Assembly: GCF_019236475.1 (NCBI RefSeq)
Contig: NZ_JAFAIX010000013.1
Location: forward strand, 558,001 to 622,000
Direction: 5' to 3'
Length of the DNA: 64,000 nucleotides
From: Chitinophaga sp.
GTDB taxonomy: Bacteria > Bacteroidota > Bacteroidia > Chitinophagales > Chitinophagaceae
Positions 1-64,000 of this stretch are shown here, piece by piece. Made by a program: the position numbers and the translations under genes. Position 1 is the stretch's first letter; each line of letters begins with the position of its first letter. The notes under the pieces were generated by a model. It worked only from the letters and a program-made list of their open reading frames with translations. It did no database searches and had not been told where the DNA came from.

Positions 1-930
1 GAGGTAGAAGTTTTGGCCGGCAGGAATATTGATCGCGAAAGTACCGCTTCTAGTAATATCACGATCATATTTGATACTACCGATATCCGTGAGGGACAGA
101 CCTAAACGGAATTTGTAATCGTTGCCTCCACCCGGACGATATTCATATACCGCACCCAGCTCAAAGCCAACGCCACGGCCTATAAATTGGATATTATCAT
201 TATTATCTCCGGAGAAGTTGATACCCGCAAAGTTGGTGCCGATAGTACCCGTTGCATTTGTCAACGCTGCATCTTGTTTCGCTTGATCCGCGATGATAGT
301 GCCTTTCAGGTTATCGATTTGCAGACTGCCATTACCTACGCCACTCAGGTATTTCAGGGTCACGCCACCTTTCAGGTAATGTGGTCCGACCTGAATAATT
401 TCTCTCGCTACAGATACATTGTATTCTGCCCAACCATTCACACTTACCCGCATTTTGTCGTTAGAAGCAATGGTGTAAGGTAGATCAGGGTCATTGTTCG
501 TAAAATCGCGGGAAACCTTATCTGCAAGCTTACCATCGAGGTTGGAAACATTCGCCATTACTCTTACTCTGCTGGTAAAAGCGAAGGTGAATTTTTTCAC
601 TTTAAACATGAAAGAAGGCACATATACTTGTGCATTCACCAAGGCTTTGACAGTGCCGCTATTCTGGCCAAAGAGCTGGCTTTTGAGCGTATCGCTGCCG
701 AAGGCAGTACCGATGTTACTCAGTTTGTATTTCACCTGGTTATTGCCAACAGACGCGTTGACACCAATGATATTCACATCCCAGTTATAGCGGCTGTTTG
801 CGATATTGGCAGGGTTGCCATATACGCTGTAAATGCCTGCATAATTACTAGAATGGAAACCGGGGAGATCCTGGGATTTAACAGCAACAGCACTGCATAC
901 CAGGAAAAGAAGTGTAGAAATTCTTTTCAT
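1..930 (-). CDS. DUF5723-like outer-membrane protein (partial)
   Basis: The reading frame runs from an ATG at 930 leftwards off the window edge, giving 310 codons with no stop. Residues 1-20 form a signal peptide (MKRISTLLFLVCSAVAVKSQ). The mature part begins with a segment naming NPANIANSRYNWDVN, followed by alternating polar/hydrophobic stretches as in a beta-barrel. This fits the DUF5723 family of Bacteroidota, predicted outer-membrane barrels of unknown role. The C-terminal part is missing, so the family call rests on the N-terminal half. It stands alone, separated from scoB by a terminator. No function can be assigned from the sequence. Confidence 0.7.
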   Translation of the reverse strand, partial: MKRISTLLFLVCSAVAVKSQDLPGFHSSNYAGIYSVYGNPANIANSRYNWDVNIIGVNASVGNNQVKYKLSNIGTAFGSDTLKSQLFGQNSGTVKALVNAQVYVPSFMFKVKKFTFAFTSRVRVMANVSNLDGKLADKVSRDFTNNDPDLPYTIASNDKMRVSVNGWAEYNVSVAREIIQVGPHYLKGGVTLKYLSGVGNGSLQIDNLKGTIIADQAKQDAALTNATGTIGTNFAGINFSGDNNDNIQFIGRGVGFELGAVYEYRPGGGNDYKFRLGLSLTDIGSIKYDRDITRSGTFAINIPAGQNFYL

Positions 931-1024
931 AGGTTGGGTATAGGTTTAGGATAAATTTGGGGCACAAGATCTAATAAATATTCAATTATTCAAGCATATG
1001 TAACGAATTAATTTCACTAGAAAA

Positions 1025-1056
1025 GTAAAGCCTTCCGCGGTAACAGAAGGCTTTAC
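1025..1056 (-). terminator. rho-independent terminator after scoB
   Basis: Perfect 11-bp stem (1025-1035 with 1046-1056) and 10-nt loop. Read on the minus strand it is followed by TTTTC. It ends the scoA-scoB transcript. Confidence 0.8.
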
Positions 1057-1093
1057 AATTAGATATTTGCATTTCGGCGTATAGCCGATACTG

Positions 1094-1750
1094 TTATATT
1101 TTCATTTCTGGAACATCACCATTGATAGTGAGTCGGCCAGCAGTTTTAGCTTTGATTTCTTCTACAGAAACGCCTGGAGCCCTTTCCAGCAGCAGGAATC
1201 CGCTTGGTGTGATTTCCAGTACTGCCAGTTCAGTAACTACTTTGCGAACGCAGTTTACACCGGTGAGAGGTAAAGTACATGCAGGCAGGAGTTTGCTCTC
1301 GCCTTTAGGATTGGTATGCATCATCGCAACAATAATATTGCGTGCAGCGGCCACCAAGTCCATAGCCCCACCCATTCCTTTCACCATTTTACCTGGGATT
1401 TTCCAATTGGCGATGTCTCCCGTATCAGAAACTTCCATCGCGCCTAATACCGTCAGATCTACTTTTCCAGCCCTGATCATACCGAAACTTTCTGCTGAAT
1501 CAAAGAAGCTACCGCCAGGGATGATGGTTACTGTTTCTTTTCCTGCATTGATCAGATCCGCATCTATTTCTTCTTCCGTAGGATACGGTCCCATGCCCAA
1601 CATTCCATTTTCAGACTGGAGCATAATACTGATACCTGCGGGAACATAGTTGGATACCAGTGTTGGTATACCTATGCCAAGGTTTACATACATACCGTCT
1701 TGCAATTCCTGTGCGATTCTTTTGGCGATGCCATATTTATCGAGGGCCAT
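1094..1750 (-). CDS. scoB: 3-oxoacid CoA-transferase subunit B
   Basis: Beta subunit of a family I CoA-transferase, which moves CoA from succinyl-CoA to acetoacetate (or a related 3-oxoacid) in ketone-body/short-chain acid catabolism in the cytoplasm. The 218-residue length is normal. The catalytic glutamate is E47 in the SENG motif (46-49) that defines the B subunit, followed by GMLGMGP. GIGIP at 25-29 is also typical. It starts 3 bp after the scoA stop, so the two subunits are translationally coupled. The exact substrate (succinyl-CoA versus acetyl/butyryl-CoA donor) cannot be told from sequence; atoA is the alternative name. Confidence 0.9.
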
Positions 1751-1753
1751 AGT

Positions 1754-2446
1754 TTAGATTTTTACCGTTTTGCGTTCAATCCGTTTTTCATAATTACTAC
1801 CCTGGAAAATGCGGTGTACATAAATTCCGGGAACATGGATCTGGTCTGGGTCCAGCTCACCTGGTTGAACCAAGTGTTCTACCTCTACAATGGTGACGTT
1901 GCCGGCTTTCGCCATTGGCACGCTGTAATTGCGGGTAGTTTTGCGGAATACCAGATTACCCATGGTATCGCCTTTCCAGGCTTTTACAATGGCAAAATCT
2001 GCATGCAGCGCCATTTCCATCAGATAATGTTTACCGTCGAATACGCGTATTTCTTTTCCTTCTGCTACTTCAGTTCCGTAGCCAGCAGGGGTAAAGAATG
2101 CAGGAATACCCATGCCAGCCATCTGGATACGGGTAGCGAGTGTGCCTTGGGGGATTAGGTCGACCTCCAACTCTCCTGCCAGTAATTGTCTTTCAAACTC
2201 TGCGTTTTCTCCTACGTAAGAAGACATCATTTTGCGGATTTGTCTTGTCTTCAGCAGCAATCCCAGCCCGAAATCGTCCACACCGGCATTGTTGGAGATA
2301 CAGGTCAAATTTTTAACGCCTTTTCTTACCAACGCAGCAATACTGTTTTCAGGAATACCACATAAACCAAACCCTCCCAGCATTAATGTAGTACCATCCG
2401 TGATATCCTGGATGGCCTCATCTGCATTTGCGAATACTTTGTTCAT
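1754..2446 (-). CDS. scoA: 3-oxoacid CoA-transferase subunit A
   Basis: Alpha subunit (230 residues) of the same CoA-transferase. The glycine-rich motif [11 protein letters not shown] at 24-34 is the family I subunit A signature that helps bind CoA. It pairs with scoB, which starts 3 bp downstream. The start lies 26 bp after the stop of the DUF4296 lipoprotein gene, so the pair may be co-transcribed with the coaBC group upstream. No terminator is seen in that gap. Confidence 0.9.
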
Positions 2447-2472
2447 GTTTTGGTGTTTTTATTTATAGCAGC

Positions 2473-2958
2473 TTATATCTTCTGGCGTTTGATAAATGGT
2501 CTGATGGTATCGCTATTGGCCTTCAGCAGGATAGCCCTTTCAGCATATGGGAAAATGGTACGTAGTCGATATGCCGCAGGAGCAGACATCTCGCCCATAT
2601 CCGGCGCTTTATTCTTACGGGCCATAATATCGGCCTGTACGGTGTTCAATACTTCCCGAAGTCTGTCTGGATGCGCTTCATACCAGGCATAGCTGGTGGT
2701 GAATTCTTTCACTGTGACATGATTCAAATCCAGTACTTGTTTAGAATACACCTTAATTTTTTCCTGGCGCAGCGAATCAAATAGGATTGGCTGATCGCTG
2801 GACACATTATTACCATATGCTTCCGCAATGGTCAGATCTCTCAGCACAGCACTCATTTTATCTGGCGGCATAATACCCTTTGGAGTTCGTTCTGCATCGC
2901 CGCAGGCGAATAAAAATATCATACAGGCCGCTGCACTGAGTTTCTTGAAATAGTTCAT
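2473..2958 (-). CDS. DUF4296 lipoprotein
   Basis: A 161-residue predicted lipoprotein: lipobox LFAC with the lipidated cysteine at position 19, then an alpha-helical domain. The segment MPPDKMSAVLRDLTIAEAY matches the start of DUF4296, a Bacteroidota domain of unknown function. It probably sits on the periplasmic or outer-membrane side. It lies about 70 bp downstream of the DUF4835 gene in the same direction. No catalytic motif is visible. Confidence 0.75.
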   Translation of the reverse strand: MNYFKKLSAAACMIFLFACGDAERTPKGIMPPDKMSAVLRDLTIAEAYGNNVSSDQPILFDSLRQEKIKVYSKQVLDLNHVTVKEFTTSYAWYEAHPDRLREVLNTVQADIMARKNKAPDMGEMSAPAAYRLRTIFPYAERAILLKANSDTIRPFIKRQKI

Positions 2959-3029
2959 GTTAGCTTGTCAATTGTAGCTTTTTGCCAAAGCGTAAAGCTA
3001 TCAACATTTGCTGATAAAATAATACGGGA

Positions 3030-3947
3030 CTAACGCATCTGCTGGTATCTACCCGCATTGGGAATATCCATTTTGGCCAGCATTTCCGCTGCGCGCGATT
3101 TTTCTTGTGGCATCGCCTTGGAGAAAATCTTCAGCAGTTCATCGCCTTTCGCAGAATAGAAAGTCTGCATCAGCATTGAGTTCGGAACATCCTGGTAAAT
3201 AGCATATAACAGGTTAATACAATTCATGATAGCGCTACGGCCCGCGTTCACATCTTCATACATTTGATCAAGTCCCATCCGATGGTATTGATACATCACA
3301 TCATGGAAGTTATTAAACTTCACATTCAGCAGATTATCCGTCAGCCAGTAGCGGTTACGTTGACTTTCAAAAGCTTTCCATCCTGACACATCTTTCCCAT
3401 CTGGGGCATTAATCACGATATTCTGGGCTTTTTTGAAGAAACCATCGCCACCACGGGGAGAGAAGGAATCAGCATCCATACCCAGCACCACATACACGTA
3501 ATAGGCCACGATGGCTGTCAGGTTGGCCGCCAGTGGATCGCTACCGCCTACACGGTTATCATTGAACTCCAAGGGTTGGAATTCCGTGTAGCGGAACAAC
3601 ACATTATTATCTTGGAGATTGAATATGCTGGTAACATAGCTGCTGTTATAAACAGGTCGTGTAGCCTGAATGGTTAGTGTGCCGCGATAAACATCTGAGC
3701 TGGGCATTCCTGTCAGGTTCAGCATCACGTTACATTCAATCCTTTCCGACGGTGTATAGGAATCATCTGCCCATCGGCGATTGTTGATAAATTCCTTCAG
3801 GGAATTCTGTAGGGTAGTAAAAATCTTTTTGTCCACACCCTGGAGCTGGTTGGCTACCACTGTTACGTTGGCACGCAGTTCCTGTGCGCTGGCGCCAGTG
3901 TACAGCAATGAACACAGGAGCACCAATACTGATAAGCATTTAAGCAT
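3030..3947 (-). CDS. DUF4835 family periplasmic protein
   Basis: A 305-residue secreted protein with a signal peptide (about residues 1-21, ending GASA) and no lipobox. Motifs typical of DUF4835 include a segment near residue 50 (LKEFINNRRWADD) and the later NRVGGSDPLAANLTAIVAYY. The family is Bacteroidota-specific, of unknown function, and commonly found beside coaBC, as here. Its start overlaps the coaBC stop by 8 bp, suggesting translational coupling. Confidence 0.82.
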   Translation of the reverse strand: MLKCLSVLVLLCSLLYTGASAQELRANVTVVANQLQGVDKKIFTTLQNSLKEFINNRRWADDSYTPSERIECNVMLNLTGMPSSDVYRGTLTIQATRPVYNSSYVTSIFNLQDNNVLFRYTEFQPLEFNDNRVGGSDPLAANLTAIVAYYVYVVLGMDADSFSPRGGDGFFKKAQNIVINAPDGKDVSGWKAFESQRNRYWLTDNLLNVKFNNFHDVMYQYHRMGLDQMYEDVNAGRSAIMNCINLLYAIYQDVPNSMLMQTFYSAKGDELLKIFSKAMPQEKSRAAEMLAKMDIPNAGRYQQMR

Positions 3948-5169
3948 GTTGCAGTTCGATTATAGCAGAAACAATATCCTTAGCTACTTCCTGTTTGGAT
4001 TTCAGGGGGAGACTGCGTTCACGGCCTTTGCGATCAAACAGGGTAACTTTGTTGGTATCATAGTTGAAACCGGCGCCCGCATCTGCGAGGGAATTCATCA
4101 CGATCATATCCAGATGTTTTTCTCGCAGTTTTTTCAGCGCGTATTCCTTTTCGTTGTTGGTTTCCAGGGAAAAGCCTACCAGCATTTGCTGAGGGCCTTT
4201 ATTGTTCCCTAAAGTGCGAAGGATATCATGGGTTTTCTCCAGCGCAATGTTGAGTTGTTCTTCTCCTTTCTTAATTTTTCTATCTGCCGTATGTACCGGG
4301 CGATAATCTGCCACAGCAGCTGCTGCCACCACAATATCAGACAGCGGATAAGCTGCAATCACAGCATGGAACATCTCCTCCGCTGTTTGGATACGCGTTG
4401 TTTCAATACCTGCATGATGGGTACTGAGAGAAGTGGGGCCGAGTACGAGTTTCACTTGGGCGCCTGCATCCGCGAGGGCTTCCGCGATAGCGATCCCCAT
4501 TTTACCACTAGAGTGATTGCTGATATATCTTACAGGGTCAATATGTTCAATAGTAGGGCCGGCGGTCACCACGGCCAGTTTTCCGGCCAGGGGCTTAGTT
4601 CCTATCGCAGTACTGAAGTGACGACGGAGGAAAGCCACAATGCTTTCAGGTTCCGCCATGCGACCTTCGCCTACCAGTCCACTCGCCAGTTCGCCGGAAT
4701 CCACTGGTATTTGGATATTACCATATGAGATCAGGTGTTGCACATTTCTGCGGGTAGCGGGATGATGCCACATATCCTCATCCATGGCTGGCGCGAAGAT
4801 CACGGGGCAGGTAGCGGAGAGGTATACCGCCATCAGGAGATTATCGCAGGCGCCTTGGGCCATTTTAGAAATGGTATTGGCAGAAGCAGGAGCAATCAGC
4901 ATTACATCTGCCCATCGGCCCATTTCCACGTGGTTATTCCAACTGTTATGGTCACTAATGTGAAGAGGGACTTCATTTTTAGATAGGGTGGCCAGCGTGA
5001 GAGGTGTGATAAAATCAGCAGCGGCTGGGGTCATCACTACTCTCACGTGAGCGCCTTCTTTTACGAGGAGACGCACGATAGTAGCAGCCTTATAGGCGGC
5101 GATACTGCCGGTTACCCCCAGCAATATTTTCTTGCCTTGCAGCATTTTGGTATTGTCCATGGACATCAT
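3940..5169 (-). CDS. coaBC: bifunctional phosphopantothenoylcysteine decarboxylase / phosphopantothenate-cysteine ligase
   Basis: Catalyses two consecutive steps of coenzyme A synthesis in the cytoplasm: joining cysteine to 4'-phosphopantothenate (CoaB, C-terminal half) and FMN-dependent decarboxylation to 4'-phosphopantetheine (CoaC, N-terminal half). Visible motifs: GVTGSIAAYK at 18-27, His80 at the expected active-site histidine, PASANT at 94-99, PAMD at 127-130, and the CoaB signature ISNHSSGKMG in the second half. Oddity: at the position of the conserved active-site cysteine of E. coli Dfp (ACG in the substrate clamp) this protein has Ser163 (LASGLVGEGRM). Met1, Met2, Met4 and Met9 are all possible starts. 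Confidence 0.95.
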   Translation of the reverse strand: MMSMDNTKMLQGKKILLGVTGSIAAYKAATIVRLLVKEGAHVRVVMTPAAADFITPLTLATLSKNEVPLHISDHNSWNNHVEMGRWADVMLIAPASANTISKMAQGACDNLLMAVYLSATCPVIFAPAMDEDMWHHPATRRNVQHLISYGNIQIPVDSGELASGLVGEGRMAEPESIVAFLRRHFSTAIGTKPLAGKLAVVTAGPTIEHIDPVRYISNHSSGKMGIAIAEALADAGAQVKLVLGPTSLSTHHAGIETTRIQTAEEMFHAVIAAYPLSDIVVAAAAVADYRPVHTADRKIKKGEEQLNIALEKTHDILRTLGNNKGPQQMLVGFSLETNNEKEYALKKLREKHLDMIVMNSLADAGAGFNYDTNKVTLFDRKGRERSLPLKSKQEVAKDIVSAIIELQHA

Positions 5170-5181
5170 AGAGAATAAAAA

Positions 5182-5205
5182 AGCGGCAGAGAAATATCTG
5201 CCGCT
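5182..5205 (-). terminator. terminator between rpoZ and coaBC
   Basis: Perfect 9-bp stem (5182-5190 with 5197-5205), 6-nt loop, followed on the minus strand by TTTTTATTC. It lies 36 bp upstream of the coaBC start, so part of the bamD-rpoZ transcript should end here. Confidence 0.75.
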
Positions 5206-5242
5206 ATGAAAATAGTATTTTTAAATGAAAGCATGTCCAACA

Positions 5243-5584
5243 TTAGCTGAACAGGTCATCATCATTTTTACGGAAATAGATCTTGTTATCCAGGAATTCC
5301 TGAGTAGCCTGGATAGCAGGATTAGCCATTCTTTCGTAGAAGCGGCTGATCTCGATCTGCTCTTTATTTTCGTGAACTTCCTCCAGATTATCTGTATGGC
5401 TGGCAAACTCTTCCAGTTTGGAATGGAGCTCCTCTTTCACGGAAATATTGATCTGATTGGCGCGTTTTGCAATCACGGCAATAGATTCATATAAATTTCC
5501 AGTTCTGTTCTTAATATCGGTAGTATTTCTGGTTTCTACCCATGGATTAAGACTACTGGTTAGACTTCGCTTTATTTTGCTCAT
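5243..5584 (-). CDS. rpoZ: DNA-directed RNA polymerase subunit omega (Rpb6-like)
   Basis: A 113-residue protein of the Bacteroidota omega/Rpb6 type, which assists folding and assembly of the beta' subunit. Visible features: the N-terminal NTTDIKNRTGNLYESIAVIA segment, corresponding to the conserved helix that contacts beta', then KRANQIN and a charged C-terminal half. The ATG lies 32 bp inside the 3' end of the bamD-like gene in another frame; no closer internal start is available, so the overlap looks real. The position between bamD and coaBC is usual for the phylum. Confidence 0.88.
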   Translation of the reverse strand: MSKIKRSLTSSLNPWVETRNTTDIKNRTGNLYESIAVIAKRANQINISVKEELHSKLEEFASHTDNLEEVHENKEQIEISRFYERMANPAIQATQEFLDNKIYFRKNDDDLFS

Positions 5585-6389
5585 TTTCCAGAGTTTTAAT
5601 GTTTGATTGTGCTAAGGTATAAAATTTTTCGGCATCTCCCTTCAGTTTGCTGTTTGGATAGTGATCGGCGAAATCCAGGTATTCGGTAACCACGGTTTCG
5701 TAGCGTTCTTTTTGTTTATCCACCACACTGTTTTTAGCGTATTGATAATAAGCCCTGATAGCCATTATCTTATAGCTGTCCGATTTATCGGAATCGGGAT
5801 AGTTGCGCATGAGTCCTTTGAAGGCGATACCGGCTGCTTTAAAATAACCGAGGTTATAATATAGTTCAGCGGCATTGAATTCTTTCTTTTCCAGTTTACG
5901 GCGGCAGAGTTCAATCACGAGGTTGGCTTCTGCCACTTTAGGCGCGGAAGGGTAGTTATTGATGAAGGTTTGCATGGCGGCGATCGCTTTACCGGTATTG
6001 GTTTGATCCAGGGATACCTTTGGCGACTGCTTATAATAGCAATATGCCTGCATATAATCTACTTCTACTGCTCTTGGGCTGTTCGGGAAGAGGTCCAGAT
6101 AGTTTTTAAAGTTAAAACCTGCCTGTACATAGTCCTTCAGATTGTAGGAGCAGTAAGCCATATTGTAGTAAAGTCCTTCGAATTTATCGGTACCCTTGTA
6201 TACCTGCAGGAGTTCACTATAGATAGTGAGTGCAGTGTTATACTTTTTCTTCTGGTACATCTTATCGGCGTATGCCAGCTTCTTTTCAAAGTTATTACTT
6301 TTTTCTATCCTGCGTAACTCATTGTTACAGGAAGAGAAAGCAATTACACTAATGGTAAGGAGACTAAAGTACAATAAAAATTTCCGCAT
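5553..6389 (-). CDS. bamD: outer membrane protein assembly lipoprotein, BamD-like
   Basis: A 278-residue lipoprotein: lipobox with cysteine 21 (FSSC), then about five tetratricopeptide-type helical repeats (for example YNTALTIYSELLQVY, AGFNFKNYLDLFPNSPRA, AAGIAFKGLMRNYPDS). This is the BamD/YfiO architecture; BamD binds BamA and helps insert beta-barrel proteins in the outer membrane. It is the first gene of a minus-strand run and faces away from mraZ. A promoter -7 element lies just upstream. Confidence 0.88.
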   Translation of the reverse strand: MRKFLLYFSLLTISVIAFSSCNNELRRIEKSNNFEKKLAYADKMYQKKKYNTALTIYSELLQVYKGTDKFEGLYYNMAYCSYNLKDYVQAGFNFKNYLDLFPNSPRAVEVDYMQAYCYYKQSPKVSLDQTNTGKAIAAMQTFINNYPSAPKVAEANLVIELCRRKLEKKEFNAAELYYNLGYFKAAGIAFKGLMRNYPDSDKSDSYKIMAIRAYYQYAKNSVVDKQKERYETVVTEYLDFADHYPNSKLKGDAEKFYTLAQSNIKTLENEQNKAKSNQ

Positions 6390-6399
6390 AAAAGAGTGG

Positions 6400-6407
6400 C
6401 AAAATTA
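6400..6407 (-). promoter_or_regulatory. possible bamD promoter -7 element
   Basis: Minus-strand TAATTTTG matches the Bacteroidota -7 consensus TAnnTTTG exactly, but no TTG is found at the proper upstream distance. The leader would be only a few bases long. Confidence 0.4.
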
Positions 6408-6703
6408 AGAATTAAATGTAAATGTAAGGTAGGGAGATTTTCAATGCTGTTAAAATTTTGCAAAAGAGGCGATTAAATCGACGAAATGGGAGTTCGAGGA
6501 GATGGGATAGAAAAAGAAATGAAATATTCAAATATTTTTTTTTGATGATAAAAATTGGGGGATTGACGGCCCACAGATTAGAATTAAAATCCACATATAA
6601 ATTTGGTTTGGGTGAAAAATTCCCACTGATGGAGAAGAGCGAAAGCTGAGGACTGGAGGGCTATTCACTCCTTGTAAACATCCTCTCAGATATTATTAAC
6701 ACA

Positions 6704-6722
6704 TTATCCACATATATCCACA
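6704..6722 (+). promoter_or_regulatory. tandem DnaA-box-like 9-mers
   Basis: TTATCCACA at 6704-6712 is the exact consensus DnaA box. ATATCCACA at 6714-6722 differs by one base and follows after 1 bp, giving a 10-bp repeat on the same helix face. Function is inferred only. Confidence 0.5.
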
Positions 6723-6784
6723 AGTAATACACACAACACCGCACATAACAGGGGTGAAACTCAATCTAAGAGGGCATTCTTTTC

Positions 6785-6793
6785 TGTGGAAAA
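6785..6793 (-). promoter_or_regulatory. DnaA-box-like 9-mer
   Basis: Minus-strand TTTTCCACA fits TTWTNCACA. It lies 62 bp from the tandem pair and 26 bp before the MraZ box. Confidence 0.4.
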
Positions 6794-6818
6794 AATTTAC
6801 TAAGTATTTTTTCGTTAA

Positions 6819-6844
6819 AAAGTGGGAAAAAGTGTTATTTTGTG
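6819..6844 (+). promoter_or_regulatory. MraZ box (three 10-bp repeats)
   Basis: AAAGTG at 6819-6824, AAAGTG at 6829-6834 and TTTGTG at 6839-6844: three GTG cores spaced exactly 10 bp apart, 35 bp upstream of the mraZ start. MraZ autoregulates dcw clusters through such direct repeats; AAAGTG-type repeats with 4-nt spacers have been described in mollicutes and GTGGG-type repeats in E. coli. The first unit here is followed by GG, so it matches both. Confidence 0.65.
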
Positions 6845-6879
6845 TTAGAAAATGGATTTCAAGGACTTTACCCCATGGT

Positions 6880-7347
6880 ATGACTGGATTTCTCGGTGAA
6901 TACGAAGCAACGCTGGACGCAAAAGGGCGCTTTCTGTTACCTGCCGGATTCAAGAAGCAGTTACATGAAGGTGCCGGGGGGCAGTTTGTAATTAACCGAG
7001 GGTTTGAGAAATGTTTGTCCCTGTATCCGATGAATGAATGGCAGCCCATTTTCGAACGCATTAGCAAGCTGAATGACTTTGACCCGAAGGTAAGGGAATT
7101 CAGGCGCTACTTTCTAAACGGAGCTACCATACTGGAGCTGGATAGTGCAGGAAGATTGCTGGTTCCAAAAAACCTGCTTTCTTACGCAAATCTTGACAAG
7201 GATATTATTCTGGCTGCGGCCACCAATAAAATCGAGATCTGGGACAGTGCAAAATACCAGGAGTTCTTTGAAAATTTCTCACCGGGAGCCTTCAGTGATC
7301 TGGCACAACAGGTAATGGGAGGAGGAGATAATAACATCACAATTTAA
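6880..7347 (+). CDS. mraZ: transcriptional regulator MraZ
   Basis: A 155-residue DNA-binding protein and first gene of the dcw cluster, expected to repress the cluster by binding repeats upstream of its own gene. It holds two SpoVT/AbrB-like half-domains, each with the DxxxGR signature: D13-A-K-G-R17 and D88-S-A-G-R92. The frame stays open upstream, but the ATG at 6880 (MTGFLGEYEATLDAKGR) begins where the family begins, and the MraZ box lies just before it. It is followed 11 bp later by rsmH. Confidence 0.93.
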   Translation: MTGFLGEYEATLDAKGRFLLPAGFKKQLHEGAGGQFVINRGFEKCLSLYPMNEWQPIFERISKLNDFDPKVREFRRYFLNGATILELDSAGRLLVPKNLLSYANLDKDIILAAATNKIEIWDSAKYQEFFENFSPGAFSDLAQQVMGGGDNNITI

Positions 7348-7358
7348 ATCTGTAGCAT

Positions 7359-8270
7359 ATGGGCGAACAGCAATATCATTTACCCGTTCTGCTGCAGGAA
7401 ACAACGGAGCTTTTACATATCAATCCTTCTGGAACATATGTGGATGCTACGTTTGGAGGCGGAGGACATTCAAGAGCCATACTGGAAAAACTGGGCGAAA
7501 ACGGTAAACTGATTGTATTTGATCAGGATGAAGATGCCTACAAAAACAGGATTATAGACGATCGCGTCACTTTTGTACAACAGAATTTCAGACACCTGCA
7601 ACGATTTCTGAAATTACATAAAGCGGAACCAGTAGACGGCATTCTGGCCGATCTCGGCGTTTCATCCCATCAGTTCGATACGGCAGAAAGAGGTTTCAGT
7701 ATCCGATTCGACGCTGATCTCGATATGAGGATGGATACCAGAACCGACTTCACCGCAGCACAATTGCTGGCCACATGGTCCGAAGCAAGGCTACACCTCC
7801 TGTTCCAAGAATATGGAGAAGTAACCAATGCCAAAACACTGGCACAAACCATCGTGAAGAACAGAAAAACACACCCCATGCGCACGATTGCAGCCTTCAA
7901 AGCTGTTATTCAGCCAATCGTAAAAGGGAATCCGCAGAAATACCTGGCCCAAGTATTCCAGGCACTGCGTATAGCCGTTAACGATGAACTCGGCGCACTA
8001 AAAGACCTGCTCTCTCAATCAGCAGAAGTGTTGAAACCAGGAGGCAGACTCGCCATTATCACCTTTCACTCGCTGGAAGATAGAATGGTGAAAAACTTTA
8101 TGAAATCTGGCAGTTTCGAGGAAGCACAGGACGATCCGTTTGGCTTGGAAACACCCCCTAAATTGTTCAAACTTATCACGAAAAAACCGGTTACCGCCAG
8201 CGAAGCAGAGCTGAAAAGCAATAGCAGATCTAGAAGCGCAAAACTGCGCGTAGCCGAAAAAACCTTGTAG
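7359..8270 (+). CDS. rsmH: 16S rRNA (cytosine(1402)-N4)-methyltransferase
   Basis: A 303-residue SAM-dependent methyltransferase (formerly MraW) acting on N4 of C1402 in the 16S rRNA P site. Motif I is DATFGGGGHS starting at D29, with ADLGVSSHQFD further on and the C-terminal SRSRSAKLRVAE. It lies directly after mraZ, as in nearly all dcw clusters. Length and start are normal. Confidence 0.96.
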   Translation: MGEQQYHLPVLLQETTELLHINPSGTYVDATFGGGGHSRAILEKLGENGKLIVFDQDEDAYKNRIIDDRVTFVQQNFRHLQRFLKLHKAEPVDGILADLGVSSHQFDTAERGFSIRFDADLDMRMDTRTDFTAAQLLATWSEARLHLLFQEYGEVTNAKTLAQTIVKNRKTHPMRTIAAFKAVIQPIVKGNPQKYLAQVFQALRIAVNDELGALKDLLSQSAEVLKPGGRLAIITFHSLEDRMVKNFMKSGSFEEAQDDPFGLETPPKLFKLITKKPVTASEAELKSNSRSRSAKLRVAEKTL

Positions 8271-8383
8271 CCCGGTCCTAAAAAAAACCTGGCTTCAATC
8301 CTATCATTCCTATTCACTGTGATTGCTTATCTGATGATGGCTAATGCAATATCCATTTCGTAATTCTTAAAAAAGCATAGCGC

Positions 8384-8767
8384 GTGTTAGAGGAAGAAAT
8401 AATCGAAAAAAAACAGGAAAATCCAGCCGTCGAAGGTAACCCTGAAACGCTGGAACCTAAAAAAGAGTGGCGGCTCCGTATCAACTATTCCATGTTGGTA
8501 CAGAACATGCCCCGTATCCTGTTTCTTGCTGCCCTGGCACTAATCTATATCGCCAACAGCCACCTCGCTGAAAAGAAAATACGCCGTATCAATCAGCTTA
8601 GCAAAGAAATTAAAGAGCTCAAGTGGGAATATATCAATGTGAAGAGTGAGCTCATGTTCAGAAGCAAAATGAGCGAAGTCAGCAAATCCGTAGAGCAACT
8701 GGGACTTAAACAACTCAGCTCCCCTCCTCGAAAAATTCTGCTGAATAACGAAACAGATAAAAAATGA
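8384..8767 (+). CDS. ftsL: FtsL-like cell division protein
   Basis: A 127-residue bitopic membrane protein: acidic cytoplasmic N-terminus (1-41), one transmembrane segment at about 43-59 (PRILFLAALALIYIA), then a periplasmic coiled coil (about 60-110). FtsL links FtsB/FtsQ with the FtsW-FtsI septal synthase. Assignment rests on topology and place between rsmH and ftsI, since FtsL sequences diverge strongly. The start is GTG at 8384. No separate ftsB is seen in the cluster. Confidence 0.8.
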   Translation: MLEEEIIEKKQENPAVEGNPETLEPKKEWRLRINYSMLVQNMPRILFLAALALIYIANSHLAEKKIRRINQLSKEIKELKWEYINVKSELMFRSKMSEVSKSVEQLGLKQLSSPPRKILLNNETDKK

Positions 8768-8776
8768 ATAACACAT

Positions 8777-8875
8777 TGATACCTGATTCTGCCCGCCTGT
8801 ATTACCATACCGGCGGGGATGCTGGTAAATACTATATGGCAAGCATCTCAATAAAACCGCCAGTGTCAGGTATCA
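8777..8875 (+). repeat. multi-stem inverted-repeat structure in the ftsL-ftsI spacer
   Basis: Outer perfect 10-bp arms (8777-8786 with 8866-8875) enclose two inner stems: 8792-8797 with 8812-8817 (extended inward by GTAT/ATAC around a TACC loop) and 8818-8823 with 8842-8847. A CCGCC at 8857-8861 could pair with GGCGG at 8812-8816 instead, giving a second conformation. It could be a structured leader RNA for ftsI or a small palindromic element. Confidence 0.5.
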
Positions 8876-8918
8876 TACCTTATAGCTCTCCTCCATTGGA
8901 GAACCTAATAACTTAGCA

Positions 8919-11021
8919 GTGGATGTAAAAAAAGACATATTGTGGCGTGTGTATCTGTGCCTGATCGGCATGGCGCTCTTCGGCGTCGCTATCCTCGCCA
9001 AAGTCTTCTATATCCAGAATATCCAGGGCTCCTACTGGCGCAGTATGGCTGATAGTCTCCATACCCGCTACGTTGCCCTCGATGCCGACAGAGGTACCAT
9101 CTATTCTGAAGAAGGGAGAATGCTCTCCACTTCTATTCCCTATTTCGATATCAGAATAGACTTCGCCGCTGATGGCCTCACGGATAAAAAAGGACTGGTG
9201 TTCAGAACAAATCTGGACTCCCTCAGCCTCTGCCTGTCACAGTTGTTCAACGACCGCTCCCAGGCAGAATATAAAAAAATGCTGCAGGAAGGTTATAAAT
9301 CGAGAGACCGGTACTTCCTCCTCAAAAGAGACGTACCATTCAATCAATACCAAACCCTGAGAACACTTCCGATGTTCCGACTCGGTAAAAATAAAGGTGG
9401 CATGATCGCGGAAACAAAAAGTAAACGCATCAACCCCTTTAAATTACTGGCCAACAGAACAATCGGCCTCGCCCGCGAGAACTCTCAGAGCGTTGGTCTG
9501 GAAAGAACCTACGATGATTACCTCCACGGTGTTACCGGTAAACGCCTGATGCGTCGCATCGCCGGCGGTACCTACGTTCCCGTGGAAGGATACGATATCG
9601 AACCAGAGAATGGCCGCGATATTGTAACTACCATCGATGTGAATATGCAAGATATCGTGGAAACAGCCCTCATGAATATGATGGTGCAAAATGAAGCAGA
9701 TCACGGTACCTGTATCCTCATGGAGGTGAAAACAGGGAAAATCAAAGCACTCGCCAATATCGGACGTCAACCAGATGGCAGCTATTGGGAAAATATGAAC
9801 TACGCACTGCAGGTAGGTGAACCAGGTTCCACTTTTAAACTGGCCACCGTGATCTCTGTGCTGGAAGATAAATATGCTACCATGAATACAATGGTAAACA
9901 TGGATGGCGGTAAATGGAAAGTTGGCCGTAGAACAGTATATGATTCTGAACCCCATCCGGGCCCACAGAACGTAACTATCAAACATGCATTCGAGCTCAG
10001 CTCTAATGTGGGTATGGCCAAACTCGCTGTTCAGTATTACAGCAAACAACCGAATAATTTTGTCGCACATCTGAGGAAACTCAAACTCGACCAAATTACC
10101 GGTATTGACCTCTTAGGCGAAGGACGCCCGGTGATTAAATCCACTAGCTCCCGCACCTGGTCCAATACCTCCCTCCCTTGGATGGCCTTCGGTTATGAAG
10201 TATTGATCAGCCCACTGCAAACAGCCATGCTGTACAACGCAGTGGCCAACAACGGTAAAATGATGAAACCCTACCTCGTCAACTCTATTATGGAATATGG
10301 CCAGGTAGTAAAACATTTTGAACCAACGGTAGTAATGGACAGCATCTGCTCTCAAAGTACACTCAGGCAGGTGCAGCAAATGCTGGCTGGCGTTGTCACC
10401 AACGGTACAGCTAAGAAATTGCAAAACCAATACTACTCTTTCGCTGGGAAAACAGGTACCGCCCTCGTTGCCAATGGCAGCAGAGGGTATGCCGATAAAA
10501 TATACCAAGCCTCATTTGCAGGATATTTCCCTGCCAATGATCCGCAGTATACCTGCGTGGTAGTAATCAAAAACAAACCGCATGCACTGCGCTTCTATGG
10601 CGCGAGTGTTGCGGGTCCGGTGTTTAGAGAAGTGGCAGATCGCCTCTTCGCCCTGGCAGTGGAAAAACAAGCGCCTATGCAGGCGACTTTAAAAATTGAT
10701 TCTACACTGGCCATGAAAAATGGTAAAGGCGCTGAATGGAACGAAATCCTTCAAACCCTTCACCTCCCCGCTAGTAATGCTACGGCTTCTAACTGGGTAA
10801 GTGCCAAAGTAGATAACCAGAAGGTAACCTTCCAACAGGTCAGCCAACCTAGAGGCGCTGTGCCAGATGTTACCGGAATGGGACTGAAAGATGCGCTGTA
10901 CCTGCTGGAAAATGCAGGCCTCCGCGTTGTCATCAAAGGCGCTGGTAAAGTGAAAACACAATCACTCCCCGGCGGAACTAAAATTGGAAACGAACAAACT
11001 ATCGTAATTGAACTGAGCTAG
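8919..11021 (+). CDS. ftsI: septal peptidoglycan transpeptidase (PBP3/FtsI type) with PASTA domain
   Basis: Class B penicillin-binding protein of 700 residues, cross-linking septal peptidoglycan in the periplasm with FtsW. Order: transmembrane anchor at about 12-30, PBP dimerisation domain, transpeptidase domain with S304-T-F-K307 (acylated serine), S361-S-N363 and K511-T-G513, and a C-terminal PASTA domain (about 645-700, AVPDVTGMGLKDALYLLENA). A PASTA domain on FtsI is unlike E. coli but known in Bacteroidota and Gram-positives. Start is GTG at 8919. The stop abuts the murE ATG. Confidence 0.95.
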   Translation: MDVKKDILWRVYLCLIGMALFGVAILAKVFYIQNIQGSYWRSMADSLHTRYVALDADRGTIYSEEGRMLSTSIPYFDIRIDFAADGLTDKKGLVFRTNLDSLSLCLSQLFNDRSQAEYKKMLQEGYKSRDRYFLLKRDVPFNQYQTLRTLPMFRLGKNKGGMIAETKSKRINPFKLLANRTIGLARENSQSVGLERTYDDYLHGVTGKRLMRRIAGGTYVPVEGYDIEPENGRDIVTTIDVNMQDIVETALMNMMVQNEADHGTCILMEVKTGKIKALANIGRQPDGSYWENMNYALQVGEPGSTFKLATVISVLEDKYATMNTMVNMDGGKWKVGRRTVYDSEPHPGPQNVTIKHAFELSSNVGMAKLAVQYYSKQPNNFVAHLRKLKLDQITGIDLLGEGRPVIKSTSSRTWSNTSLPWMAFGYEVLISPLQTAMLYNAVANNGKMMKPYLVNSIMEYGQVVKHFEPTVVMDSICSQSTLRQVQQMLAGVVTNGTAKKLQNQYYSFAGKTGTALVANGSRGYADKIYQASFAGYFPANDPQYTCVVVIKNKPHALRFYGASVAGPVFREVADRLFALAVEKQAPMQATLKIDSTLAMKNGKGAEWNEILQTLHLPASNATASNWVSAKVDNQKVTFQQVSQPRGAVPDVTGMGLKDALYLLENAGLRVVIKGAGKVKTQSLPGGTKIGNEQTIVIELS

Positions 11022-12488
11022 ATGAAGACGCTGCGCGACATATTATACAATGTAAGCATCATCGCCGTCCATGGAGATGCCAGCATCTCCGTGAATGCAC
11101 TGGCCATCGATTCCAGGAATATTGGTAAACAAGATGCATTCATCGCTGTAAAAGGCGTACATGCGGACGGTCACCAATATATCGAGAAAGCTGTATCCCT
11201 CGGTGCAGCCGCTATCATCTGCGAATCCCTGCCAGAGATAATGCATGAAAATGTCACCTATATTCAGGTGAAAGACAGTGCTGCCGCCAGCGGCATCATG
11301 GCAGGAAACTTCTTTGATAACCCCTCCCACCAACTCAAACTGGTGGGCGTAACAGGTACCAATGGTAAAACAACCATCGCTACTCTCCTGTTCCGACTGT
11401 TCTCTACAATGGGCTATCATTGCGGACTCCTGTCTACCGTACAAAATCAAATAGGCGATACCGTTATCCCGTCTACCCATACCACCCCAGACCCTATTAG
11501 TCTGAATGCCCTATTGGCTAAAATGGTGGAAGATGGTTGTCTCTATGCGTTTATGGAAGTTAGCTCCCATGCTATCCATCAACAACGCATCGCAGGCCTC
11601 CGCTTTGCTGGTGGACTGTTCAGCAATATCACCCACGATCACCTGGATTACCACAAAACTTTTGATGAGTATATCCGCGTGAAAAAATCCTTCTTTGATA
11701 ACCTGCCACAAACGGCTTTCGCACTCACCAACCTCGACGATAAAAGAGGTAATGTGATGCTGCAAAATACCAAAGCCCGTAAGGCGACTTACAGTCTCCA
11801 TACCCTGGCGGATTTCAAAGGAAAAATCCTGGAAAATAACCTGACAGGACTCATCATGATGATAGATGATACAGAAGTACATTTCCGTCTGATAGGTGAG
11901 TTCAATGCCTATAATCTGCTAGCCGTATATGGCGCCGCCAGATTGCTAGGTGAAGATAAAGCCACTGTACTCCAAGCCCTCAGCAATATCCAGGGCGCGG
12001 AAGGCAGATTCGATTACTTTATCTCAGATAAAGACCAGATCATCGCTATTGTGGATTACGCCCACACGCCTGATGCATTGAAAAATGTACTGGCTACCAT
12101 TCAAAACCTCCGTAAAGGAAATGAACAACTGATTACGGTGGTAGGATGCGGGGGCGACAGAGATACCGCAAAACGCCCTATTATGGCGGATGTAGCCGTG
12201 GAAAACAGCGACCGTGTGATCCTCACCTCGGACAACCCTCGCTCTGAAGACCCGGCGGCTATCATCGCTGAAATGGAAAAAGGTGTTCCTGTGCATCTGA
12301 AGAAAAAATGTATCTCCATCGTTGACAGAAAAGAAGCCATTAAAACGGCTATCTCCCTCGCCGGTAAAGATGATATCATCCTCGTTGCCGGAAAAGGTCA
12401 TGAAAAATACCAGGAAATTCACGGCGTGAAACATCCGTTCGATGATAAACTGGTACTACATGAAATGCTGACAATGCTGGAAAAATAA
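11022..12488 (+). CDS. murE: UDP-MurNAc-L-Ala-D-Glu:meso-diaminopimelate ligase
   Basis: Cytoplasmic Mur ligase of 488 residues adding the third amino acid of the stem peptide with ATP. The ATP loop is G112-TNGKTT118. The DNPR motif at 404-407 is the signature of ligases that select meso-diaminopimelate rather than lysine, so the peptidoglycan is predicted to be DAP type. The ATG follows the ftsI stop with no gap. murF, which acts next, is not in this window. Confidence 0.96.
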   Translation: MKTLRDILYNVSIIAVHGDASISVNALAIDSRNIGKQDAFIAVKGVHADGHQYIEKAVSLGAAAIICESLPEIMHENVTYIQVKDSAAASGIMAGNFFDNPSHQLKLVGVTGTNGKTTIATLLFRLFSTMGYHCGLLSTVQNQIGDTVIPSTHTTPDPISLNALLAKMVEDGCLYAFMEVSSHAIHQQRIAGLRFAGGLFSNITHDHLDYHKTFDEYIRVKKSFFDNLPQTAFALTNLDDKRGNVMLQNTKARKATYSLHTLADFKGKILENNLTGLIMMIDDTEVHFRLIGEFNAYNLLAVYGAARLLGEDKATVLQALSNIQGAEGRFDYFISDKDQIIAIVDYAHTPDALKNVLATIQNLRKGNEQLITVVGCGGDRDTAKRPIMADVAVENSDRVILTSDNPRSEDPAAIIAEMEKGVPVHLKKKCISIVDRKEAIKTAISLAGKDDIILVAGKGHEKYQEIHGVKHPFDDKLVLHEMLTMLEK

Positions 12489-12547
12489 ATCCGTGAAACC
12501 GGTACGTGCAGTTGATGTAATAATCTTAATAACTCAATGACTTAAAC

Positions 12548-12581
12548 ACCTGCTTCGCCATCAATGGCAGGCCAGGCAGGT
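12548..12581 (+). repeat. small hairpin before mraY
   Basis: ACCTGC (12548-12553) pairs with GCAGGT (12576-12581) around an inner GCCAT/ATGGC stem (12557-12568). It lies in the 107-bp murE-mraY spacer, 15 bp before the mraY start. No U-run follows, so it is not a terminator. Confidence 0.4.
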
Positions 12582-12595
12582 ACTACTAAAACTAT

Positions 12596-13855
12596 ATGTT
12601 ATATTATTTTTTAAATTATCTGAAAACTCAATTCAACTTCAGCATCGTGGGTGGTGGAATGTTCCAGTTTATCACCTTCCGCGTAACCATGGCCCTATTG
12701 CTGTCATTGGTGATATCCCTGCTGTTGGGTAAAAGAATTATCAGATTGCTCCAACGTCGTCAGATCGGGGAAACTATCCGCGAACTAGGACTCACCGGTG
12801 AAAATACCAAGAAAGGAACACCTACTATGGGTGGTCTTATTATTCTGTCTGCCATTGTCATTCCAACATTATTATTCGCACAGGTGGCCAATGTATACAT
12901 CTGGCTGATGTTGCTCAGCACCATCTGGCTGGGATTAATCGGCTTCCTGGATGATTATATCAAAGTATTTAAAAAGAATAAAGAAGGCCTCGCCGGACGA
13001 TTCAAAATCATGGGTCAAGTAGGACTCGGATTGATCGTGGGATGTACACTCTATTTTAATAATGATGTAGTGGTGTCCCGTGAAATCATGGGGGCAAAGA
13101 AAATGGCGCCTTATGAACACGTAGCGAAAAATCACCCGGAAAGAGTAACCCGCGATGGTCACCGCTTTGCGGATGTGAAAACGCCTATCACCACGATCCC
13201 ATTTGTAAAAAATCATGAGTTCAATTACGCTAAACTCATCTCCTGGATTCCCGGCGCTGAAAAGTATACCTGGGCGATCTATATACTGATTGTAATCTTT
13301 GTAATTACGGCTGTATCTAATGGTGCGAATTTAACGGATGGACTAGACGGCCTGGCAACGGGCGTTTCGGCGATTATAGGGATAGGCTTGGGTATTTTTG
13401 CCTATGTCTCCGGTAATATACAATTCGCAGAATACCTCAATGTGATGTACATCCCGAACCTCGGTGAATTGTCCATTTTCATTGCGGCATTCGTAGGCGC
13501 CTGCGTTGGTTTCCTTTGGTATAATGCTTTTCCAGCACAGGTATTTATGGGAGACACGGGCTCGCTGGCCATCGGTGGTATCATCGCTTCCCTGGCATTT
13601 ATCGTTCGTAAAGAACTGCTGATCCCCATCTTCTGCGGCGTATTCCTGGTAGAGTCACTATCTGTAATGATACAGGTGTCCTACTTTAAATATACCAAGA
13701 AGAAATATGGTGAAGGTAGACGACTGCTGAAGATGTCGCCACTACACCACCATTATCAGAAACTGGGTTATCATGAAAGTAAAATTTCAGTGCGCTTCTG
13801 GATCGTAACCATCATGTGTGTGGTTTCCGCCATTGCAACACTGAAAATGAGATAG
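12596..13855 (+). CDS. mraY: phospho-N-acetylmuramoyl-pentapeptide transferase
   Basis: Integral membrane enzyme that moves phospho-MurNAc-pentapeptide onto undecaprenyl phosphate to form lipid I. Signatures: D119-D120 in GFLDDYIK, N245-LTDGLDG, M318-GDTGS and the HHHYQKLG motif near the C-terminus. At 419 residues it is about 60 longer than E. coli MraY. The extra stretch (roughly 160-215, including [15 protein letters not shown]) is a polar insertion between membrane segments, as seen in other Bacteroidota. Confidence 0.96.
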
Positions 13856-13902
13856 TAAAAAGAGAATCAATTCATTAAAACTAACGTAGAAGATTAAACG
13901 AA

Positions 13903-15243
13903 ATGGCACATCAACTAATCATATTGGGAGCGGGAGAGAGTGGAATCGGCGCAGCTTTGCTGGGTAAACAGCAGGGATATGAGGTTTTTGTGTCAGACGG
14001 AGGTCGAATATTAGACATTTATAAGCAGGAACTGGCGGTAAACCAGATACCATTTGAGGAAGAACATCACTCCTGGGATATTATCCTGAATGCGGATGAA
14101 ATCGTGAAAAGCCCAGGCATCCCTGAGAAATCAGATCTGATGAAAAAGGTACGCGAAAAAGGCGTTCCTGTCATTTCCGAAATTGAACTGGCATACCGTT
14201 TTTCGACAGGTAAAAAGATTATTGCCATCACCGGCAGCAACGGCAAAAGCACTACCACTGCCCTCACCTACCACATCTTCAAAACCGCAGGTTATGATGT
14301 GGCCATGGTAGGAAATATCGGTATCAGCTATGCCCGCCAGGTGGCCACCGCTCCAGCGGAGTATTATGTGATTGAAGTTAGCAGCTTTCAGTTGGATGAC
14401 ATTAAGGAATTCAAACCCGATGTAGCCATCCTCCTGAACATTACGCCTGATCACCTGGATAGATATAATTACCAAATGGTAAATTATGTCAAATCCAAAT
14501 TCAGAATCACCATGAACCAAACCAATGACGATAAATTTGTCTATTGCATGGATGATAATGAGATCACGCAGCACCTTACGCAGCAACCCATTTATTCAAC
14601 ATCAATACCTTTTACCATCATGAAACGATTGAAAGCAGGCGGCTTTGTCGACAACGACCAGTTGCACATAAAGGTAGACGAGGACCCAGTGATAGTTTCC
14701 ATCTATGACCTGGCACTGAAAGGGAAACATAATCTCTACAATTCCATGGCCGCAGGCATCGCTGCCAAAACCATGGGCATTCGTAAGGAAAAAATCCGCG
14801 AAAGTCTTACCAGCTTCAAAAGCCTGGAACATCGCATGGAATATGTAGCCACGGTAAAAGGTGTGGATTTTATCAACGACAGCAAAGCCACCAATGTCAA
14901 TTCCGTATGGTTTGCACTGGAAAGCATTGAGAAAAAAGTCGTGCTGATAATGGGAGGTGTGGATAAGGGAAACGACTACAGTGCTATCCGTCCGCTGGTA
15001 CAGGAAAAGGTGAAAGCGATTGTTTGTCTGGGCGTGGATAATAAACCTATCGAAGAAGCGCTGTCTAAAGATACACCAGTGATGGTGAGCACTACCAGTA
15101 TGAAAGAAGCAGTTACCACTGCGCTGAAACTGGCAGATAAAGGAGATGTAGTACTCCTCTCTCCTGCCTGTGCGAGCTTCGATCTGTTTAAAAATTATGA
15201 AGATAGAGGCCGACAATTCAAAGATGCGGTGAGGGAATTATAA
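13903..15243 (+). CDS. murD: UDP-MurNAc-L-alanine:D-glutamate ligase
   Basis: Cytoplasmic Mur ligase of 446 residues adding D-glutamate to UDP-MurNAc-L-Ala. The N-terminal Rossmann part starts IILGAGESGIGAALL, the ATP loop is GSNGKSTTT, and the C-terminal domain carries LLSPACASFDLFKNYEDRG, a MurD-specific motif. It is 47 bp after mraY in the same transcript and uses an ordinary ATG start. Confidence 0.96.
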   Translation: MAHQLIILGAGESGIGAALLGKQQGYEVFVSDGGRILDIYKQELAVNQIPFEEEHHSWDIILNADEIVKSPGIPEKSDLMKKVREKGVPVISEIELAYRFSTGKKIIAITGSNGKSTTTALTYHIFKTAGYDVAMVGNIGISYARQVATAPAEYYVIEVSSFQLDDIKEFKPDVAILLNITPDHLDRYNYQMVNYVKSKFRITMNQTNDDKFVYCMDDNEITQHLTQQPIYSTSIPFTIMKRLKAGGFVDNDQLHIKVDEDPVIVSIYDLALKGKHNLYNSMAAGIAAKTMGIRKEKIRESLTSFKSLEHRMEYVATVKGVDFINDSKATNVNSVWFALESIEKKVVLIMGGVDKGNDYSAIRPLVQEKVKAIVCLGVDNKPIEEALSKDTPVMVSTTSMKEAVTTALKLADKGDVVLLSPACASFDLFKNYEDRGRQFKDAVREL

Positions 15244-15286
15244 TAATTGGGTAAAGAGGTATTGTAACGGTCAAGAATAAACGAAT

Positions 15287-16483
15287 ATGAATAATCTGCT
15301 CTATAGAACCAAAGGCGATAAAGTTATCTGGACGATAGTGATTTTCCTATCGCTGGTTAGCTTGCTGGCGGTATATAGTGCAACCGGCTCACTGGCCTAC
15401 AGGGAAAGAGGTGGACATACAGAGTATTATCTCCTTAAACAACTTTCCGTACTGGTCATGGGGCTGCTGATCATCTACTTTGCGCACCGGGTAAATTATA
15501 CCATTTATTCTCGCGTGGCACAAGTGGGCTTCCTGATATCGATCCCGCTACTAGTGTATACACTGGCTTTCGGTTCACATATCAACGACGCCAGTAGATG
15601 GATCAGACTCCCGATCATTAACCTGACATTCCAAACATCGGACGTGGCAAAACTGGCCATATTCATGTATGTAAGCAGGCAATTATCGCGAAAACAACAC
15701 ATTATTGAAGATTTCCGGAAGGGTTTCCTTCCCATCATCATACCAGTAGGCGTTATCTGCTTGCTCATCATGCCTGCCAATATGAGTACGGCGCTATTGC
15801 TGGGTGCTAGTTGTATGCTGCTCTGCTTCATTGGCAGAGTACCTATCCGCTTCCTAGCAGCTATGATAGCCGCTGGAATGGTACTGGTAGTGCTGATGTT
15901 CATGCTAGCCAAACTGACAGGAAAGGAAATGCGTACCAAAACATGGCAAAAACGTATCGACAGCTTCCTGTATGATGATCACACAGAAACACCCTACCAG
16001 GTACAACAGGCAAATATTGCGATTGCTGGTGGCGGATTTCTGGGGAAAGGCCCTGGCAATAGTACCCAGCGTAACTTCTTGCCACATGCCTATTCGGATT
16101 ATATCTATGCAACGATTATTGAAGAATATGGAATGGTAGGCGCTTTCTTGATCCTGGCGGCGTATATGTTACTACTACTACGGTGTATTCGTATATATCG
16201 CAAGTGTCCTTACGCCTTCGGTGCATTCCTCGCAGTAGGTCTTAGTGTCACCCTGGTCATACAGGCACTCACCAATATGGCGGTAAATGTGCACCTATTC
16301 CCAGTTACAGGGGTTACGCTCCCCATGGTAAGTATGGGTGGTTCCTCCGTAATATTCACCAGTTTGGCCATCGGTATTATTCTCAGTGTGGCTAGAAATG
16401 TGGAAGAAATGGAGGGTAAACAAGCCGAAAAAGAAAGACTCGAAAGAGTAATGGCAGCAAGAGAAGACCAAGCAATAGCTTAA
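15287..16483 (+). CDS. ftsW: septal peptidoglycan polymerase FtsW (SEDS family)
   Basis: Polytopic membrane glycosyltransferase (398 residues, about ten hydrophobic segments) that polymerises lipid II at the septum with FtsI. SEDS features include DASRWIRLP in the first third, GKGPGNSTQRNFLPHAYSDYI in the large periplasmic loop region, and the C-terminal TGVTLPMVSMGGSS. Placement between murD and murG favours FtsW over RodA. The C-terminus is a charged cytoplasmic tail. Confidence 0.94.
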   Translation: MNNLLYRTKGDKVIWTIVIFLSLVSLLAVYSATGSLAYRERGGHTEYYLLKQLSVLVMGLLIIYFAHRVNYTIYSRVAQVGFLISIPLLVYTLAFGSHINDASRWIRLPIINLTFQTSDVAKLAIFMYVSRQLSRKQHIIEDFRKGFLPIIIPVGVICLLIMPANMSTALLLGASCMLLCFIGRVPIRFLAAMIAAGMVLVVLMFMLAKLTGKEMRTKTWQKRIDSFLYDDHTETPYQVQQANIAIAGGGFLGKGPGNSTQRNFLPHAYSDYIYATIIEEYGMVGAFLILAAYMLLLLRCIRIYRKCPYAFGAFLAVGLSVTLVIQALTNMAVNVHLFPVTGVTLPMVSMGGSSVIFTSLAIGIILSVARNVEEMEGKQAEKERLERVMAAREDQAIA

Positions 16484-16516
16484 TAATATTCAGAAAAAAC
16501 TAAAGAACAATAGCAA

Positions 16517-17611
16517 ATGCAACGCAAAATTATCATAGCAGGCGGCGGTACCGGAGGACATATCTTCCCTGCCATTGCCATTGCCAATGCGTTGAAGAAG
16601 ATTCAGCCAGATACGGAGATTCTTTTTGTAGGCGCCAAGGGAAAGATGGAAATGGAGAAAGTGCCACAGGCCGGCTACAAAATCGTCGGACTCGAAATTG
16701 CAGGATTCAATCGCAGCAATATCTTTAAAAATATACTGCTGCCTTTTAAAATCTGGAAAAGTTTGAGAGACGCGAAGTCCATCATCCAAAACTTCCAACC
16801 TAATGCAGTAGTGGGTGTTGGTGGATATGCGAGCTTCCCGATCCTGAGGGCTGCCCAAAAAATGAATATCCCGTCCCTAATACAGGAACAGAATTCATTT
16901 GCCGGCAAATCCAATAAGATCCTGGGGAAAAAAGCCAAAAAAATATGCGTAGGATATGACGGCATGGATAAATTCTTTCCTGCCGATCGAATCATACTAA
17001 CGGGTAACCCTGTACGAAATAATATCACGCAATCGGCCGTTACCAAACAGGATGCGTTGCAGCATTTTGGTTTGTCGGACACTAAGCAGACGGTATTCGC
17101 AGTAGGTGGTAGTCTGGGTGCTAAATCCATCAATGAAGCGCTGCAACCATTGCTGGAAACATTGGTGAAGAAAGACATACAGTTGATCTGGCAAACAGGT
17201 AAACCGTTTTATGAAACGGCTAAAGCAGCAGCGGCTCCTTATACTTCACATGTGAAAGTATACGAATTCATCAACGTGATGGATTTCGCCTACAAAGCTG
17301 CGGATGTAGTACTATCAAGGGCTGGAGCACTCGCCATCGCTGAACTCTGCGTGGTTAAAAAACCAGTCATCTTCGTACCATATCCATTTGCTGCAGAAGA
17401 TCATCAAACCTCAAATGCGATGAATCTCGTAAATAAGAAGGCTGGTTTGATTATTAAGAACGATGCAGTGCAATCCGAACTGGAAAGTGTACTCTTCAGT
17501 CTCCTGCAAAACAAGGCGCTGATGGAACAAATGGAACAGAACATCGGGACACTGGCCCATCCAAACGCAGATATGGACATTGCAAAACAAGTACTGGCCA
17601 TCGCCCAATAA
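16517..17611 (+). CDS. murG: UDP-GlcNAc:lipid I GlcNAc transferase
   Basis: Peripheral inner-membrane glycosyltransferase (364 residues, GT-B fold) that converts lipid I to lipid II. The N-terminal glycine loop is G9-GGTGGHIFP, with GVGGYASFP and GGSLGAKSIN as further family motifs, and a C-terminal UDP-GlcNAc site (SRAGALAIAEL, PFAAEDHQ). It is 33 bp after ftsW. Confidence 0.96.
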   Translation: MQRKIIIAGGGTGGHIFPAIAIANALKKIQPDTEILFVGAKGKMEMEKVPQAGYKIVGLEIAGFNRSNIFKNILLPFKIWKSLRDAKSIIQNFQPNAVVGVGGYASFPILRAAQKMNIPSLIQEQNSFAGKSNKILGKKAKKICVGYDGMDKFFPADRIILTGNPVRNNITQSAVTKQDALQHFGLSDTKQTVFAVGGSLGAKSINEALQPLLETLVKKDIQLIWQTGKPFYETAKAAAAPYTSHVKVYEFINVMDFAYKAADVVLSRAGALAIAELCVVKKPVIFVPYPFAAEDHQTSNAMNLVNKKAGLIIKNDAVQSELESVLFSLLQNKALMEQMEQNIGTLAHPNADMDIAKQVLAIAQ

Positions 17612-17660
17612 AAATTAAAAAGCAGGACAAAAAGGTCTGCTTCCACATACAGAAACGCAA

Positions 17661-17692
17661 TCTGAAGAAAAATCTGATAACAGTTCTTCAGA
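17661..17692 (+). repeat. hairpin in the murG-murC spacer
   Basis: Perfect 9-bp arms (17661-17669 with 17684-17692) followed by AAAAATTTT. It may be a weak terminator or processing site; the U-run is short. A second imperfect hairpin lies at about 17618-17641. Confidence 0.35.
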
Positions 17693-17738
17693 AAAATTTT
17701 AAACAGCTATCATAGATATCTGTCTTTATAGTGAGAAT

Positions 17739-19088
17739 ATGGATTTGAATAACATACATAGGGTTTATTTCATTGGCATCGGCGGTATCGGTATGAGTGC
17801 CATTGCACGCTATTTCAATGAAAAAGGCGTAAAAGTGAGCGGATACGATCGTACGTCAACAGTGCTGACCAAGCAACTGGAAGAGGAAGGTATGCAAATC
17901 CATTACACAGACGACATTAATCTCCTGGACAAAGATGCTAACCTCGTCGTATATACGCCAGCCATTCCTGCTAATCATACAGAACTAGGATGGTATCGGG
18001 AACATGGATATGAAGTCGTGAAACGCAGTGATGTATTACAAGAAATCACCCGCACCCTGTTTGCAATTACAGTAGCCGGTACACATGGTAAAACAACTGT
18101 TTCCACCATGATTGCCCATCTGCTCACAGATAGCGGCTATGGCTGCAATGCTTTCCTCGGCGGCATTAGTGTGAATTACAATAAGAATTTCTGGAGCAGC
18201 GATAAACAAGTGGCAGTCATTGAAGCAGATGAATATGATCGCTCTTTCCTGAAATTAAGTCCTGACATTGCCGTTCTGACGTCTATGGACCCAGACCATC
18301 TGGACATTTATGGCACTCCGGAAGCAATGGAAGAAGCTTTTATTCAGTATACACACAATATTAAACCGAATGGCACGCTGATTGCTCGGTTCGGCCTTCA
18401 TCGCGATAGAGAACTGAATGCAACGAAAAAAATGCTGTACAGTTTACAGAACAATGCAGCAAATGCATACGCTACCAACATTCGCATGAAGCACGGTGGA
18501 TATGAATTTGATGTGATGCAGCAAGATTGGATGATTGACAACCTGGAACTGCACATCGGTGGTATGCACAATGTGGAGAATGCAGTGGCAGCCATCACCG
18601 TAGCACATTTGCTGGGTATCAGCGCTGATAAGATCCGCGCAGCGGTGGCCTCTTTCAAAGGCATCAAACGCAGGTTTGAATATATGGTGAAAAATGATCG
18701 TCAGGTATACATCGATGATTATGCACACCATCCAGAGGAACTGAGAGCACTGATCAACAGTGCAAAGGCGCTCTTCCCAGGCAGAAAAACAACAGTGATT
18801 TTCCAGCCGCACCTGTTCAGCCGCACACGCGATCTGGCAGATGGCTTTGCAGAAGTGCTGTCCATCGCCGACGAAGTGATACTGCTACCTATCTATCCGG
18901 CACGCGAACTGCCAATAGAAGGCGTTACCAGCGAAATGATTGCCAACAAAATCACCGCACCGGTACGTGTCATGCAGAAAGAGGAATTGTTGAAATGGCT
19001 GGAGTCAAATCCTTCTCCATTGCTGATCACAGCAGGAGCAGGTGATATCGATCAGTTAAGAGAACCAATTAAAAAAATCGTTCAATAA
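17739..19088 (+). CDS. murC: UDP-N-acetylmuramate:L-alanine ligase
   Basis: First Mur ligase (449 residues), adding L-alanine to UDP-MurNAc with ATP. N-terminal GIGGIGMS at 13-20 binds the UDP part; the ATP loop is G114-THGKTT120; DYAHHPEEL and QPHLFSRTRD further on are MurC motifs. It follows murG after a 127-bp spacer and precedes ftsQ by 4 bp. Confidence 0.96.
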   Translation: MDLNNIHRVYFIGIGGIGMSAIARYFNEKGVKVSGYDRTSTVLTKQLEEEGMQIHYTDDINLLDKDANLVVYTPAIPANHTELGWYREHGYEVVKRSDVLQEITRTLFAITVAGTHGKTTVSTMIAHLLTDSGYGCNAFLGGISVNYNKNFWSSDKQVAVIEADEYDRSFLKLSPDIAVLTSMDPDHLDIYGTPEAMEEAFIQYTHNIKPNGTLIARFGLHRDRELNATKKMLYSLQNNAANAYATNIRMKHGGYEFDVMQQDWMIDNLELHIGGMHNVENAVAAITVAHLLGISADKIRAAVASFKGIKRRFEYMVKNDRQVYIDDYAHHPEELRALINSAKALFPGRKTTVIFQPHLFSRTRDLADGFAEVLSIADEVILLPIYPARELPIEGVTSEMIANKITAPVRVMQKEELLKWLESNPSPLLITAGAGDIDQLREPIKKIVQ

Positions 19089-19092
19089 TAGT

Positions 19093-20190
19093 ATGTCTAA
19101 AACTACCACCATATTGAAAAGACTGGGAATCGTCACCCTTTGGGCGGCGGTACTGACCGGTTTTGTCATTTTGATGGTAGCCGCCAATAATGCCAGAACA
19201 GAAACGGTTTGTAAAAAGGTCAATGTAAAGCTCGAAGGGAAAGATGATAACTTTTTCATCGAAGCAAAAGATATCAAATCATTGATCAACAAAGATAAAT
19301 CTATCAATCCTGTTGGCAAACGGGTGGGCAGTATTGATGTAGCGCAACTGGAAAAAATTATCAGTGCCGATCCTTGGGTAAAAAATGCAGAACTGTATTT
19401 TGATAATAAGCAACAACTGAATATCAAAATTACCCAAAGAGAGCCAGTGGCCAGGGTTTTCACCTTCTCTGGCAACAGTTTTTACCTGGATGAATCAGGA
19501 GAACGTATTCCTGTTTCTACCAAGTATGCCGCCAAAGTACCTGTATTTACAGGGTTTCCAACAGATGCGGAAAAACTGCAACAGCCAGATAGCTTGCTCA
19601 CCGTACAAATTGTGCAAATGGGCAACTACATCGCTACACATCCATTTTGGATGGCGCAAGTAGCCCAACTAATGATTACGCCGGATCGCAAATTCGAGTT
19701 CATCCCGCAATTAGGCGACCAGGTAATCGCATTGGGCGATGGCAATGACATCGATAAAAAATTCACCAAACTACTGGCTTTTTATCAGGAAGGCCTGAAT
19801 AAAGTAGGCTGGAATAATTATTCACGCATCAACGTAGCATTTGAAGATCAGGTAGTATGTACCAGGAAAGACGGAGTGCCACCTTTGCAACCCGTTATTG
19901 CAACCGATAGCGTTAAAGTAAACGGCGCAGACGAAGCACCCGCATACGACGACCCTGATTCCTCTTCAAATGATACGAAAAAAACGGAAACGGTGGTAGC
20001 TGCAAAACCAGCTTCCAAACCCGCTCCGGAAGCCAAAGCAAAGGCAGCAAAGCATAAGGAGCCTGAGAAAAGAGACAAAGTGAAAGCGCACGAAAAGGCC
20101 CGGGCAGAAAAGCCTAAGCCACAACCTAAAGCAGTGTATAAGCCAGGGAATAAATCTGTTAACACATCAAAAAAACAAAACACGCCATGA
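19093..20190 (+). CDS. ftsQ: cell division protein FtsQ
   Basis: Bitopic membrane protein (365 residues): one transmembrane segment at about 10-31, then a POTRA/FtsQ periplasmic domain (NAELYFDNKQQLNIKITQRE is the typical strand-turn-strand) extending to about residue 280. It scaffolds FtsL and the septal synthase. Oddity: the last 70 residues or so are low-complexity, rich in Lys, Ala and Pro, and would lie in the periplasm. The stop overlaps the ftsA start (ATGA). Confidence 0.88.
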   Translation: MSKTTTILKRLGIVTLWAAVLTGFVILMVAANNARTETVCKKVNVKLEGKDDNFFIEAKDIKSLINKDKSINPVGKRVGSIDVAQLEKIISADPWVKNAELYFDNKQQLNIKITQREPVARVFTFSGNSFYLDESGERIPVSTKYAAKVPVFTGFPTDAEKLQQPDSLLTVQIVQMGNYIATHPFWMAQVAQLMITPDRKFEFIPQLGDQVIALGDGNDIDKKFTKLLAFYQEGLNKVGWNNYSRINVAFEDQVVCTRKDGVPPLQPVIATDSVKVNGADEAPAYDDPDSSSNDTKKTETVVAAKPASKPAPEAKAKAAKHKEPEKRDKVKAHEKARAEKPKPQPKAVYKPGNKSVNTSKKQNTP

Positions 20191-21590
20191 ATCAGGAAGC
20201 TCCTATCATTGTAGGCCTCGACATAGGTACTACGAAGATTGCTGCCATAGCAGGACGGAAGAATGAATTCGGGAAACTGGAAATCCTGGGATTCGGTAAA
20301 GCCACATCGTTTGGCGTTCAGCACGGTATGGTGCTGAATATAGACCAAACTATAAAGGCAATCAGGCAAGCCCTGGAAAATTGTTATGCATCCAACCCCA
20401 ACCTGGAAATCAATGAAGTATATGTTGGCATAGCAGGACATCACATCAAGAGTTTGCAAACCCGTGGCGATATCGTCCGCGCCGATACCGATGCGGAAAT
20501 ATCCCAGAAAGATATAGATCAACTGATCAATGATCAGTACAAAACCGTCATCCCTGCAAGTGATCAAATCATCGATGTGATCCCGCAGCAATATATAGTG
20601 GATAGTCTGCAGAATATCACCTACCCCATTGGTATGTCGGGGGTGAAGGTGGGTGCAAACTTCCATATCATCACTGGCGATAAAAACGCTATCCGCAACA
20701 TTAACCGTAGTGTGGAAAAATCGGGACTCAAAATAAGAGACCTGGTATTACAACCACTGGCTTCCGCCGCTGCTGTAATGTGCGATATGGACTTTGAAGC
20801 AGGTGTAGCCATCGTAGATATCGGTGGTGGTACAACCGATCTAGCTGTTTTCTATGAAGGTATCCTGAAACACACTGCAGTGATCCCTTACGGTGGTGAG
20901 AATATCACCAACGACATTAAAAACGGCCTGGGTGTACTGAAAACACAAGCAGAACAGATGAAGGTGCAATTCGGCTACGCCCTGGCAGACGAAGCGAAAA
21001 GCAATGCATATATCACTATCCCGGGACTGCGTGGCCAGAGCCCGAAAGAAATTTCCGTGAAAAACCTGGCACATATCATCCAGGCGCGCATGAGTGAAAT
21101 TCTGGATTTTGTGGTATACCATCTGAAACAAATCGGCATGGATAACAAAATGCTGAATGGTGGTATAATCCTTACTGGTGGAGGTTCTCAACTGAAACAT
21201 TTAATTCAGTTAACAGAATACACTACAGGTGTAAGTGCACGTATCGGTTTCCCTAACGAACATCTGGCCAGCGGTCATATCGACGAACTGACCAAACCAA
21301 TGTATGCTACTTGCGTTGGTTTAATTCTCAAAGGTTATAACGATTATGAAAATGATCGTAAAGCCATGGAAGAGAATTACGTAAAAATTAATACCAGCTA
21401 TCTCGCAAAAGAACAAGCTGCACAAACAATGGCCGAACAGGAAACTTGGACAGAAGAAAATACACCAACGTCCCAGGAAATCCAGGATAGAAAGGCAAAA
21501 GAAAGAAATGCATCTTTGAAAAATTTCCTCGATAAAATGAAAACAAAGATCATTGATATGTTCACGGAAGAAGAAGACGCTAAACTATAA
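20187..21590 (+). CDS. ftsA: cell division actin homologue FtsA
   Basis: Actin-like ATPase (467 residues) that tethers FtsZ to the inner membrane. Visible: phosphate-1 loop GLDIGTTKIAAIAG at 9-22, phosphate-2 VAIVDIGGGTTDLAVF, adenosine motif GGIILTGGGSQLK, and a C-terminal amphipathic helix (FLDKMKTKIIDMF) that serves as membrane anchor. Start overlaps ftsQ by 4 bp. Confidence 0.96.
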   Translation: MNQEAPIIVGLDIGTTKIAAIAGRKNEFGKLEILGFGKATSFGVQHGMVLNIDQTIKAIRQALENCYASNPNLEINEVYVGIAGHHIKSLQTRGDIVRADTDAEISQKDIDQLINDQYKTVIPASDQIIDVIPQQYIVDSLQNITYPIGMSGVKVGANFHIITGDKNAIRNINRSVEKSGLKIRDLVLQPLASAAAVMCDMDFEAGVAIVDIGGGTTDLAVFYEGILKHTAVIPYGGENITNDIKNGLGVLKTQAEQMKVQFGYALADEAKSNAYITIPGLRGQSPKEISVKNLAHIIQARMSEILDFVVYHLKQIGMDNKMLNGGIILTGGGSQLKHLIQLTEYTTGVSARIGFPNEHLASGHIDELTKPMYATCVGLILKGYNDYENDRKAMEENYVKINTSYLAKEQAAQTMAEQETWTEENTPTSQEIQDRKAKERNASLKNFLDKMKTKIIDMFTEEEDAKL

Positions 21591-21607
21591 CAGAGATGGC
21601 GCAATTG

Positions 21608-21637
21608 TTGCTGTTAGTAGCCTTCCGGGTAACTTTG
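21608..21637 (+). promoter_or_regulatory. ftsZ promoter
   Basis: TTG at 21608-21610, a 19-bp spacer, then TAACTTTG at 21630-21637, an exact match to Bacteroidota TTG-N19-TAnnTTTG. It lies just downstream of ftsA, giving ftsZ its own promoter and a leader of roughly 145 nt. Confidence 0.7.
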
Positions 21638-21680
21638 CGCTAAAACTAACGGACATAATAAATAAGAATTAAGAACGATC

Positions 21681-21758
21681 GTTAATAATGAAGGGATAAA
21701 TGAACCATAGTAACAACATAGTAAAAGCACACTTAATTCTTAATAGTTCATTATTAAC
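21681..21758 (+). repeat. inverted repeat in the ftsZ leader
   Basis: Perfect 12-bp arms (21681-21692 with 21747-21758) separated by 54 nt, inside the predicted ftsZ leader. An adjoining AAGAATTAAG/CTTAATTCTT pair gives a competing helix. No U-run follows. Confidence 0.45.
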
Positions 21759-21790
21759 TAATCGTACTAACCCATAAATGAGACAGAGTC

Positions 21791-23599
21791 ATGATACATT
21801 TTGATCTTCCTAAAGAAAAATCTTCTATCATCAAAGTCATCGGTATTGGTGGTGGCGGAAGCAATGCGGTGAATCATATGTATAGCCAGCGCATTGAAGG
21901 CGTGAATTTTATTATCTGCAATACCGATGCTCAGGCTATTGCAAACAGTCCTGTCCCCAACAAAATCCAGCTGGGCCCCCATCTCACGCAAGGATTAGGT
22001 GCCGGCGCTAACCCCGAAATCGGCAAACAGGCTACAGAAGAGTCCTTTGAAGAAATCAAAAAAATACTAGAGGTGAATACCAAAATGGCATTCATTACTG
22101 CTGGTATGGGCGGTGGTACCGGAACTGGTGGCGCCCCTATTATCGCACGTATATGTAAAGAGCTGGGTATCCTCACCGTTGGTATTGTTACCACCCCATT
22201 TTCTTATGAAGGAAAAAAACGAATGGGTCAGGCAGATGAAGGTATTTCCCGTCTGAAAGAATACGTAGATACCCTCCTGATCATTTCTAATGATAAACTC
22301 CGCCAAAAATTCGGCGACCTGAAATTCAAGGCCGCTTTCGAAAAAGCGGATAACGTACTCGCTACGGCTGCCAAATGTATCACCGATGTAATCAACTCCA
22401 CCGGTCAAATCAACGTGGACTTTGCCGATGTGTGTACCGTTATGCGCAATGGTGGCGTTGCTATCCTCGGTTCCGCGCTCGCTGAAGGTGAAAACCGTGC
22501 ACAACGCGCTATCGAAGATGCACTTACTTCACCACTCCTGAACGACAACGATATCCGTGGTGCAAAATGGATCCTTATCAATATCTCTTCTTCTGAAGGT
22601 GAATTCGAACACACCCTCGATGAAATGGATATCATCCAGGCTTACGTACAAAGCCAGGCCGGTGAGGATTGCGATGTAATCCTCGGTGTGGGCTACGATC
22701 AATCCCTCGACAGAAATCTGGGTGTTACCATCATCGCTACCGGTTTCGAACAGAAACCTATTCAGCAGATGAAAACCACTCCCAGTAACCCTGAACGAGT
22801 AGAACCAAAAATCGTAATGCAATTGGGTAAAGATGGCGATGAGAAAAAAATGAATATGGGCCAAAGCCAGGGAGTACTCTTCCAGGAACCACAGGACCTG
22901 ATGGCACCACGATTAATGGACCATCCTGAACCTGCTATGCCTTATTCACAGCCTCCTCCACCTCCTGCCGGACAACAAGCGCCTATCGCGCCTTCCCGTC
23001 AGAACTACGTGCTGAATATTCAACAAACACCTGTACAACCAGTGCAGGAGCCTATTCAACAAATAGTACAACAGGTGCAGCCTATTCAGCCTGTACAACA
23101 AGTGCAACAGGTACAGCCAGTGCAACCCATGCAGCCATCTGCAGTTAACAATACACAGAATAACATCAACGTTATTCAGCCACAAGCTGGTAACGCTGGC
23201 GGATATACGAACAGACCAGCACACATTTACGTGGAGCCAGGTACTACTCCTTCCCAGGAAATGAAGATGGTATACAAGGAAGAGGATCACAACCACACTC
23301 CTATGCCACCGGAAGTTCCTATGCATAATGCATATGAAGACCTGGAAGAACAAAAACGTAAACAGGCAGAACGCGTAGCAAAATTGCGCAGCATAAGTTT
23401 CAATGTGAAAAACATGGACAACAATGCTGAAATCGAAAACGTGCCTGCTTATCTGCGTCGGAATGTAGCGTTGGATAATGGCGCAGGATCTGCTGAACAG
23501 TTCTATTCCAATTACACTGTAAGCGGCGAGCCTGGCCAAAATAATCCATCAGAAATCAATACTATAAATACCTTTTTAGATGGGAAAAAACCCGATTGA
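21791..23599 (+). CDS. ftsZ: cell division GTPase FtsZ
   Basis: Tubulin homologue that forms the division ring. GTPase domain about 12-320 with GIGGGGSNAVNHM, the tubulin signature G107-GGTGTG113 and the synergy loop NVDFADVCTVMRNGG. At 602 residues it is about 200 longer than E. coli FtsZ because of a long linker (about 320-550) with a Gln/Pro/Val-rich repeat tract (about 385-460). The FtsA-binding-like peptide VPAYLRR is at 551-557, followed by an extra 45-residue tail instead of ending the protein. It has its own promoter and a strong terminator. Confidence 0.97.
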   Translation: MIHFDLPKEKSSIIKVIGIGGGGSNAVNHMYSQRIEGVNFIICNTDAQAIANSPVPNKIQLGPHLTQGLGAGANPEIGKQATEESFEEIKKILEVNTKMAFITAGMGGGTGTGGAPIIARICKELGILTVGIVTTPFSYEGKKRMGQADEGISRLKEYVDTLLIISNDKLRQKFGDLKFKAAFEKADNVLATAAKCITDVINSTGQINVDFADVCTVMRNGGVAILGSALAEGENRAQRAIEDALTSPLLNDNDIRGAKWILINISSSEGEFEHTLDEMDIIQAYVQSQAGEDCDVILGVGYDQSLDRNLGVTIIATGFEQKPIQQMKTTPSNPERVEPKIVMQLGKDGDEKKMNMGQSQGVLFQEPQDLMAPRLMDHPEPAMPYSQPPPPPAGQQAPIAPSRQNYVLNIQQTPVQPVQEPIQQIVQQVQPIQPVQQVQQVQPVQPMQPSAVNNTQNNINVIQPQAGNAGGYTNRPAHIYVEPGTTPSQEMKMVYKEEDHNHTPMPPEVPMHNAYEDLEEQKRKQAERVAKLRSISFNVKNMDNNAEIENVPAYLRRNVALDNGAGSAEQFYSNYTVSGEPGQNNPSEINTINTFLDGKKPD

Positions 23600-23655
23600 T
23601 GACGTTAAATGCATCTTTTTCGGTAATAATTTGATTGTTTTTTAGTTGTGTTAAG

Positions 23656-23685
23656 AAAATCCTCCGGTTCTCCGGAGGATTTTTT
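23656..23685 (+). terminator. ftsZ terminator
   Basis: Perfect 12-bp stem (23656-23667 with 23672-23683), 4-nt loop, followed by Ts. It ends the dcw cluster. Confidence 0.9.
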
Positions 23686-23693
23686 ATTAGCAT

Positions 23694-23750
23694 AAAAGAT
23701 CAAAAGCTGTAATTGACCTCTGTGACGTCAATTACAGCTTTTGATCTTTT
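23694..23750. terminator. bidirectional terminator with a perfect 24-bp stem
   Basis: Arms 23694-23717 and 23727-23750 are perfectly complementary over 24 bp with a 9-nt loop. A-rich left and T-rich right ends suit termination in both directions between the convergent ftsZ and DUF4091 genes. Confidence 0.75.
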
Positions 23751-23752
23751 TC

Positions 23753-23776
23753 GTCGTCCCTGCCGGCAGGGACGAC
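23753..23776. repeat. perfect 24-bp GC-rich palindrome
   Basis: Two 12-nt arms meet with no loop at TGCC|GGCA (centre 23764/23765). It has no adjacent U-run and is not needed for termination, so it may be a REP-like element. Confidence 0.55.
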
Positions 23777-23798
23777 AAGAAGGAGAGTTTTGCCTTGC

Positions 23799-25544
23799 TT
23801 ATAATTTACTCAATTGCGCTTTCGCGGCATTGATAACAGTAGCCGCAGGTGTATTTTTCAACGTACTAATCTCTATCGTCTTCAAGATTTCATCCAGTTG
23901 TTTCACCTTAGCAGTTTGTTTGTTTTTCTCAAATTCTGCCCTTAAAGCCCTTATTTTCTCGAAATCCTGTATACCTTCTACCAATCTTTCAAAACGAATG
24001 GAAGATCTCGGTCCCGGATATACGAAATAAGTATCACCGGCAGCCCAAGCTCTGAATCGGCTGTCTGTCAGCGGATCCTTTACCCAACAATTAAATGCCC
24101 AACGCAAATAGCCATTATAACCTTTTGCTGCAGCATACCAACCCATAAAAGTGGCTTCTGCTGGGGGCGAGAAGGTGAATGTATTCGGATACCCTTCTGT
24201 ACAGCAGGTGTAGAAGGTTGTTGGCCATCCTTTTTTATGTCTTGCGGACATTTCTTCTTTCGTGAAATTCTCTCCGGAAGCAATACAATAATCATAGATT
24301 TCATTCACCAATGGTGCGTGATGACTACCTGCCAGCGAGAGTTTCAGGTCTTTATCTGCCTTACGGATAATCGCCAACGCTTCTTGCATATCCTTCATAG
24401 GACGTTCGTCCATGGCAATGGTAGTGATATCAAACCAACCTTTTTGTTTCAGATGTTTTACAAAACTGTTCAGCATCGGCTGCCAATGTGCAGCATATTC
24501 CGGTGTACCAGGTTTGGCAACAATAAAAGTATCCTTCGCGGATGCTTCATCGTAGTAATAGAATTTCAGGTTCCAAGGAATCATGCTATAGCAGTTGATT
24601 TCCTTTTTAATACCTAATCCCATCATGAAGTTTACCCACTTATCGAATATAGAATAGTCATAAGACCAACTACCATCCTTCTTCTTGGTCCATTTAATCA
24701 TGCCGCTGTAAACGTCTTGCGTTTGACTGTTCCATGGATCATAAATCAGTGTGGCAGTGATACATTTCTGTCCGGCTGCCGCCAGCATTTGCATATAAGG
24801 CTTCATGGCCTTGAAATGCTCTTCACTCCAAGGTTTTACGTTATACATCCTGGCAACTGCATCTGGGCCTTGCCAGAGATCCAGATGAAAAGCCCATTTA
24901 TCGGGGGTTGGCAGGGTACGTGATTGTACTTCCAACTCAAATTTTTTCACAGTTTCGGCGCCATCTGCAGTGATATGAATAGTTCCGGTGTAAATGCCTG
25001 CAGGCGCATCTTGAGGCACCTCTATACTGATCCATACAGGTTGTGTATTATGGGCTACTACAGCGTTGGAACTGCGCAAATCAATACCATCAGCCACCAA
25101 AGAAGAATCGAAGTCCTGTGGCTTCCTGTAACCACATCCACCACCATTCTTATTCAGCTCATCTGTCATGATATAACGAACGAAGCCAGTTTTTATAGCG
25201 CTAGCAGGGAAGGAATAATTTTTCCCTTGCAGGGAAACAGTACGAATAGAAAGATTTTGTACAGGTTTAGATGTCCAGAAAAGTAGTTGTAGGGAGACAC
25301 GTTCCCCTCTCCAGGCATTGCCTTTCCAGGTTTGCGAAATTTGGGAGGCATCCGGCGAATTTCGTTTTTCATAACGGGTGTCTATATTACCGAATGCAAT
25401 ACCATCCGGACTACTTTGCCAGGATGCAGTATTAACTGGGCGAGGATCAGGAAGTTCGGTGTAGTCGCGCGTAAATGGCGACTGCGCCCATACGTTTTGT
25501 TGCAATGCCAGCAGTACCAGCATGCCAAAAAATTTGTTCACCAT
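23799..25544 (-). CDS. DUF4091 glycoside-hydrolase-like secreted protein
   Basis: About 581 residues from the ATG at 25544, chosen because a clean signal peptide follows (MVNKFFGMLVLLALQQNVWA); the frame is open further upstream but that part crosses a palindrome. The N-terminal half is a beta-sandwich region (about 80-205), the middle a TIM-barrel-like domain with TIAMDERP holding a plausible acidic catalytic pair, and the C-terminal DUF4091 part has GYNGYLRWAFNCW and SSIRFERLVEGIQDFEKIRAL. Such proteins are thought to act on glycans; the substrate is unknown. Confidence 0.75.
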   Translation of the reverse strand: MVNKFFGMLVLLALQQNVWAQSPFTRDYTELPDPRPVNTASWQSSPDGIAFGNIDTRYEKRNSPDASQISQTWKGNAWRGERVSLQLLFWTSKPVQNLSIRTVSLQGKNYSFPASAIKTGFVRYIMTDELNKNGGGCGYRKPQDFDSSLVADGIDLRSSNAVVAHNTQPVWISIEVPQDAPAGIYTGTIHITADGAETVKKFELEVQSRTLPTPDKWAFHLDLWQGPDAVARMYNVKPWSEEHFKAMKPYMQMLAAAGQKCITATLIYDPWNSQTQDVYSGMIKWTKKKDGSWSYDYSIFDKWVNFMMGLGIKKEINCYSMIPWNLKFYYYDEASAKDTFIVAKPGTPEYAAHWQPMLNSFVKHLKQKGWFDITTIAMDERPMKDMQEALAIIRKADKDLKLSLAGSHHAPLVNEIYDYCIASGENFTKEEMSARHKKGWPTTFYTCCTEGYPNTFTFSPPAEATFMGWYAAAKGYNGYLRWAFNCWVKDPLTDSRFRAWAAGDTYFVYPGPRSSIRFERLVEGIQDFEKIRALRAEFEKNKQTAKVKQLDEILKTIEISTLKNTPAATVINAAKAQLSKL

Positions 25545-25598
25545 AATAAGAGATTTCCATTGTGTCTTCGGGAAATGACCACCATTTACCAAAAGAAG

Positions 25599-25647
25599 AT
25601 TGCCCAATATCTTAAAAAAAACCGGTTTTTCTAAGATATTGGGCAAT
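25599..25647 (-). repeat. 49-bp near-perfect palindrome between kup and the DUF4091 gene
   Basis: Outer 16-bp perfect arms (25599-25614 with 25632-25647) continue into an inner 14-bp palindrome (AAAAACCGGTTTTT at 25617-25630) with only a small bulge. It lies 25 bp past the kup stop and 54 bp before the DUF4091 start. Shorter 10-bp arms (25551-25560 with 25664-25673) enclose it. It could terminate kup, but the U-run is poor. Confidence 0.6.
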
Positions 25648-25672
25648 TTGGAGATCTCCGTTCATGGAAATC

Positions 25673-27631
25673 TTAGAACTTATGTACAATCCGTTTGAGT
25701 TGCAGGTTAGTAACCGGTGCAACTACCAGCGGATATTTTTCAATGGTAACGTAACTGGAATCCAGTCCGAAGCCTCTTTCTTCAGAAAGACTGATTTTCT
25801 TCAGGAAGAAGTACATTTTCATGATCATTCTTTCGTAGAGCGGTAAGTCGTTATCATGGGAAAGGAATTTCTCCATCACAATGAACTGGAAATCGCCCAC
25901 CACATTATTCTTACTGAGCGATTCATAGCGGCTGGTGATATTCACCTCTTTATTGCGCACCATGTCTTCCACCACCATTCTAAACATCAGGTTAATACGC
26001 TGTTCCACCTTGAATCCTAGGCGGAATTCCACGCGGATTACCTCATTAGGAATGATAGTTTGTACAGAATATTCGCTGAGATATGGTTCATCCACTACGT
26101 CTACGTGTACAAACCAATAAATATCGGCGCGTTTCGGTTTCTTATTCAGAATGCTGTAAATGATTTTATGCTCGATTTCCTTTGGATTATCGGCACTGCT
26201 CATATACACCAGATGGGTCGCATATTTCGGGATGGTAGTATCGTTACTGAGTTCCTGCATGATAGGCAGGTAATCTTCCAGGCGTACAAATTCCACGTAG
26301 CGGTTTTTGATTTTCCTGGATTTGAACCATACCATCATCACCAAGAAGAGGCCGCCTGCTACCACCACTGTCACATAACCACCGTGAGCAAATTTCACAA
26401 GGTTAGCGAAGAGGAAGGAGAATTCAATCGTGAAATAGACGACTAGATATAATAATATCCACCCCACCCATACGCGTCGCGTATAGAGATAGAAAGCAAA
26501 CAGACAGGATGTCATCAACATACATATCGTGATTGACAACCCGTATGCCGCCTCCATATGGGAGGATTCCTGGAACAGCAGCACGATAGAAGCACAACCC
26601 ACAAACAGCATAACATTAATACCTGGGATATAGAGCTGGCCTCTCATTTCAGTAGGATAATTGACCCTCATTTTAGGCCAAAGGTTCAGTCGCATTGCTT
26701 CCGCAATAAGTGTGAATGAACCTGAAATCAGCGCCTGGCTGGCGATGATAGAAGCCATTGTTGCGATCAATACCCCAAAGATGATGAACCATTCTGGCAT
26801 GATCGTAAAGAATGGGTTCTGATCTTTAGGAATGATTTGACCTTTCTGGGTCAGGAGCCATGCACCCTGGCCAAGATAGTTCAGAATAAGGCAGGTTTTA
26901 ACGAATATCCAGGAAATACGGATATTTCCTCGGCCGCAGTGACCAAGGTCCGAATACAGGGCTTCTGCCCCTGTGGTACAAAGGAATACGGCACCTAGGA
27001 TCAGGAATCCTTTCGGGTATGTTGTTAATAACTCAATGGCATAGTGCGGACTGAATGCCTTGAAAATACTGAGGTCATCGGCGATATGAGTAATCCCGAG
27101 GATACCGAGCATAGTGAACCAGAGTACCATGATAGGACCGAACATGCGGCCAATAGATACGGTTCCGAATTGCTGCATGATAAACAGTCCGGTAATGATG
27201 GCCAGCACTATTTTGACGATAGTTAACTGGCTAAGGTCTTTAAAGACTTCGAGCGTTCGAAGACCTTCAATCGCAGAGGTTACAGTAATGGGCGGGGTAA
27301 TGATCCCGTCGGCGAGGAGGGCGGCGCCTCCGATCATGCCAAAGATAACCGTCCATTTGGCATGTCTTCTGACGAGGGCATAGAGAGAAAAGATACCACC
27401 TTCCCCTTTATTATCTGCGCGGAGCGTCAGGATAACGTACTTAATCGTTGTTTGCAGTGTAAGTGTCCAGATGATACAGGAAATACCACCTATTACAAGT
27501 AGGTCGCTGATGGGATTTCCACCGACTATGGCTTTAAACACATAGAGCGGAGAGGTTCCGATATCGCCGTAGATAATACCAAGCGCTACTACTAAACCTG
27601 CCAGGGAGACCCTGTTAATGTTTATACCCAC
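25673..27631 (-). CDS. kup: KUP-family potassium transporter
   Basis: A 652-residue inner-membrane protein with about 12 transmembrane segments and a hydrophilic C-terminal domain (about 480-652), which takes up potassium with protons. N-terminal signature: VVALGIIYGDIGTSPLYVFK, followed by DNKGEGGIFSLYALVRR, both classic for Kup. Length is normal for the family. The start codon is GTG at 27631. No terminator separates it from the next gene except the palindrome at 25599. Confidence 0.93.
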   Translation of the reverse strand: MGININRVSLAGLVVALGIIYGDIGTSPLYVFKAIVGGNPISDLLVIGGISCIIWTLTLQTTIKYVILTLRADNKGEGGIFSLYALVRRHAKWTVIFGMIGGAALLADGIITPPITVTSAIEGLRTLEVFKDLSQLTIVKIVLAIITGLFIMQQFGTVSIGRMFGPIMVLWFTMLGILGITHIADDLSIFKAFSPHYAIELLTTYPKGFLILGAVFLCTTGAEALYSDLGHCGRGNIRISWIFVKTCLILNYLGQGAWLLTQKGQIIPKDQNPFFTIMPEWFIIFGVLIATMASIIASQALISGSFTLIAEAMRLNLWPKMRVNYPTEMRGQLYIPGINVMLFVGCASIVLLFQESSHMEAAYGLSITICMLMTSCLFAFYLYTRRVWVGWILLYLVVYFTIEFSFLFANLVKFAHGGYVTVVVAGGLFLVMMVWFKSRKIKNRYVEFVRLEDYLPIMQELSNDTTIPKYATHLVYMSSADNPKEIEHKIIYSILNKKPKRADIYWFVHVDVVDEPYLSEYSVQTIIPNEVIRVEFRLGFKVEQRINLMFRMVVEDMVRNKEVNITSRYESLSKNNVVGDFQFIVMEKFLSHDNDLPLYERMIMKMYFFLKKISLSEERGFGLDSSYVTIEKYPLVVAPVTNLQLKRIVHKF

Positions 27632-27753
27632 AAAAGTAAATTTGTTAAAAAGCCCCCAAAATTATATGATTTTGGAATACAGAGCAAAGGAAAGGAAAAA
27701 ATGGACTTAAGATGTCAATTAAGGGAGAGGACAGAGGAAAAAGGATAAAAAGG

Positions 27754-27784
27754 AAAAGTCCTCCGATTGAACCGGAGGACTTTT
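27754..27784 (-). terminator. ompA-family gene terminator
   Basis: Perfect 12-bp stem (27754-27765 with 27773-27784), 7-nt loop; on the minus strand it runs into a T-rich stretch. Confidence 0.85.
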
Positions 27785-27814
27785 CAGCATTATCATCTTT
27801 GGGAGTGATACTGA

Positions 27815-29371
27815 TTAGTTAGCAGGAGCTAAATCAACAGTAGAAGACTCACCAGGAGTGTTTTGTTTGATGAAGCGACCGCGATCGATACCTTGTTTAT
27901 CAGCCAGGTAGTCGATAACTGCGTCAACACGACGGCTGCTCAGATCAACACCACCTTTTTTACCTTTAGCACCAGCGTGACCGGTAACCAGAACGTTGCA
28001 AGATGGGTTAGCTTTCAGAGTAGACGCTACTGAAGACAGGATAGCTTCTTGATCTTTAGATACTTTGGTAGCAGCACCTTTGAAGGATACAGAAGGCAGA
28101 ACCAGGCTAGAGCAAGTGTTCTCAGCTTTCATACCTTTGCAGCACTCAGGATCTGGGCATTTACCAACACCGTCAGCGTCAACTGGCTGGCAGTAAGTAG
28201 GAGTGATCAGTTGTTTGTCTTTGTAATCAGGAACACCGTCACCGTCAGTATCGCGGGATACACCGTGAGAATCAACTGGTGCACCTGCTGGAGTGTTAGG
28301 TTCGCGGTCGAACTGATCAGTTACACCGTCACCGTCAGCATCAGGTAATACTGGAACTGGCAGTTTCATGTGACGTGGGTTGGACAGCTCGCTGTAAGCG
28401 TATTCCAGCGGGTTGATCCACCATAATGGCTGAACGCGTTTGTTTGGATTACCCAAGTTGAAGTTCAGACGTACGTTGGTGTAAGAGTAGAAATCTTTAG
28501 AAGAACCACCAGGGCCTGCATAACCATCCAGGTAAGCATCAAATGGCATAGTGATTTTTTCTTCAAGACCGATGTTAAAGCGTTTAGTTACTTTGAACGC
28601 TACGCCAGTACCCAGGTCCAGTGCGTGACGCAGGAGCTGGTTGTTGTTGTGACGACCGATAGCAATACGGTTACCCTGTGCAGGAGCATTGGATTCGTAT
28701 TTTTTATCCTGAATAGCTCTGATCTGATTGATGATATCGTGACGTTTACCATTGAAGTTAACGCTAGAGTAATTGTAACCATTACCGTTTGCATCCAATG
28801 CATCAACGTCAACATCAGCCACAACTATAGAGTAACCAGCCAGTACGTACCAGTTAGCTTTAGGTTCAGCTTTGTAGAACATAATGTTGCTCAGAGACAT
28901 CAATACGTCCAAAGACAGCTGGTGGTTAGCAGATTTGTAGTTTGGAACGATCATGCCACCATTCAGAGCAGCAGTTTTAGCCCAAGGATTAGCACCATCA
29001 GCGCTGATCTGAGTAGGACGAAGTTTATAGTCCTGACCATAGTCAAATGAACCAGTGTATTCTGCTCTCAGTGAGAAAGTGTGACCCAGAGATTTTCTGA
29101 TAGAAACACCACCACCGAAACCTGGTCTTGGAGGAACAGTTCCATCGATCAGGTGAAGACCTCCATGGAAACCAAGTTCCCACATATCCCTTGGTTTAGC
29201 AGGGAAATTGGAAGTGTGGTTCTGGAAGTTATTCTGTTGTACCATTCTCTTGCTAGGCACTTTGGAAGAATCCAAAGCATCATAGCCGGTTGGTTGAACC
29301 TGTGCAAAACCAGAAGACGCGGCTAATAAACTCACAGCGCCTGCCAGTAAAAAGTACTTTTTGCTTGCCAT
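27815..29371 (-). CDS. OmpA-family outer-membrane protein with thrombospondin type 3 repeats
   Basis: A 518-residue protein: signal peptide (1-23, ending GFAQ), N-terminal beta-barrel-like domain (about 65-330), calcium-binding TSP3 repeats (about 345-400, DADGDGVTDQFD and DTDGDGVPDYKD), a cysteine-bearing linker, and a C-terminal OmpA domain (about 420-518) with VDLSSRRVDAVIDYL, the peptidoglycan-binding helix. It probably anchors the outer membrane to the cell wall. A textbook promoter and a strong terminator suggest high, monocistronic expression. Confidence 0.9.
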   Translation of the reverse strand: MASKKYFLLAGAVSLLAASSGFAQVQPTGYDALDSSKVPSKRMVQQNNFQNHTSNFPAKPRDMWELGFHGGLHLIDGTVPPRPGFGGGVSIRKSLGHTFSLRAEYTGSFDYGQDYKLRPTQISADGANPWAKTAALNGGMIVPNYKSANHQLSLDVLMSLSNIMFYKAEPKANWYVLAGYSIVVADVDVDALDANGNGYNYSSVNFNGKRHDIINQIRAIQDKKYESNAPAQGNRIAIGRHNNNQLLRHALDLGTGVAFKVTKRFNIGLEEKITMPFDAYLDGYAGPGGSSKDFYSYTNVRLNFNLGNPNKRVQPLWWINPLEYAYSELSNPRHMKLPVPVLPDADGDGVTDQFDREPNTPAGAPVDSHGVSRDTDGDGVPDYKDKQLITPTYCQPVDADGVGKCPDPECCKGMKAENTCSSLVLPSVSFKGAATKVSKDQEAILSSVASTLKANPSCNVLVTGHAGAKGKKGGVDLSSRRVDAVIDYLADKQGIDRGRFIKQNTPGESSTVDLAPAN

Positions 29372-29683
29372 AATTGTTTTTTATTTAAAAACTGTTAAAA
29401 ATTTACTAATAACCCGTTTTTTACCAAGCAAAGGTAAAAATCATTAATGAATATACAAATTTTTCTTGCAATATTATTTTCATTGATAAGTGCTTAGAAA
29501 GCAGTGCGTAATCGAAAGTATTTATATACCTTAATTCCGCGTAAGTTAAAGTATTGCAATCCTCGTGTTAACAAATCCTTTAACTGCTGTTAAAAGATTG
29601 TTATACTCCTTATACAAATTAGAGGCCAAAATGTTAAAATTTCACATTTTAAACCTAGCTTAGCAATCCTTTTGATTTAGGCC
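29372..29683. other. 312-bp divergent intergenic region
   Basis: AT-rich control region between the OmpA gene and the prenyl synthase gene. It holds the OmpA promoter. On the plus side only a loose AAAATG/CATTTT inverted repeat (about 29628-29650) stands out, and no exact TAnnTTTG. No coding region is seen. Confidence 0.7.
29429..29459 (-). promoter_or_regulatory. promoter of the OmpA-family gene
   Basis: Minus-strand TTTG (29456-29459), 19-bp spacer, TACCTTTG (29429-29436) followed by C: an exact match to the Bacteroidota promoter consensus. Confidence 0.75.
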
Positions 29684-30649
29684 ATGGATGATATTAAACA
29701 CCTGATAGGTAAGGAATTACATGATTTTGAAAGCAAATTCGCTGATTCAGTAAAAAGCAACATTCCGCTACTGGACCGCGTTATGCACTATATTGTTAAG
29801 CGAAAAGGGAAGCAAATGCGCCCCATGTTCGTGTTTCTCACAGCCAGACTTTTCAGGGATGAACTCCCAGAAAGTACTTACCGTGCTGCTTCATTTGTGG
29901 AATTACTCCATACTGCAACACTTGTACACGATGACGTAGTGGACGATGCCAATGAACGTAGAGGCTTTTTTTCTATTAATGCACTCTGGAAAAATAAAAT
30001 CGCCGTACTGGTGGGCGACTATCTCCTGTCCAAAGGGCTGTCCCTCTGTCTTAACCACAACGAATTCAGAACTTTACAAATTATATCTGACACTGTTCAG
30101 GCCATGAGTGAAGGTGAACTGATCCAAATAGAGAAAACCAGGAAACTCAATATCAAAGAGGATATTTACTTCGAAATCATCAAACGCAAAACCGCATCCC
30201 TGTTAGCCTCTGCCTGCGCCGCTGGCGCATGGAGCTCTACCAACGATGAAACAACAACTGAACAAATGAGGTTGTTCGGTGAAAAAGTAGGAATTGCTTT
30301 CCAAATTAAAGATGACCTCTTCGATTATGGCTCTGCCAAAATCGGAAAACCAACCGGAATAGACATTCGAGAGAAAAAAATGACCCTCCCGCTTATCTAT
30401 ACACTCCAACATGCCACACCGGAAGTCCGTCGTAAAATTATCTATATTGTAAAAAATCATAATACAGATAAAGACAAGGTGGAAGAAGTAATCGAAATGG
30501 TGAAAGCCTCCGGCGGTATTGAATATACCCGCCAGAAAATGTTCGATTATAGGGATGAAGCCCTGGAAATCCTCCGCCAATTCCCAGAAAGCGATATCAG
30601 AAATGGCCTAGAAGCCATGGTACGATATACCACTGACCGCACCTACTAA
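29684..30649 (+). CDS. trans-polyprenyl diphosphate synthase
   Basis: A 321-residue all-alpha prenyltransferase that chains isopentenyl diphosphate units, probably making the menaquinone side chain. Signatures: GKQMRP near residue 46, first aspartate-rich motif in LVHDDVVDDANERRG, KTASLLA, and second aspartate motif DDLFDYG. The family is IspA/IspB-like; product length cannot be read with confidence, though the overall length fits long-chain (hepta- to octaprenyl) enzymes. It probably shares a transcript with recJ 101 bp downstream. Confidence 0.9.
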   Translation: MDDIKHLIGKELHDFESKFADSVKSNIPLLDRVMHYIVKRKGKQMRPMFVFLTARLFRDELPESTYRAASFVELLHTATLVHDDVVDDANERRGFFSINALWKNKIAVLVGDYLLSKGLSLCLNHNEFRTLQIISDTVQAMSEGELIQIEKTRKLNIKEDIYFEIIKRKTASLLASACAAGAWSSTNDETTTEQMRLFGEKVGIAFQIKDDLFDYGSAKIGKPTGIDIREKKMTLPLIYTLQHATPEVRRKIIYIVKNHNTDKDKVEEVIEMVKASGGIEYTRQKMFDYRDEALEILRQFPESDIRNGLEAMVRYTTDRTY

Positions 30650-30750
30650 AAAGAATTTTCAAAAAATATAAAATAATAAATGTAAACTGCAATGAGCACC
30701 TGATACCTACGCCGGATGCTACATAACGCTTAAAGAATCCTGAACTTATA

Positions 30751-32448
30751 ATGCAAAAACGCTGGACAGTAAAAGCTTATCAACCAAATCAGGAACATCT
30801 GCTGCAATCATCCCTACGCATACATCCCTTGTTATGCCGACTGCTGGTGCAACGGAATGTTCATACCTACGAGGCTGCCCGGCTTTTTTTCAGACCCCTC
30901 CCAGGAGATCTTCATGACCCTTGGCTCATGAAAGATATGGACAAAGCCATCGCCAGAATTGAACTGGCCTTCTTTCGCCATGAGAAAATTCTGATCTATG
31001 GCGATTATGATGTTGATGGCACCACAGCAGTAGCTACCGTGTATGATTTTCTCCATCAGCTCTACTCCGATATAGAATATTATATCCCACACCGCTACCG
31101 CGAAGGATATGGTATCTCCCCCCAGGGCATTGCCTATGCGAAAGAAAATGATTTCAGCCTGGTCATTGCACTCGACTGTGGTATTAAATCTATTGAGCTA
31201 ATTACTGAGGCCAAACAAGCAGGGATTGATTTTATCATTTGTGACCACCATCTCCCTGACGCTATCCTCCCTCCTGCCATCGCTATTCTTAATCCCAAGC
31301 AATATGATTGCCCTTATCCATATAAGGAGTTAAGCGGTTGTGGAATCGGATATAAACTCATCAGCGCAATTGCCCTGAAAAGAGGATTACCTGATAGTGC
31401 CCCCAACAAATACCTGGATCTCGTAGCTACCAGCATCGCTGCTGATATTGTTCCGATGACAGGCGAAAACAGGGTATTGGCCTATCATGGACTCAAAAAA
31501 GTCAATGAAAATCCGCTGCCTGGCATTAAAGCATTGATCCAACTCAGTGCCCAGCCTGAGAAACTGACAATAGCCAACCTCGTTTTTGTTATTGCACCAA
31601 GGGTAAATGCCGCAGGTAGAATGGATGATGCCCGCAAGGCGGTGAATCTATTCATAGAAAATGATCCCGAAAAGGCCAAAGCGATTGCGGAAGCCCTCCA
31701 TGCAGATAATTTTGATCGTAAAGAAATCGATAATACTATTACCCAGGAAGCCATTTCATTGATTGAAAATGATGCTTCCATGGCCGCCCGGAAATCGACG
31801 GTCCTTTTCCAGGCCCACTGGCATAAGGGTGTAGTAGGGATTGTAGCTTCCCGACTTATAGATAAATTTTATTACCGCCCAACGGTTATTCTCACACAAT
31901 CTAATGATATGGTGGCTGGTTCTGCCAGGTCTGTGATGGGGTTTAATGTATATGAAGCTGTACACCAGTGTAGAGATCTACTAGAAAATTATGGCGGACA
32001 TTTCTATGCAGCAGGCATGACTTTAAAACCTGAAAATGTAAAAGCATTCCAGGAAAAGTTTGAAGAAGTAGTAGCCAACACCATTTCGGCGGACATGCTG
32101 GTTCCTGAGATTGTAATAGATACAGAAATCATGCTGAGTGATATCACCCCCGCTTTTTATAATATTCTCAAACAATTTGAGCCACTAGGCCCTGAGAATC
32201 TGCGGCCAGTGTTTCTTGCAAGGAACCTCCGAGATACAGGCTATTCCAAGTTGGTGAAAGAGGAGCATATTAAATTCTCCGTTCGTCAGGGCAATGGTGG
32301 ACCAACTATGTCTGGCATTGGTTTTTATATGTCGGAGAAAATGGACATCATCAGTGGTAAAAAACCATTTGATATGGTGTTTACCTTGGATGAAAATGAG
32401 TGGAATGGGCAGACAAGTTTACAATTGAAAGTGATAGATATTCGATAA
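30751..32448 (+). CDS. recJ: single-stranded-DNA-specific exonuclease RecJ
   Basis: A 565-residue 5'-3' ssDNA exonuclease used in recombination and mismatch repair. DHH-family motifs: YGDYDVDGTTA (motif I), ALDCGIKS (motif II), D165-H166-H167 in CDHHLPD (motif III), GCGIGYKLI, then DHHA1 motifs (GVVGIVASRL, GSARS, YGGHFYAAGMTL) and a C-terminal OB-fold. Length is normal. A double hairpin terminator follows. Confidence 0.96.
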   Translation: MQKRWTVKAYQPNQEHLLQSSLRIHPLLCRLLVQRNVHTYEAARLFFRPLPGDLHDPWLMKDMDKAIARIELAFFRHEKILIYGDYDVDGTTAVATVYDFLHQLYSDIEYYIPHRYREGYGISPQGIAYAKENDFSLVIALDCGIKSIELITEAKQAGIDFIICDHHLPDAILPPAIAILNPKQYDCPYPYKELSGCGIGYKLISAIALKRGLPDSAPNKYLDLVATSIAADIVPMTGENRVLAYHGLKKVNENPLPGIKALIQLSAQPEKLTIANLVFVIAPRVNAAGRMDDARKAVNLFIENDPEKAKAIAEALHADNFDRKEIDNTITQEAISLIENDASMAARKSTVLFQAHWHKGVVGIVASRLIDKFYYRPTVILTQSNDMVAGSARSVMGFNVYEAVHQCRDLLENYGGHFYAAGMTLKPENVKAFQEKFEEVVANTISADMLVPEIVIDTEIMLSDITPAFYNILKQFEPLGPENLRPVFLARNLRDTGYSKLVKEEHIKFSVRQGNGGPTMSGIGFYMSEKMDIISGKKPFDMVFTLDENEWNGQTSLQLKVIDIR

Positions 32449-32467
32449 ATAAATTATCATATAAATA

Positions 32468-32495
32468 CATAAAGGCTCCGATTGGAGCCTTTATG
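32468..32495 (+). terminator. recJ terminator
   Basis: Perfect 12-bp stem (32468-32479 with 32484-32495), GATT loop, T-rich right arm. Confidence 0.75.
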
Positions 32496-32506
32496 GTTTA
32501 GGGATA

Positions 32507-32527
32507 GAGCCCTTTTCGAAAGGGCTC
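32507..32527. terminator. second hairpin between recJ and the esterase gene
   Basis: GAGCCCTTT and AAAGGGCTC arms (32507-32515 with 32519-32527) with a TCG loop, between convergent genes. Termination role is likely but the U-run is short. Confidence 0.5.
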
Positions 32528-32569
32528 CGGATATTAGGTTCATGATATGGCAGGAAAAGTTTTGCTGTT

Positions 32570-33349
32570 TTATTTATGTTGATTTAGCATCCAAGTATAT
32601 AACTCTGGTGTTGCGTAGGCCCTAGTCCATGCATCATGGCCGCCGGTTGGATATTCTGTGTATTTGATATTCCCACCAATTGCTTGTAGTGCCTGCACCG
32701 CCAATCTGGACCCATTTACACTTACAGTAGGATCATCGGCACTATGAAATGCCCATATCGGCATTTTTTTCACATTGCCCATCAGTTTTGGATCACCTAC
32801 TCCACTGATAGGAACGGCTGCTGCGAAATTATTTGGACTTGCACAGATCCAGTCCCATGTGGCCATTCCTCCCATACTCAGGCCAGTCAAGATAACCCTG
32901 TTAGAATCCACATGGTATTTAGCCACTACTTCTTTGTAGAAGGTTTGCAGCGTAGCCCCGTTCCACCAGCTTTTGGTGCATTGTGGTGCTACCATTACAA
33001 ATGGTTGTCCTTTGACGACCCTTGGCAAAGCCACATTTCTGAGGATATCCACATTGGTGCCTATTTCTCCTATCCCATGCAGGAAAATTACCAGCGGCCA
33101 TTTGTAATCCTTTCTGGTATTATATCCGTCAGGGATATAGAGTAGATAATCACTAATGTTTCCACCACCATTTACTACTTTCTTCGCGGTTATACCAACT
33201 GTTTGAGGATCAAAAACATCCTCTTTAGGCGGATTGGTTCCCGGTTTGTCTGGCCCAGACATATCCTTCTTCGAGCAGGAAAATAATGCTGTTAACAGCA
33301 CTAAGACATGGCATAAATTTTTAATCTTTCTTTTTTTCATATAACTCAT
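32570..33349 (-). CDS. alpha/beta-hydrolase lipoprotein (esterase, PHB-depolymerase/LpqC-like)
   Basis: A 259-residue lipoprotein: lipobox ALFSC with cysteine 25, short Pro-rich linker, then an alpha/beta-hydrolase domain. VIFLHGIGEIG forms the oxyanion region; GLSMGG carries nucleophile Ser158; acid is Asp205 or Asp206 (HSADDPTV); His238 (GGHDAW) completes the triad. Relatives cleave esters such as feruloyl or acetyl groups on plant polysaccharides; the real substrate is unknown. Met4 is an alternative start. A terminator-like hairpin lies directly upstream. Confidence 0.82.
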   Translation of the reverse strand: MSYMKKRKIKNLCHVLVLLTALFSCSKKDMSGPDKPGTNPPKEDVFDPQTVGITAKKVVNGGGNISDYLLYIPDGYNTRKDYKWPLVIFLHGIGEIGTNVDILRNVALPRVVKGQPFVMVAPQCTKSWWNGATLQTFYKEVVAKYHVDSNRVILTGLSMGGMATWDWICASPNNFAAAVPISGVGDPKLMGNVKKMPIWAFHSADDPTVSVNGSRLAVQALQAIGGNIKYTEYPTGGHDAWTRAYATPELYTWMLNQHK

Positions 33350-33361
33350 ATAAATGAAAAA

Positions 33362-33383
33362 GGTCCCGGCAATTGCCGAGACC
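33362..33383 (-). terminator. terminator-like hairpin in the esterase leader
   Basis: GGTC/GACC arms around a CGGCAATTGCCG palindrome with one mismatch; on the minus strand it is followed by TTTTTC and ends 12 bp before the esterase ATG. A smaller ACTG-CGAA-CAGT hairpin lies upstream (33410-33421). This arrangement suggests attenuation. Confidence 0.55.
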
Positions 33384-33603
33384 AGGTTTTACAATAATTT
33401 CCTACGATAACTGTTCGCAGTGGGGTACGCAAATAAAGTACAATAACGCGACCTGAACTATTTTATTTCAGCATTTGAAGCGACATGTATTTTAATTTTT
33501 TATAAGTAGAGAAAAAGACAAATATTTTTTTTGTTAGACATCAGAATACTAACCTTCAGTTATTAAAATATTAAGGAGATAAATTTTTTTTTCAAAAAAT
33601 AAA

Positions 33604-33627
33604 AAAGGCGCTTGTTACAGCGCCTTT
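33604..33627 (-). terminator. htpG terminator
   Basis: Perfect 9-bp stem (33604-33612 with 33619-33627), 6-nt loop; on the minus strand the stem runs into TTTTTTATTTTTTG. Confidence 0.85.
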
Positions 33628-33681
33628 CTATTATGAATAAGTATTCGTTTATATCGGATGATACTTGTAATGGATATTCAT

Positions 33682-35520
33682 TTATGCTTCCTCTTCTTCT
33701 TTGGTCATTAGTTCCACGCTTCTAGTGACAAAAGCGGTGAGATCTGCACCTGTCAGCAGGTTCTGCGAAAGTAATGCCAGATCTGCCAGATTTTTGATTT
33801 GTTTCTGTTGGAGGCCATTATCTTTTTCCCGAAGGATTTGCAGATACACTGGGTGATTCGCGTTGATAGTCATGTTGATTTCATCCGGCATATTGGCATA
33901 CCAGTTCATTCCGCCACCGCCCATGCTGGCCATATCTTTCATACGACGCATGAATTCAGGACGTGTAACGATTACTGGTTGAACATCTGCCGTCAGACCT
34001 TTCATATCCACTTTGATATTCGGTTGATTTACTTCTTTACCAAAGAGATCTTTCAGGGTTTGTTCCTGATCTTTAGACAGCAGGGTATCTGCGTTTTCAT
34101 CTTTATCAATCAGGTTATTAGCAATATCTGCATCGACACGGGTAAACTGAACATTTTCCCATTTCATTTCGATATTGTTGATAAAGGCTGCGTCCACGAG
34201 GGTTTCCATCTTAATGATCTTAAACCCTTTCTTTTTAGCAGCTTGAATATAGCTATCCTGTTGGATTGGATTGGTCGCATACAGTACCACCAGTTTCCCT
34301 TCTTTATTGGTTTGGAGGGCAGTAGCAGCGGTACGGTATTCTTCCTGCGTATAGAAAGTACCACCGTCTACATCTTCCAGGACAAGGAATTTATTGGCTT
34401 TGTCCAGGAATTTATCGTCTGTCATCATGCCATATTTCACAAACAGGCCAATGGATTCCCATTTTTCTTCGAAGCCTTTGCGATCTGTCCGGAACATTTC
34501 ATCCAGTTTATCCGCCACTTTCTTGGTAATATAACCATTGATCTTCTTCACGTTTGGATCACCCTGAAGGTAGCTACGGCTAACGTTCAGTGGAATATCC
34601 GGGCTATCGATCACACCATGGAGCAACATCAAGAATTCTGGAACGATATCTTTCACCTCGTCGGTAACGTATACCTGGTTGGAGTAAAGATTGATTTTAT
34701 CTTTCTGGATTTCGTAGCTCTTAGTGATTTTAGGGAAGTAGAGGATACCGGTCAGGTTGAACGGATAGTCTACATTCAGGTGAATCCAGAAGAGAGGAGC
34801 TTCTGCGAAAGGATATAATTCTTTGTAGAAGTTCTGGTAATCTTCTGTAGTGAGTTCACTTGGTTTCTTCGTCCAGGCTGGAGTAGGATTATTGATTTGT
34901 TCGCCTTCGAATTTTACCGGGATAGGGAGGAATTTACAGAATTTGGTGAGGATAGAGCGGATGCGGCCTTCATCAAGGAATTCTTCGCTTTCTTCATTCA
35001 CGTGCATCACGATTTCGCTACCGCGTTCTGTTTTAGCTGTTTCTTCCAGTGTATATTCCGGGCTGCCATCGCATTCCCAACGAACGGCAGGAGCGCTTTC
35101 TTTCCAGGATTTAGTAAAGATTTCCACTTGATTGGAAACCATAAAGGAAGAATAAAAACCAAGTCCGAAGTGACCAATAATATTGGTACCATTTTCCTGG
35201 CCTTTATATTTTTTCAGGAACTCCTCCGCACCGGAGAAAGCCACCTGGTTAATGTATTTATCTACTTCTTCTGCGGACATACCCACACCATGGTCCGCAA
35301 TGGTGATTGTTTTTTTCTCTTTATCCAGGCGCACTTCAATATCGATGTTTCCCAGGTCCCCTTTAAATTCACCAACACTGGCGAGGGTTTTGAGTTTCTG
35401 GGTGGCATCCACGGCGTTGCTTACCAGTTCACGGATAAAGATTTCATGATCGGAATACAGGAATTTTTTAATGATCGGAAATATGTTTTCCGTTTGTACA
35501 CGTATAGCACCTTTTTGCAT
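33682..35520 (-). CDS. htpG: Hsp90-family chaperone HtpG
   Basis: ATP-dependent cytoplasmic chaperone of 612 residues. GHKL ATPase motifs: ELVSNAVDA (Mg/ATP asparagine), DHGVGMS, and IGHFGLGFYSSFMVS as lid/glycine motif. The middle domain has NVSRSYLQGD with the catalytic arginine. The C-terminus is acidic (MTKEEEEA). It is monocistronic, with its own terminator. Confidence 0.96.
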   Translation of the reverse strand: MQKGAIRVQTENIFPIIKKFLYSDHEIFIRELVSNAVDATQKLKTLASVGEFKGDLGNIDIEVRLDKEKKTITIADHGVGMSAEEVDKYINQVAFSGAEEFLKKYKGQENGTNIIGHFGLGFYSSFMVSNQVEIFTKSWKESAPAVRWECDGSPEYTLEETAKTERGSEIVMHVNEESEEFLDEGRIRSILTKFCKFLPIPVKFEGEQINNPTPAWTKKPSELTTEDYQNFYKELYPFAEAPLFWIHLNVDYPFNLTGILYFPKITKSYEIQKDKINLYSNQVYVTDEVKDIVPEFLMLLHGVIDSPDIPLNVSRSYLQGDPNVKKINGYITKKVADKLDEMFRTDRKGFEEKWESIGLFVKYGMMTDDKFLDKANKFLVLEDVDGGTFYTQEEYRTAATALQTNKEGKLVVLYATNPIQQDSYIQAAKKKGFKIIKMETLVDAAFINNIEMKWENVQFTRVDADIANNLIDKDENADTLLSKDQEQTLKDLFGKEVNQPNIKVDMKGLTADVQPVIVTRPEFMRRMKDMASMGGGGMNWYANMPDEINMTINANHPVYLQILREKDNGLQQKQIKNLADLALLSQNLLTGADLTAFVTRSVELMTKEEEEA

Positions 35521-35629
35521 GGGTAAACTAATTTTTTATTTCGGTTGGATTGATTCAAAGGTTATGCCAGTGGGAGGTGGGCTGCCAAGTTGACCGGCTG
35601 GGTAGTTTTGCCCCATTCCATTGTCCACG

Positions 35630-35670
35630 GTCTTAGGGGTTCCGCGCCGGTGGCGCGGAATCCCTAAGAC
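35630..35670. repeat. 19-bp stem hairpin, first of a pair
   Basis: Arms 35630-35648 and 35652-35670 pair over 19 bp with one G-T wobble and a GGT loop. Tip: GCGCC-GGT-GGCGC. Confidence 0.7.
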
Positions 35671-35710
35671 TCGATTCAACCGACGCCGTTGGCGTCGGTT
35701 GAATCGAGTC
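35668..35710. repeat. 20-bp perfect hairpin, second of a pair
   Basis: Arms 35668-35687 and 35691-35710 pair perfectly over 20 bp with a GTT loop. Its first three bases (GAC) are also the last three of the preceding hairpin. Confidence 0.75.
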
Positions 35711-35807
35711 AAAATATATAACCAATTATTTTTCAATTACTTATGCCTATTAAAAAGAATATTCTAGAATAAAAAGCAGCAAACACGGGAAATTGGAATT
35801 AGTTCTT

Positions 35808-35815
35808 TATCTTTG
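35808..35815 (+). promoter_or_regulatory. rpsF operon -7 element
   Basis: TATCTTTG followed by C exactly fits TAnnTTTG. No TTG is found at the usual distance upstream. The leader would be about 37 nt. Confidence 0.55.
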
Positions 35816-35858
35816 CGGTCCAATTTTTTTTATTAAACCATACAAAAAACAGGGAATT

Positions 35859-36209
35859 ATGAACTACGAATTGATGGTGATCTTTACCCCTGTGCTTTCT
35901 GAAGACGAATACAAAGCGGCTCAGAAAAAATTCGCTGATATCATTAAAGATAACGGTGGAAATGTAACGCACGAAAATCCCTGGGGATTAAGATCACTGG
36001 CGTACCCTATCCGGAAAAAAACTACAGGAATGTATGTTGTTCTGGAATATACTGCGCCAACCGACCTCAATGAGAAGCTGAAAATTCAGCTTAACCGCGA
36101 TGAAAATGTATTGCGCCACATGGTAACTGCGCTTGACAAATACGCTGTAGCGTATAACAACCGTAAGAACTTTGGTGCTAATGCTGAATCTAAAACCACT
36201 GAAGCTTAA
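35859..36209 (+). CDS. rpsF: 30S ribosomal protein S6
   Basis: A 116-residue ribosomal protein that binds S18 on the 30S platform. The start at 35859 ([18 protein letters not shown]) is the family start; the longer upstream frame covers the promoter. [20 protein letters not shown] is the S6 core. AGGGAATT precedes the ATG. First gene of rpsF-rpsR-rplI. Confidence 0.96.
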
Positions 36210-36213
36210 AATT

Positions 36214-36486
36214 ATGGCAGTTAAACCGAAACAAGAAATCAAATACTTAACAGCCGTAAAAACTGAAAAACGTCAGAAGAAATACTGCCGTTTTAAGAAA
36301 ATGGGCATCAAGTATGTAGATTACAAAGACGCGGAGTTTTTGAAGAAATTTCTGAACGATCAGGGCAAAATGCTGCCTCGCCGTATTACAGGTAACTCTC
36401 TGAAATTTCAGCGTAAAGTAGCCCAGGCTATTAAGAAAGCTCGTCAAATGGCTTTATTGCCTTATGTTACTGACCTTTTAAAGTAA
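36214..36486 (+). CDS. rpsR: 30S ribosomal protein S18
   Basis: A 90-residue protein beginning [16 protein letters not shown] at 36214, 4 bp after rps[16 protein letters not shown] and [21 protein letters not shown] are conserved S18 segments; it forms a heterodimer with S6. No ssb gene lies between rpsF and rpsR, unlike in Firmicutes. Confidence 0.95.
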
Positions 36487-36492
36487 GAAGTT

Positions 36493-36939
36493 ATGCAAGT
36501 TATTTTAATACAAGACGTAGACAACCTGGGTCAAAAGAATGAACTGGTTAACGTAAAGAATGGTTACGCCAGGAACTTCCTGATCCCTCAGAAGTTTGCG
36601 GTAGAAGCTAGCCCTTCTAACCTGAAACAGCTGCAGGAGCGCCTGAAAGTACAGAAAGTGAAAGAAGAGAAACTGCTGGCGGAAATCGCTAAAGTAGTAG
36701 AAGTTCTGAAAGCTTCTCCTGTTAAAATCGGTGCTAAAACCGGTACTTCCGGTAAAATCTTCGGTAGCGTTACCGGTGTTCAGATTGCTCGCGCAATTAA
36801 AGAACAAAAAGGTTACGAAATCGATCGTCGCCGTATCCACATCATCGATGATGTTAAAGAATTAGGCACTTACAAAGCTCGCCTCGACTTCGGTAAAGGA
36901 AACGATACCGAAATGGAATTCGAAGTGGTTGCTGAGTAA
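36493..36939 (+). CDS. rplI: 50S ribosomal protein L9
   Basis: A 148-residue protein: N-terminal rRNA-binding domain with DVDNLGQKNELVNVKNGYAR, long central helix and a C-terminal globular domain. It follows rpsR by 6 bp and ends with a strong terminator. Confidence 0.96.
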   Translation: MQVILIQDVDNLGQKNELVNVKNGYARNFLIPQKFAVEASPSNLKQLQERLKVQKVKEEKLLAEIAKVVEVLKASPVKIGAKTGTSGKIFGSVTGVQIARAIKEQKGYEIDRRRIHIIDDVKELGTYKARLDFGKGNDTEMEFEVVAE

Positions 36940-36960
36940 TATCCAAACTTACTTGGAAAA

Positions 36961-36999
36961 AGTAAAAACCCCACGCCTTAAAAGCGTGGGGTTTTTACT
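36961..36999 (+). terminator. rplI terminator
   Basis: Perfect 16-bp stem (36961-36976 with 36984-36999), 7-nt loop, with five Ts inside the right arm. Confidence 0.9.
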
Positions 37000-37037
37000 T
37001 TTATTATGTATTTTCAGGGCAACTTACCGCCATAAGT

Positions 37038-37910
37038 ATGCTCAAATATCTCTATGTACTCTTACTGCCTGTTCTCATTACGGCTTGCAGCTCCAATAAA
37101 GGGAAATATAATATTCCCCATCTCAAAGCCCTGACCATCCAGGGAGAACACGCACCCTGTATCACCTTCAGTTATGATGCCGCCGGTCGCCTCACCGCCA
37201 TGACCCGGTTCAATAACCTACAGGATTCCAATACCTACAAATTCCTCTACGATTCCTATCAACGCCTCAGTGGCATGGTATGCGAATCCAATGTCAATCA
37301 TCAAGTGAAAGTCACTAAAAGAGCAACAGTGAAAGATTGGGATATCAACGGTAATATCAAGAAAATTGAATTCTTCGACCAGGACCAACAACAGGTCACT
37401 ACCGCACAAGTCCTCTGGCAAGGAAATCAACCTCTCTCCTTGAAATATTCGAATGCCAGTCAGGCTACTAGCTGGAACTATGTACAAGGAAACCCAGACT
37501 GGAAGAATATTCTACAGGATACCACCTCTCCAGACAATAACACCATCTATTTCACTAAAGCTATTTGTGAATGGGACCCATCATCCTATAATCCAATGGC
37601 CCAGATGGCCAATCAGTTGTTGCTGACAGATACCATTCCGCAAGCCAGACCCGCGTCTCCACTACCAGATATTACCAGTCTCCTCCTACATATCAGTACG
37701 AACAATCCTTCCAGGATAAAGCTGGAAGAAAAACAGGAGAACAATATTGGTAATGCTACCGCCAGCTTGTCCCGCTCCACCACTGTACAATTTATGTATG
37801 CCAGTAACGGTCACGGCTATCCAAAAAAGGCACAGGTATATCTTCACGCACAAGGATATACGCAGTTGAACACAGATGCCAATACGGTCGTTAATTACAG
37901 TTACGAATAG
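37038..37910 (+). CDS. hypothetical lipoprotein with YD-repeat-like segment
   Basis: A 290-residue lipoprotein (lipobox ITAC, cysteine 17) of unrecognised family. An early stretch, ITFSYDAAGRLTAMTRF, resembles YD/RHS-type beta repeats seen in Bacteroidota surface lipoproteins, and KFLYDSYQRLSGM repeats the pattern. The C-terminal part also looks beta-rich. It sits after the ribosomal operon terminator. No function assigned. Confidence 0.6.
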   Translation: MLKYLYVLLLPVLITACSSNKGKYNIPHLKALTIQGEHAPCITFSYDAAGRLTAMTRFNNLQDSNTYKFLYDSYQRLSGMVCESNVNHQVKVTKRATVKDWDINGNIKKIEFFDQDQQQVTTAQVLWQGNQPLSLKYSNASQATSWNYVQGNPDWKNILQDTTSPDNNTIYFTKAICEWDPSSYNPMAQMANQLLLTDTIPQARPASPLPDITSLLLHISTNNPSRIKLEEKQENNIGNATASLSRSTTVQFMYASNGHGYPKKAQVYLHAQGYTQLNTDANTVVNYSYE

Positions 37911-37966
37911 CTGATACCCAGCGATTTGTTAGTCGGATTTGCGTGAATTTTCGTAACTTATCTTGC

Positions 37967-38590
37967 ATGCAACTCCAGAAGCAACTGCTACAAATACCTG
38001 TCACCCTCGCATTGATTGCAATCAACTGCATTGTTTTCTTTGTGATGGTATTTTCCGGACTAAATATCTGGTCAGGAAATCCCGACACGCTGCTACACGC
38101 AGGCGGAAATTACTGGCCATATACGATCGACCATCACCAGTATTGGCGCCTGTTAACTAGCATGTTTCTCCATGGAGGTCTATGGCATCTGTTTACGAAC
38201 ATGCTAGGATTATTCATAGCAGGGATTTTCCTGGAACCTGTCATCAAAGGCCCCAGGTTGTGCCTGGTATATTTCTGTACGGGAATTGTAGCTGATTTTG
38301 CCAGTATCTGGTTCCATAAAGATACTTTAGGCGTAGGCGCATCCGGTGGAATTTTCGGCGTTTATGGTACATTATTAGCCCTTTTAACAACAGCACTATA
38401 TCGCCCAACAATACGCAAACCATTACTAGCGTTTATTGCGTTGTTCGTAGGCCTTAACATTATCCTGGCATTTTTCAGTGGAGGAATCGATAATATTGCT
38501 CATCTGACCGGATTTTGTATTGGCATCCTGTTAGGATATATGCTCTATTTCACTTTGTCAAAAACAGCGGGGAATCAACTTTCTGGCTAA
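37967..38590 (+). CDS. rhomboid-family intramembrane serine protease
   Basis: About 207 residues with six hydrophobic segments. Catalytic dyad: Ser126 in G124-A-S-G and His179 in DNIAHLTGF; the oxyanion asparagine is N78 in HGGLWHLFTN. Start: I prefer the ATG at 37967, although a GTG at 37943 would add eight residues. Rhomboids cleave transmembrane helices; substrates here are unknown, but membrane and lipoprotein genes flank it. Confidence 0.88.
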   Translation: MQLQKQLLQIPVTLALIAINCIVFFVMVFSGLNIWSGNPDTLLHAGGNYWPYTIDHHQYWRLLTSMFLHGGLWHLFTNMLGLFIAGIFLEPVIKGPRLCLVYFCTGIVADFASIWFHKDTLGVGASGGIFGVYGTLLALLTTALYRPTIRKPLLAFIALFVGLNIILAFFSGGIDNIAHLTGFCIGILLGYMLYFTLSKTAGNQLSG

Positions 38591-38615
38591 ACGAAATGAC
38601 CATATCATAATTACT

Positions 38616-38623
38616 TACATTTG
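38616..38623 (+). promoter_or_regulatory. possible -7 element
   Basis: TACATTTG matches TAnnTTTG exactly, 18 bp before the lipoprotein start; no good -33 is seen. Confidence 0.45.
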
Positions 38624-38641
38624 TAGATCAGAAATTTTCAA

Positions 38642-39385
38642 ATGAATATGTACAAAAACCTGTTTTACCTGATGGCCGCAGTCACGCTCCTATGGAGTTG
38701 CGGACAGCAGAAAGGCAACAAGTCGGGCGATAAAGATTCTTCCGGGGTTGTTATGGCAGATGTGCCAGCTACTTCTGAAACACCTGTAGATACCATCACC
38801 CTGGCCAACAAAACTTTCTTCGTATACACTATCGATTCCGCTGCATTCGAAAAATTCAAATTACCACCACAAGACACCTGCGAAGCGCAAGTTCTCTCGA
38901 AAGACACCACTGTAAAACGCAACGGTAGCAGCCTGCTCTTCAAACTGAAAAATGGTAAAACACTTACCCTTACTGATAACGACAACGATAGTTCTGCCAG
39001 CTTTGGCCACTATTTATACGTTGCCAATTATCCGGAGATCAACAAAAAAGGTGTGATCGTTTACTATTACGAATCGCAGGATTTCTTGCTGGTAGATACC
39101 CGTAATGGTGACACCCTCCATATCTGGGCAGAACCTATTTTCTCTCCAGATAAAAAACATTTCATCTGTGCTTCCATGGACCTCGTAGCGGCATTTCTGC
39201 CCAACGGATTCCAGTTGTATGATATTGATAAAGACAAAATTAAATACGCCGGAGAAGCCAACCTGGAAACCTGGGGACCTACTCAAACAAAATGGGTGGA
39301 CCCAAAAACAATTCTCTGCCAATATATTTCCATCGATGAAGAAGGAATTACACAGTCGAAATATGTCAAATTGGTCATGCAATAA
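38642..39385 (+). CDS. hypothetical lipoprotein
   Basis: A 247-residue lipoprotein (LLWSC lipobox, cysteine 20) with a Ser/Lys/Asp linker followed by a domain of alternating strands (YFHYLYVANYP-like pattern, YYYESQDFLLVDTRNGD, SPDKKHFICASMD) suggesting a partial beta-propeller. I do not recognise the family. It has its own -7 element. Confidence 0.6.
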   Translation: MNMYKNLFYLMAAVTLLWSCGQQKGNKSGDKDSSGVVMADVPATSETPVDTITLANKTFFVYTIDSAAFEKFKLPPQDTCEAQVLSKDTTVKRNGSSLLFKLKNGKTLTLTDNDNDSSASFGHYLYVANYPEINKKGVIVYYYESQDFLLVDTRNGDTLHIWAEPIFSPDKKHFICASMDLVAAFLPNGFQLYDIDKDKIKYAGEANLETWGPTQTKWVDPKTILCQYISIDEEGITQSKYVKLVMQ

Positions 39386-39457
39386 TGGATAGCCTGTCGC
39401 TTTTTTTTGTAACTTAAAAGGGATTTAGATAGACTCGAACATTTAATCCCAAGTCAC

Positions 39458-39838
39458 ATGAAAAAGCTGGCCATTCCTGCATTTTTGCTTATTTGTTTCA
39501 GTTTTATCCTGCTGCGCGTATCCGCTCAGAACCCCACCATGAATGTAGAAGGCACCGCCTCCTCCATTGTTAGCAAACTGGATAAATCACTGATACTTAC
39601 AGACCAACAAAAATCAAGGTTACTCAGTATCGTTACTAATTACCTTCTACAGAAAGTAAATATGATGTCACTGCAGCGCACCAACGAAAAAGCATACAAG
39701 ACAAAATTAAATAGCATGCAAAATGGGCTGTTAGCTAAACTCAAACCACTGCTCAATCTGACACAGTACACCGAGTTCATGCATCTGAAACCACCCACAG
39801 AAGACGCCACCAACGTGCTGACACAACTATACTATTAG
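39458..39838 (+). CDS. small secreted helical protein
   Basis: A 126-residue protein with signal peptide (1-23, ending RVSA) and a mainly alpha-helical mature part. The LDKSLILTDQQKSRLLSIV segment resembles the metal-/stress-sensing LTxxQ helical proteins (Spy/CpxP-like) only loosely. No family call is made. A strong terminator follows. Confidence 0.55.
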   Translation: MKKLAIPAFLLICFSFILLRVSAQNPTMNVEGTASSIVSKLDKSLILTDQQKSRLLSIVTNYLLQKVNMMSLQRTNEKAYKTKLNSMQNGLLAKLKPLLNLTQYTEFMHLKPPTEDATNVLTQLYY

Positions 39839-39875
39839 AATTCATTTTAAATACCTATTTTGGGATTTATCCACC

Positions 39876-39910
39876 AACGCTTCACTTCTTACAAAGTGAA
39901 GCGTTTTTTT
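39876..39910 (+). terminator. terminator before the GH20 gene
   Basis: Perfect 12-bp stem (39876-39887 with 39894-39905), 6-nt loop, then TTTTT. Confidence 0.9.
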
Positions 39911-39932
39911 AAACAGTGAACTTCTATTTGCA

Positions 39933-42266
39933 ATGAAACTGCTCAAAGACAATCGTACTTTGCTGCTGGCCGCATTTCTGCTTCCAGTATCCATCGCAAA
40001 GGCACAGCAAATTCCAGACTCCGCCACTTTTGCCCAGGCGGTGAAAAACATTCCGGCCATTAGTTATGCACCGGGACAAACAAAAATTACTTTGCCTGTT
40101 CCTCCAAAAGGATACAAACTCCTATTGAAAGGAACTGACAGACACCCAGTAATCGATCCACAGGGTAATATACACCAACCATTAACAGATGCACCGGTAA
40201 ATCTCTATTTCGTACTGAAACGCCAACAAGACGGCGTTGAAATGGATGCCCCGATGCAACTGACAATTCCAGGTAAATATGGTGCGCCAGATAATACCGC
40301 CCCTTTCGTAATTCCAGCACTGCGTGAATGGCATGGAACTACAGGGAAATTCAAAATATCTCCTACTACCAAGGTGGTGTTCAATCCCGCAGATAAAGCA
40401 GTCCTCGCTCCGGTGGCAGCCCGCCTGGCGGCCGACTTAAACCTCGTGATACCAAAAGCGAATATCAAGAGTATCGCCGGGAAGCCCTCGAAAGGTGACA
40501 TCTCCCTAAACATCAATAAAGCAGATAGCAGTTTAGGCAATGAAGGATATCGTATAGGCATTAACGATATAGTGGAGATCTCTGCACCACAAAAGCAAGG
40601 CGCCTTCTGGGCCACCCGCACCATCCTCCAAATACTTGAACAGGATTCCTTACATTCCTCTTTACCAAAAGGAATCACCCGCGATTATCCCAAGTACGCG
40701 ATCAGGAGTTTTGTGCTGGACGATGGTAGAAAATTCTTTACCCTGGAGTTCCTACGGAATTACGTGCAGTTCATGTCTTACTATAAAATGAATGATTTTC
40801 ATATCCACCTCAATGATAACGGCTTTTCAAAATTCTTTGGCGACAACTGGGATAGCACCTATTCCGCTTTCCGCCTAGAAAATAATACTTATCCAGGACT
40901 GACTGCCAAAGATGGTTTCTATACCAAAAAAGAATTTATGGCATTGCAGGATATGGCCGACAGCTTCGGTATCCGCATCATTCCTGAGATCGATGTGCCT
41001 GCACACTCCTTGGCGCTCAGCAAAGCCAATCCGGCAGTGGCTAGTACCAAATACGGACGTGATCATCTCAACCTGGACCCTGTTTCTTGGGGCATGGTGG
41101 ATAACATCTTCAAAGAGTACCTGGAAGGCCCTAATCCTGTCTTTAAAGGCGTAGAAGTACATATTGGCACTGATGAGTATGATAAACATGAAGCAGAGAA
41201 ATTCAGGGCGTTTACGGACCATCTGATCAAATTCGTGGAAGGATACGGCAAAAAGGTGCGTATGTGGGGCTCTCTGACACATGCACAGGGCAAAACGCCT
41301 GTTAAATCCGAAGGCGTTACTATGAACGCCTGGTACAATGGTTATGCGGAACCCAAAGATATGATCCAGCAAGGCTATGACCTCATTAGTACTCCGGATG
41401 GTTGGTTATATATCGTTCCAGCAGCAGGCTATTATTACGACTACCTCAATATCAAAAAAATCTATAACCAATGGGAACCGAATATGATCGGTGCAGCAGT
41501 GTTTCCCATGGGGCATCCTAAAATCAAAGGTGGCGCATTTGCCGTATGGAACGATCACCCAGGCAATGGTATCACCGCCGATGATGTACACGACCGCGCA
41601 TTCCCAGCCATGCAAGTACTCGCTGAAAAAATGTGGAACGGACATACCAACGCTAGCAACTTCGACAGTTTCAGCCAGAACAGCCAACATCTGAGCGAAG
41701 GTCCGGGTCTAAACCTGCGTCACAAAAAACATAGTAAGGATTCCATACTTTACAATTTATCGTTTGGAAAAAATAAACCAGCAGGTAAATTGAAGAATGC
41801 TGTTATCGAAAAAAATCTTCGCTTAAATGGCGGACAAAGCTATTTCGAAACACCTATTACTGCTATCGGCTACGACTATACGATTAGCTTCGATATCAAG
41901 CCAGATGCAGGCAACAAGAACAACGCCGTTATTTTCTCTTCACCATATGCACAAGTGAAATTACTACAACAGAACACCGGTAAACTCGGCTTTTCTAGAG
42001 AAGGGTATAACTACAACTTCAATTACACCGTACCTACCAACACTTGGACGCATATTGAAATTGCAGGTACCAATATAGGAACTTCCCTCTTCGTAAATGG
42101 GCAACTCGTAGAGCGACTGGAGGGACAATTCATTACATTCCCTAATACAAAAGACAAGAATGCAAAAGTGCAGACACTTGTCTTCCCACTACAATTCATT
42201 GGCGATAACGGTCAGTCTTTTGCAGGAGAAATTAATAATATCCGTGTGCTGAATCACGCGAAATAA
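39933..42266 (+). CDS. GH20 beta-N-acetylhexosaminidase with C-terminal LamG-like domain
   Basis: A 777-residue secreted enzyme (signal peptide ending AKAQ). Domains: N-terminal beta region, GH20 small domain (about 130-245), catalytic TIM barrel (about 255-590) starting IRSFVLDDGRKFF, and a concanavalin/LamG-like domain (about 610-777). The GH20 acid pair is D414-E415 in HIGTDEYD. It should release terminal GlcNAc or GalNAc from chitin oligomers or glycans by substrate-assisted catalysis. The threonine in HIGTDE, where many relatives have G or A, marks a subgroup. Confidence 0.88.
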   Translation: MKLLKDNRTLLLAAFLLPVSIAKAQQIPDSATFAQAVKNIPAISYAPGQTKITLPVPPKGYKLLLKGTDRHPVIDPQGNIHQPLTDAPVNLYFVLKRQQDGVEMDAPMQLTIPGKYGAPDNTAPFVIPALREWHGTTGKFKISPTTKVVFNPADKAVLAPVAARLAADLNLVIPKANIKSIAGKPSKGDISLNINKADSSLGNEGYRIGINDIVEISAPQKQGAFWATRTILQILEQDSLHSSLPKGITRDYPKYAIRSFVLDDGRKFFTLEFLRNYVQFMSYYKMNDFHIHLNDNGFSKFFGDNWDSTYSAFRLENNTYPGLTAKDGFYTKKEFMALQDMADSFGIRIIPEIDVPAHSLALSKANPAVASTKYGRDHLNLDPVSWGMVDNIFKEYLEGPNPVFKGVEVHIGTDEYDKHEAEKFRAFTDHLIKFVEGYGKKVRMWGSLTHAQGKTPVKSEGVTMNAWYNGYAEPKDMIQQGYDLISTPDGWLYIVPAAGYYYDYLNIKKIYNQWEPNMIGAAVFPMGHPKIKGGAFAVWNDHPGNGITADDVHDRAFPAMQVLAEKMWNGHTNASNFDSFSQNSQHLSEGPGLNLRHKKHSKDSILYNLSFGKNKPAGKLKNAVIEKNLRLNGGQSYFETPITAIGYDYTISFDIKPDAGNKNNAVIFSSPYAQVKLLQQNTGKLGFSREGYNYNFNYTVPTNTWTHIEIAGTNIGTSLFVNGQLVERLEGQFITFPNTKDKNAKVQTLVFPLQFIGDNGQSFAGEINNIRVLNHAK

Positions 42267-42269
42267 AAA

Positions 42270-42306
42270 AATGCCCCACCACGGAAATAGACCGTGGTGG
42301 GGCATT
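42270..42306. terminator. bidirectional terminator between GH20 and DUF2252 genes
   Basis: Perfect 15-bp stem (42270-42284 with 42292-42306), 7-nt loop, between convergent genes. Confidence 0.85.
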
Positions 42307-42320
42307 ATAAAGTAATAATA

Positions 42321-43526
42321 TTAAGCCTTTACCTTGCCCGCATCATAATCTGCGGCATAAGCCTTGAAATCTTTTGTTACCTGCACTGCATAGGAAGAAG
42401 CGTATTCGAATACAGCTTCCTTCCATTTTGGAGCCTTGGCAGCAAAGTCAATCAATTCATCTGCGATAGCAGATCCCTGACGCCCTCCAGACCGCAAACA
42501 ATCCCACGCACAAATCTGTGCCATACAATAAAGAATCTCTTCTAGTTTTTTTGTTTTCCCATTGAACGACTGAAAGTCAATCTTATCTGCAGAAGGCTGT
42601 AGCACTTTCAAGATATAATGCTGATTTCCCGCTTCCACCTCGTGTAACAATGCAGGCGAAGCTGCCTGAAACCTTTTCTGGACTTCGGTTACACGAGATG
42701 CCTCATCAGGCCATTCGGGCTGAGAGAAAGAATGATAGTTTAATATGCAAGAAGGCAGCGCTAGTTTCAGATCTAATAGATAATGCTCTCCTGGCATATC
42801 TGCATGCGTTACAAGTAAAGCGTATCTCGTTCCACCCAAACTACCGGTACCGGCAATACGATAAGCGATATCTAAAATTTTATACCCCTTTGTTTGCGGA
42901 TGTTGTGACATCCACGCTTGTACTTGTTCCTTTATCTGTGTTTTGGATTCCTTAGGCGCCTTTAAAGTTTTGATTTTATCAATTATTAGTCGTGGTTTGC
43001 CATTACGCATTTCCATGCGCTTCATGATAAATGGCTTGTGTTTTCTATTCCGTACCGTATCCAGAAACAGCTTGATCGTACCAGTGGCTGCCTGTTTCTC
43101 CAGGGAGCGGATATATCCCGTGGCAAGCGTATTCGCATAAGTATCCAAGAAGGTATCAAACAGCTTTTTAGCGCCCTTTTTGTTGATCCCTAATACATCG
43201 GAGGCCAACAATACGCTGCAAAGCAATCGCGTAGGATCTACCAGGCATGGCGCCAGAACAGATTCATCAAAATCATTGATATCAAAATACGGAATGTGAT
43301 TGTCCGCTTTGAAGCTGCCGAAATTTTCCAGATGGAGATCACCGCAAACCCAGGTGAGTGGCGACTTTAAGAGAGGGCTCCTCGCCGGAAGATCTTCATA
43401 AAACAAATGACAGGTGCCGCGAAAAAAACGAAATGGGTTTTCTCGCATAGCATCATACTTCATATTTAACAACTCAGGTATACGCCCCTGGTTGAACGTC
43501 ATGATTCTTGAGGTTACACTATGCAT
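42321..43526 (-). CDS. DUF2252 family protein
   Basis: A 401-residue cytoplasmic protein. FRFFRGTCHLFYEDL and CGDLHLENFGSFK followed by FDINDFDES are hallmark DUF2252 motifs, which resemble the catalytic and metal-binding loops of aminoglycoside-phosphotransferase-like kinases. Substrate is unknown. An inverted repeat lies directly before the ATG. It may share a transcript with the D-threonine-aldolase-like gene, 61 bp upstream. Confidence 0.85.
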   Translation of the reverse strand: MHSVTSRIMTFNQGRIPELLNMKYDAMRENPFRFFRGTCHLFYEDLPARSPLLKSPLTWVCGDLHLENFGSFKADNHIPYFDINDFDESVLAPCLVDPTRLLCSVLLASDVLGINKKGAKKLFDTFLDTYANTLATGYIRSLEKQAATGTIKLFLDTVRNRKHKPFIMKRMEMRNGKPRLIIDKIKTLKAPKESKTQIKEQVQAWMSQHPQTKGYKILDIAYRIAGTGSLGGTRYALLVTHADMPGEHYLLDLKLALPSCILNYHSFSQPEWPDEASRVTEVQKRFQAASPALLHEVEAGNQHYILKVLQPSADKIDFQSFNGKTKKLEEILYCMAQICAWDCLRSGGRQGSAIADELIDFAAKAPKWKEAVFEYASSYAVQVTKDFKAYAADYDAGKVKA

Positions 43527-43528
43527 AA

Positions 43529-43574
43529 TCGGTATCTTTAGACTGCACCATTCAGCGCTATATAAAGATACCGA
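43529..43574 (-). repeat. inverted repeat before the DUF2252 gene
   Basis: Perfect 12-bp arms (43529-43540 with 43563-43574), 22-nt spacer, ending 3 bp before the start codon. It could hide the start region in mRNA or be an operator. Confidence 0.5.
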
Positions 43575-43587
43575 ATTTTATTGTGGA

Positions 43588-44685
43588 TCAGACAATGATC
43601 TGTCTATCCCTCGCTATTACTTTCCAATTGGCTATCACATCGTTTGCTTCGGCAACATATGCTTTCTCGTATAGGGCTACCGTTGGGCAAATATGCAGTG
43701 GCACGCCATATCCCAGGGTGCCTACCGGATATTTCGTGGCGTCATCTACCTCCATTACCAAGTGTTCTTCACTCTGTGAAATGATCTTACCAGGAATATT
43801 CAGGAATTCCACCCGTGGCTGCGGACTCTCGGCAGCAACGGATTTATGTCCTAGATCCAGGCAGATGTGCTGCGCATCCAAGACAGATATCACCCGACTC
43901 AATACCAATGCTGCATACTGAAATGGCTGCTCCGGCAGATTGCGGGCATATCCAAAATCCCAGAATACGAAAGTACCCGGACTACATTCGATCCCCTTAC
44001 GTTGTGCATGTATTGGGAAAGTAGGAGAACCTCCCGCCACAATTACAGGCTCTTGGAAGCCCGCTGCCACGATAGCCGCACGCAGTTGCTCAACAGGCGA
44101 ATAAGCCTCATCACAACGTTGGGTACGTATATACATATCCGTATCATGCAGATGGCCATCATAGGCATGCAATCCTATAGGCAATACTCCTGGCAACGTA
44201 TGCAGGTATTCATATAATTCCAGGGCATTTTCCGGACGAATACCCGTGCGATTCATTCCTACATTTAAATCCACGTACACCGGCAATTTCTTTCCTACCG
44301 TAGTAAATAAATGGCTGAGTTGGTTAGCTGCCTCTATGTTATCAACGAGACAGGAAAATACAGTTGCAGGATATTTCTGTACCAGTTCCAGCAAGCGTAC
44401 CGCTTTAGGGCCAACAGGCTGGTAAGCCAGCAGTACATCCTTTGCCCCAGCGATTCCCAGCATTTCCGCTTCAGCAATGGTGGCGCACTTAAACTTGTTG
44501 ATATGCGCATCCTGCATGAGCTGTACCACTTCTGTAATCTTATTCGTTTTAACGTGTGGGCGTAACCGTTGTACATCATCGATCATTCCCTTTATCAGCC
44601 TTATATTCTCTATAATTCTGTCTTTATATACCACAATGGCAGGAGAATCCACCTGTGCCGCATTTCTTAATTCGTACCAAAGCAT
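43588..44685 (-). CDS. D-threonine aldolase-like PLP enzyme
   Basis: A 365-residue fold-type III PLP protein of the D-threonine aldolase / D-serine dehydratase family. RPHVKTNK holds the PLP lysine (K46); AGGSPTFP binds the phosphate; HICLDLGHKSV and GVPLHICPTVAL supply the metal ligands of the C-terminal barrel. Likely reactions are retro-aldol cleavage of D-threonine or related D-3-hydroxy amino acids. It lies 24 bp after the gntP-type gene, so uptake and breakdown may be linked. Confidence 0.85.
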   Translation of the reverse strand: MLWYELRNAAQVDSPAIVVYKDRIIENIRLIKGMIDDVQRLRPHVKTNKITEVVQLMQDAHINKFKCATIAEAEMLGIAGAKDVLLAYQPVGPKAVRLLELVQKYPATVFSCLVDNIEAANQLSHLFTTVGKKLPVYVDLNVGMNRTGIRPENALELYEYLHTLPGVLPIGLHAYDGHLHDTDMYIRTQRCDEAYSPVEQLRAAIVAAGFQEPVIVAGGSPTFPIHAQRKGIECSPGTFVFWDFGYARNLPEQPFQYAALVLSRVISVLDAQHICLDLGHKSVAAESPQPRVEFLNIPGKIISQSEEHLVMEVDDATKYPVGTLGYGVPLHICPTVALYEKAYVAEANDVIANWKVIARDRQIIV

Positions 44686-44709
44686 TTTTCCCGATTTTCA
44701 GTTGATGAT

Positions 44710-46023
44710 TTATACAAAGAGGCTCAACACCAATGTGCCCGCCAGTCCTGTGATGGATACGATGGTTTCCATTACTGACCAAGTCTTAATCGTATCTTTC
44801 ACAGACAAGTTAAAGTATTCTTTGAACATCCAGAAACCAGCATCGTTTATATGAGAAAACATGAGGCTTCCGGCGCCAGTGGCCAGTACCATTAGATTAG
44901 GATTTACACCTGATGCAGGGATCATCGGCGCTATAATAGCAGCAGTAGTAAGACCCGCCACTGTAGCAGATCCTATGCATACTCGGATAATAGCGGCTAT
45001 GCCCCATGCCAGCACCAATGGATGTAAATGCAACTGCTGCAATGAATCAGCGATATAAGCACTTACCTTGCTGTCGTGCAACAATTGTGTCAATGCCCCG
45101 GAGCCGCCTATGATCAGTATAATCACGGCTACATCCTTCACTGCCTCATCCATCAATCCCAACATTCTTTTTGAGGACATCTTCCGACGGAACCCCAGCA
45201 AATACATACCATTCAACACGGCCAGCAGCATCACTATCAGGGGTTCGCCCAACCAGGTGGCCATATCGTACCAGATACTCCCTGCTGGCACCCATAGCTT
45301 TACCAATGCAGTCATAGCCAGCAACAGTACCGGTAGCATAGCAGCCAGCAGACTTGCTACCATACCTGGAATCTCATTTTCAGGCAGTTCTTTCGCCTCA
45401 AACATTTTGGATGGAGTGGTAGTGTAGTTTTTAAGTAAGCGGCTAAAAACAGGTCCTGCAAGGATGATTGCGGGAATGGCCACCAGTATACCATACAACA
45501 AGGTTAGTCCCATACTGGCATGGAAATATTGTACCAGTGCAGAGGGAGAAGGATGTGGAGGTAGATAACCGTGTGTTACAGAGAGAGACGCGAGCATAGG
45601 AATGCCCAGGTAGACAGCCGGTAATCCAGTACGCGCTGCCACCATGAAGATAAGCGGCACCATCAATACAAATCCGATGTTATAGAAGAGGGGAATTCCC
45701 ACTACAAAACCGGTAATCATCAGTGACCACTGTACGTACTTTGGACCGAGTAATTGCATGAGTCCACCTGTAATCCTTTGTCCCGCACCACTTTCCGCTA
45801 CGAGCTTTCCCAACATGCTGCCAAAAACAATGACTACAATTAAAGAGCCTAGTGTCTTCCCGATACCTGTCTGGATAGACTGGATAACATCCGTCATCTT
45901 CATATGCAGGGCCAATCCCATTAGCAGGGATACTATCAGGAAAGAGAGGAAGGTATTCAGCTTGCACCAGGTAACCAGTATTACCAGCAGCAGAATAGCA
46001 GCAATAACAATGAGTAATGGCAT
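44710..46023 (-). CDS. GntP-family permease
   Basis: A 437-residue membrane protein with about 12 hydrophobic segments. The family pattern is clear in FGSMLGKLVAESGAGQRI, GIPLFYNIGFVLMVPL, GYLPPHPSPSALV and GSATVAGLTTAAIIAP. GntP proteins import gluconate or other hydroxy acids with protons; because a D-threonine aldolase-like gene follows, a hydroxy amino acid such as D-threonine or D-serine is a plausible cargo (inference; DsdX is a GntP member that carries D-serine). Confidence 0.88.
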   Translation of the reverse strand: MPLLIVIAAILLLVILVTWCKLNTFLSFLIVSLLMGLALHMKMTDVIQSIQTGIGKTLGSLIVVIVFGSMLGKLVAESGAGQRITGGLMQLLGPKYVQWSLMITGFVVGIPLFYNIGFVLMVPLIFMVAARTGLPAVYLGIPMLASLSVTHGYLPPHPSPSALVQYFHASMGLTLLYGILVAIPAIILAGPVFSRLLKNYTTTPSKMFEAKELPENEIPGMVASLLAAMLPVLLLAMTALVKLWVPAGSIWYDMATWLGEPLIVMLLAVLNGMYLLGFRRKMSSKRMLGLMDEAVKDVAVIILIIGGSGALTQLLHDSKVSAYIADSLQQLHLHPLVLAWGIAAIIRVCIGSATVAGLTTAAIIAPMIPASGVNPNLMVLATGAGSLMFSHINDAGFWMFKEYFNLSVKDTIKTWSVMETIVSITGLAGTLVLSLFV

Positions 46024-46083
46024 ACTTGCTCATTTTTTAGGTAATGAACAAGATATAAAAAAACAGATGTAAAGTGAAGCTGC

Positions 46084-47364
46084 TTATTCGTATCGCAGCG
46101 CAATGATAGGATCTAGTTTGGAAGCCTTAAAGGCCGGATAAAGGCCGGAGATCAGGCCCACTAGCGCACAAAGGCTCACTCCTACGAAAATCCAGAACCA
46201 TGGAATATAAAATGGAGAACTCAGGAGAATGGACATAATATTCCCCAGCAGCATACCTGCAATCACTCCTATTAAGCCACCCATTACACTGATGATAATA
46301 GCCTCGTAAAGGAATTGCTTGCGGATAACTTTACTGGTGGCGCCCAAGGCTTTGGTAACCCCGATTTCGCGGGTACGCTCTGCCACAGAAACCAACATGA
46401 TATTCATAAGGCCTATGGCCGAACCAAAGAGCGTAATAAAGGCAATCGCAACGGCGAAAAGATTCACCTGGCTAAGACTTTTGAAGAGCATTTCCGCAAT
46501 GCTATCGCTCTTACTAATAACAAAGTTATCCTCTTCATTCACTGCCAGTCCGCGGATAACGCGGAAAAGCCCCGTAGCTTCTCCCTGTGCGGGTTCCATG
46601 TGATTGATATCCTTCACAGCGATACCAATCTGGTAAGAAACATTGGGTCTGTTGAATATTCTTCGTGTATTGTTGACCGTAGTGATGACCACATTATCAG
46701 CGCTCATCAGGCTACTGCTACCTTTGGAGGCCAGCACACCAATTACGCGATAACGCACATCTCCTACCCGAATGGTATTATTCACTACATTCTTCAGCTT
46801 CTTGCCGAACAGTTTTTCGGCCACGTCCTTACCTAAGATGGCGACATTTCTACCGGAGTTAACATCCAGGGAGTTAAAGTTTCTTCCCTGGGCGACTTCG
46901 TAGTTGGATATCAAGAGATAATTCTCATCGCCACCCAACACGGTCACATTAGGATTCGTTTTCTTATCATCCTTATAAACGGTGGCAATACCAGAAGCTC
47001 TAACATTAATACTGACCTGGGCTGGAAATTTGAATCTTTCCTTGAACGCCATTGCGTCTTGGTAGGAAATAACCTTATTACTGTTTGATTTCTTTACTTT
47101 TTTGATGTTTTTGTTCCCTTTTGAGGCTTTATCTCCACCATCATCCCCTATGCGTACTTGGATATCCCTGTTCCTGATACTGAAGCTATTTGCACCCATC
47201 ATAGCAAAGCTGCTGTAAATGCTGCTCTTCATACTGTCGATAGCTGTGAGAATACCTACCAGAACGGTGATACCTAAAGCGATAATTGCTACAGTAAGCC
47301 CGGTACGTAGTCTGTTACCGGTAACGGAACGATATGCTAGTGAAAATATATCTCGGGATTGCAT
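46084..47364 (-). CDS. MacB/FtsX-type ABC transporter permease
   Basis: A 426-residue inner-membrane protein: N-terminal transmembrane helix (about 21-43), large periplasmic MacB_PCD domain (about 45-290), then three C-terminal helices of the FtsX domain containing VAERTREIGVTKALGAT and a second conserved stretch LLGNIMSILL. Such permeases act with an ATPase to export lipoproteins, peptides or antibiotics. No ATPase gene lies next to it. The periplasmic part has a Lys/Asn/Gly-rich loop near residues 75-95. Confidence 0.87.
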   Translation of the reverse strand: MQSRDIFSLAYRSVTGNRLRTGLTVAIIALGITVLVGILTAIDSMKSSIYSSFAMMGANSFSIRNRDIQVRIGDDGGDKASKGNKNIKKVKKSNSNKVISYQDAMAFKERFKFPAQVSINVRASGIATVYKDDKKTNPNVTVLGGDENYLLISNYEVAQGRNFNSLDVNSGRNVAILGKDVAEKLFGKKLKNVVNNTIRVGDVRYRVIGVLASKGSSSLMSADNVVITTVNNTRRIFNRPNVSYQIGIAVKDINHMEPAQGEATGLFRVIRGLAVNEEDNFVISKSDSIAEMLFKSLSQVNLFAVAIAFITLFGSAIGLMNIMLVSVAERTREIGVTKALGATSKVIRKQFLYEAIIISVMGGLIGVIAGMLLGNIMSILLSSPFYIPWFWIFVGVSLCALVGLISGLYPAFKASKLDPIIALRYE

Positions 47365-47444
47365 AATTACGGGTTAATAGTAAAGTTAATATAATAATGC
47401 ATTCGAAACGCGCTTATTTGGGATGAATGGTTCCTTTAAAGCAA

Positions 47445-47473
47445 GAGGGCCCGCGCTATCTGCGCGGGCCCTC
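47445..47473 (-). terminator. nuo operon terminator
   Basis: Perfect GC-rich 12-bp stem (47445-47456 with 47462-47473), TATCT loop, 25 bp beyond the nuoN stop. On the minus strand TTGC follows, so the U-run is weak. Confidence 0.7.
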
Positions 47474-47497
47474 ATCTTATATCGTATTACTATGTGT

Positions 47498-48871
47498 TTA
47501 GAGGCAACCTATCACCAGGTGAGGGAAGATACCCATCGCCAGAACGATGATAACGGTCAGGATCAGGGCTGCTTTAAAGCCACCTGAAACTGGTTCCAGT
47601 ACAGGAGTGCCCTGTTTGAAGTACATAGCGATAATCACTCTGAAATAGTAGTATACGCTGATAGCTGCACAAAGCACTGCTAGGATTACCAACCAAAGCA
47701 TGTGTCCTTGCTGGATGGCAGCCGCCAGTACGAAGTATTTCGCGAAGAAACCAGCAGTAATGGGAATACCCGCCAGAGAGAACAGGAATACAGTTACTGC
47801 AAAAGCCAGCAACGGTTCTTTCTTAGCCAAGCCATTGAAGCCTTCGAAGGTATAGTCATGCATGCGCATCAGTACTGCAAAAACACCGATGGTAGCCACG
47901 CTATAAGCAGCAGCATACAGGATAATTCCTTGTGCAGCCATCTGATTCATAGCGATGACAGCAAACAGCATGAAACCTGCCTGCGCAATACTGGAGTAAG
48001 CCAGCATACGTTTTACACTTTGCTGGAATACTGCGGTGAAGTTACCGAGTACCAAAGTCAGTGCAGTGATGATAGACAAGATCAGCATCCAATGCTGGCT
48101 GATGGTACCGCCATTGAAACCTACATGGAACAACCTTACAAAAGCGATGAAACCACCTGCTTTTACTACTGTTGCCATGAAAGAGGTGAATACGGTTGGT
48201 GAACCATCGTATACGTCTGGTGTCCAGAAATGGAATGGCACTGCAGATACTTTGAAAGACAGTGCAAAAGCCACCAGGATAATACCGCATAATGCAAGTG
48301 GAGAAACGTTCTCAGCACCCAGTCCGAGGGAACTGATTTCGAAAGTACCTGCAGAACCGTAAATCAAGGTGATACCCATCAGGAGTATACCTGTAGAGAA
48401 ACAGCCCATCAGGAAATACTTCAGGGAAGCCTCATTACTTTTCTGATTCTTTTTATCGCTACCTGCCAGGATATACTGTGGAATGGACATAATCTCAATG
48501 GCCAGGAACAACATCAGCAGGTTGCTGAAGGTAGATGCCAGAGAGATACCAGCCAAAATGAAGAATATCAGCGCAAAATAATCTGCGACATGTTCTCCCA
48601 CTTTTTCAAAATCACTGCCGGATAACAGGAAATATATCAACGTAGAACCCAATGCTACGGCATTGAAGATCACACTGAATTTAGACACTTCAATCATGCC
48701 AAACATAGTATAGCTACCCAGCTCAACAGAAGGATACTGTACGAGGTTAGCTATAAAAGCTATAATAATGGCCGCTATGGCAAAAAATTTAATGGTCTGC
48801 TTATTTCGTGCAAATAAACCAACAAACATCAGTACAACGCCCGATAAAGCAGTAGAAATTAGTGCATTCAT
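47498..48871 (-). CDS. nuoN: NADH-quinone oxidoreductase subunit N
   Basis: A 457-residue antiporter-like membrane subunit of complex I with about 14 helices, one of three proton channels. Conserved features include FLAIEIMSIPQYILAG, FKVSAVPFHFWTPDVYDG with the channel lysine, and KRMLAYSSIAQAGFMLF. Last gene of the nuo operon, 23 bp after nuoM. Confidence 0.95.
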   Translation of the reverse strand: MNALISTALSGVVLMFVGLFARNKQTIKFFAIAAIIIAFIANLVQYPSVELGSYTMFGMIEVSKFSVIFNAVALGSTLIYFLLSGSDFEKVGEHVADYFALIFFILAGISLASTFSNLLMLFLAIEIMSIPQYILAGSDKKNQKSNEASLKYFLMGCFSTGILLMGITLIYGSAGTFEISSLGLGAENVSPLALCGIILVAFALSFKVSAVPFHFWTPDVYDGSPTVFTSFMATVVKAGGFIAFVRLFHVGFNGGTISQHWMLILSIITALTLVLGNFTAVFQQSVKRMLAYSSIAQAGFMLFAVIAMNQMAAQGIILYAAAYSVATIGVFAVLMRMHDYTFEGFNGLAKKEPLLAFAVTVFLFSLAGIPITAGFFAKYFVLAAAIQQGHMLWLVILAVLCAAISVYYYFRVIIAMYFKQGTPVLEPVSGGFKAALILTVIIVLAMGIFPHLVIGCL

Positions 48872-48894
48872 ATTTTTGCGTTACAAAACCCCGT

Positions 48895-50328
48895 TTAAAA
48901 TTTAAGAACCCCTGCTGTTGTGCTGCTAACCAGATCCAGGATTGGTTTTGGATAAACACCCAAGATCAGGATGATAGCAACCACCACGCTCAGCGCCAGT
49001 GTTTCACCAGGCTGCAGGTCAGTAGTAGTATCTGTTAATGCATTCGTGTTGCCGAACATTACTTTCTGAATCATATTCAGTGTATACACTGCTGCGAGTA
49101 TGATACCCAGTCCGGCAATGGCCATAAACCAGTGATTATAGTGGAAAAGTCCGCTAAACATCAGGAACTCACCTACAAAACCGTTCGTCAATGGCAGACC
49201 GATATTGGCAAGACTGATGATTACCAGGAAGGTAGCCATACGAGGAGCCTTCTGCGCCATACCGCCCAAATCGTCCATATTTTTCACTTTCAGACGTTGC
49301 TGGATAATTTCAACGATTATCCACAATCCGATAATGTTAATACCGTGGTTGAACATCTGCAACAGCGCACCCTGCATACCCTGCTCCGTTTTGGAGAAGA
49401 TAGCAGCACTCATCAAACCAATATGCGCAATGGAAGAATAAGCAATCAATCGTTTCAGATCACTCTGTACCATGGCGATGCAAGAAGCATAGATGATACC
49501 GATGATAGATAATACGATAGCTACATCTGTCCACATGCTAGCGCCTTCTGGCAATACCGGCAGCAACCAACGAATCAGACCAAACAGACCCATTTTCACC
49601 ATTATACCAGAGAGGATCATGGTTACAGGGGTTGGAGATTGTTCGTAAGTATCTGGCTGCCAAGTGTGGAAAGGAAACACTGGCATTTTGATGGCAAATG
49701 CAACAAAAAACAGCCAGAAGAGCCAGTTTTGTTGATCAGCACCCAAATGCAGGGTAGTAAAGCTTTCCCAACTGAATGAATGATCCGGAGTTTGTGCATA
49801 TAGGTAGATGATACCTACCAGCATCAGCAGTGAACCCAGGAATGTATAAACGAAGAACTTAAAGGTAACGGCTATACGTTTTTCGCCTCCCCAGAGTGAG
49901 CAGAGGAAATAAACGGGAATCAGTGCCAGCTCCCAGAAGATGTAGAACTGCAGGGCATCAAACGCGGTGAATACACCGGTCAGACCCGCCTGCGATAATA
50001 ACATCAGTCCGTAAAAGCTGCTGGAAGATTCGTATTCGCGGTTATGAATGTTGATGAAAACAAGCAGAAAAGCAATGGCTGTAAGTAAACACAGCATCAT
50101 GCCCATTCCATCTAACCCTACTTTGAATTGACTCCCCAGCTGAGGAATCCAGTTGGCTGCAAAGCTCAAATCTGCTGGTGCAGTACCGAGGCGGCACCAT
50201 GCGCCGATTGCTGTTGCCACCGTTGCCAGGGATGCTACCATCGCCAGCATTTTAGGCCCGGATCCCTTCAGGCCAAATGCGATAAGGCCCGCTATGAAAG
50301 GAATCAATATTAATAAAACTGTCAACAT
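48895..50328 (-). CDS. nuoM: NADH-quinone oxidoreductase subunit M
   Basis: A 477-residue antiporter-like subunit pumping protons. Signatures: FYIFWELALIPVYFL with the essential glutamate, AFAIKMPVFPFHTWQPDTYEQS, and KRLIAYSSIAHIG. It lies between nuoL and nuoN. Confidence 0.95.
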   Translation of the reverse strand: MLTVLLILIPFIAGLIAFGLKGSGPKMLAMVASLATVATAIGAWCRLGTAPADLSFAANWIPQLGSQFKVGLDGMGMMLCLLTAIAFLLVFINIHNREYESSSSFYGLMLLSQAGLTGVFTAFDALQFYIFWELALIPVYFLCSLWGGEKRIAVTFKFFVYTFLGSLLMLVGIIYLYAQTPDHSFSWESFTTLHLGADQQNWLFWLFFVAFAIKMPVFPFHTWQPDTYEQSPTPVTMILSGIMVKMGLFGLIRWLLPVLPEGASMWTDVAIVLSIIGIIYASCIAMVQSDLKRLIAYSSIAHIGLMSAAIFSKTEQGMQGALLQMFNHGINIIGLWIIVEIIQQRLKVKNMDDLGGMAQKAPRMATFLVIISLANIGLPLTNGFVGEFLMFSGLFHYNHWFMAIAGLGIILAAVYTLNMIQKVMFGNTNALTDTTTDLQPGETLALSVVVAIILILGVYPKPILDLVSSTTAGVLKF

Positions 50329-50361
50329 AATTTATCTGCGCTTGTAACTTCTGCTTTTGGT

Positions 50362-52260
50362 TTATAATAAGAATCCGATCACAAATAATACGATCATACC
50401 AATTACCATGGCAAAGATGTAGAACCCAACATTTCCACTTTGTAACTGGCGGAACTGGTTACTACCCCATTTAACACCACGACCGACACCATTTACCAGT
50501 CTGTCAATTCCGGATTTTTCAATAGTATCCCGGAAGAAACGACTCAGTTCATAGAGAGGTTTTACGATTACCGCATCATATATCTCATCAACATACCATT
50601 TGTTTTCCAGTACTTTTCCTAAGCCTGTGCTTTCAGCACCAGTATCCTGGTAGTTGACAAAACGAGAACGTGCAAAGAAGATCATTACTATTACCAACGC
50701 ACTGCTCAATCCCATCAGCAACCATTCTGTGCTGTGGCCCAGATGATGCGCCACTGCAAACGGTGCAGACGGTGCGAAGATAGGTTCCAGGTATTCCGCC
50801 AGGAAGTTCTTGGCACCAAATACTTCCGGCATGCCAACATAACCACCGAAGATGGACAGTACAGCAAGAATTACCAGTGGAATGGTGATAGCAGCAGGAC
50901 TTTCATGCAAGTGATGTTCTTGTTCGTGTGTGCCACGGAACTGACCGCAGAAAGTGATATAATACAGTCGGAACATATAGAAGGCTGTCATCAGCGCACC
51001 GATAAGTCCAAACGCATAATAAGAGATATTCACTCCAAAGGCATTTGCGAGGATTTCATCTTTGGAGAAGAAACCGGAGAATCCAGGGATACCTGCAATG
51101 GCTAGGCAACCTACGAGGAATGTCCAGTGAGTGGTAGGCATATATTTTTTCAGTCCACCCATTTTACGGATATCCTGTTCGCCACCCATTGCGTGGATAA
51201 CGGAACCGGAACCGAGGAACAACAGCGCTTTAAAGAAAGCGTGTGTCATTACGTGGAATACCGCCGCACCGTAAGCGCCAACGCCCAGTGCGAGGAACAT
51301 ATAACCCAACTGGCTTACTGTAGAATAGGCCAGTACTTTTTTGATATCGTTTTGTTTTAGGGCGATGGTAGCTGCAAAGAGTGCAGTTGCCAAACCAATC
51401 ACCGCTACGATAGTCTGAACACAAGGTGCCAATGTGTAAATCACGTTGCTACGAGCAATCATGTAAATACCGGCAGTCACCATGGTGGCAGCGTGGATCA
51501 GGGCAGATACAGGAGTAGGACCCGCCATCGCATCTGGTAACCAAGTATACAGCGGAATTTGCGCTGATTTACCGGTAGCACCTACAAAGAGGAAGATAGC
51601 GATAGCCGCCAGAACTGGGCTATTCATGCCCAGTGGCGCTGCTTTTGCAAATACTTCAGGGAAAGTAACTGTACCAAATTGCATAATCATGAAGAAGATA
51701 CCGATCAGGAAACCGAGGTCACCGATACGGTTCATGATGAATGCTTTCTTGGCAGCATTATTATAACTGGTATTTTTAAACCAGAAACCAATCAAGAGAT
51801 AAGAACATAAACCTACGCCTTCCCAACCGATGAACATCATCACATAGTTGGCACCCAATACGAGGATCAGCATAGAGAATACGAAGAGATTGAGGTAAGC
51901 AAAATATCTTGCGAAGCTCTCATTGCTCTCATCATGCATGTAAGAAGTAGAGTAGATATGGATCAGGGTACCTACACCGGTAATAATCAGGAGGAAAAGT
52001 GCACTCAGTTGATCTACCTGAAAAGCGAAGGGAATATGAAGTGATCCGACAGAAATGAAATCGAACAGGCTAACAACCTGTGCAGTAAATCCCGGGGTTT
52101 TCACCTGGAAAAAAATCAATAAGCTCACCACAAAGGCAGCCAACACCGTACTGCTTCCAACAAACCCTACGAGGGACTTGGATAAAAATCTGCGTCCCAA
52201 TCCATTCACCAGGAAACCTAATAATGGTAAAAATGGTACCAGCCAAACTAGATTAATCAT
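50362..52260 (-). CDS. nuoL: NADH-quinone oxidoreductase subunit L
   Basis: A 632-residue antiporter-like subunit with about 16 helices including the long lateral helix near the C-terminus. Signatures: MFIGWEGVGLCSYLLIGFW, GKSAQIPLYTWLPDAMAGPT and KKVLAYSTVSQLGYM. Length fits the family. Spacer to nuoK is 56 bp. Confidence 0.95.
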   Translation of the reverse strand: MINLVWLVPFLPLLGFLVNGLGRRFLSKSLVGFVGSSTVLAAFVVSLLIFFQVKTPGFTAQVVSLFDFISVGSLHIPFAFQVDQLSALFLLIITGVGTLIHIYSTSYMHDESNESFARYFAYLNLFVFSMLILVLGANYVMMFIGWEGVGLCSYLLIGFWFKNTSYNNAAKKAFIMNRIGDLGFLIGIFFMIMQFGTVTFPEVFAKAAPLGMNSPVLAAIAIFLFVGATGKSAQIPLYTWLPDAMAGPTPVSALIHAATMVTAGIYMIARSNVIYTLAPCVQTIVAVIGLATALFAATIALKQNDIKKVLAYSTVSQLGYMFLALGVGAYGAAVFHVMTHAFFKALLFLGSGSVIHAMGGEQDIRKMGGLKKYMPTTHWTFLVGCLAIAGIPGFSGFFSKDEILANAFGVNISYYAFGLIGALMTAFYMFRLYYITFCGQFRGTHEQEHHLHESPAAITIPLVILAVLSIFGGYVGMPEVFGAKNFLAEYLEPIFAPSAPFAVAHHLGHSTEWLLMGLSSALVIVMIFFARSRFVNYQDTGAESTGLGKVLENKWYVDEIYDAVIVKPLYELSRFFRDTIEKSGIDRLVNGVGRGVKWGSNQFRQLQSGNVGFYIFAMVIGMIVLFVIGFLL

Positions 52261-52316
52261 TTATCAATTCTATTTACGACGTCGAAGAAATTAATAATTA
52301 TGAAGGATGAGAATTA

Positions 52317-52634
52317 TTAATTTTTCAGCCTGTTAAGAATGTTAATATCTACGGATTTTGTATTTCTGTAGACCATTGTAATGATGGCCAGGCCCACTGC
52401 TACTTCAGCAGCTGCTACAACCATGATGAAGAACACGAATAACTGCGCTGATCCGGCATCTACTTTTCCGGCATCTGCCCACATTTTTGAGAAGGCAACC
52501 AGCAACAGGTTTACTGCATTTAACATCAGTTCTATGCACATAAAAATGATGATGGCATTTCTACGCATCAACACTCCCATAACACCAATGCAAAACAGGG
52601 CGATACTCAGGAATATGTAATATTGAACAGGCAT
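52317..52634 (-). CDS. nuoK: NADH-quinone oxidoreductase subunit K
   Basis: A 105-residue subunit with three helices. Two membrane glutamates of the proton path are visible in [13 protein letters not shown] and [11 protein letters not shown]. The spacer to nuoJ holds TCGTAA-type iterons. Confidence 0.95.
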
Positions 52635-52641
52635 ATAAATG

Positions 52642-52661
52642 AATTACGATTTACGAACTAC
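52642..52661 (-). repeat. TCGTAA iterons, nuoJ-nuoK spacer
   Basis: On the minus strand, TTCGTAAATCGTAATT: two heptamer units in tandem. The same unit recurs in two other nuo spacers. Confidence 0.5.
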
Positions 52662-52676
52662 ACTGACCTGATAGGA

Positions 52677-53177
52677 TCAGTCTTTTTTACCAATTACTAC
52701 TGCACCTATCATTGCACTGAGGAACAGAATACTGCTGATCTCAAAAGGCACCACATACTGTGTAAACAGGAGTTTACCCAGGTTATGGATCAGACCAATT
52801 TCAACCGCAGTATCATTCAGTGCAGGTACGCTTGCATCACGCAGTGCTGCTACCAGTACTACCAACAGCGCGCCGCCACTGATAGCCCCGGCATATTTCA
52901 GCCAGTTGCGTTTGTGCGGCTCAATGTCTGCATTCAGATTCATCAGCATCATCACATAAAGGAACAATACCATGATGGCTCCTGCATAAACGATGATGTG
53001 TACTACTGCCAGGAATTGTGCATTCAGCATGATGTAATGTCCGGCTATCGCGAAGAATGTCACGATCAGACATAATACACTGGTAACGGGATTTTTACTC
53101 AATACTACGCCCAACGCTGATACCAGCGCAACGAACGACAGCACCATGAAAATTATTTGTTGTATACTCATTCCCAT
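52677..53177 (-). CDS. nuoJ: NADH-quinone oxidoreductase subunit J
   Basis: A 166-residue membrane subunit with five helices; FLAVVHIIVYAGAIMVLFLY is the conserved segment carrying the pi-bulge helix. Met3 (53171) is an alternative start. C-terminal residues KKD are cytoplasmic. Confidence 0.94.
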   Translation of the reverse strand: MGMSIQQIIFMVLSFVALVSALGVVLSKNPVTSVLCLIVTFFAIAGHYIMLNAQFLAVVHIIVYAGAIMVLFLYVMMLMNLNADIEPHKRNWLKYAGAISGGALLVVLVAALRDASVPALNDTAVEIGLIHNLGKLLFTQYVVPFEISSILFLSAMIGAVVIGKKD

Positions 53178-53219
53178 CTCTGCTATGTTTGACTATTGTA
53201 TTGTGTTTTTAGGAAGAAA

Positions 53220-53723
53220 TTATTTATTGTCTTTGGGATTAGGGATCAGGAGATCTTGTTTCCCATAGATAAAGCCTTTACGCTGATAATCCGCTGGAGG
53301 GAAGGTTTCAGACATGTAAACGGCGTCTTTAGGACATGCTTCTTCACAAAAACCACAGAATATGCAACGTAGCATATTGATCTCATAGCGGGCAGCATAT
53401 TTCTCTTCACGGTACAGATGTTCTTCTCCGGGTTTTCTTTCTGCTGCTTCCATAGTGATCGCTTCAGCCGGACAAGCAACTGCGCAGAGTCCGCAGGCAG
53501 TGCATCTTTCACGACCTTCTTCATCTCTGTTCAGTACATGCAGTCCACGGAATACAGGGCTGAATTGACGTTTCTTCTCTGGAAAGCTAACGGTAGCTTT
53601 ACGTCTGAAAAGGTGTTTCAGGGTAATCCACATCCCCTTTGCGATACCGGGGATATACAATTTCTCCATGGGAGTCATGGGACTGCGATCAACCGGTTTT
53701 GCCCTATTAGTTAAAGTTTGCAT
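53220..53723 (-). CDS. nuoI: NADH-quinone oxidoreductase subunit I
   Basis: A 167-residue ferredoxin-like subunit carrying clusters N6a and N6b: CTACGLCAVACP and CIFCGFCEEACP are both complete. It joins the peripheral arm to the quinone site. The hairpin at 53742 lies between nuoH and this gene. Confidence 0.95.
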   Translation of the reverse strand: MQTLTNRAKPVDRSPMTPMEKLYIPGIAKGMWITLKHLFRRKATVSFPEKKRQFSPVFRGLHVLNRDEEGRERCTACGLCAVACPAEAITMEAAERKPGEEHLYREEKYAARYEINMLRCIFCGFCEEACPKDAVYMSETFPPADYQRKGFIYGKQDLLIPNPKDNK

Positions 53724-53741
53724 AATAAATGCTATTTAAGG

Positions 53742-53765
53742 CCTGCCATTGTTGCCAATGGCAGG
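53742..53765 (-). repeat. hairpin in the nuoH-nuoI spacer
   Basis: Perfect 10-bp arms (53742-53751 with 53756-53765) and a 4-nt loop, with no U-run. Likely an mRNA processing or stability element. Confidence 0.55.
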
Positions 53766-53777
53766 GAAAATACATGA

Positions 53778-54821
53778 TTAATGTTGACGTAATAATACCA
53801 CAGCGCCTGTGATCAGCATATTTGCCAATGCCACTGGAATCAATACTCTCCAGCCCAAACGCATCAACTGATCGTAACGGAATCTTGGGATTGTCCAACG
53901 TACCCACATGAATACGAAAATGAAGAACAATATTTTCAGGAAAAATAAGAAGAACCCTAACAGGGCTATCGCATTTTCATTCCAACCAAGACTGTCCATA
54001 CCTGGGAAGGAATAACCTCCGAAATACATGGTAGCGATCAATGCAGAGCTGATGAACATATTGATATACTCCGCAAACAGGAAGAAGCCCAGTTTCATGG
54101 AAGAATATTCCAGGTGATAACCACCATTGAGCTCATTCTCTGCCTCTGGTAAGTCGAATGGAGTACGGTTACATTCAGCGAAAGCACAAATAAGGAAAAT
54201 CACAAAGCCCAGTGGCTGCAGGAATACATTCCACATACCATGGCGCTGCTGTTCAACAATTTCTTTCAAACTGAGCGTACCTGTCAGCATCAGCAGCGCG
54301 ATCAAAGCCAGACCCATAGGCAGCTCATAAGAGATGATCTGGGAGGCAGCACGCACAGATGCCAGCAGGGAATATTTGTTGTTGGAAGCCCAACCACCAA
54401 TCATGATACCATACACACCCATACTCACTACTCCGAAAATAAAGAGGATACCGATATTCACATCAGCCACCTGCAAGGAAACAGAACGTCCTGCGATGGT
54501 GATGGTATCTCCCCATGGAATAACAGCACTGGTCATACAGGCCACCATCATTGCAATGGACGGACCCAGAATAAACAGAAATCTGTTGGAGTTGGTTGGG
54601 ATAATCTCTTCCTTGAAAAAGAGTTTACCACCATCCGCCAGCGGCTGGAGCAATCCCATTGGACCCGCACGGTTAGGACCCAGACGGTCCTGAATCCAGG
54701 CGGCCACCTTTCTTTCACCCCAGGTGGAATACATGGCCACCACCAGTGAGAGCACCAATACTCCGGAAATCAGGAGTATTTTCTCCACTAAATAAAACCA
54801 GTCTATGCTTAATAACGTCAT
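53778..54821 (-). CDS. nuoH: NADH-quinone oxidoreductase subunit H
   Basis: A 347-residue membrane subunit forming the quinone chamber. QDRLGPNRAGPMGLLQPLAD and FAECNRTPFDLPEAENELNGG are the conserved quinone-site loops. Start taken at the ATG at 54821; a TTG two codons earlier is unlikely. Confidence 0.95.
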   Translation of the reverse strand: MTLLSIDWFYLVEKILLISGVLVLSLVVAMYSTWGERKVAAWIQDRLGPNRAGPMGLLQPLADGGKLFFKEEIIPTNSNRFLFILGPSIAMMVACMTSAVIPWGDTITIAGRSVSLQVADVNIGILFIFGVVSMGVYGIMIGGWASNNKYSLLASVRAASQIISYELPMGLALIALLMLTGTLSLKEIVEQQRHGMWNVFLQPLGFVIFLICAFAECNRTPFDLPEAENELNGGYHLEYSSMKLGFFLFAEYINMFISSALIATMYFGGYSFPGMDSLGWNENAIALLGFFLFFLKILFFIFVFMWVRWTIPRFRYDQLMRLGWRVLIPVALANMLITGAVVLLRQH

Positions 54822-54828
54822 TATCAAG

Positions 54829-54857
54829 TACGATTACGAATTACGAATTACGATTTA
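54829..54857 (-). repeat. TCGTAA iterons, nuoG-nuoH junction
   Basis: Four successive TCGTA(A) units on the minus strand. The first overlaps the last codons of nuoG and supplies its TAA stop. Confidence 0.6.
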
Positions 54858-55945
54858 GGCTTGTTGAAGTCGTCAGAATGTGCCGGTCCGTCAATTTTAG
54901 ACAGATCGATATCCGGTCTGTTTACCTGGCTGGTAGTGTGGATATCGAAAAGTAATTGTGGCTGACGGCCATCCAATACTTCCACCAGAGGATCTTTAGG
55001 TTTCACCATATTTACATAGTGACCCTGAGAAATCACACTGTGACGATCGATATTACGAGGACCTTCAACTACCCAGTCTTTCACGTCTTTCTTCTCGAAA
55101 CGGCAAGTATCACAAATCCAATTTTCTACTTCCCCAAACTGATCCTTACGAGCAGTTACACGGAAGATTTCGTTACCACGCATCCAGAGTACGGTTTTAC
55201 CGCAGCATTTTGGATTCTCGCAGTTACGATGTGCATCCACAGGTTTCAGGAACCATACACGGTTTTTGAAACGAGCCGTTTTATCTGTCAGCGCACCTAC
55301 CGGACAAACATCGATTACGTTACCAATGAAGTCATTGTCCAGGTTTTGCTGGATATAAGTGCTGATTTGAGAATGATCACCTCTATCGAGTATCCCGTGT
55401 TCACGTTTTTCTGTCAGTTGATCAGCGGTGAAAACACAACGGTAGCAAAGGATACAGCGTGTCATGTGCAACTGAATATGCTCGCCGAGATCTACTTTAT
55501 CAAAAGTTCTACGTTTGAATTCGTAGCGGGTGGTTTCAGCACCATGTTCGTAGCTCAGATCTTGCAGGTCGCACTCTCCGGCTTGGTCACATACTGGGCA
55601 ATCCAGCGGGTGATTGATCAACAGGAATTCAACGATACCTTTTCGTGCATCCAGGACTTCTGGAGACGTGATATTCGCCACTTCCATACCATCCATTACG
55701 GTTGTACGGCAGCTAGCTACCAGCTTAGGCATAGGTCTAGGATCTGCTTCGGATCCTTTGGTTACTTTCACGAGGCAAGTACGGCATTTACCGCCACTAC
55801 CCTCCAGTTTAGAGTAATAGCACATTGCCGGTGGAACTACATCTCCCCCGATACCACGCGCCGCGTTGAGAATGGTTGTACCAGGTTCAACCTCCACGGT
55901 GATATTATCAATCTTGACCTTGAACAATTTTTTTTCCTCAGCCAT
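54848..55945 (-). CDS. nuoG: short NADH-quinone oxidoreductase subunit G (2Fe-2S/4Fe-4S part only)
   Basis: A 365-residue electron-transfer subunit. N-terminal 2Fe-2S domain (cysteines in CYYSKLEGSGGKCRTC), HPLDCPVCDQAGECDLQD, MTRCILCYRCV and DVCPVGALTD for the 4Fe-4S clusters. The large molybdopterin-oxidoreductase-like domain of classical NuoG (700-900 residues) is absent, and the frame ends cleanly 26 bp before nuoH. Start at 55945 (MAEEKKLFKV) is 15 bp from the repeat bordering the GxxExxY cassette. Confidence 0.92.
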   Translation of the reverse strand: MAEEKKLFKVKIDNITVEVEPGTTILNAARGIGGDVVPPAMCYYSKLEGSGGKCRTCLVKVTKGSEADPRPMPKLVASCRTTVMDGMEVANITSPEVLDARKGIVEFLLINHPLDCPVCDQAGECDLQDLSYEHGAETTRYEFKRRTFDKVDLGEHIQLHMTRCILCYRCVFTADQLTEKREHGILDRGDHSQISTYIQQNLDNDFIGNVIDVCPVGALTDKTARFKNRVWFLKPVDAHRNCENPKCCGKTVLWMRGNEIFRVTARKDQFGEVENWICDTCRFEKKDVKDWVVEGPRNIDRHSVISQGHYVNMVKPKDPLVEVLDGRQPQLLFDIHTTSQVNRPDIDLSKIDGPAHSDDFNKPKS

Positions 55946-55959
55946 TGTATATTTTTTTT

Positions 55960-56464
55960 CTCGCAAAGTTCGCAAAGGAACTAAGGAGTAAGTTTGATTT
56001 TTAACTGATTTTTAATATAACCCGTTAACTATTCTATGAATGCCATGCTTCAACAATGAAACATTAAAGTTCACTAACATTCCTAATTTCAGATTCGTCA
56101 GTTTCAGATATGTCAATACTTGTTTAAAATGTACATTTCCCAATTCTTCCACTGATTTAATCTCAATAAGAACTTTTTCATTTACCAGAAGATCTATTCG
56201 AAACGCCTTATCTAATTTCACCTCATCATGAACAAGAGTAATTTCCTTTTGGCGAATAACATCAAAGCCTCTCTTTCTTAGTTCATAACATAGGATCTCC
56301 TCATACACTGATTCGAACAATCCTGGTCCATACTTTTTATGAATGTCAAAGCAAACATTTAAAATCTCCTTCGAGATTACATTTTCCTCCATGGATGAAA
56401 TATCTAAAGGTTAACAATACTGGGGAAAATCTTTGCGTCTCTGCTCCTTCGCGCCCTTTGCGAG
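55960..56464 (-). mobile_element. putative GxxExxY cassette with terminal inverted repeats
   Basis: About 505 bp between nuoF and nuoG. The ends carry 20-bp imperfect inverted repeats (55960-55979 and 56445-56464; 17/20 complementary) built of CTTTGCG-type units; the right end has further degenerate copies to 56431. The only gene inside is the GxxExxY gene, and no transposase is present. No target duplication is visible. Mobility is inferred. Confidence 0.5.
56012..56392 (-). CDS. GxxExxY protein (PD-(D/E)XK-like)
   Basis: A 126-residue protein with G24-x-x-E27-x-x-Y30 (GPGLFESVYEE), the namesake motif. Later, D67 (FRIDLLV) and E77-I-K79 (VLIEIKS) give a D-x9-ExK pattern of PD-(D/E)XK nuclease-like folds, with Q91 in the next helix. 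The family is common in Bacteroidota and other phyla and has no established role. It is oriented with the nuo operon but unrelated to complex I. Confidence 0.85.
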   Translation of the reverse strand: MEENVISKEILNVCFDIHKKYGPGLFESVYEEILCYELRKRGFDVIRQKEITLVHDEVKLDKAFRIDLLVNEKVLIEIKSVEELGNVHFKQVLTYLKLTNLKLGMLVNFNVSLLKHGIHRIVNGLY

Positions 56465-56468
56465 CAAC

Positions 56469-57827
56469 CTACACAGCAGCAGGCACTGGCAGTGGGTCTG
56501 CGTAATGGGCCAAGCCGAAATTACGGCGCTGCGCTTCATCCGGATTTTTCACATGCCATTCAAATTCATCACGGAAGTGACGGATAGCTGCTGCTACTGG
56601 CCATGCTGCTGCATCGCCGAGTGGGCAGATGGTATTACCCTCGATTTTACGCTGGATATCCCAGAGCAGATCGATGTCACTCATTTTACCTTTTCCGTAT
56701 TCAATATTTTTCAGCACTTTTTCCATCCAACCGGTACCTTCACGGCATGGGCTACATTGACCGCAGCTTTCGTGGTGGTAGAAACGTGCAAATGTGAGCG
56801 TGTTGCGAACAATACACTGATCTTCATCCATTACGATAAAACCGCCAGAACCCAGCATGGAACCTGTTGCAAAACCGCCATCTGCCAAACCTTCATATGT
56901 CATCATACGGGTTTCGCCTTTAGCTGTTTTCAGCAGAAGATTGGCAGGGAGCACTGGAACGGAAGATCCACCAGGGATACAAGCCTTCAGGCGTTTACCA
57001 TTTTTGATACCACCGCAGTATTCTTCAGAGAAGATGAATTCCTCTACGGAGATATTCATTTCAATTTCGTAAACACCCGGTTTGTTGATATTACCGCAAG
57101 CGGAGATCAGTTTAGTACCAGTAGATTTACCAGTGCCCAGTTTGATATATTCATCTGCGCCGTAGTTAATGATAGGTACTACAGCAGCCAGTGTTTCAAC
57201 GTTGTTTACTACGGTAGGGCACTGCCAGAGGCCTTTTACCGCAGGGAATGGAGGTTTGATACGTGGATTACCGCGTTTACCTTCCAGGGATTCAATGAGC
57301 GCAGTTTCTTCACCACAGATATAGGCGCCAGCACCACGCTGAACGTAGATTTCCAGGTCGAAACCAGTTCCTTGGATGTTTTTACCTAACCATCCGTTAT
57401 TTTTTGCTTCCGCGATAGCTTGTTCCAGGATATCAGGAATCCAAGCATATTCACCACGGATATATATATAGCAGGCATTAGCGCCCAGGGTAAAGCTGGA
57501 GATCAGCAATCCTTCGATGAGGAGGTGAGGGATAAACTCCATAAGGTAGCGGTCTTTGAACGTACCTGGCTCGGATTCATCCGCATTGCAAACGAGGTAA
57601 CGGGGAACGCCTTCTGGTTTTGCAATGAAGCTCCATTTCATGCCGGTAGGGAAGCCAGCTCCACCACGGCCTCTGAGACCACTTTTCTTCACTTCTTCCA
57701 GTACAGCTTCTGGGCCCATGCTTTTCAGCGCCTTTTCCGCTGCCGCATAACCGCCTTTGCTCCGGTAAGTATCATAATACCGGATGCCTTCAATATGTGC
57801 GTTTTCTAACAGTAATTTGCGTCCCAT
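56469..57827 (-). CDS. nuoF: NADH-quinone oxidoreductase subunit F
   Basis: A 452-residue NADH-oxidising subunit with FMN. GRGGAGFPTGMKW binds FMN/NADH; ESCGQCSPCREG and TICPLGDA hold cluster N3. Start at the ATG at 57827 (MGRKLLLENAHIEG) with AGAAGAAA before it; an upstream TTG at 57851 is less likely. Five bases separate the stop codon from the repeat that bounds the GxxExxY cassette. Confidence 0.95.
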   Translation of the reverse strand: MGRKLLLENAHIEGIRYYDTYRSKGGYAAAEKALKSMGPEAVLEEVKKSGLRGRGGAGFPTGMKWSFIAKPEGVPRYLVCNADESEPGTFKDRYLMEFIPHLLIEGLLISSFTLGANACYIYIRGEYAWIPDILEQAIAEAKNNGWLGKNIQGTGFDLEIYVQRGAGAYICGEETALIESLEGKRGNPRIKPPFPAVKGLWQCPTVVNNVETLAAVVPIINYGADEYIKLGTGKSTGTKLISACGNINKPGVYEIEMNISVEEFIFSEEYCGGIKNGKRLKACIPGGSSVPVLPANLLLKTAKGETRMMTYEGLADGGFATGSMLGSGGFIVMDEDQCIVRNTLTFARFYHHESCGQCSPCREGTGWMEKVLKNIEYGKGKMSDIDLLWDIQRKIEGNTICPLGDAAAWPVAAAIRHFRDEFEWHVKNPDEAQRRNFGLAHYADPLPVPAAV

Positions 57828-57905
57828 TTTCTTCTTATAGTTTGACGACAATCTTCCTTCTGAAAGCTGTCATCAACAGATTTGTGATGTAATGATTTTT
57901 GACCA

Positions 57906-58109
57906 TCAGGCCTTACTGGCTCCTCTTTTTGCAATACGGTCACCTAGCCGGAACAACAGATATCCAGAAGTAACTCCGAAAATAAAAGAAGCAAAAGTAT
58001 CATCCACTCTGCAGAGTGCTGTCAGTGATCCAACCAGCAGGGCTGATTCAACCAGGATGAATTTGTTCTGTAATAAATTCTGTACAAAGATGTCTGTTAA
58101 CCGCATCAT
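57906..58109 (-). CDS. small hypothetical membrane protein in the nuo operon
   Basis: A 67-residue protein with one or two hydrophobic stretches (about 17-33 and 38-53) and basic ends. It lies 25 bp after nuoE and 78 bp before nuoF, in the same direction. I do not recognise a family. A complex I accessory role is only a guess from position; it may be a lineage-specific gene. Confidence 0.6.
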   Translation of the reverse strand: MMRLTDIFVQNLLQNKFILVESALLVGSLTALCRVDDTFASFIFGVTSGYLLFRLGDRIAKRGASKA

Positions 58110-58134
58110 GGTAATAATGTTTTAGTAACCGAAA

Positions 58135-58626
58135 TTAGTTAGCCTTAGACCTGCATTCAGCAATGATTTCATCCACTCTTGCCGGGGTGAGATGTTCACG
58201 GTAATGTTTACCCAACTGCATCATCGGAGCATAACCACAGGCACCCAGGCATTCCACTGTTTTCAGTGTAAACATGCCATCGGCGGTAGTTTCACCTACC
58301 GCTATACCCAATTTGGTTTTGATATACTCAATGATGTTATCGGAGCCACTCACCATGCAAGGACCCGTCTGACATACTTCAAAAAGGTACTTTCCTACAG
58401 GTTTCAGATTGAACATACTGTAGAAAGTAGCCACTTCATATACTTCGATCGGTGTCAGTTGCAGCAATCCTGCCACATAGTCCATCGTTTCTGCGCTCAA
58501 CCATCCACCAAATGACTCCTGTGCCAGGTGCAGCACCGGTATCAACGCACTTTTTTGCTTCCCTTCCGGATAGCGTGCGATGATCTCTTTTACTTTATTC
58601 AGTTTCTCTTCAGAAAATTGAACCAC
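58135..58626 (-). CDS. nuoE: NADH-quinone oxidoreductase subunit E
   Basis: A 163-residue 2Fe-2S (N1a) subunit. Cluster cysteines appear as CQTGPC (C-x4-C) and CLGAC (C-x3-C). The N-terminal helices match the family (MVQFSEEKLNKVKEIIARYP). Start codon is GTG at 58626; a TGA two codons upstream rules out a longer frame. Confidence 0.94.
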   Translation of the reverse strand: MVQFSEEKLNKVKEIIARYPEGKQKSALIPVLHLAQESFGGWLSAETMDYVAGLLQLTPIEVYEVATFYSMFNLKPVGKYLFEVCQTGPCMVSGSDNIIEYIKTKLGIAVGETTADGMFTLKTVECLGACGYAPMMQLGKHYREHLTPARVDEIIAECRSKAN

Positions 58627-58670
58627 TGCTATTCAAATTTATAATTGAATAAATTTATTAATACGTGTAA

Positions 58671-58692
58671 GATATAAACCGGAGTTTATATC
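58671..58692 (-). repeat. hairpin in the nuoD-nuoE spacer
   Basis: Perfect 9-bp arms (58671-58679 with 58684-58692), 4-nt loop (TCCG on the minus strand), 6 bp past the nuoD stop. No U-run. Confidence 0.5.
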
Positions 58693-58698
58693 TCTCTT

Positions 58699-59919
58699 TT
58701 ACGCGTCCAGCTCACCAGCGATCAGGTTCAGGCTACTCATGCAGACGATCGCATCGCTCAGCATGGCTCCCTGTACCAATTCAGCATAAGCTTGGTAGTA
58801 GATAAAGCATGGACGGCGGAAGTGCAGTCGATAAGGACTGCGGCCACCATCGCTAATCAGATAGAAGCCCAATTCACCATTGGCACCTTCTACGGCGTTA
58901 TACACTTCTCCTGGAACCATATCGGTTTCACCCATAACTATCTTAAAGTGATAGATCAGGGCTTCCATTTTCGTGTATACGTCTTGTTTAGGAGGCAGGT
59001 AAAAATCTGGAACATCTGCATGGTAGATATCTTCTGGCAGGCCTTTTAATTTTTCCATTGCCTGACGGATGATGCTGATACTTTCCCACATTTCTGCATT
59101 ACGCACCAGGTAACGGTCGTAGCAGTCGCCGGTAGTACCTACAGGCACTGAGAAGTCGAAATCCTGGTAAGAGCTATATGGATTCGCCACGCGTACATCG
59201 TAGTCGATACCTGCAGCGCGGAGGTTAGGGCCTGTAAAGCCGTAGCTCATAGCGCGTTTGGCATCGATACCGCCTACTCCTTTGGTACGATCCATGAAGA
59301 TACGGTTGCGGGTCAGGAGGGTTTCAAACTCCTTCAGTACAGCCGGATATTCATCCAGGAAGCGGTTAATTTTAGCCCATGCAGCAGGTGTGAAATTTCT
59401 TTCAAAACCGCCTACACGGCCGATATTGGTAGTGAGTCGGGACCCACAGATTTCTTCATAAATTTCATAGATCAACTCACGATAGGTCATGAGGTATACG
59501 AAACCGGTGAGGGCTCCTGTATCCACACCCATTACTGAGTTACAGATCAGATGGTCTGCAATACGCGCCAATTCCATGATGATTACACGCATGTAATCTA
59601 CACGTTTAGGCATTTCTAAACCCAGCAGCTTTTCTACCGTCAGATGCCAGCCCATGTTGTTGATGGGGGAAGAGCAGTAGTTCAGACGGTCTGTGAGTGG
59701 AGTGATCTGGTAGTAAGGGCGACGTTCAGCGAGTTTTTCGAAGGCGCGGTGGATATAGCCCACTGTAGATTCTGCGCTTACAATTCGTTCACCGTCTATT
59801 TCCAGAATATTTTGGAACACGCCGTGGGTAGCAGGGTGAGTAGGCCCCAGGTTCAGCGTGGTAGTTGTTTTCTCTATTGAGCCTTCCGGCAGCTTTACGT
59901 GTTGTTTCTGGTCTAGCAT
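58699..59919 (-). CDS. nuoD: NADH-quinone oxidoreductase subunit D
   Basis: A 406-residue 49-kDa-type subunit forming the quinone pocket with NuoB. LGPTHPATHGVFQ carries the quinone-binding histidine; YHFKIVMGETDMVPGEVY and SDGGRSPYRLHFRRPCF are further family motifs. It is separate from nuoC, 12 bp downstream of it. Confidence 0.95.
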   Translation of the reverse strand: MLDQKQHVKLPEGSIEKTTTTLNLGPTHPATHGVFQNILEIDGERIVSAESTVGYIHRAFEKLAERRPYYQITPLTDRLNYCSSPINNMGWHLTVEKLLGLEMPKRVDYMRVIIMELARIADHLICNSVMGVDTGALTGFVYLMTYRELIYEIYEEICGSRLTTNIGRVGGFERNFTPAAWAKINRFLDEYPAVLKEFETLLTRNRIFMDRTKGVGGIDAKRAMSYGFTGPNLRAAGIDYDVRVANPYSSYQDFDFSVPVGTTGDCYDRYLVRNAEMWESISIIRQAMEKLKGLPEDIYHADVPDFYLPPKQDVYTKMEALIYHFKIVMGETDMVPGEVYNAVEGANGELGFYLISDGGRSPYRLHFRRPCFIYYQAYAELVQGAMLSDAIVCMSSLNLIAGELDA

Positions 59920-59931
59920 ATCCTGGTAGTA

Positions 59932-60447
59932 TTAAATGTTTCCTCCCCGACCAAACATCTCATCGTCTTTGTCAATACGCATGGAGTCTTCGAGCGGGAA
60001 TTCCTTACGCATGGGGAAATAATTCATTTCGTCCACGTTGAGGATACGTTTCAGATTAGGATGACCTACAAAGTCAACCCCGAAAAAGTCATATGTTTCA
60101 CGCTCCATCCAGTTTGCAGAGAGAAACAGGCTGGTAGCGGTAAATATTTTAGGTGCGGATACCGGTGCAAACGCTTTCATTCTAATGCGCACATTATCCT
60201 GGAAGTTATGCAGGTGATAAATCACAGCCAGTTCTTCATTTTTCCTTTCTGGATAATGAACGGCAGTGATATCCGTTAAAAACTGAAAACGCAACTCCTC
60301 GTCATCAAACAGGAATTGCATTACTTTCAGATTATAGTCTTTCTGCACGGTGAAGGTGAGCATGCCATATGGCTCTTCAAAGCCGCTGACTTGTTCTCCA
60401 AACTTCTCCGTGAGTCGTTGCTGTATGCGTTCGTTTGTTAAAGACAT
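59932..60447 (-). CDS. nuoC: NADH-quinone oxidoreductase subunit C
   Basis: A 171-residue 30-kDa-type subunit of the connecting fragment. ERETYDFFGVDFVGHPNLKR is the family signature near the C-terminus. Start at the ATG at 60447 (MSLTNERIQ), not the TTG at 60453. TCGTAA-type iterons lie in the spacer to nuoB. Confidence 0.94.
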   Translation of the reverse strand: MSLTNERIQQRLTEKFGEQVSGFEEPYGMLTFTVQKDYNLKVMQFLFDDEELRFQFLTDITAVHYPERKNEELAVIYHLHNFQDNVRIRMKAFAPVSAPKIFTATSLFLSANWMERETYDFFGVDFVGHPNLKRILNVDEMNYFPMRKEFPLEDSMRIDKDDEMFGRGGNI

Positions 60448-60456
60448 TAACAAGAG

Positions 60457-60480
60457 TAATTTACGATTAACGATTTACCA
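60457..60480 (-). repeat. TCGTAA-type iterons, nuoB-nuoC spacer
   Basis: On the minus strand AATCGTTAATCGTAAATTA: two degenerate units of the motif found in the nuoG-nuoH and nuoJ-nuoK spacers. Confidence 0.45.
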
Positions 60481-60488
60481 GTTCTTCA

Positions 60489-61052
60489 CTATTTGATACC
60501 GTAAGACTCCATGAGTTCACGATATCTTTCAGAATGACGGCGGCGGAGACTTTCATTACCAACGAGGTCCTGAATTCTCATGAAGCCGTCAATAATTCCT
60601 TCTGGTCTTGGAGGGCAACCCGGTACATATACATCCACCGGAATAACCTGGTCAATACCTTGGAGAACGGAGTAAGTATCGAAAATACCGCCACTAGAAG
60701 CGCAGGCACCTACTGCCATTACCCAGCGTGGCTCAGCCATCTGCAGGTATACCTGACGTACGATAGGTCCCATTTTCTTAGAAATAGTACCCATTACCAT
60801 CAGCAGGTCGCACTGGCGAGGAGTAAAAGCCATACGTTCCGCACCGAAACGTGCCATATCATAAGTAGCAGCCATTGTTGCCATGAATTCGATTCCACAG
60901 CAGGAAGTAGCGAAAGGCAGTGGCCAGATAGAGTTCTTACGCGCCAAACCTATCACCTTATCAAAAGAGGTGGCATAGAATCCTTCACCGGAATATCCCT
61001 CAGGGATTTCCACCATCTTCACGTTAGTATTATATTGAACCGGACGAGCCAT
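60489..61052 (-). CDS. nuoB: NADH-quinone oxidoreductase subunit B
   Basis: A 187-residue subunit with terminal cluster N2, which passes electrons to quinone. Ligands: C51-C52 in ATSCCGIEF, C117 in VGACASSGG and C146 in VPGCPPRPE. Spacing and length are normal. 24 bp after nuoA. Confidence 0.96.
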   Translation of the reverse strand: MARPVQYNTNVKMVEIPEGYSGEGFYATSFDKVIGLARKNSIWPLPFATSCCGIEFMATMAATYDMARFGAERMAFTPRQCDLLMVMGTISKKMGPIVRQVYLQMAEPRWVMAVGACASSGGIFDTYSVLQGIDQVIPVDVYVPGCPPRPEGIIDGFMRIQDLVGNESLRRRHSERYRELMESYGIK

Positions 61053-61076
61053 GGTATAAGTTTTAGAGATTTATGA

Positions 61077-61472
61077 TTAATCTTCCCATTTAAGGGCTCC
61101 TTTCTTCACAATGTAGATAAAACCACAGAGGAAGAAACCAACAAACATCAGCACTGCAGTAAATCCTTCCCAGCCAAGGCTTCTGAAATTAACAGCATAG
61201 GGATAGAAAAAGATTACCTCCACATCAAATAACACGAACAGGATCGCAGTGAGGAAATATTTGATGGCAACCGGCTGACGGGCATTTCCAACTTGTTCAA
61301 TTCCACTCTCAAAGTTAATAAGCTTATCGCTTGTTTTACGTTTGGGACCAAGAAAATGGGTGGCAAACATGGTAATCCCAACAAAACCTATAGCTGCAAA
61401 TAATTGCAATACAATAGGGAGATAGCTGAAAGGAGTAGTCGTTGCTGACAAAAATTCAGTTTCTGTATACAT
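61077..61472 (-). CDS. nuoA: NADH-quinone oxidoreductase subunit A
   Basis: A 131-residue membrane subunit with three helices. The loop KRKTSDKLINFESGIEQVG and the FVLFDVEVIFFYPYAV segment (with the acidic residues near the quinone site) are diagnostic. First gene of the nuo operon, with a consensus promoter 33 bp upstream. Confidence 0.95.
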   Translation of the reverse strand: MYTETEFLSATTTPFSYLPIVLQLFAAIGFVGITMFATHFLGPKRKTSDKLINFESGIEQVGNARQPVAIKYFLTAILFVLFDVEVIFFYPYAVNFRSLGWEGFTAVLMFVGFFLCGFIYIVKKGALKWED

Positions 61473-61504
61473 AAGCTTCCCGATAAAAATATTGACCGAA
61501 TGCG

Positions 61505-61535
61505 CAAAAATACTGCAAGTAATCTAAATATCAAA
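61505..61535 (-). promoter_or_regulatory. nuo operon promoter
   Basis: Minus-strand TTTG (61532-61535), 19-bp spacer, TATTTTTG (61505-61512) followed by C: exact consensus. Confidence 0.75.
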
Positions 61536-61580
61536 TGAATAAACCTGTAAAATATTAGATTTTTTCATTAACCAGAAACA

Positions 61581-61611
61581 AAAAAACCCCCTGAAGTTCA
61601 GAGGGTTTTTT
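61581..61611. terminator. terminator after the TPR gene
   Basis: Stem of 61581-61595 with 61597-61611 (one C-A mismatch) flanked by A and T runs on both sides. It serves the TPR/PstS-like transcript just upstream of the nuo promoter. Confidence 0.85.
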
Positions 61612-61633
61612 GTCTATAATCTTTGATGATTAC

Positions 61634-63400
61634 TTACTTCTTGTTGCCGGCAGCCGTTTTGGCACCGTTACCTGCTGGTTTGGCAGGTTTTTCACGAGCA
61701 GACATGTTTTCTTTGATTTCTTTCACGGTAACGCTGTTTGGATCAACAGACAGCAGTTTTTCCATGTAAGTGTTCATGTTTGCTTTATCCTCCTTGTTGT
61801 AGTAGTACAGCAGCAGGTAAGTGTAAGTATTGATCAGGTTAAGTTTGTTTTTAGCAGGGTCGCCACCAGCGATTTCTGCATATTTCTCGAAGTAAGGTTT
61901 TGCAATACCTGACAGACCTTGCTGGTCTTTGGCATAGTTGGCCATCCCTCTGTAATACCAACCCAATACGAAATCAGGTTTTACTTCGATCATTTTACCA
62001 TACAGTTCATCTGCTTTATTTAATGCAACAGTATCCTGTGGTTTGCTGGTAGCACCGGCATAGTAGAACATCTGTGCAGGCAGATAATAGTCAATCGCCT
62101 GGAGTGTTTCTTTATTAGCAACACGGATATCATTGGATTTCAGATACCATTCACCAGCCTTGCCATATTTTTTAGCGGATTTATATGCTTCAGCTACTGC
62201 ATTGTAGGTTTCTACGTCTTTGGTAGTATCCAGGGCTGCATATTTTTCCAGGTAAGTCAGACCTTTATCGGAATAACCAGCTTGGGTAGCAGAATCTGAA
62301 GATTTCAGACGCAGGTAAATAGTGCTCAGCAGTTTGTAATCTTGGATACCAAGATGTGCATCGCCAGCTTTAGCTACATATTCATCCATTACTTTCTTAG
62401 CAGTCAGGGAGTCACCTTTTTGCAGGTAAGAGTCACCAATCAGCAGACTTAATTTATCTGTGGTTTGTGCATCAGCACCAGCCAGGGCAGCTTGTCCTTT
62501 GGAGATAGCTTGATCGTAGTCTTTTTTGAAGAAAGCTACAGAAGCAGACAGATATTGCAGTTTAGCTTTATCTGCAGGGTCAGCAACTTCCATATATTGT
62601 TGCAGGTATCCAGCAGCTCTGTTCCAATCCAGTTGATCTTTTTTAGGAGTGGTGTAGAACAGGAACAGCTCGTAGAATGCAGGAGCATACTTAGGATCCA
62701 TGTTGGTTGCTTTGGTAAAGTCAGATACCGCTTCTGATTTCAGACGGGCATTATAGTTTACCAAACCTTCTTTCATTACTGCTTCTGCATTGTTAGGCTG
62801 TAATTCCAAAGCTTTCTCGTAAGTAGTGATGGCTTTACCACCATTTTCACCACCCAGGAAACGATAAGCGTCACCCAGCTCAATGTAATCCGCTGCAGTA
62901 GCAGTATATTGTTCTTTTTTCTTACGTCCTTCGTTATTGAGGAGCTTTTCCATTACGCTCAATGCGTAAGGGCGATCACCACCTTTCACTTCTGTGTTGG
63001 CATCAGCGATAGCTCGTGCCACATCGCCATCTCTTCCTTGAGTAGCAGCGTTTGCGCCTTCAAATTTTTGTTTGGCAGCAGCAGCGTTACCATTCAACAG
63101 GTCGATACGGCCCATACCCACTTGCAGTAATGCAGAGGTAGGAACAGCCTGCAAACCTTTCTGGAAAGTGGCAGCAGCACCAGCCTGATCACCCATGGCC
63201 AGTTGTGCTATACCCATGTAATAATAGGCTTTGTCTTCTGTTGGCTTCGCAGCAATTACTTTTTCGAAGTTCTGTTTTGCAGATAGATTCTTTCCGTAAT
63301 AAAGGTCTTTCAATCCATCTTCTACAGATTGAGCCATCACACTGCTGGATGCAGCGCACAGCATTGCTACGATTAAACTTTTCCGTCTGTTCATTTGCAA
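61634..63400 (-). CDS. tetratricopeptide-repeat secreted protein
   Basis: A 588-residue protein with signal peptide (1-23, ending VMAQ) and an almost continuous array of TPR helices (for example KAYYYMGIAQLAMGDQAGAA, ITTYEKALELQPNNAEAVM). The C-terminal 25 residues are Lys/Ala/Pro-rich. It follows the PstS-like gene by 32 bp and probably shares its transcript. In Bacteroidota such pairs often sit behind exbB/exbD/tonB genes; that lies outside this window. Partner-binding role only is inferred. Confidence 0.82.
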   Translation of the reverse strand: MQMNRRKSLIVAMLCAASSSVMAQSVEDGLKDLYYGKNLSAKQNFEKVIAAKPTEDKAYYYMGIAQLAMGDQAGAAATFQKGLQAVPTSALLQVGMGRIDLLNGNAAAAKQKFEGANAATQGRDGDVARAIADANTEVKGGDRPYALSVMEKLLNNEGRKKKEQYTATAADYIELGDAYRFLGGENGGKAITTYEKALELQPNNAEAVMKEGLVNYNARLKSEAVSDFTKATNMDPKYAPAFYELFLFYTTPKKDQLDWNRAAGYLQQYMEVADPADKAKLQYLSASVAFFKKDYDQAISKGQAALAGADAQTTDKLSLLIGDSYLQKGDSLTAKKVMDEYVAKAGDAHLGIQDYKLLSTIYLRLKSSDSATQAGYSDKGLTYLEKYAALDTTKDVETYNAVAEAYKSAKKYGKAGEWYLKSNDIRVANKETLQAIDYYLPAQMFYYAGATSKPQDTVALNKADELYGKMIEVKPDFVLGWYYRGMANYAKDQQGLSGIAKPYFEKYAEIAGGDPAKNKLNLINTYTYLLLYYYNKEDKANMNTYMEKLLSVDPNSVTVKEIKENMSAREKPAKPAGNGAKTAAGNKK

Positions 63401-63432
63401 TCTGATTTTTTTAAATTTTTAGTTGTGTTTTT

Positions 63433-64000
63433 CTACTTCAGGTTGGCCTCTCTGAAAACTACGTTCAATCTGGCCGGGAACAATCTGAACTGCTTGATTA
63501 CTAGCTGTCCTTCATAGCTCCCTAGGAATGTGGCAAACCCCGAGCCAAGTCCACTGTATGGTTCTCTCAAACAATAAAAGAAACCTCTTTTCAATGGGTA
63601 GCTACCAATTCCAATGTAAGCCTGGTAAGGTCTTACAAATTCAGAATAGCCATCAGCTCTCAATTTGGCTACTGTGACGTCTTTGGTAAAGGCCAGTGAC
63701 AGGGAGTCGTTCGGATCGGAGATCCAGCTAACACCTATAACTCCAATGGCATCTTTATTCTTTGTAACGTAACCCACTACTTCAGGATTGGTTTTTGCCG
63801 CCATAGTATTGGCAGGTAACGCTTTACCTTTGTTGATGGAGTCCTTTATATATCGAACCGTGCTTGAGTTGGCATTATCAAACACTAGTTGCCATTTACG
63901 TTCAGTATCTGTGCCATCCATCACATTCCTTACCTGGTCCATGGTAAGTATAGAATCTGGATTGCTGTGATTAACGATCAGCGCCAACGCATCCCAGGCG
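63433..64000 (-). CDS. PstS-like phosphate-type substrate-binding protein (partial)
   Basis: The 3' 189 codons of a gene whose start lies beyond the window; the frame remains open at the edge, with AWDALALIVN as the usual strand of periplasmic binding proteins. SSTVRYIKDSIN and VGYVTKNKDAIGVIGVSWI match the second lobe of the PBP-like (PstS) domain. It may bind phosphate or another ligand. The absence of adjacent pstCAB genes and the TPR gene downstream point to a TonB-associated variant. Confidence 0.75.
   Translation of the reverse strand, partial: AWDALALIVNHSNPDSILTMDQVRNVMDGTDTERKWQLVFDNANSSTVRYIKDSINKGKALPANTMAAKTNPEVVGYVTKNKDAIGVIGVSWISDPNDSLSLAFTKDVTVAKLRADGYSEFVRPYQAYIGIGSYPLKRGFFYCLREPYSGLGSGFATFLGSYEGQLVIKQFRLFPARLNVVFREANLK

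Follow-up and report, generated by a model that had tools for sequence, protein, structure and literature searches.

The nuoF–nuoG junction of the window (the whole 64-kb stretch of DNA analyzed here) raises the question of how a small nuclease-like gene, enclosed by inverted arrays of short repeats, comes to lie inside an operon, and whether the gene itself or another factor moves it. The gene codes for a GxxExxY protein; such proteins are common, and we know of no function assigned to them. Searches of open-licence papers with the family name and its accessions turned up no activity of any GxxExxY protein; in the accessible portions of their text the name occurs only in passing in PMC8934634 and PMC12085832, and the Pfam accession PF13366 appears in PMC9756366.

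The cassette and its protein

The locus comprises the following features:

56469..57851, minus strand: nuoF, the upstream neighbor; open frame intact
56431..56467: nuoF-side arm, TTGCTCGCAAAGGGCGCGAAGGAGCAGAGACGCAAAG on the minus strand; best-matching core 56445-56467
56012..56392, minus strand: GxxExxY gene, 126 aa, with PF13366 and TIGR04256 profile matches
55957..55988: nuoG-side arm, inverted, TTTCTCGCAAAGTTCGCAAAGGAACTAAGGAG on the plus strand; best-matching core 55957-55979
54848..55945, minus strand: nuoG, the downstream neighbor; start read as the ATG at 55945; open frame intact
55957..56467, minus strand: whole cassette (arm, gene, arm), the exchangeable unit of the nuoF–nuoG junction; a sister genome, G016, has another lineage here, in gene and arms

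The initial annotation had described a nuclease-fold gene bracketed by CTTTGCG-type inverted repeats that spares both neighbors and keeps the order and polarity of the operon. This description is borne out: nuoF, the GxxExxY gene and nuoG follow one another on the minus strand, with nuoF ending at 56469, and the arms are inverted arrays of CGCAAAG/CTTTGCG-type units whose cores form the best inverted repeat of the region (23 nt, 83% complementary), located where the annotation had put it. Within the window, CGCAAAGNNCGCAAAG has one exact and one single-mismatch match, which are the two arms; at up to three mismatches there are eight matches, a count that does not stand out from chance (mean 5.5; 8 attained in 17 of 100 shuffles). 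As to the further GxxExxY genes that the annotation proposed to look for in the genome, a TIGR04256 profile search finds the window gene alone, with PF13366 adding a second, marginal match on C12 (23.1 bits, cut-off 22).

The window protein matches TIGR04256 over its full length (135.7 bits, cut-off 35, E 8.5e-40) and PF13366 with 132.5 bits (cut-off 22, E 1.2e-38), and no other Pfam family. It has the D...ExK active site of the PD-(D/E)XK nucleases on an α-β core, with E27, D67, E77-x-K79 and Q91xxxY95 all intact; among 141 sequences, E77 and K79 are conserved in 141, D67 in 140, E27 in 139, Y95 in 137 and Q91 in 136. A structure model of residues 2-126 (mean pLDDT 95.8) finds its best fold match in SSO0001 (4ic1; Z 9.6), which we take to be a Cas4 protein, followed by 3ijm, a restriction-like protein of Spirosoma (Z 8.8). 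The next matches, at Z 6.7-7.2, include Cas4-like proteins, BamHI (7.1), Hjc resolvases (7.0) and LHK-Exo (6.7), families missing from this match list not being counted as absent. Foldseek alone gives no E-value below 0.001 (best 3.3e-3), and a sequence search of the PDB returns no relative of the protein up to E 1. The protein thus shares with the Cas4/RecB/λ-exonuclease nucleases the core fold (at Z 9.6 for 4ic1 and 6.7 for LHK-Exo), the D...ExK residues and the QxxxY motif; it differs in consisting, at 126 residues, of the core alone, and the likeness is tempered by the weak Foldseek result and by 3ijm, BamHI and Hjc coming close behind. As the Z-score of 3ijm lies within 1 of the best match, the assignment leans partly on the QxxxY motif. 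Accordingly, the model points to a PD-(D/E)XK nuclease that leans, short of proof, to the Cas4/RecB branch.

Turnover at the nuoF–nuoG junction

We fetched 110 nuoF–nuoG junctions from the family, taken not at random but as the top-scoring nuoF places listed for 236 nuoF-bearing genomes; 106 were readable, the other four (L184, L185, L194 and L222) having no readable nuoG. Among these 106 best-scoring places, 66 have a gap of at most 210 bp with no recognized gene, 20 hold a GxxExxY gene (with interrupted frames in L112 and L213), 12 a four-helix-bundle gene of the 23S_rRNA_IVP family (10 by profile; L093 and L157, broken or truncated, by eye), two a DUF559 gene (L108 by Pfam, L151 by eye, both with frames that look broken) and six some other gene (L147, L165, L191, L176, L187 and L198). 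Pfam assignments cover L153, L159, L108, L187, L147 and L176; the remaining four-helix-bundle genes rest on a profile seeded with two of these, and L093, L157, L151, L165, L191 and L198 were assigned by eye. In genera other than that of the window, two cassettes at the junction match PF05635. The intact cassette genes of these families run in the direction of the operon. Among the short gaps, L156 has distinct inverted arms that enclose no gene (score 40), and L088 and L155 have weaker arms.

The occupants other than GxxExxY are varied. The four-helix-bundle genes found by profile (L149, L153, L159, L166, L168, L169, L177, L197, L215 and L221) mostly have arms of tandem heptamer-like arrays, e.g., AAAAGTCAAAATTC, and the two DUF559 genes have arms of the CCCCTAAAGGGG type. 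L187 holds a HEPN protein with a nucleotidyltransferase-like partner and L147 an AAA_15 ATPase by Pfam, with L165 and L191 similar by eye and the genes of L176 and L198 unassigned. Elsewhere, DUF559 matches, including L323, L327, L329, L331 and L334, often lie inside open frames of more than 800 codons, as if the domain were fused in frame to larger genes.

Within the genus of the window genome, nuoF is matched in 78 of 79 genomes and a GxxExxY gene, by profile search, in 20 of 72. The 34 genus junctions that were read are mostly the closest of the 78, and 13 of them contain GxxExxY; counted over genomes of known status, the nuo site is occupied by it in 13 of 74. The proteins at this site belong to more than one clade. 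One nuo-site clade (98% support), which includes the genus genome G049, has arms in the opposite orientation. A single origin of the nuo-site copies was considered and rejected: the tree, built quickly from few columns and with many forks left open, requires eight label changes, at least three of them forced by starred branches, a count that is inflated because L137 and L139 are adjacent to nuo by their coordinates yet not so labelled. These two form one clade with L134, L059, L170, L164 and L207 (98% support).

Comparison of sister species reveals exchange. Between the window genome and G016, nuoF and nuoG have diverged to a dS of 0.36 and 0.47, whereas the GxxExxY genes at the same junction show synonymous saturation (pS 0.76, dN 0.35) and have different arms; G017 and G022 repeat this pattern of different cassette lineages between similar neighbors. 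As a different lineage, in gene and arms, thus sits between closely related neighbors, the cassette has been exchanged as a unit. In contrast to these pairs, G011, G037 and G041 carry true orthologues (dS 0.54-0.57), whose dN/dS of 0.04-0.05 implies that the cassette is under selection where it is kept. Further, the junctions of G054 and G059 are scars consisting of the left arm, the last codons of the gene and the right arm, and other genus junctions are scarred too. The nuoF–nuoG junction is therefore a recurrent cassette site at which the cassette is exchanged, deleted and regained. The search for an empty site in relatives that the initial annotation had proposed yields empty, scarred and differently filled states, and its view of the gene as a mobile-looking cassette holds in so far as this is a one-gene unit with its own inverted ends and a history of turnover. 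The implied fresh insertion into a virgin site does not hold for this clade, since sister species keep remnants of GxxExxY cassettes. The junction, found full, empty, scarred or exchanged in closely related species, offers a natural laboratory for such elements.

Lineage-specific arms and gene-free palindromes

Inverted arms extend well beyond the nuo site. In a set of 134 non-redundant GxxExxY genes, the 132 with flanks of at least 120 bp have a median score of 29.5 for the best inverted flank match as compared to 17 for flanks swapped between loci, and in 81 of them the score lies above the 95th percentile of the swapped flanks. Judged in this way, each set against its own swaps, 7 of 101 neighboring genes from these loci pass that percentile, as against 29 of 39 four-helix-bundle genes and 9 of 13 DUF559 genes, the latter set being confined to proteins of at most 400 aa with flanks that were not short. 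Direct, i.e., non-inverted, flank matches are also raised in 39 of the 132 GxxExxY genes. The arms are composed of units of several types, namely CGCAAAG, CGCAGCG, CGCAACG, CACAGAG, CACAAAG, CACAGATT, CACGAATT, CACATAG and GTCTGAAC..GGATT.

For the genes with recognizable arms, which the comparison covers (91 of 133, with an inverted score of at least 24), the 5-mer similarity of the arms correlates with protein identity over 4075 different-genome pairs (rho 0.51; maximum of 500 permutations 0.13), and the correlation persists with the nuo-site genes excluded (67 genes; rho 0.43, permutation maximum 0.12). Paralogues within one genome bear different arms. Over 15 same-genome pairs, again without nuo-site genes, the arms resemble each other no more closely (0.145) than those of identity-matched pairs from different genomes (0.186). 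Arm sequence tracks the protein lineage and not the host genome, and as the arms follow the protein, gene and arms behave as one heritable unit. Outside the nuo site, cassettes are in sense with both neighbors in 67 of the 77 places with co-directional neighbors (97 scored), the strands of the neighbors being taken from open frames rather than annotated genes. Two individual loci deserve mention. In Gelidibacter algens (L074), two adjacent GxxExxY genes (2411-2788 and 3001-3378) coding for near-identical proteins lie between direct copies of a CTCTGCG array. On a contig filed under a Streptomyces griseus MAG (L063), the cassette protein is paired in the tree with a protein from Chitinophagaceae; the host label is probably a binning error.

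The units also occur away from the gene. In the 6.48-Mb window genome, CGCAAAGNCGCAAAG has 26 exact matches and CGCAAAGNNNGCAAAG five, against none in either case for the reversed control; the unit is therefore over-represented, yet not confined to the GxxExxY gene. At up to two mismatches the excess is small (69 versus 47). Inspected by eye, the genomic matches to CGCAAAGNNCGCAAAG at zero or one mismatch are mostly arrays lying between genes, and many have inverted units at most 200 bp away with no intervening gene; those in or at long open frames (L008, L009, L019 and L024) look like chance. There are thus dispersed, hairpin-forming, gene-free inverted doublets made of the same units, resembling REPINs and equipped with terminal inverted repeats. 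In G041 and G028 these palindromes measure about 150-160 bp from the first to the last CGCAAAG unit (206 in L355), and copies are 87-99% identical in the better orientation, except L353 and L355. In G016 they measure 180-205 bp and have outer arms of the same type as the nuo cassette of that genome. It is only in the G016 group that cassette arms match the palindromes of their own genome best; the arms of the G041 cassette match G016 elements equally to their own, and those of G028 match poorly. Between orthologous copies of two sister species, the central segment of the palindrome is flipped in two cases (L354/L362, L357/L361), which suggests recombination or strand switching within the hairpin.

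Twenty palindromes were fetched and five of these looked up in sister genomes. Four prove absent from the orthologous place of one or more relatives: L358 from that of G028 and G037, L360 of G011, L363 of G041 and L369 of the window genome. For the fifth, L365, none of the genomes searched was found to lack it. At the four aligned sites there is no clear target-site duplication, and the alignments therefore do not demonstrate insertion as such; the sites without the element have native intergenic sequence in its place, and at those of L358 and L360 this includes, by eye, a terminator-like hairpin where the relative has the element.

By raw counts, the load of these repeats goes with the presence of the gene. 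We counted exact CGCAAAGNNNGCAAAG copies in 79 genus genomes, with a threshold of at least four, which is reached by G000 (the window genome; 5), G016 (36), G064 (4), G364 (11), G011 (15), G037 (16), G028 (36) and G041 (37). All eight are nuo-site carriers, i.e., 8 of 13 carriers as compared to 0 of 61 known non-carriers (raw Fisher 9e-8); a further five genomes (G359-G363), outside the GxxExxY scoring, all have fewer than four copies. The reversed control gives 0-3 copies per genome, except 5 in G037, so the low counts of G000 and G064 weigh little, and two carriers, G017 and G018, show none at all under this pattern. In the family, 28 of the 30 genomes with at least four copies of CGCAAAGNCGCAAAG have GxxExxY versus 150 of 244 overall (raw Fisher 4e-5), G121 (16 copies) and G168 (5) being those with repeats and no detected gene. 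Once relatedness is corrected for, the genus offers five pairs, 2.5 in favor and 0 opposed (median p 0.25), and the family 11, about 3-4 in favor and 0.1 opposed (median p 0.125-0.25): the direction is the same and, with too few contrasts, not significant, so that the association is suggestive. These counts across genomes cover CGCAAAG, one of several repeat types that also include GTCTGAA and CACAGAG. The initial annotation had tied the repeats to GxxExxY genes, a link that fails within the genome, where they are common away from the gene, and survives, as a suggestive one, across genomes, where they are abundant almost only alongside it. Given the latter pattern, gene-free satellites of the cassette fit better than unrelated repeats.

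A candidate mechanism and its alternatives

Taken together, we lean towards a two-part repeat system comparable to REPIN/RAYT and built on a PD-(D/E)XK nuclease gene. One part would be the small Cas4/RecB-like nuclease gene in its inverted arrays of short units, inherited and exchanged as a unit; the other would be the gene-free palindromes of like units scattered between genes. The nuclease might recognize its cognate arms, which would probably take a hairpin or cruciform shape, and cut either the arms or a hairpin-rich intergenic target, whereupon repair could copy the element into the break. Copying of this kind would distribute palindromes in trans and also swap one cassette for another at an already occupied site. 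Placement in sense within an operon would provide expression from the operon and, we propose, be tolerated since it leaves the reading frames intact. Mobilization by the GxxExxY protein itself, one of the two options raised in the initial annotation, is accordingly what we infer. Repair-templated copying is more in line with the replaced hairpins and the missing target duplications than a classical transposase would be, with four sites being few.

If this is true, such a system would give a possible origin for one abundant class of intergenic palindromes. The pairing of arms with protein lineage would further predict a DNA partner for each GxxExxY protein, and the REPIN-like systems would be extended from HUH transposases to a nuclease fold, for which we know of no earlier link to them. 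More tentatively, and on balance doubtfully, lone PD-(D/E)XK nucleases of Cas4/RecB type might form a widespread class of minimal mobile units without a transposase, each reading lineage-specific arrays, copying palindromes about the genome and exchanging its own cassette at favored operon junctions; with the IVP and DUF559 genes doing likewise with their own arms, numerous common short repeats in Bacteroidota would be satellites of such genes.

The REPIN/RAYT systems, in the accessible text of PMC3116915 and PMC8049555, comprise a single-copy gene with adjacent repeats and gene-free inverted hairpin doublets, the repeats being commoner where the gene is present and their diversity being read as gene–repeat co-evolution; that of PMC3733652 gives their palindromes a GTAG or CGTC tag. 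Common to both systems are one gene with repeats and gene-free hairpin doublets between genes. The present cassette differs in coding for a PD-(D/E)XK nuclease instead of a Y1/HUH transposase, in arms that are arrays of several 7-8 nt units, and in being exchanged at a fixed operon site, with many GxxExxY paralogues in other genomes. As its gene belongs to PF13366 and not to the Y1 transposases, it would work like REPIN/RAYT without being a member. Among the open-licence papers listed on repeats and REPINs, titles and abstract openings contain nothing linking the present repeats to GxxExxY.

The palindromes could instead be MITE-like and moved by some other enzyme, with GxxExxY a hitch-hiker caught between two inverted copies. 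They do share with MITEs the short, gene-free, palindromic form, the near-identical copies and the variable presence between sister species, and this account draws on the excess of gene-free over gene-bearing copies in repeat-rich genomes, on G121 and G168 with repeats and no detected gene, and on the four-helix-bundle and DUF559 genes, of other Pfam families, in the same kind of bracket. However, a hitch-hiker should share the local repeat type, whereas the arms track the GxxExxY lineage and differ between paralogues; unlike for MITEs, none of the four aligned sites has a clear target-site duplication, and native intergenic sequence takes the place of the palindromes there; and the searches identified no transposase partner, with no RAYT found in five of the eight repeat-rich genus genomes. 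We therefore hold it to be unlikely. Much less probable still is an element acting through RNA, the arms pairing in the operon mRNA, the stem being cut and the cassette persisting as a tolerated insert like S23p. The 23S rRNA intervening sequences are also small elements with one short gene inside an operon, and genes of their 23S_rRNA_IVP family occupy this nuo junction elsewhere, in other genera (the Coxiella IVS is described in the accessible text of PMC4990558 and IVP in rRNA inserts in that of PMC11270868); the prevalent sense placement of the cassettes at non-nuo sites would also suit such an element. The window gene differs in being of PF13366 and in lying in a protein-coding operon and not in rRNA, and the cassettes lack signs of pairing at the RNA level: the arm mismatches show no preference for G-U on the RNA strand (88 versus 92 for GxxExxY, 25 versus 20 for the four-helix-bundle genes), which led us to reject such pairing, and an rRNA context was likewise rejected as, in 20 cassette loci sampled from relatives, no Rfam family attains its gathering score. 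This account alone would also leave the scattered gene-free palindromes unexplained.

We give similarly little credence to the view that an insertion hot spot has taken up a small gene for defence or addiction, with the arms as mere hairpin terminators or recombination sites. HEPN/nucleotidyltransferase-like and AAA_15 genes, of kinds frequent in defence or toxin–antitoxin loci, do occupy the same junction (L187 and L147), and the conserved active site and the purifying selection in three close orthologues would be in keeping with it; against this, the arms are lineage-specific unit arrays with dispersed gene-free copies and not generic terminators, and a search with the window protein finds matches in 8 of 72,556 plasmid records and in none of 50,697 phage records. 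The idea of an ordinary, vertically inherited operon gene with bracketing repeats of no role, to which the same low dN/dS and the occupancy of 13 of the 34 genus junctions read might appeal, is scarcely credible. It is contradicted by the junction states, the tree and the exchange between sister species: the nuo site is occupied in only 13 of 74 genus genomes and 20 of the 106 best-scoring family junctions, its copies are spread over at least two clades, in one of which the arms point the other way, sister species hold different cassette lineages, and the arm matching is far above the controls.

Returning to the two-part system that we favor, a RAYT was also weighed as the mover and rejected. 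PF01797 (Y1_Tnp), the RAYT family, is present in 19 of the 79 genus genomes, and the PF01797 search finds none in G000, G016, G011, G364 and G064, while each of the other repeat-rich genomes, G028, G041 and G037, carries a single Y1_Tnp gene and may thus have a RAYT as its mover. G363, a genome that is 65% complete, is unlike the other genus genomes searched in carrying nine near-identical Y1_Tnp genes (L413), which look like an active IS200-type element.
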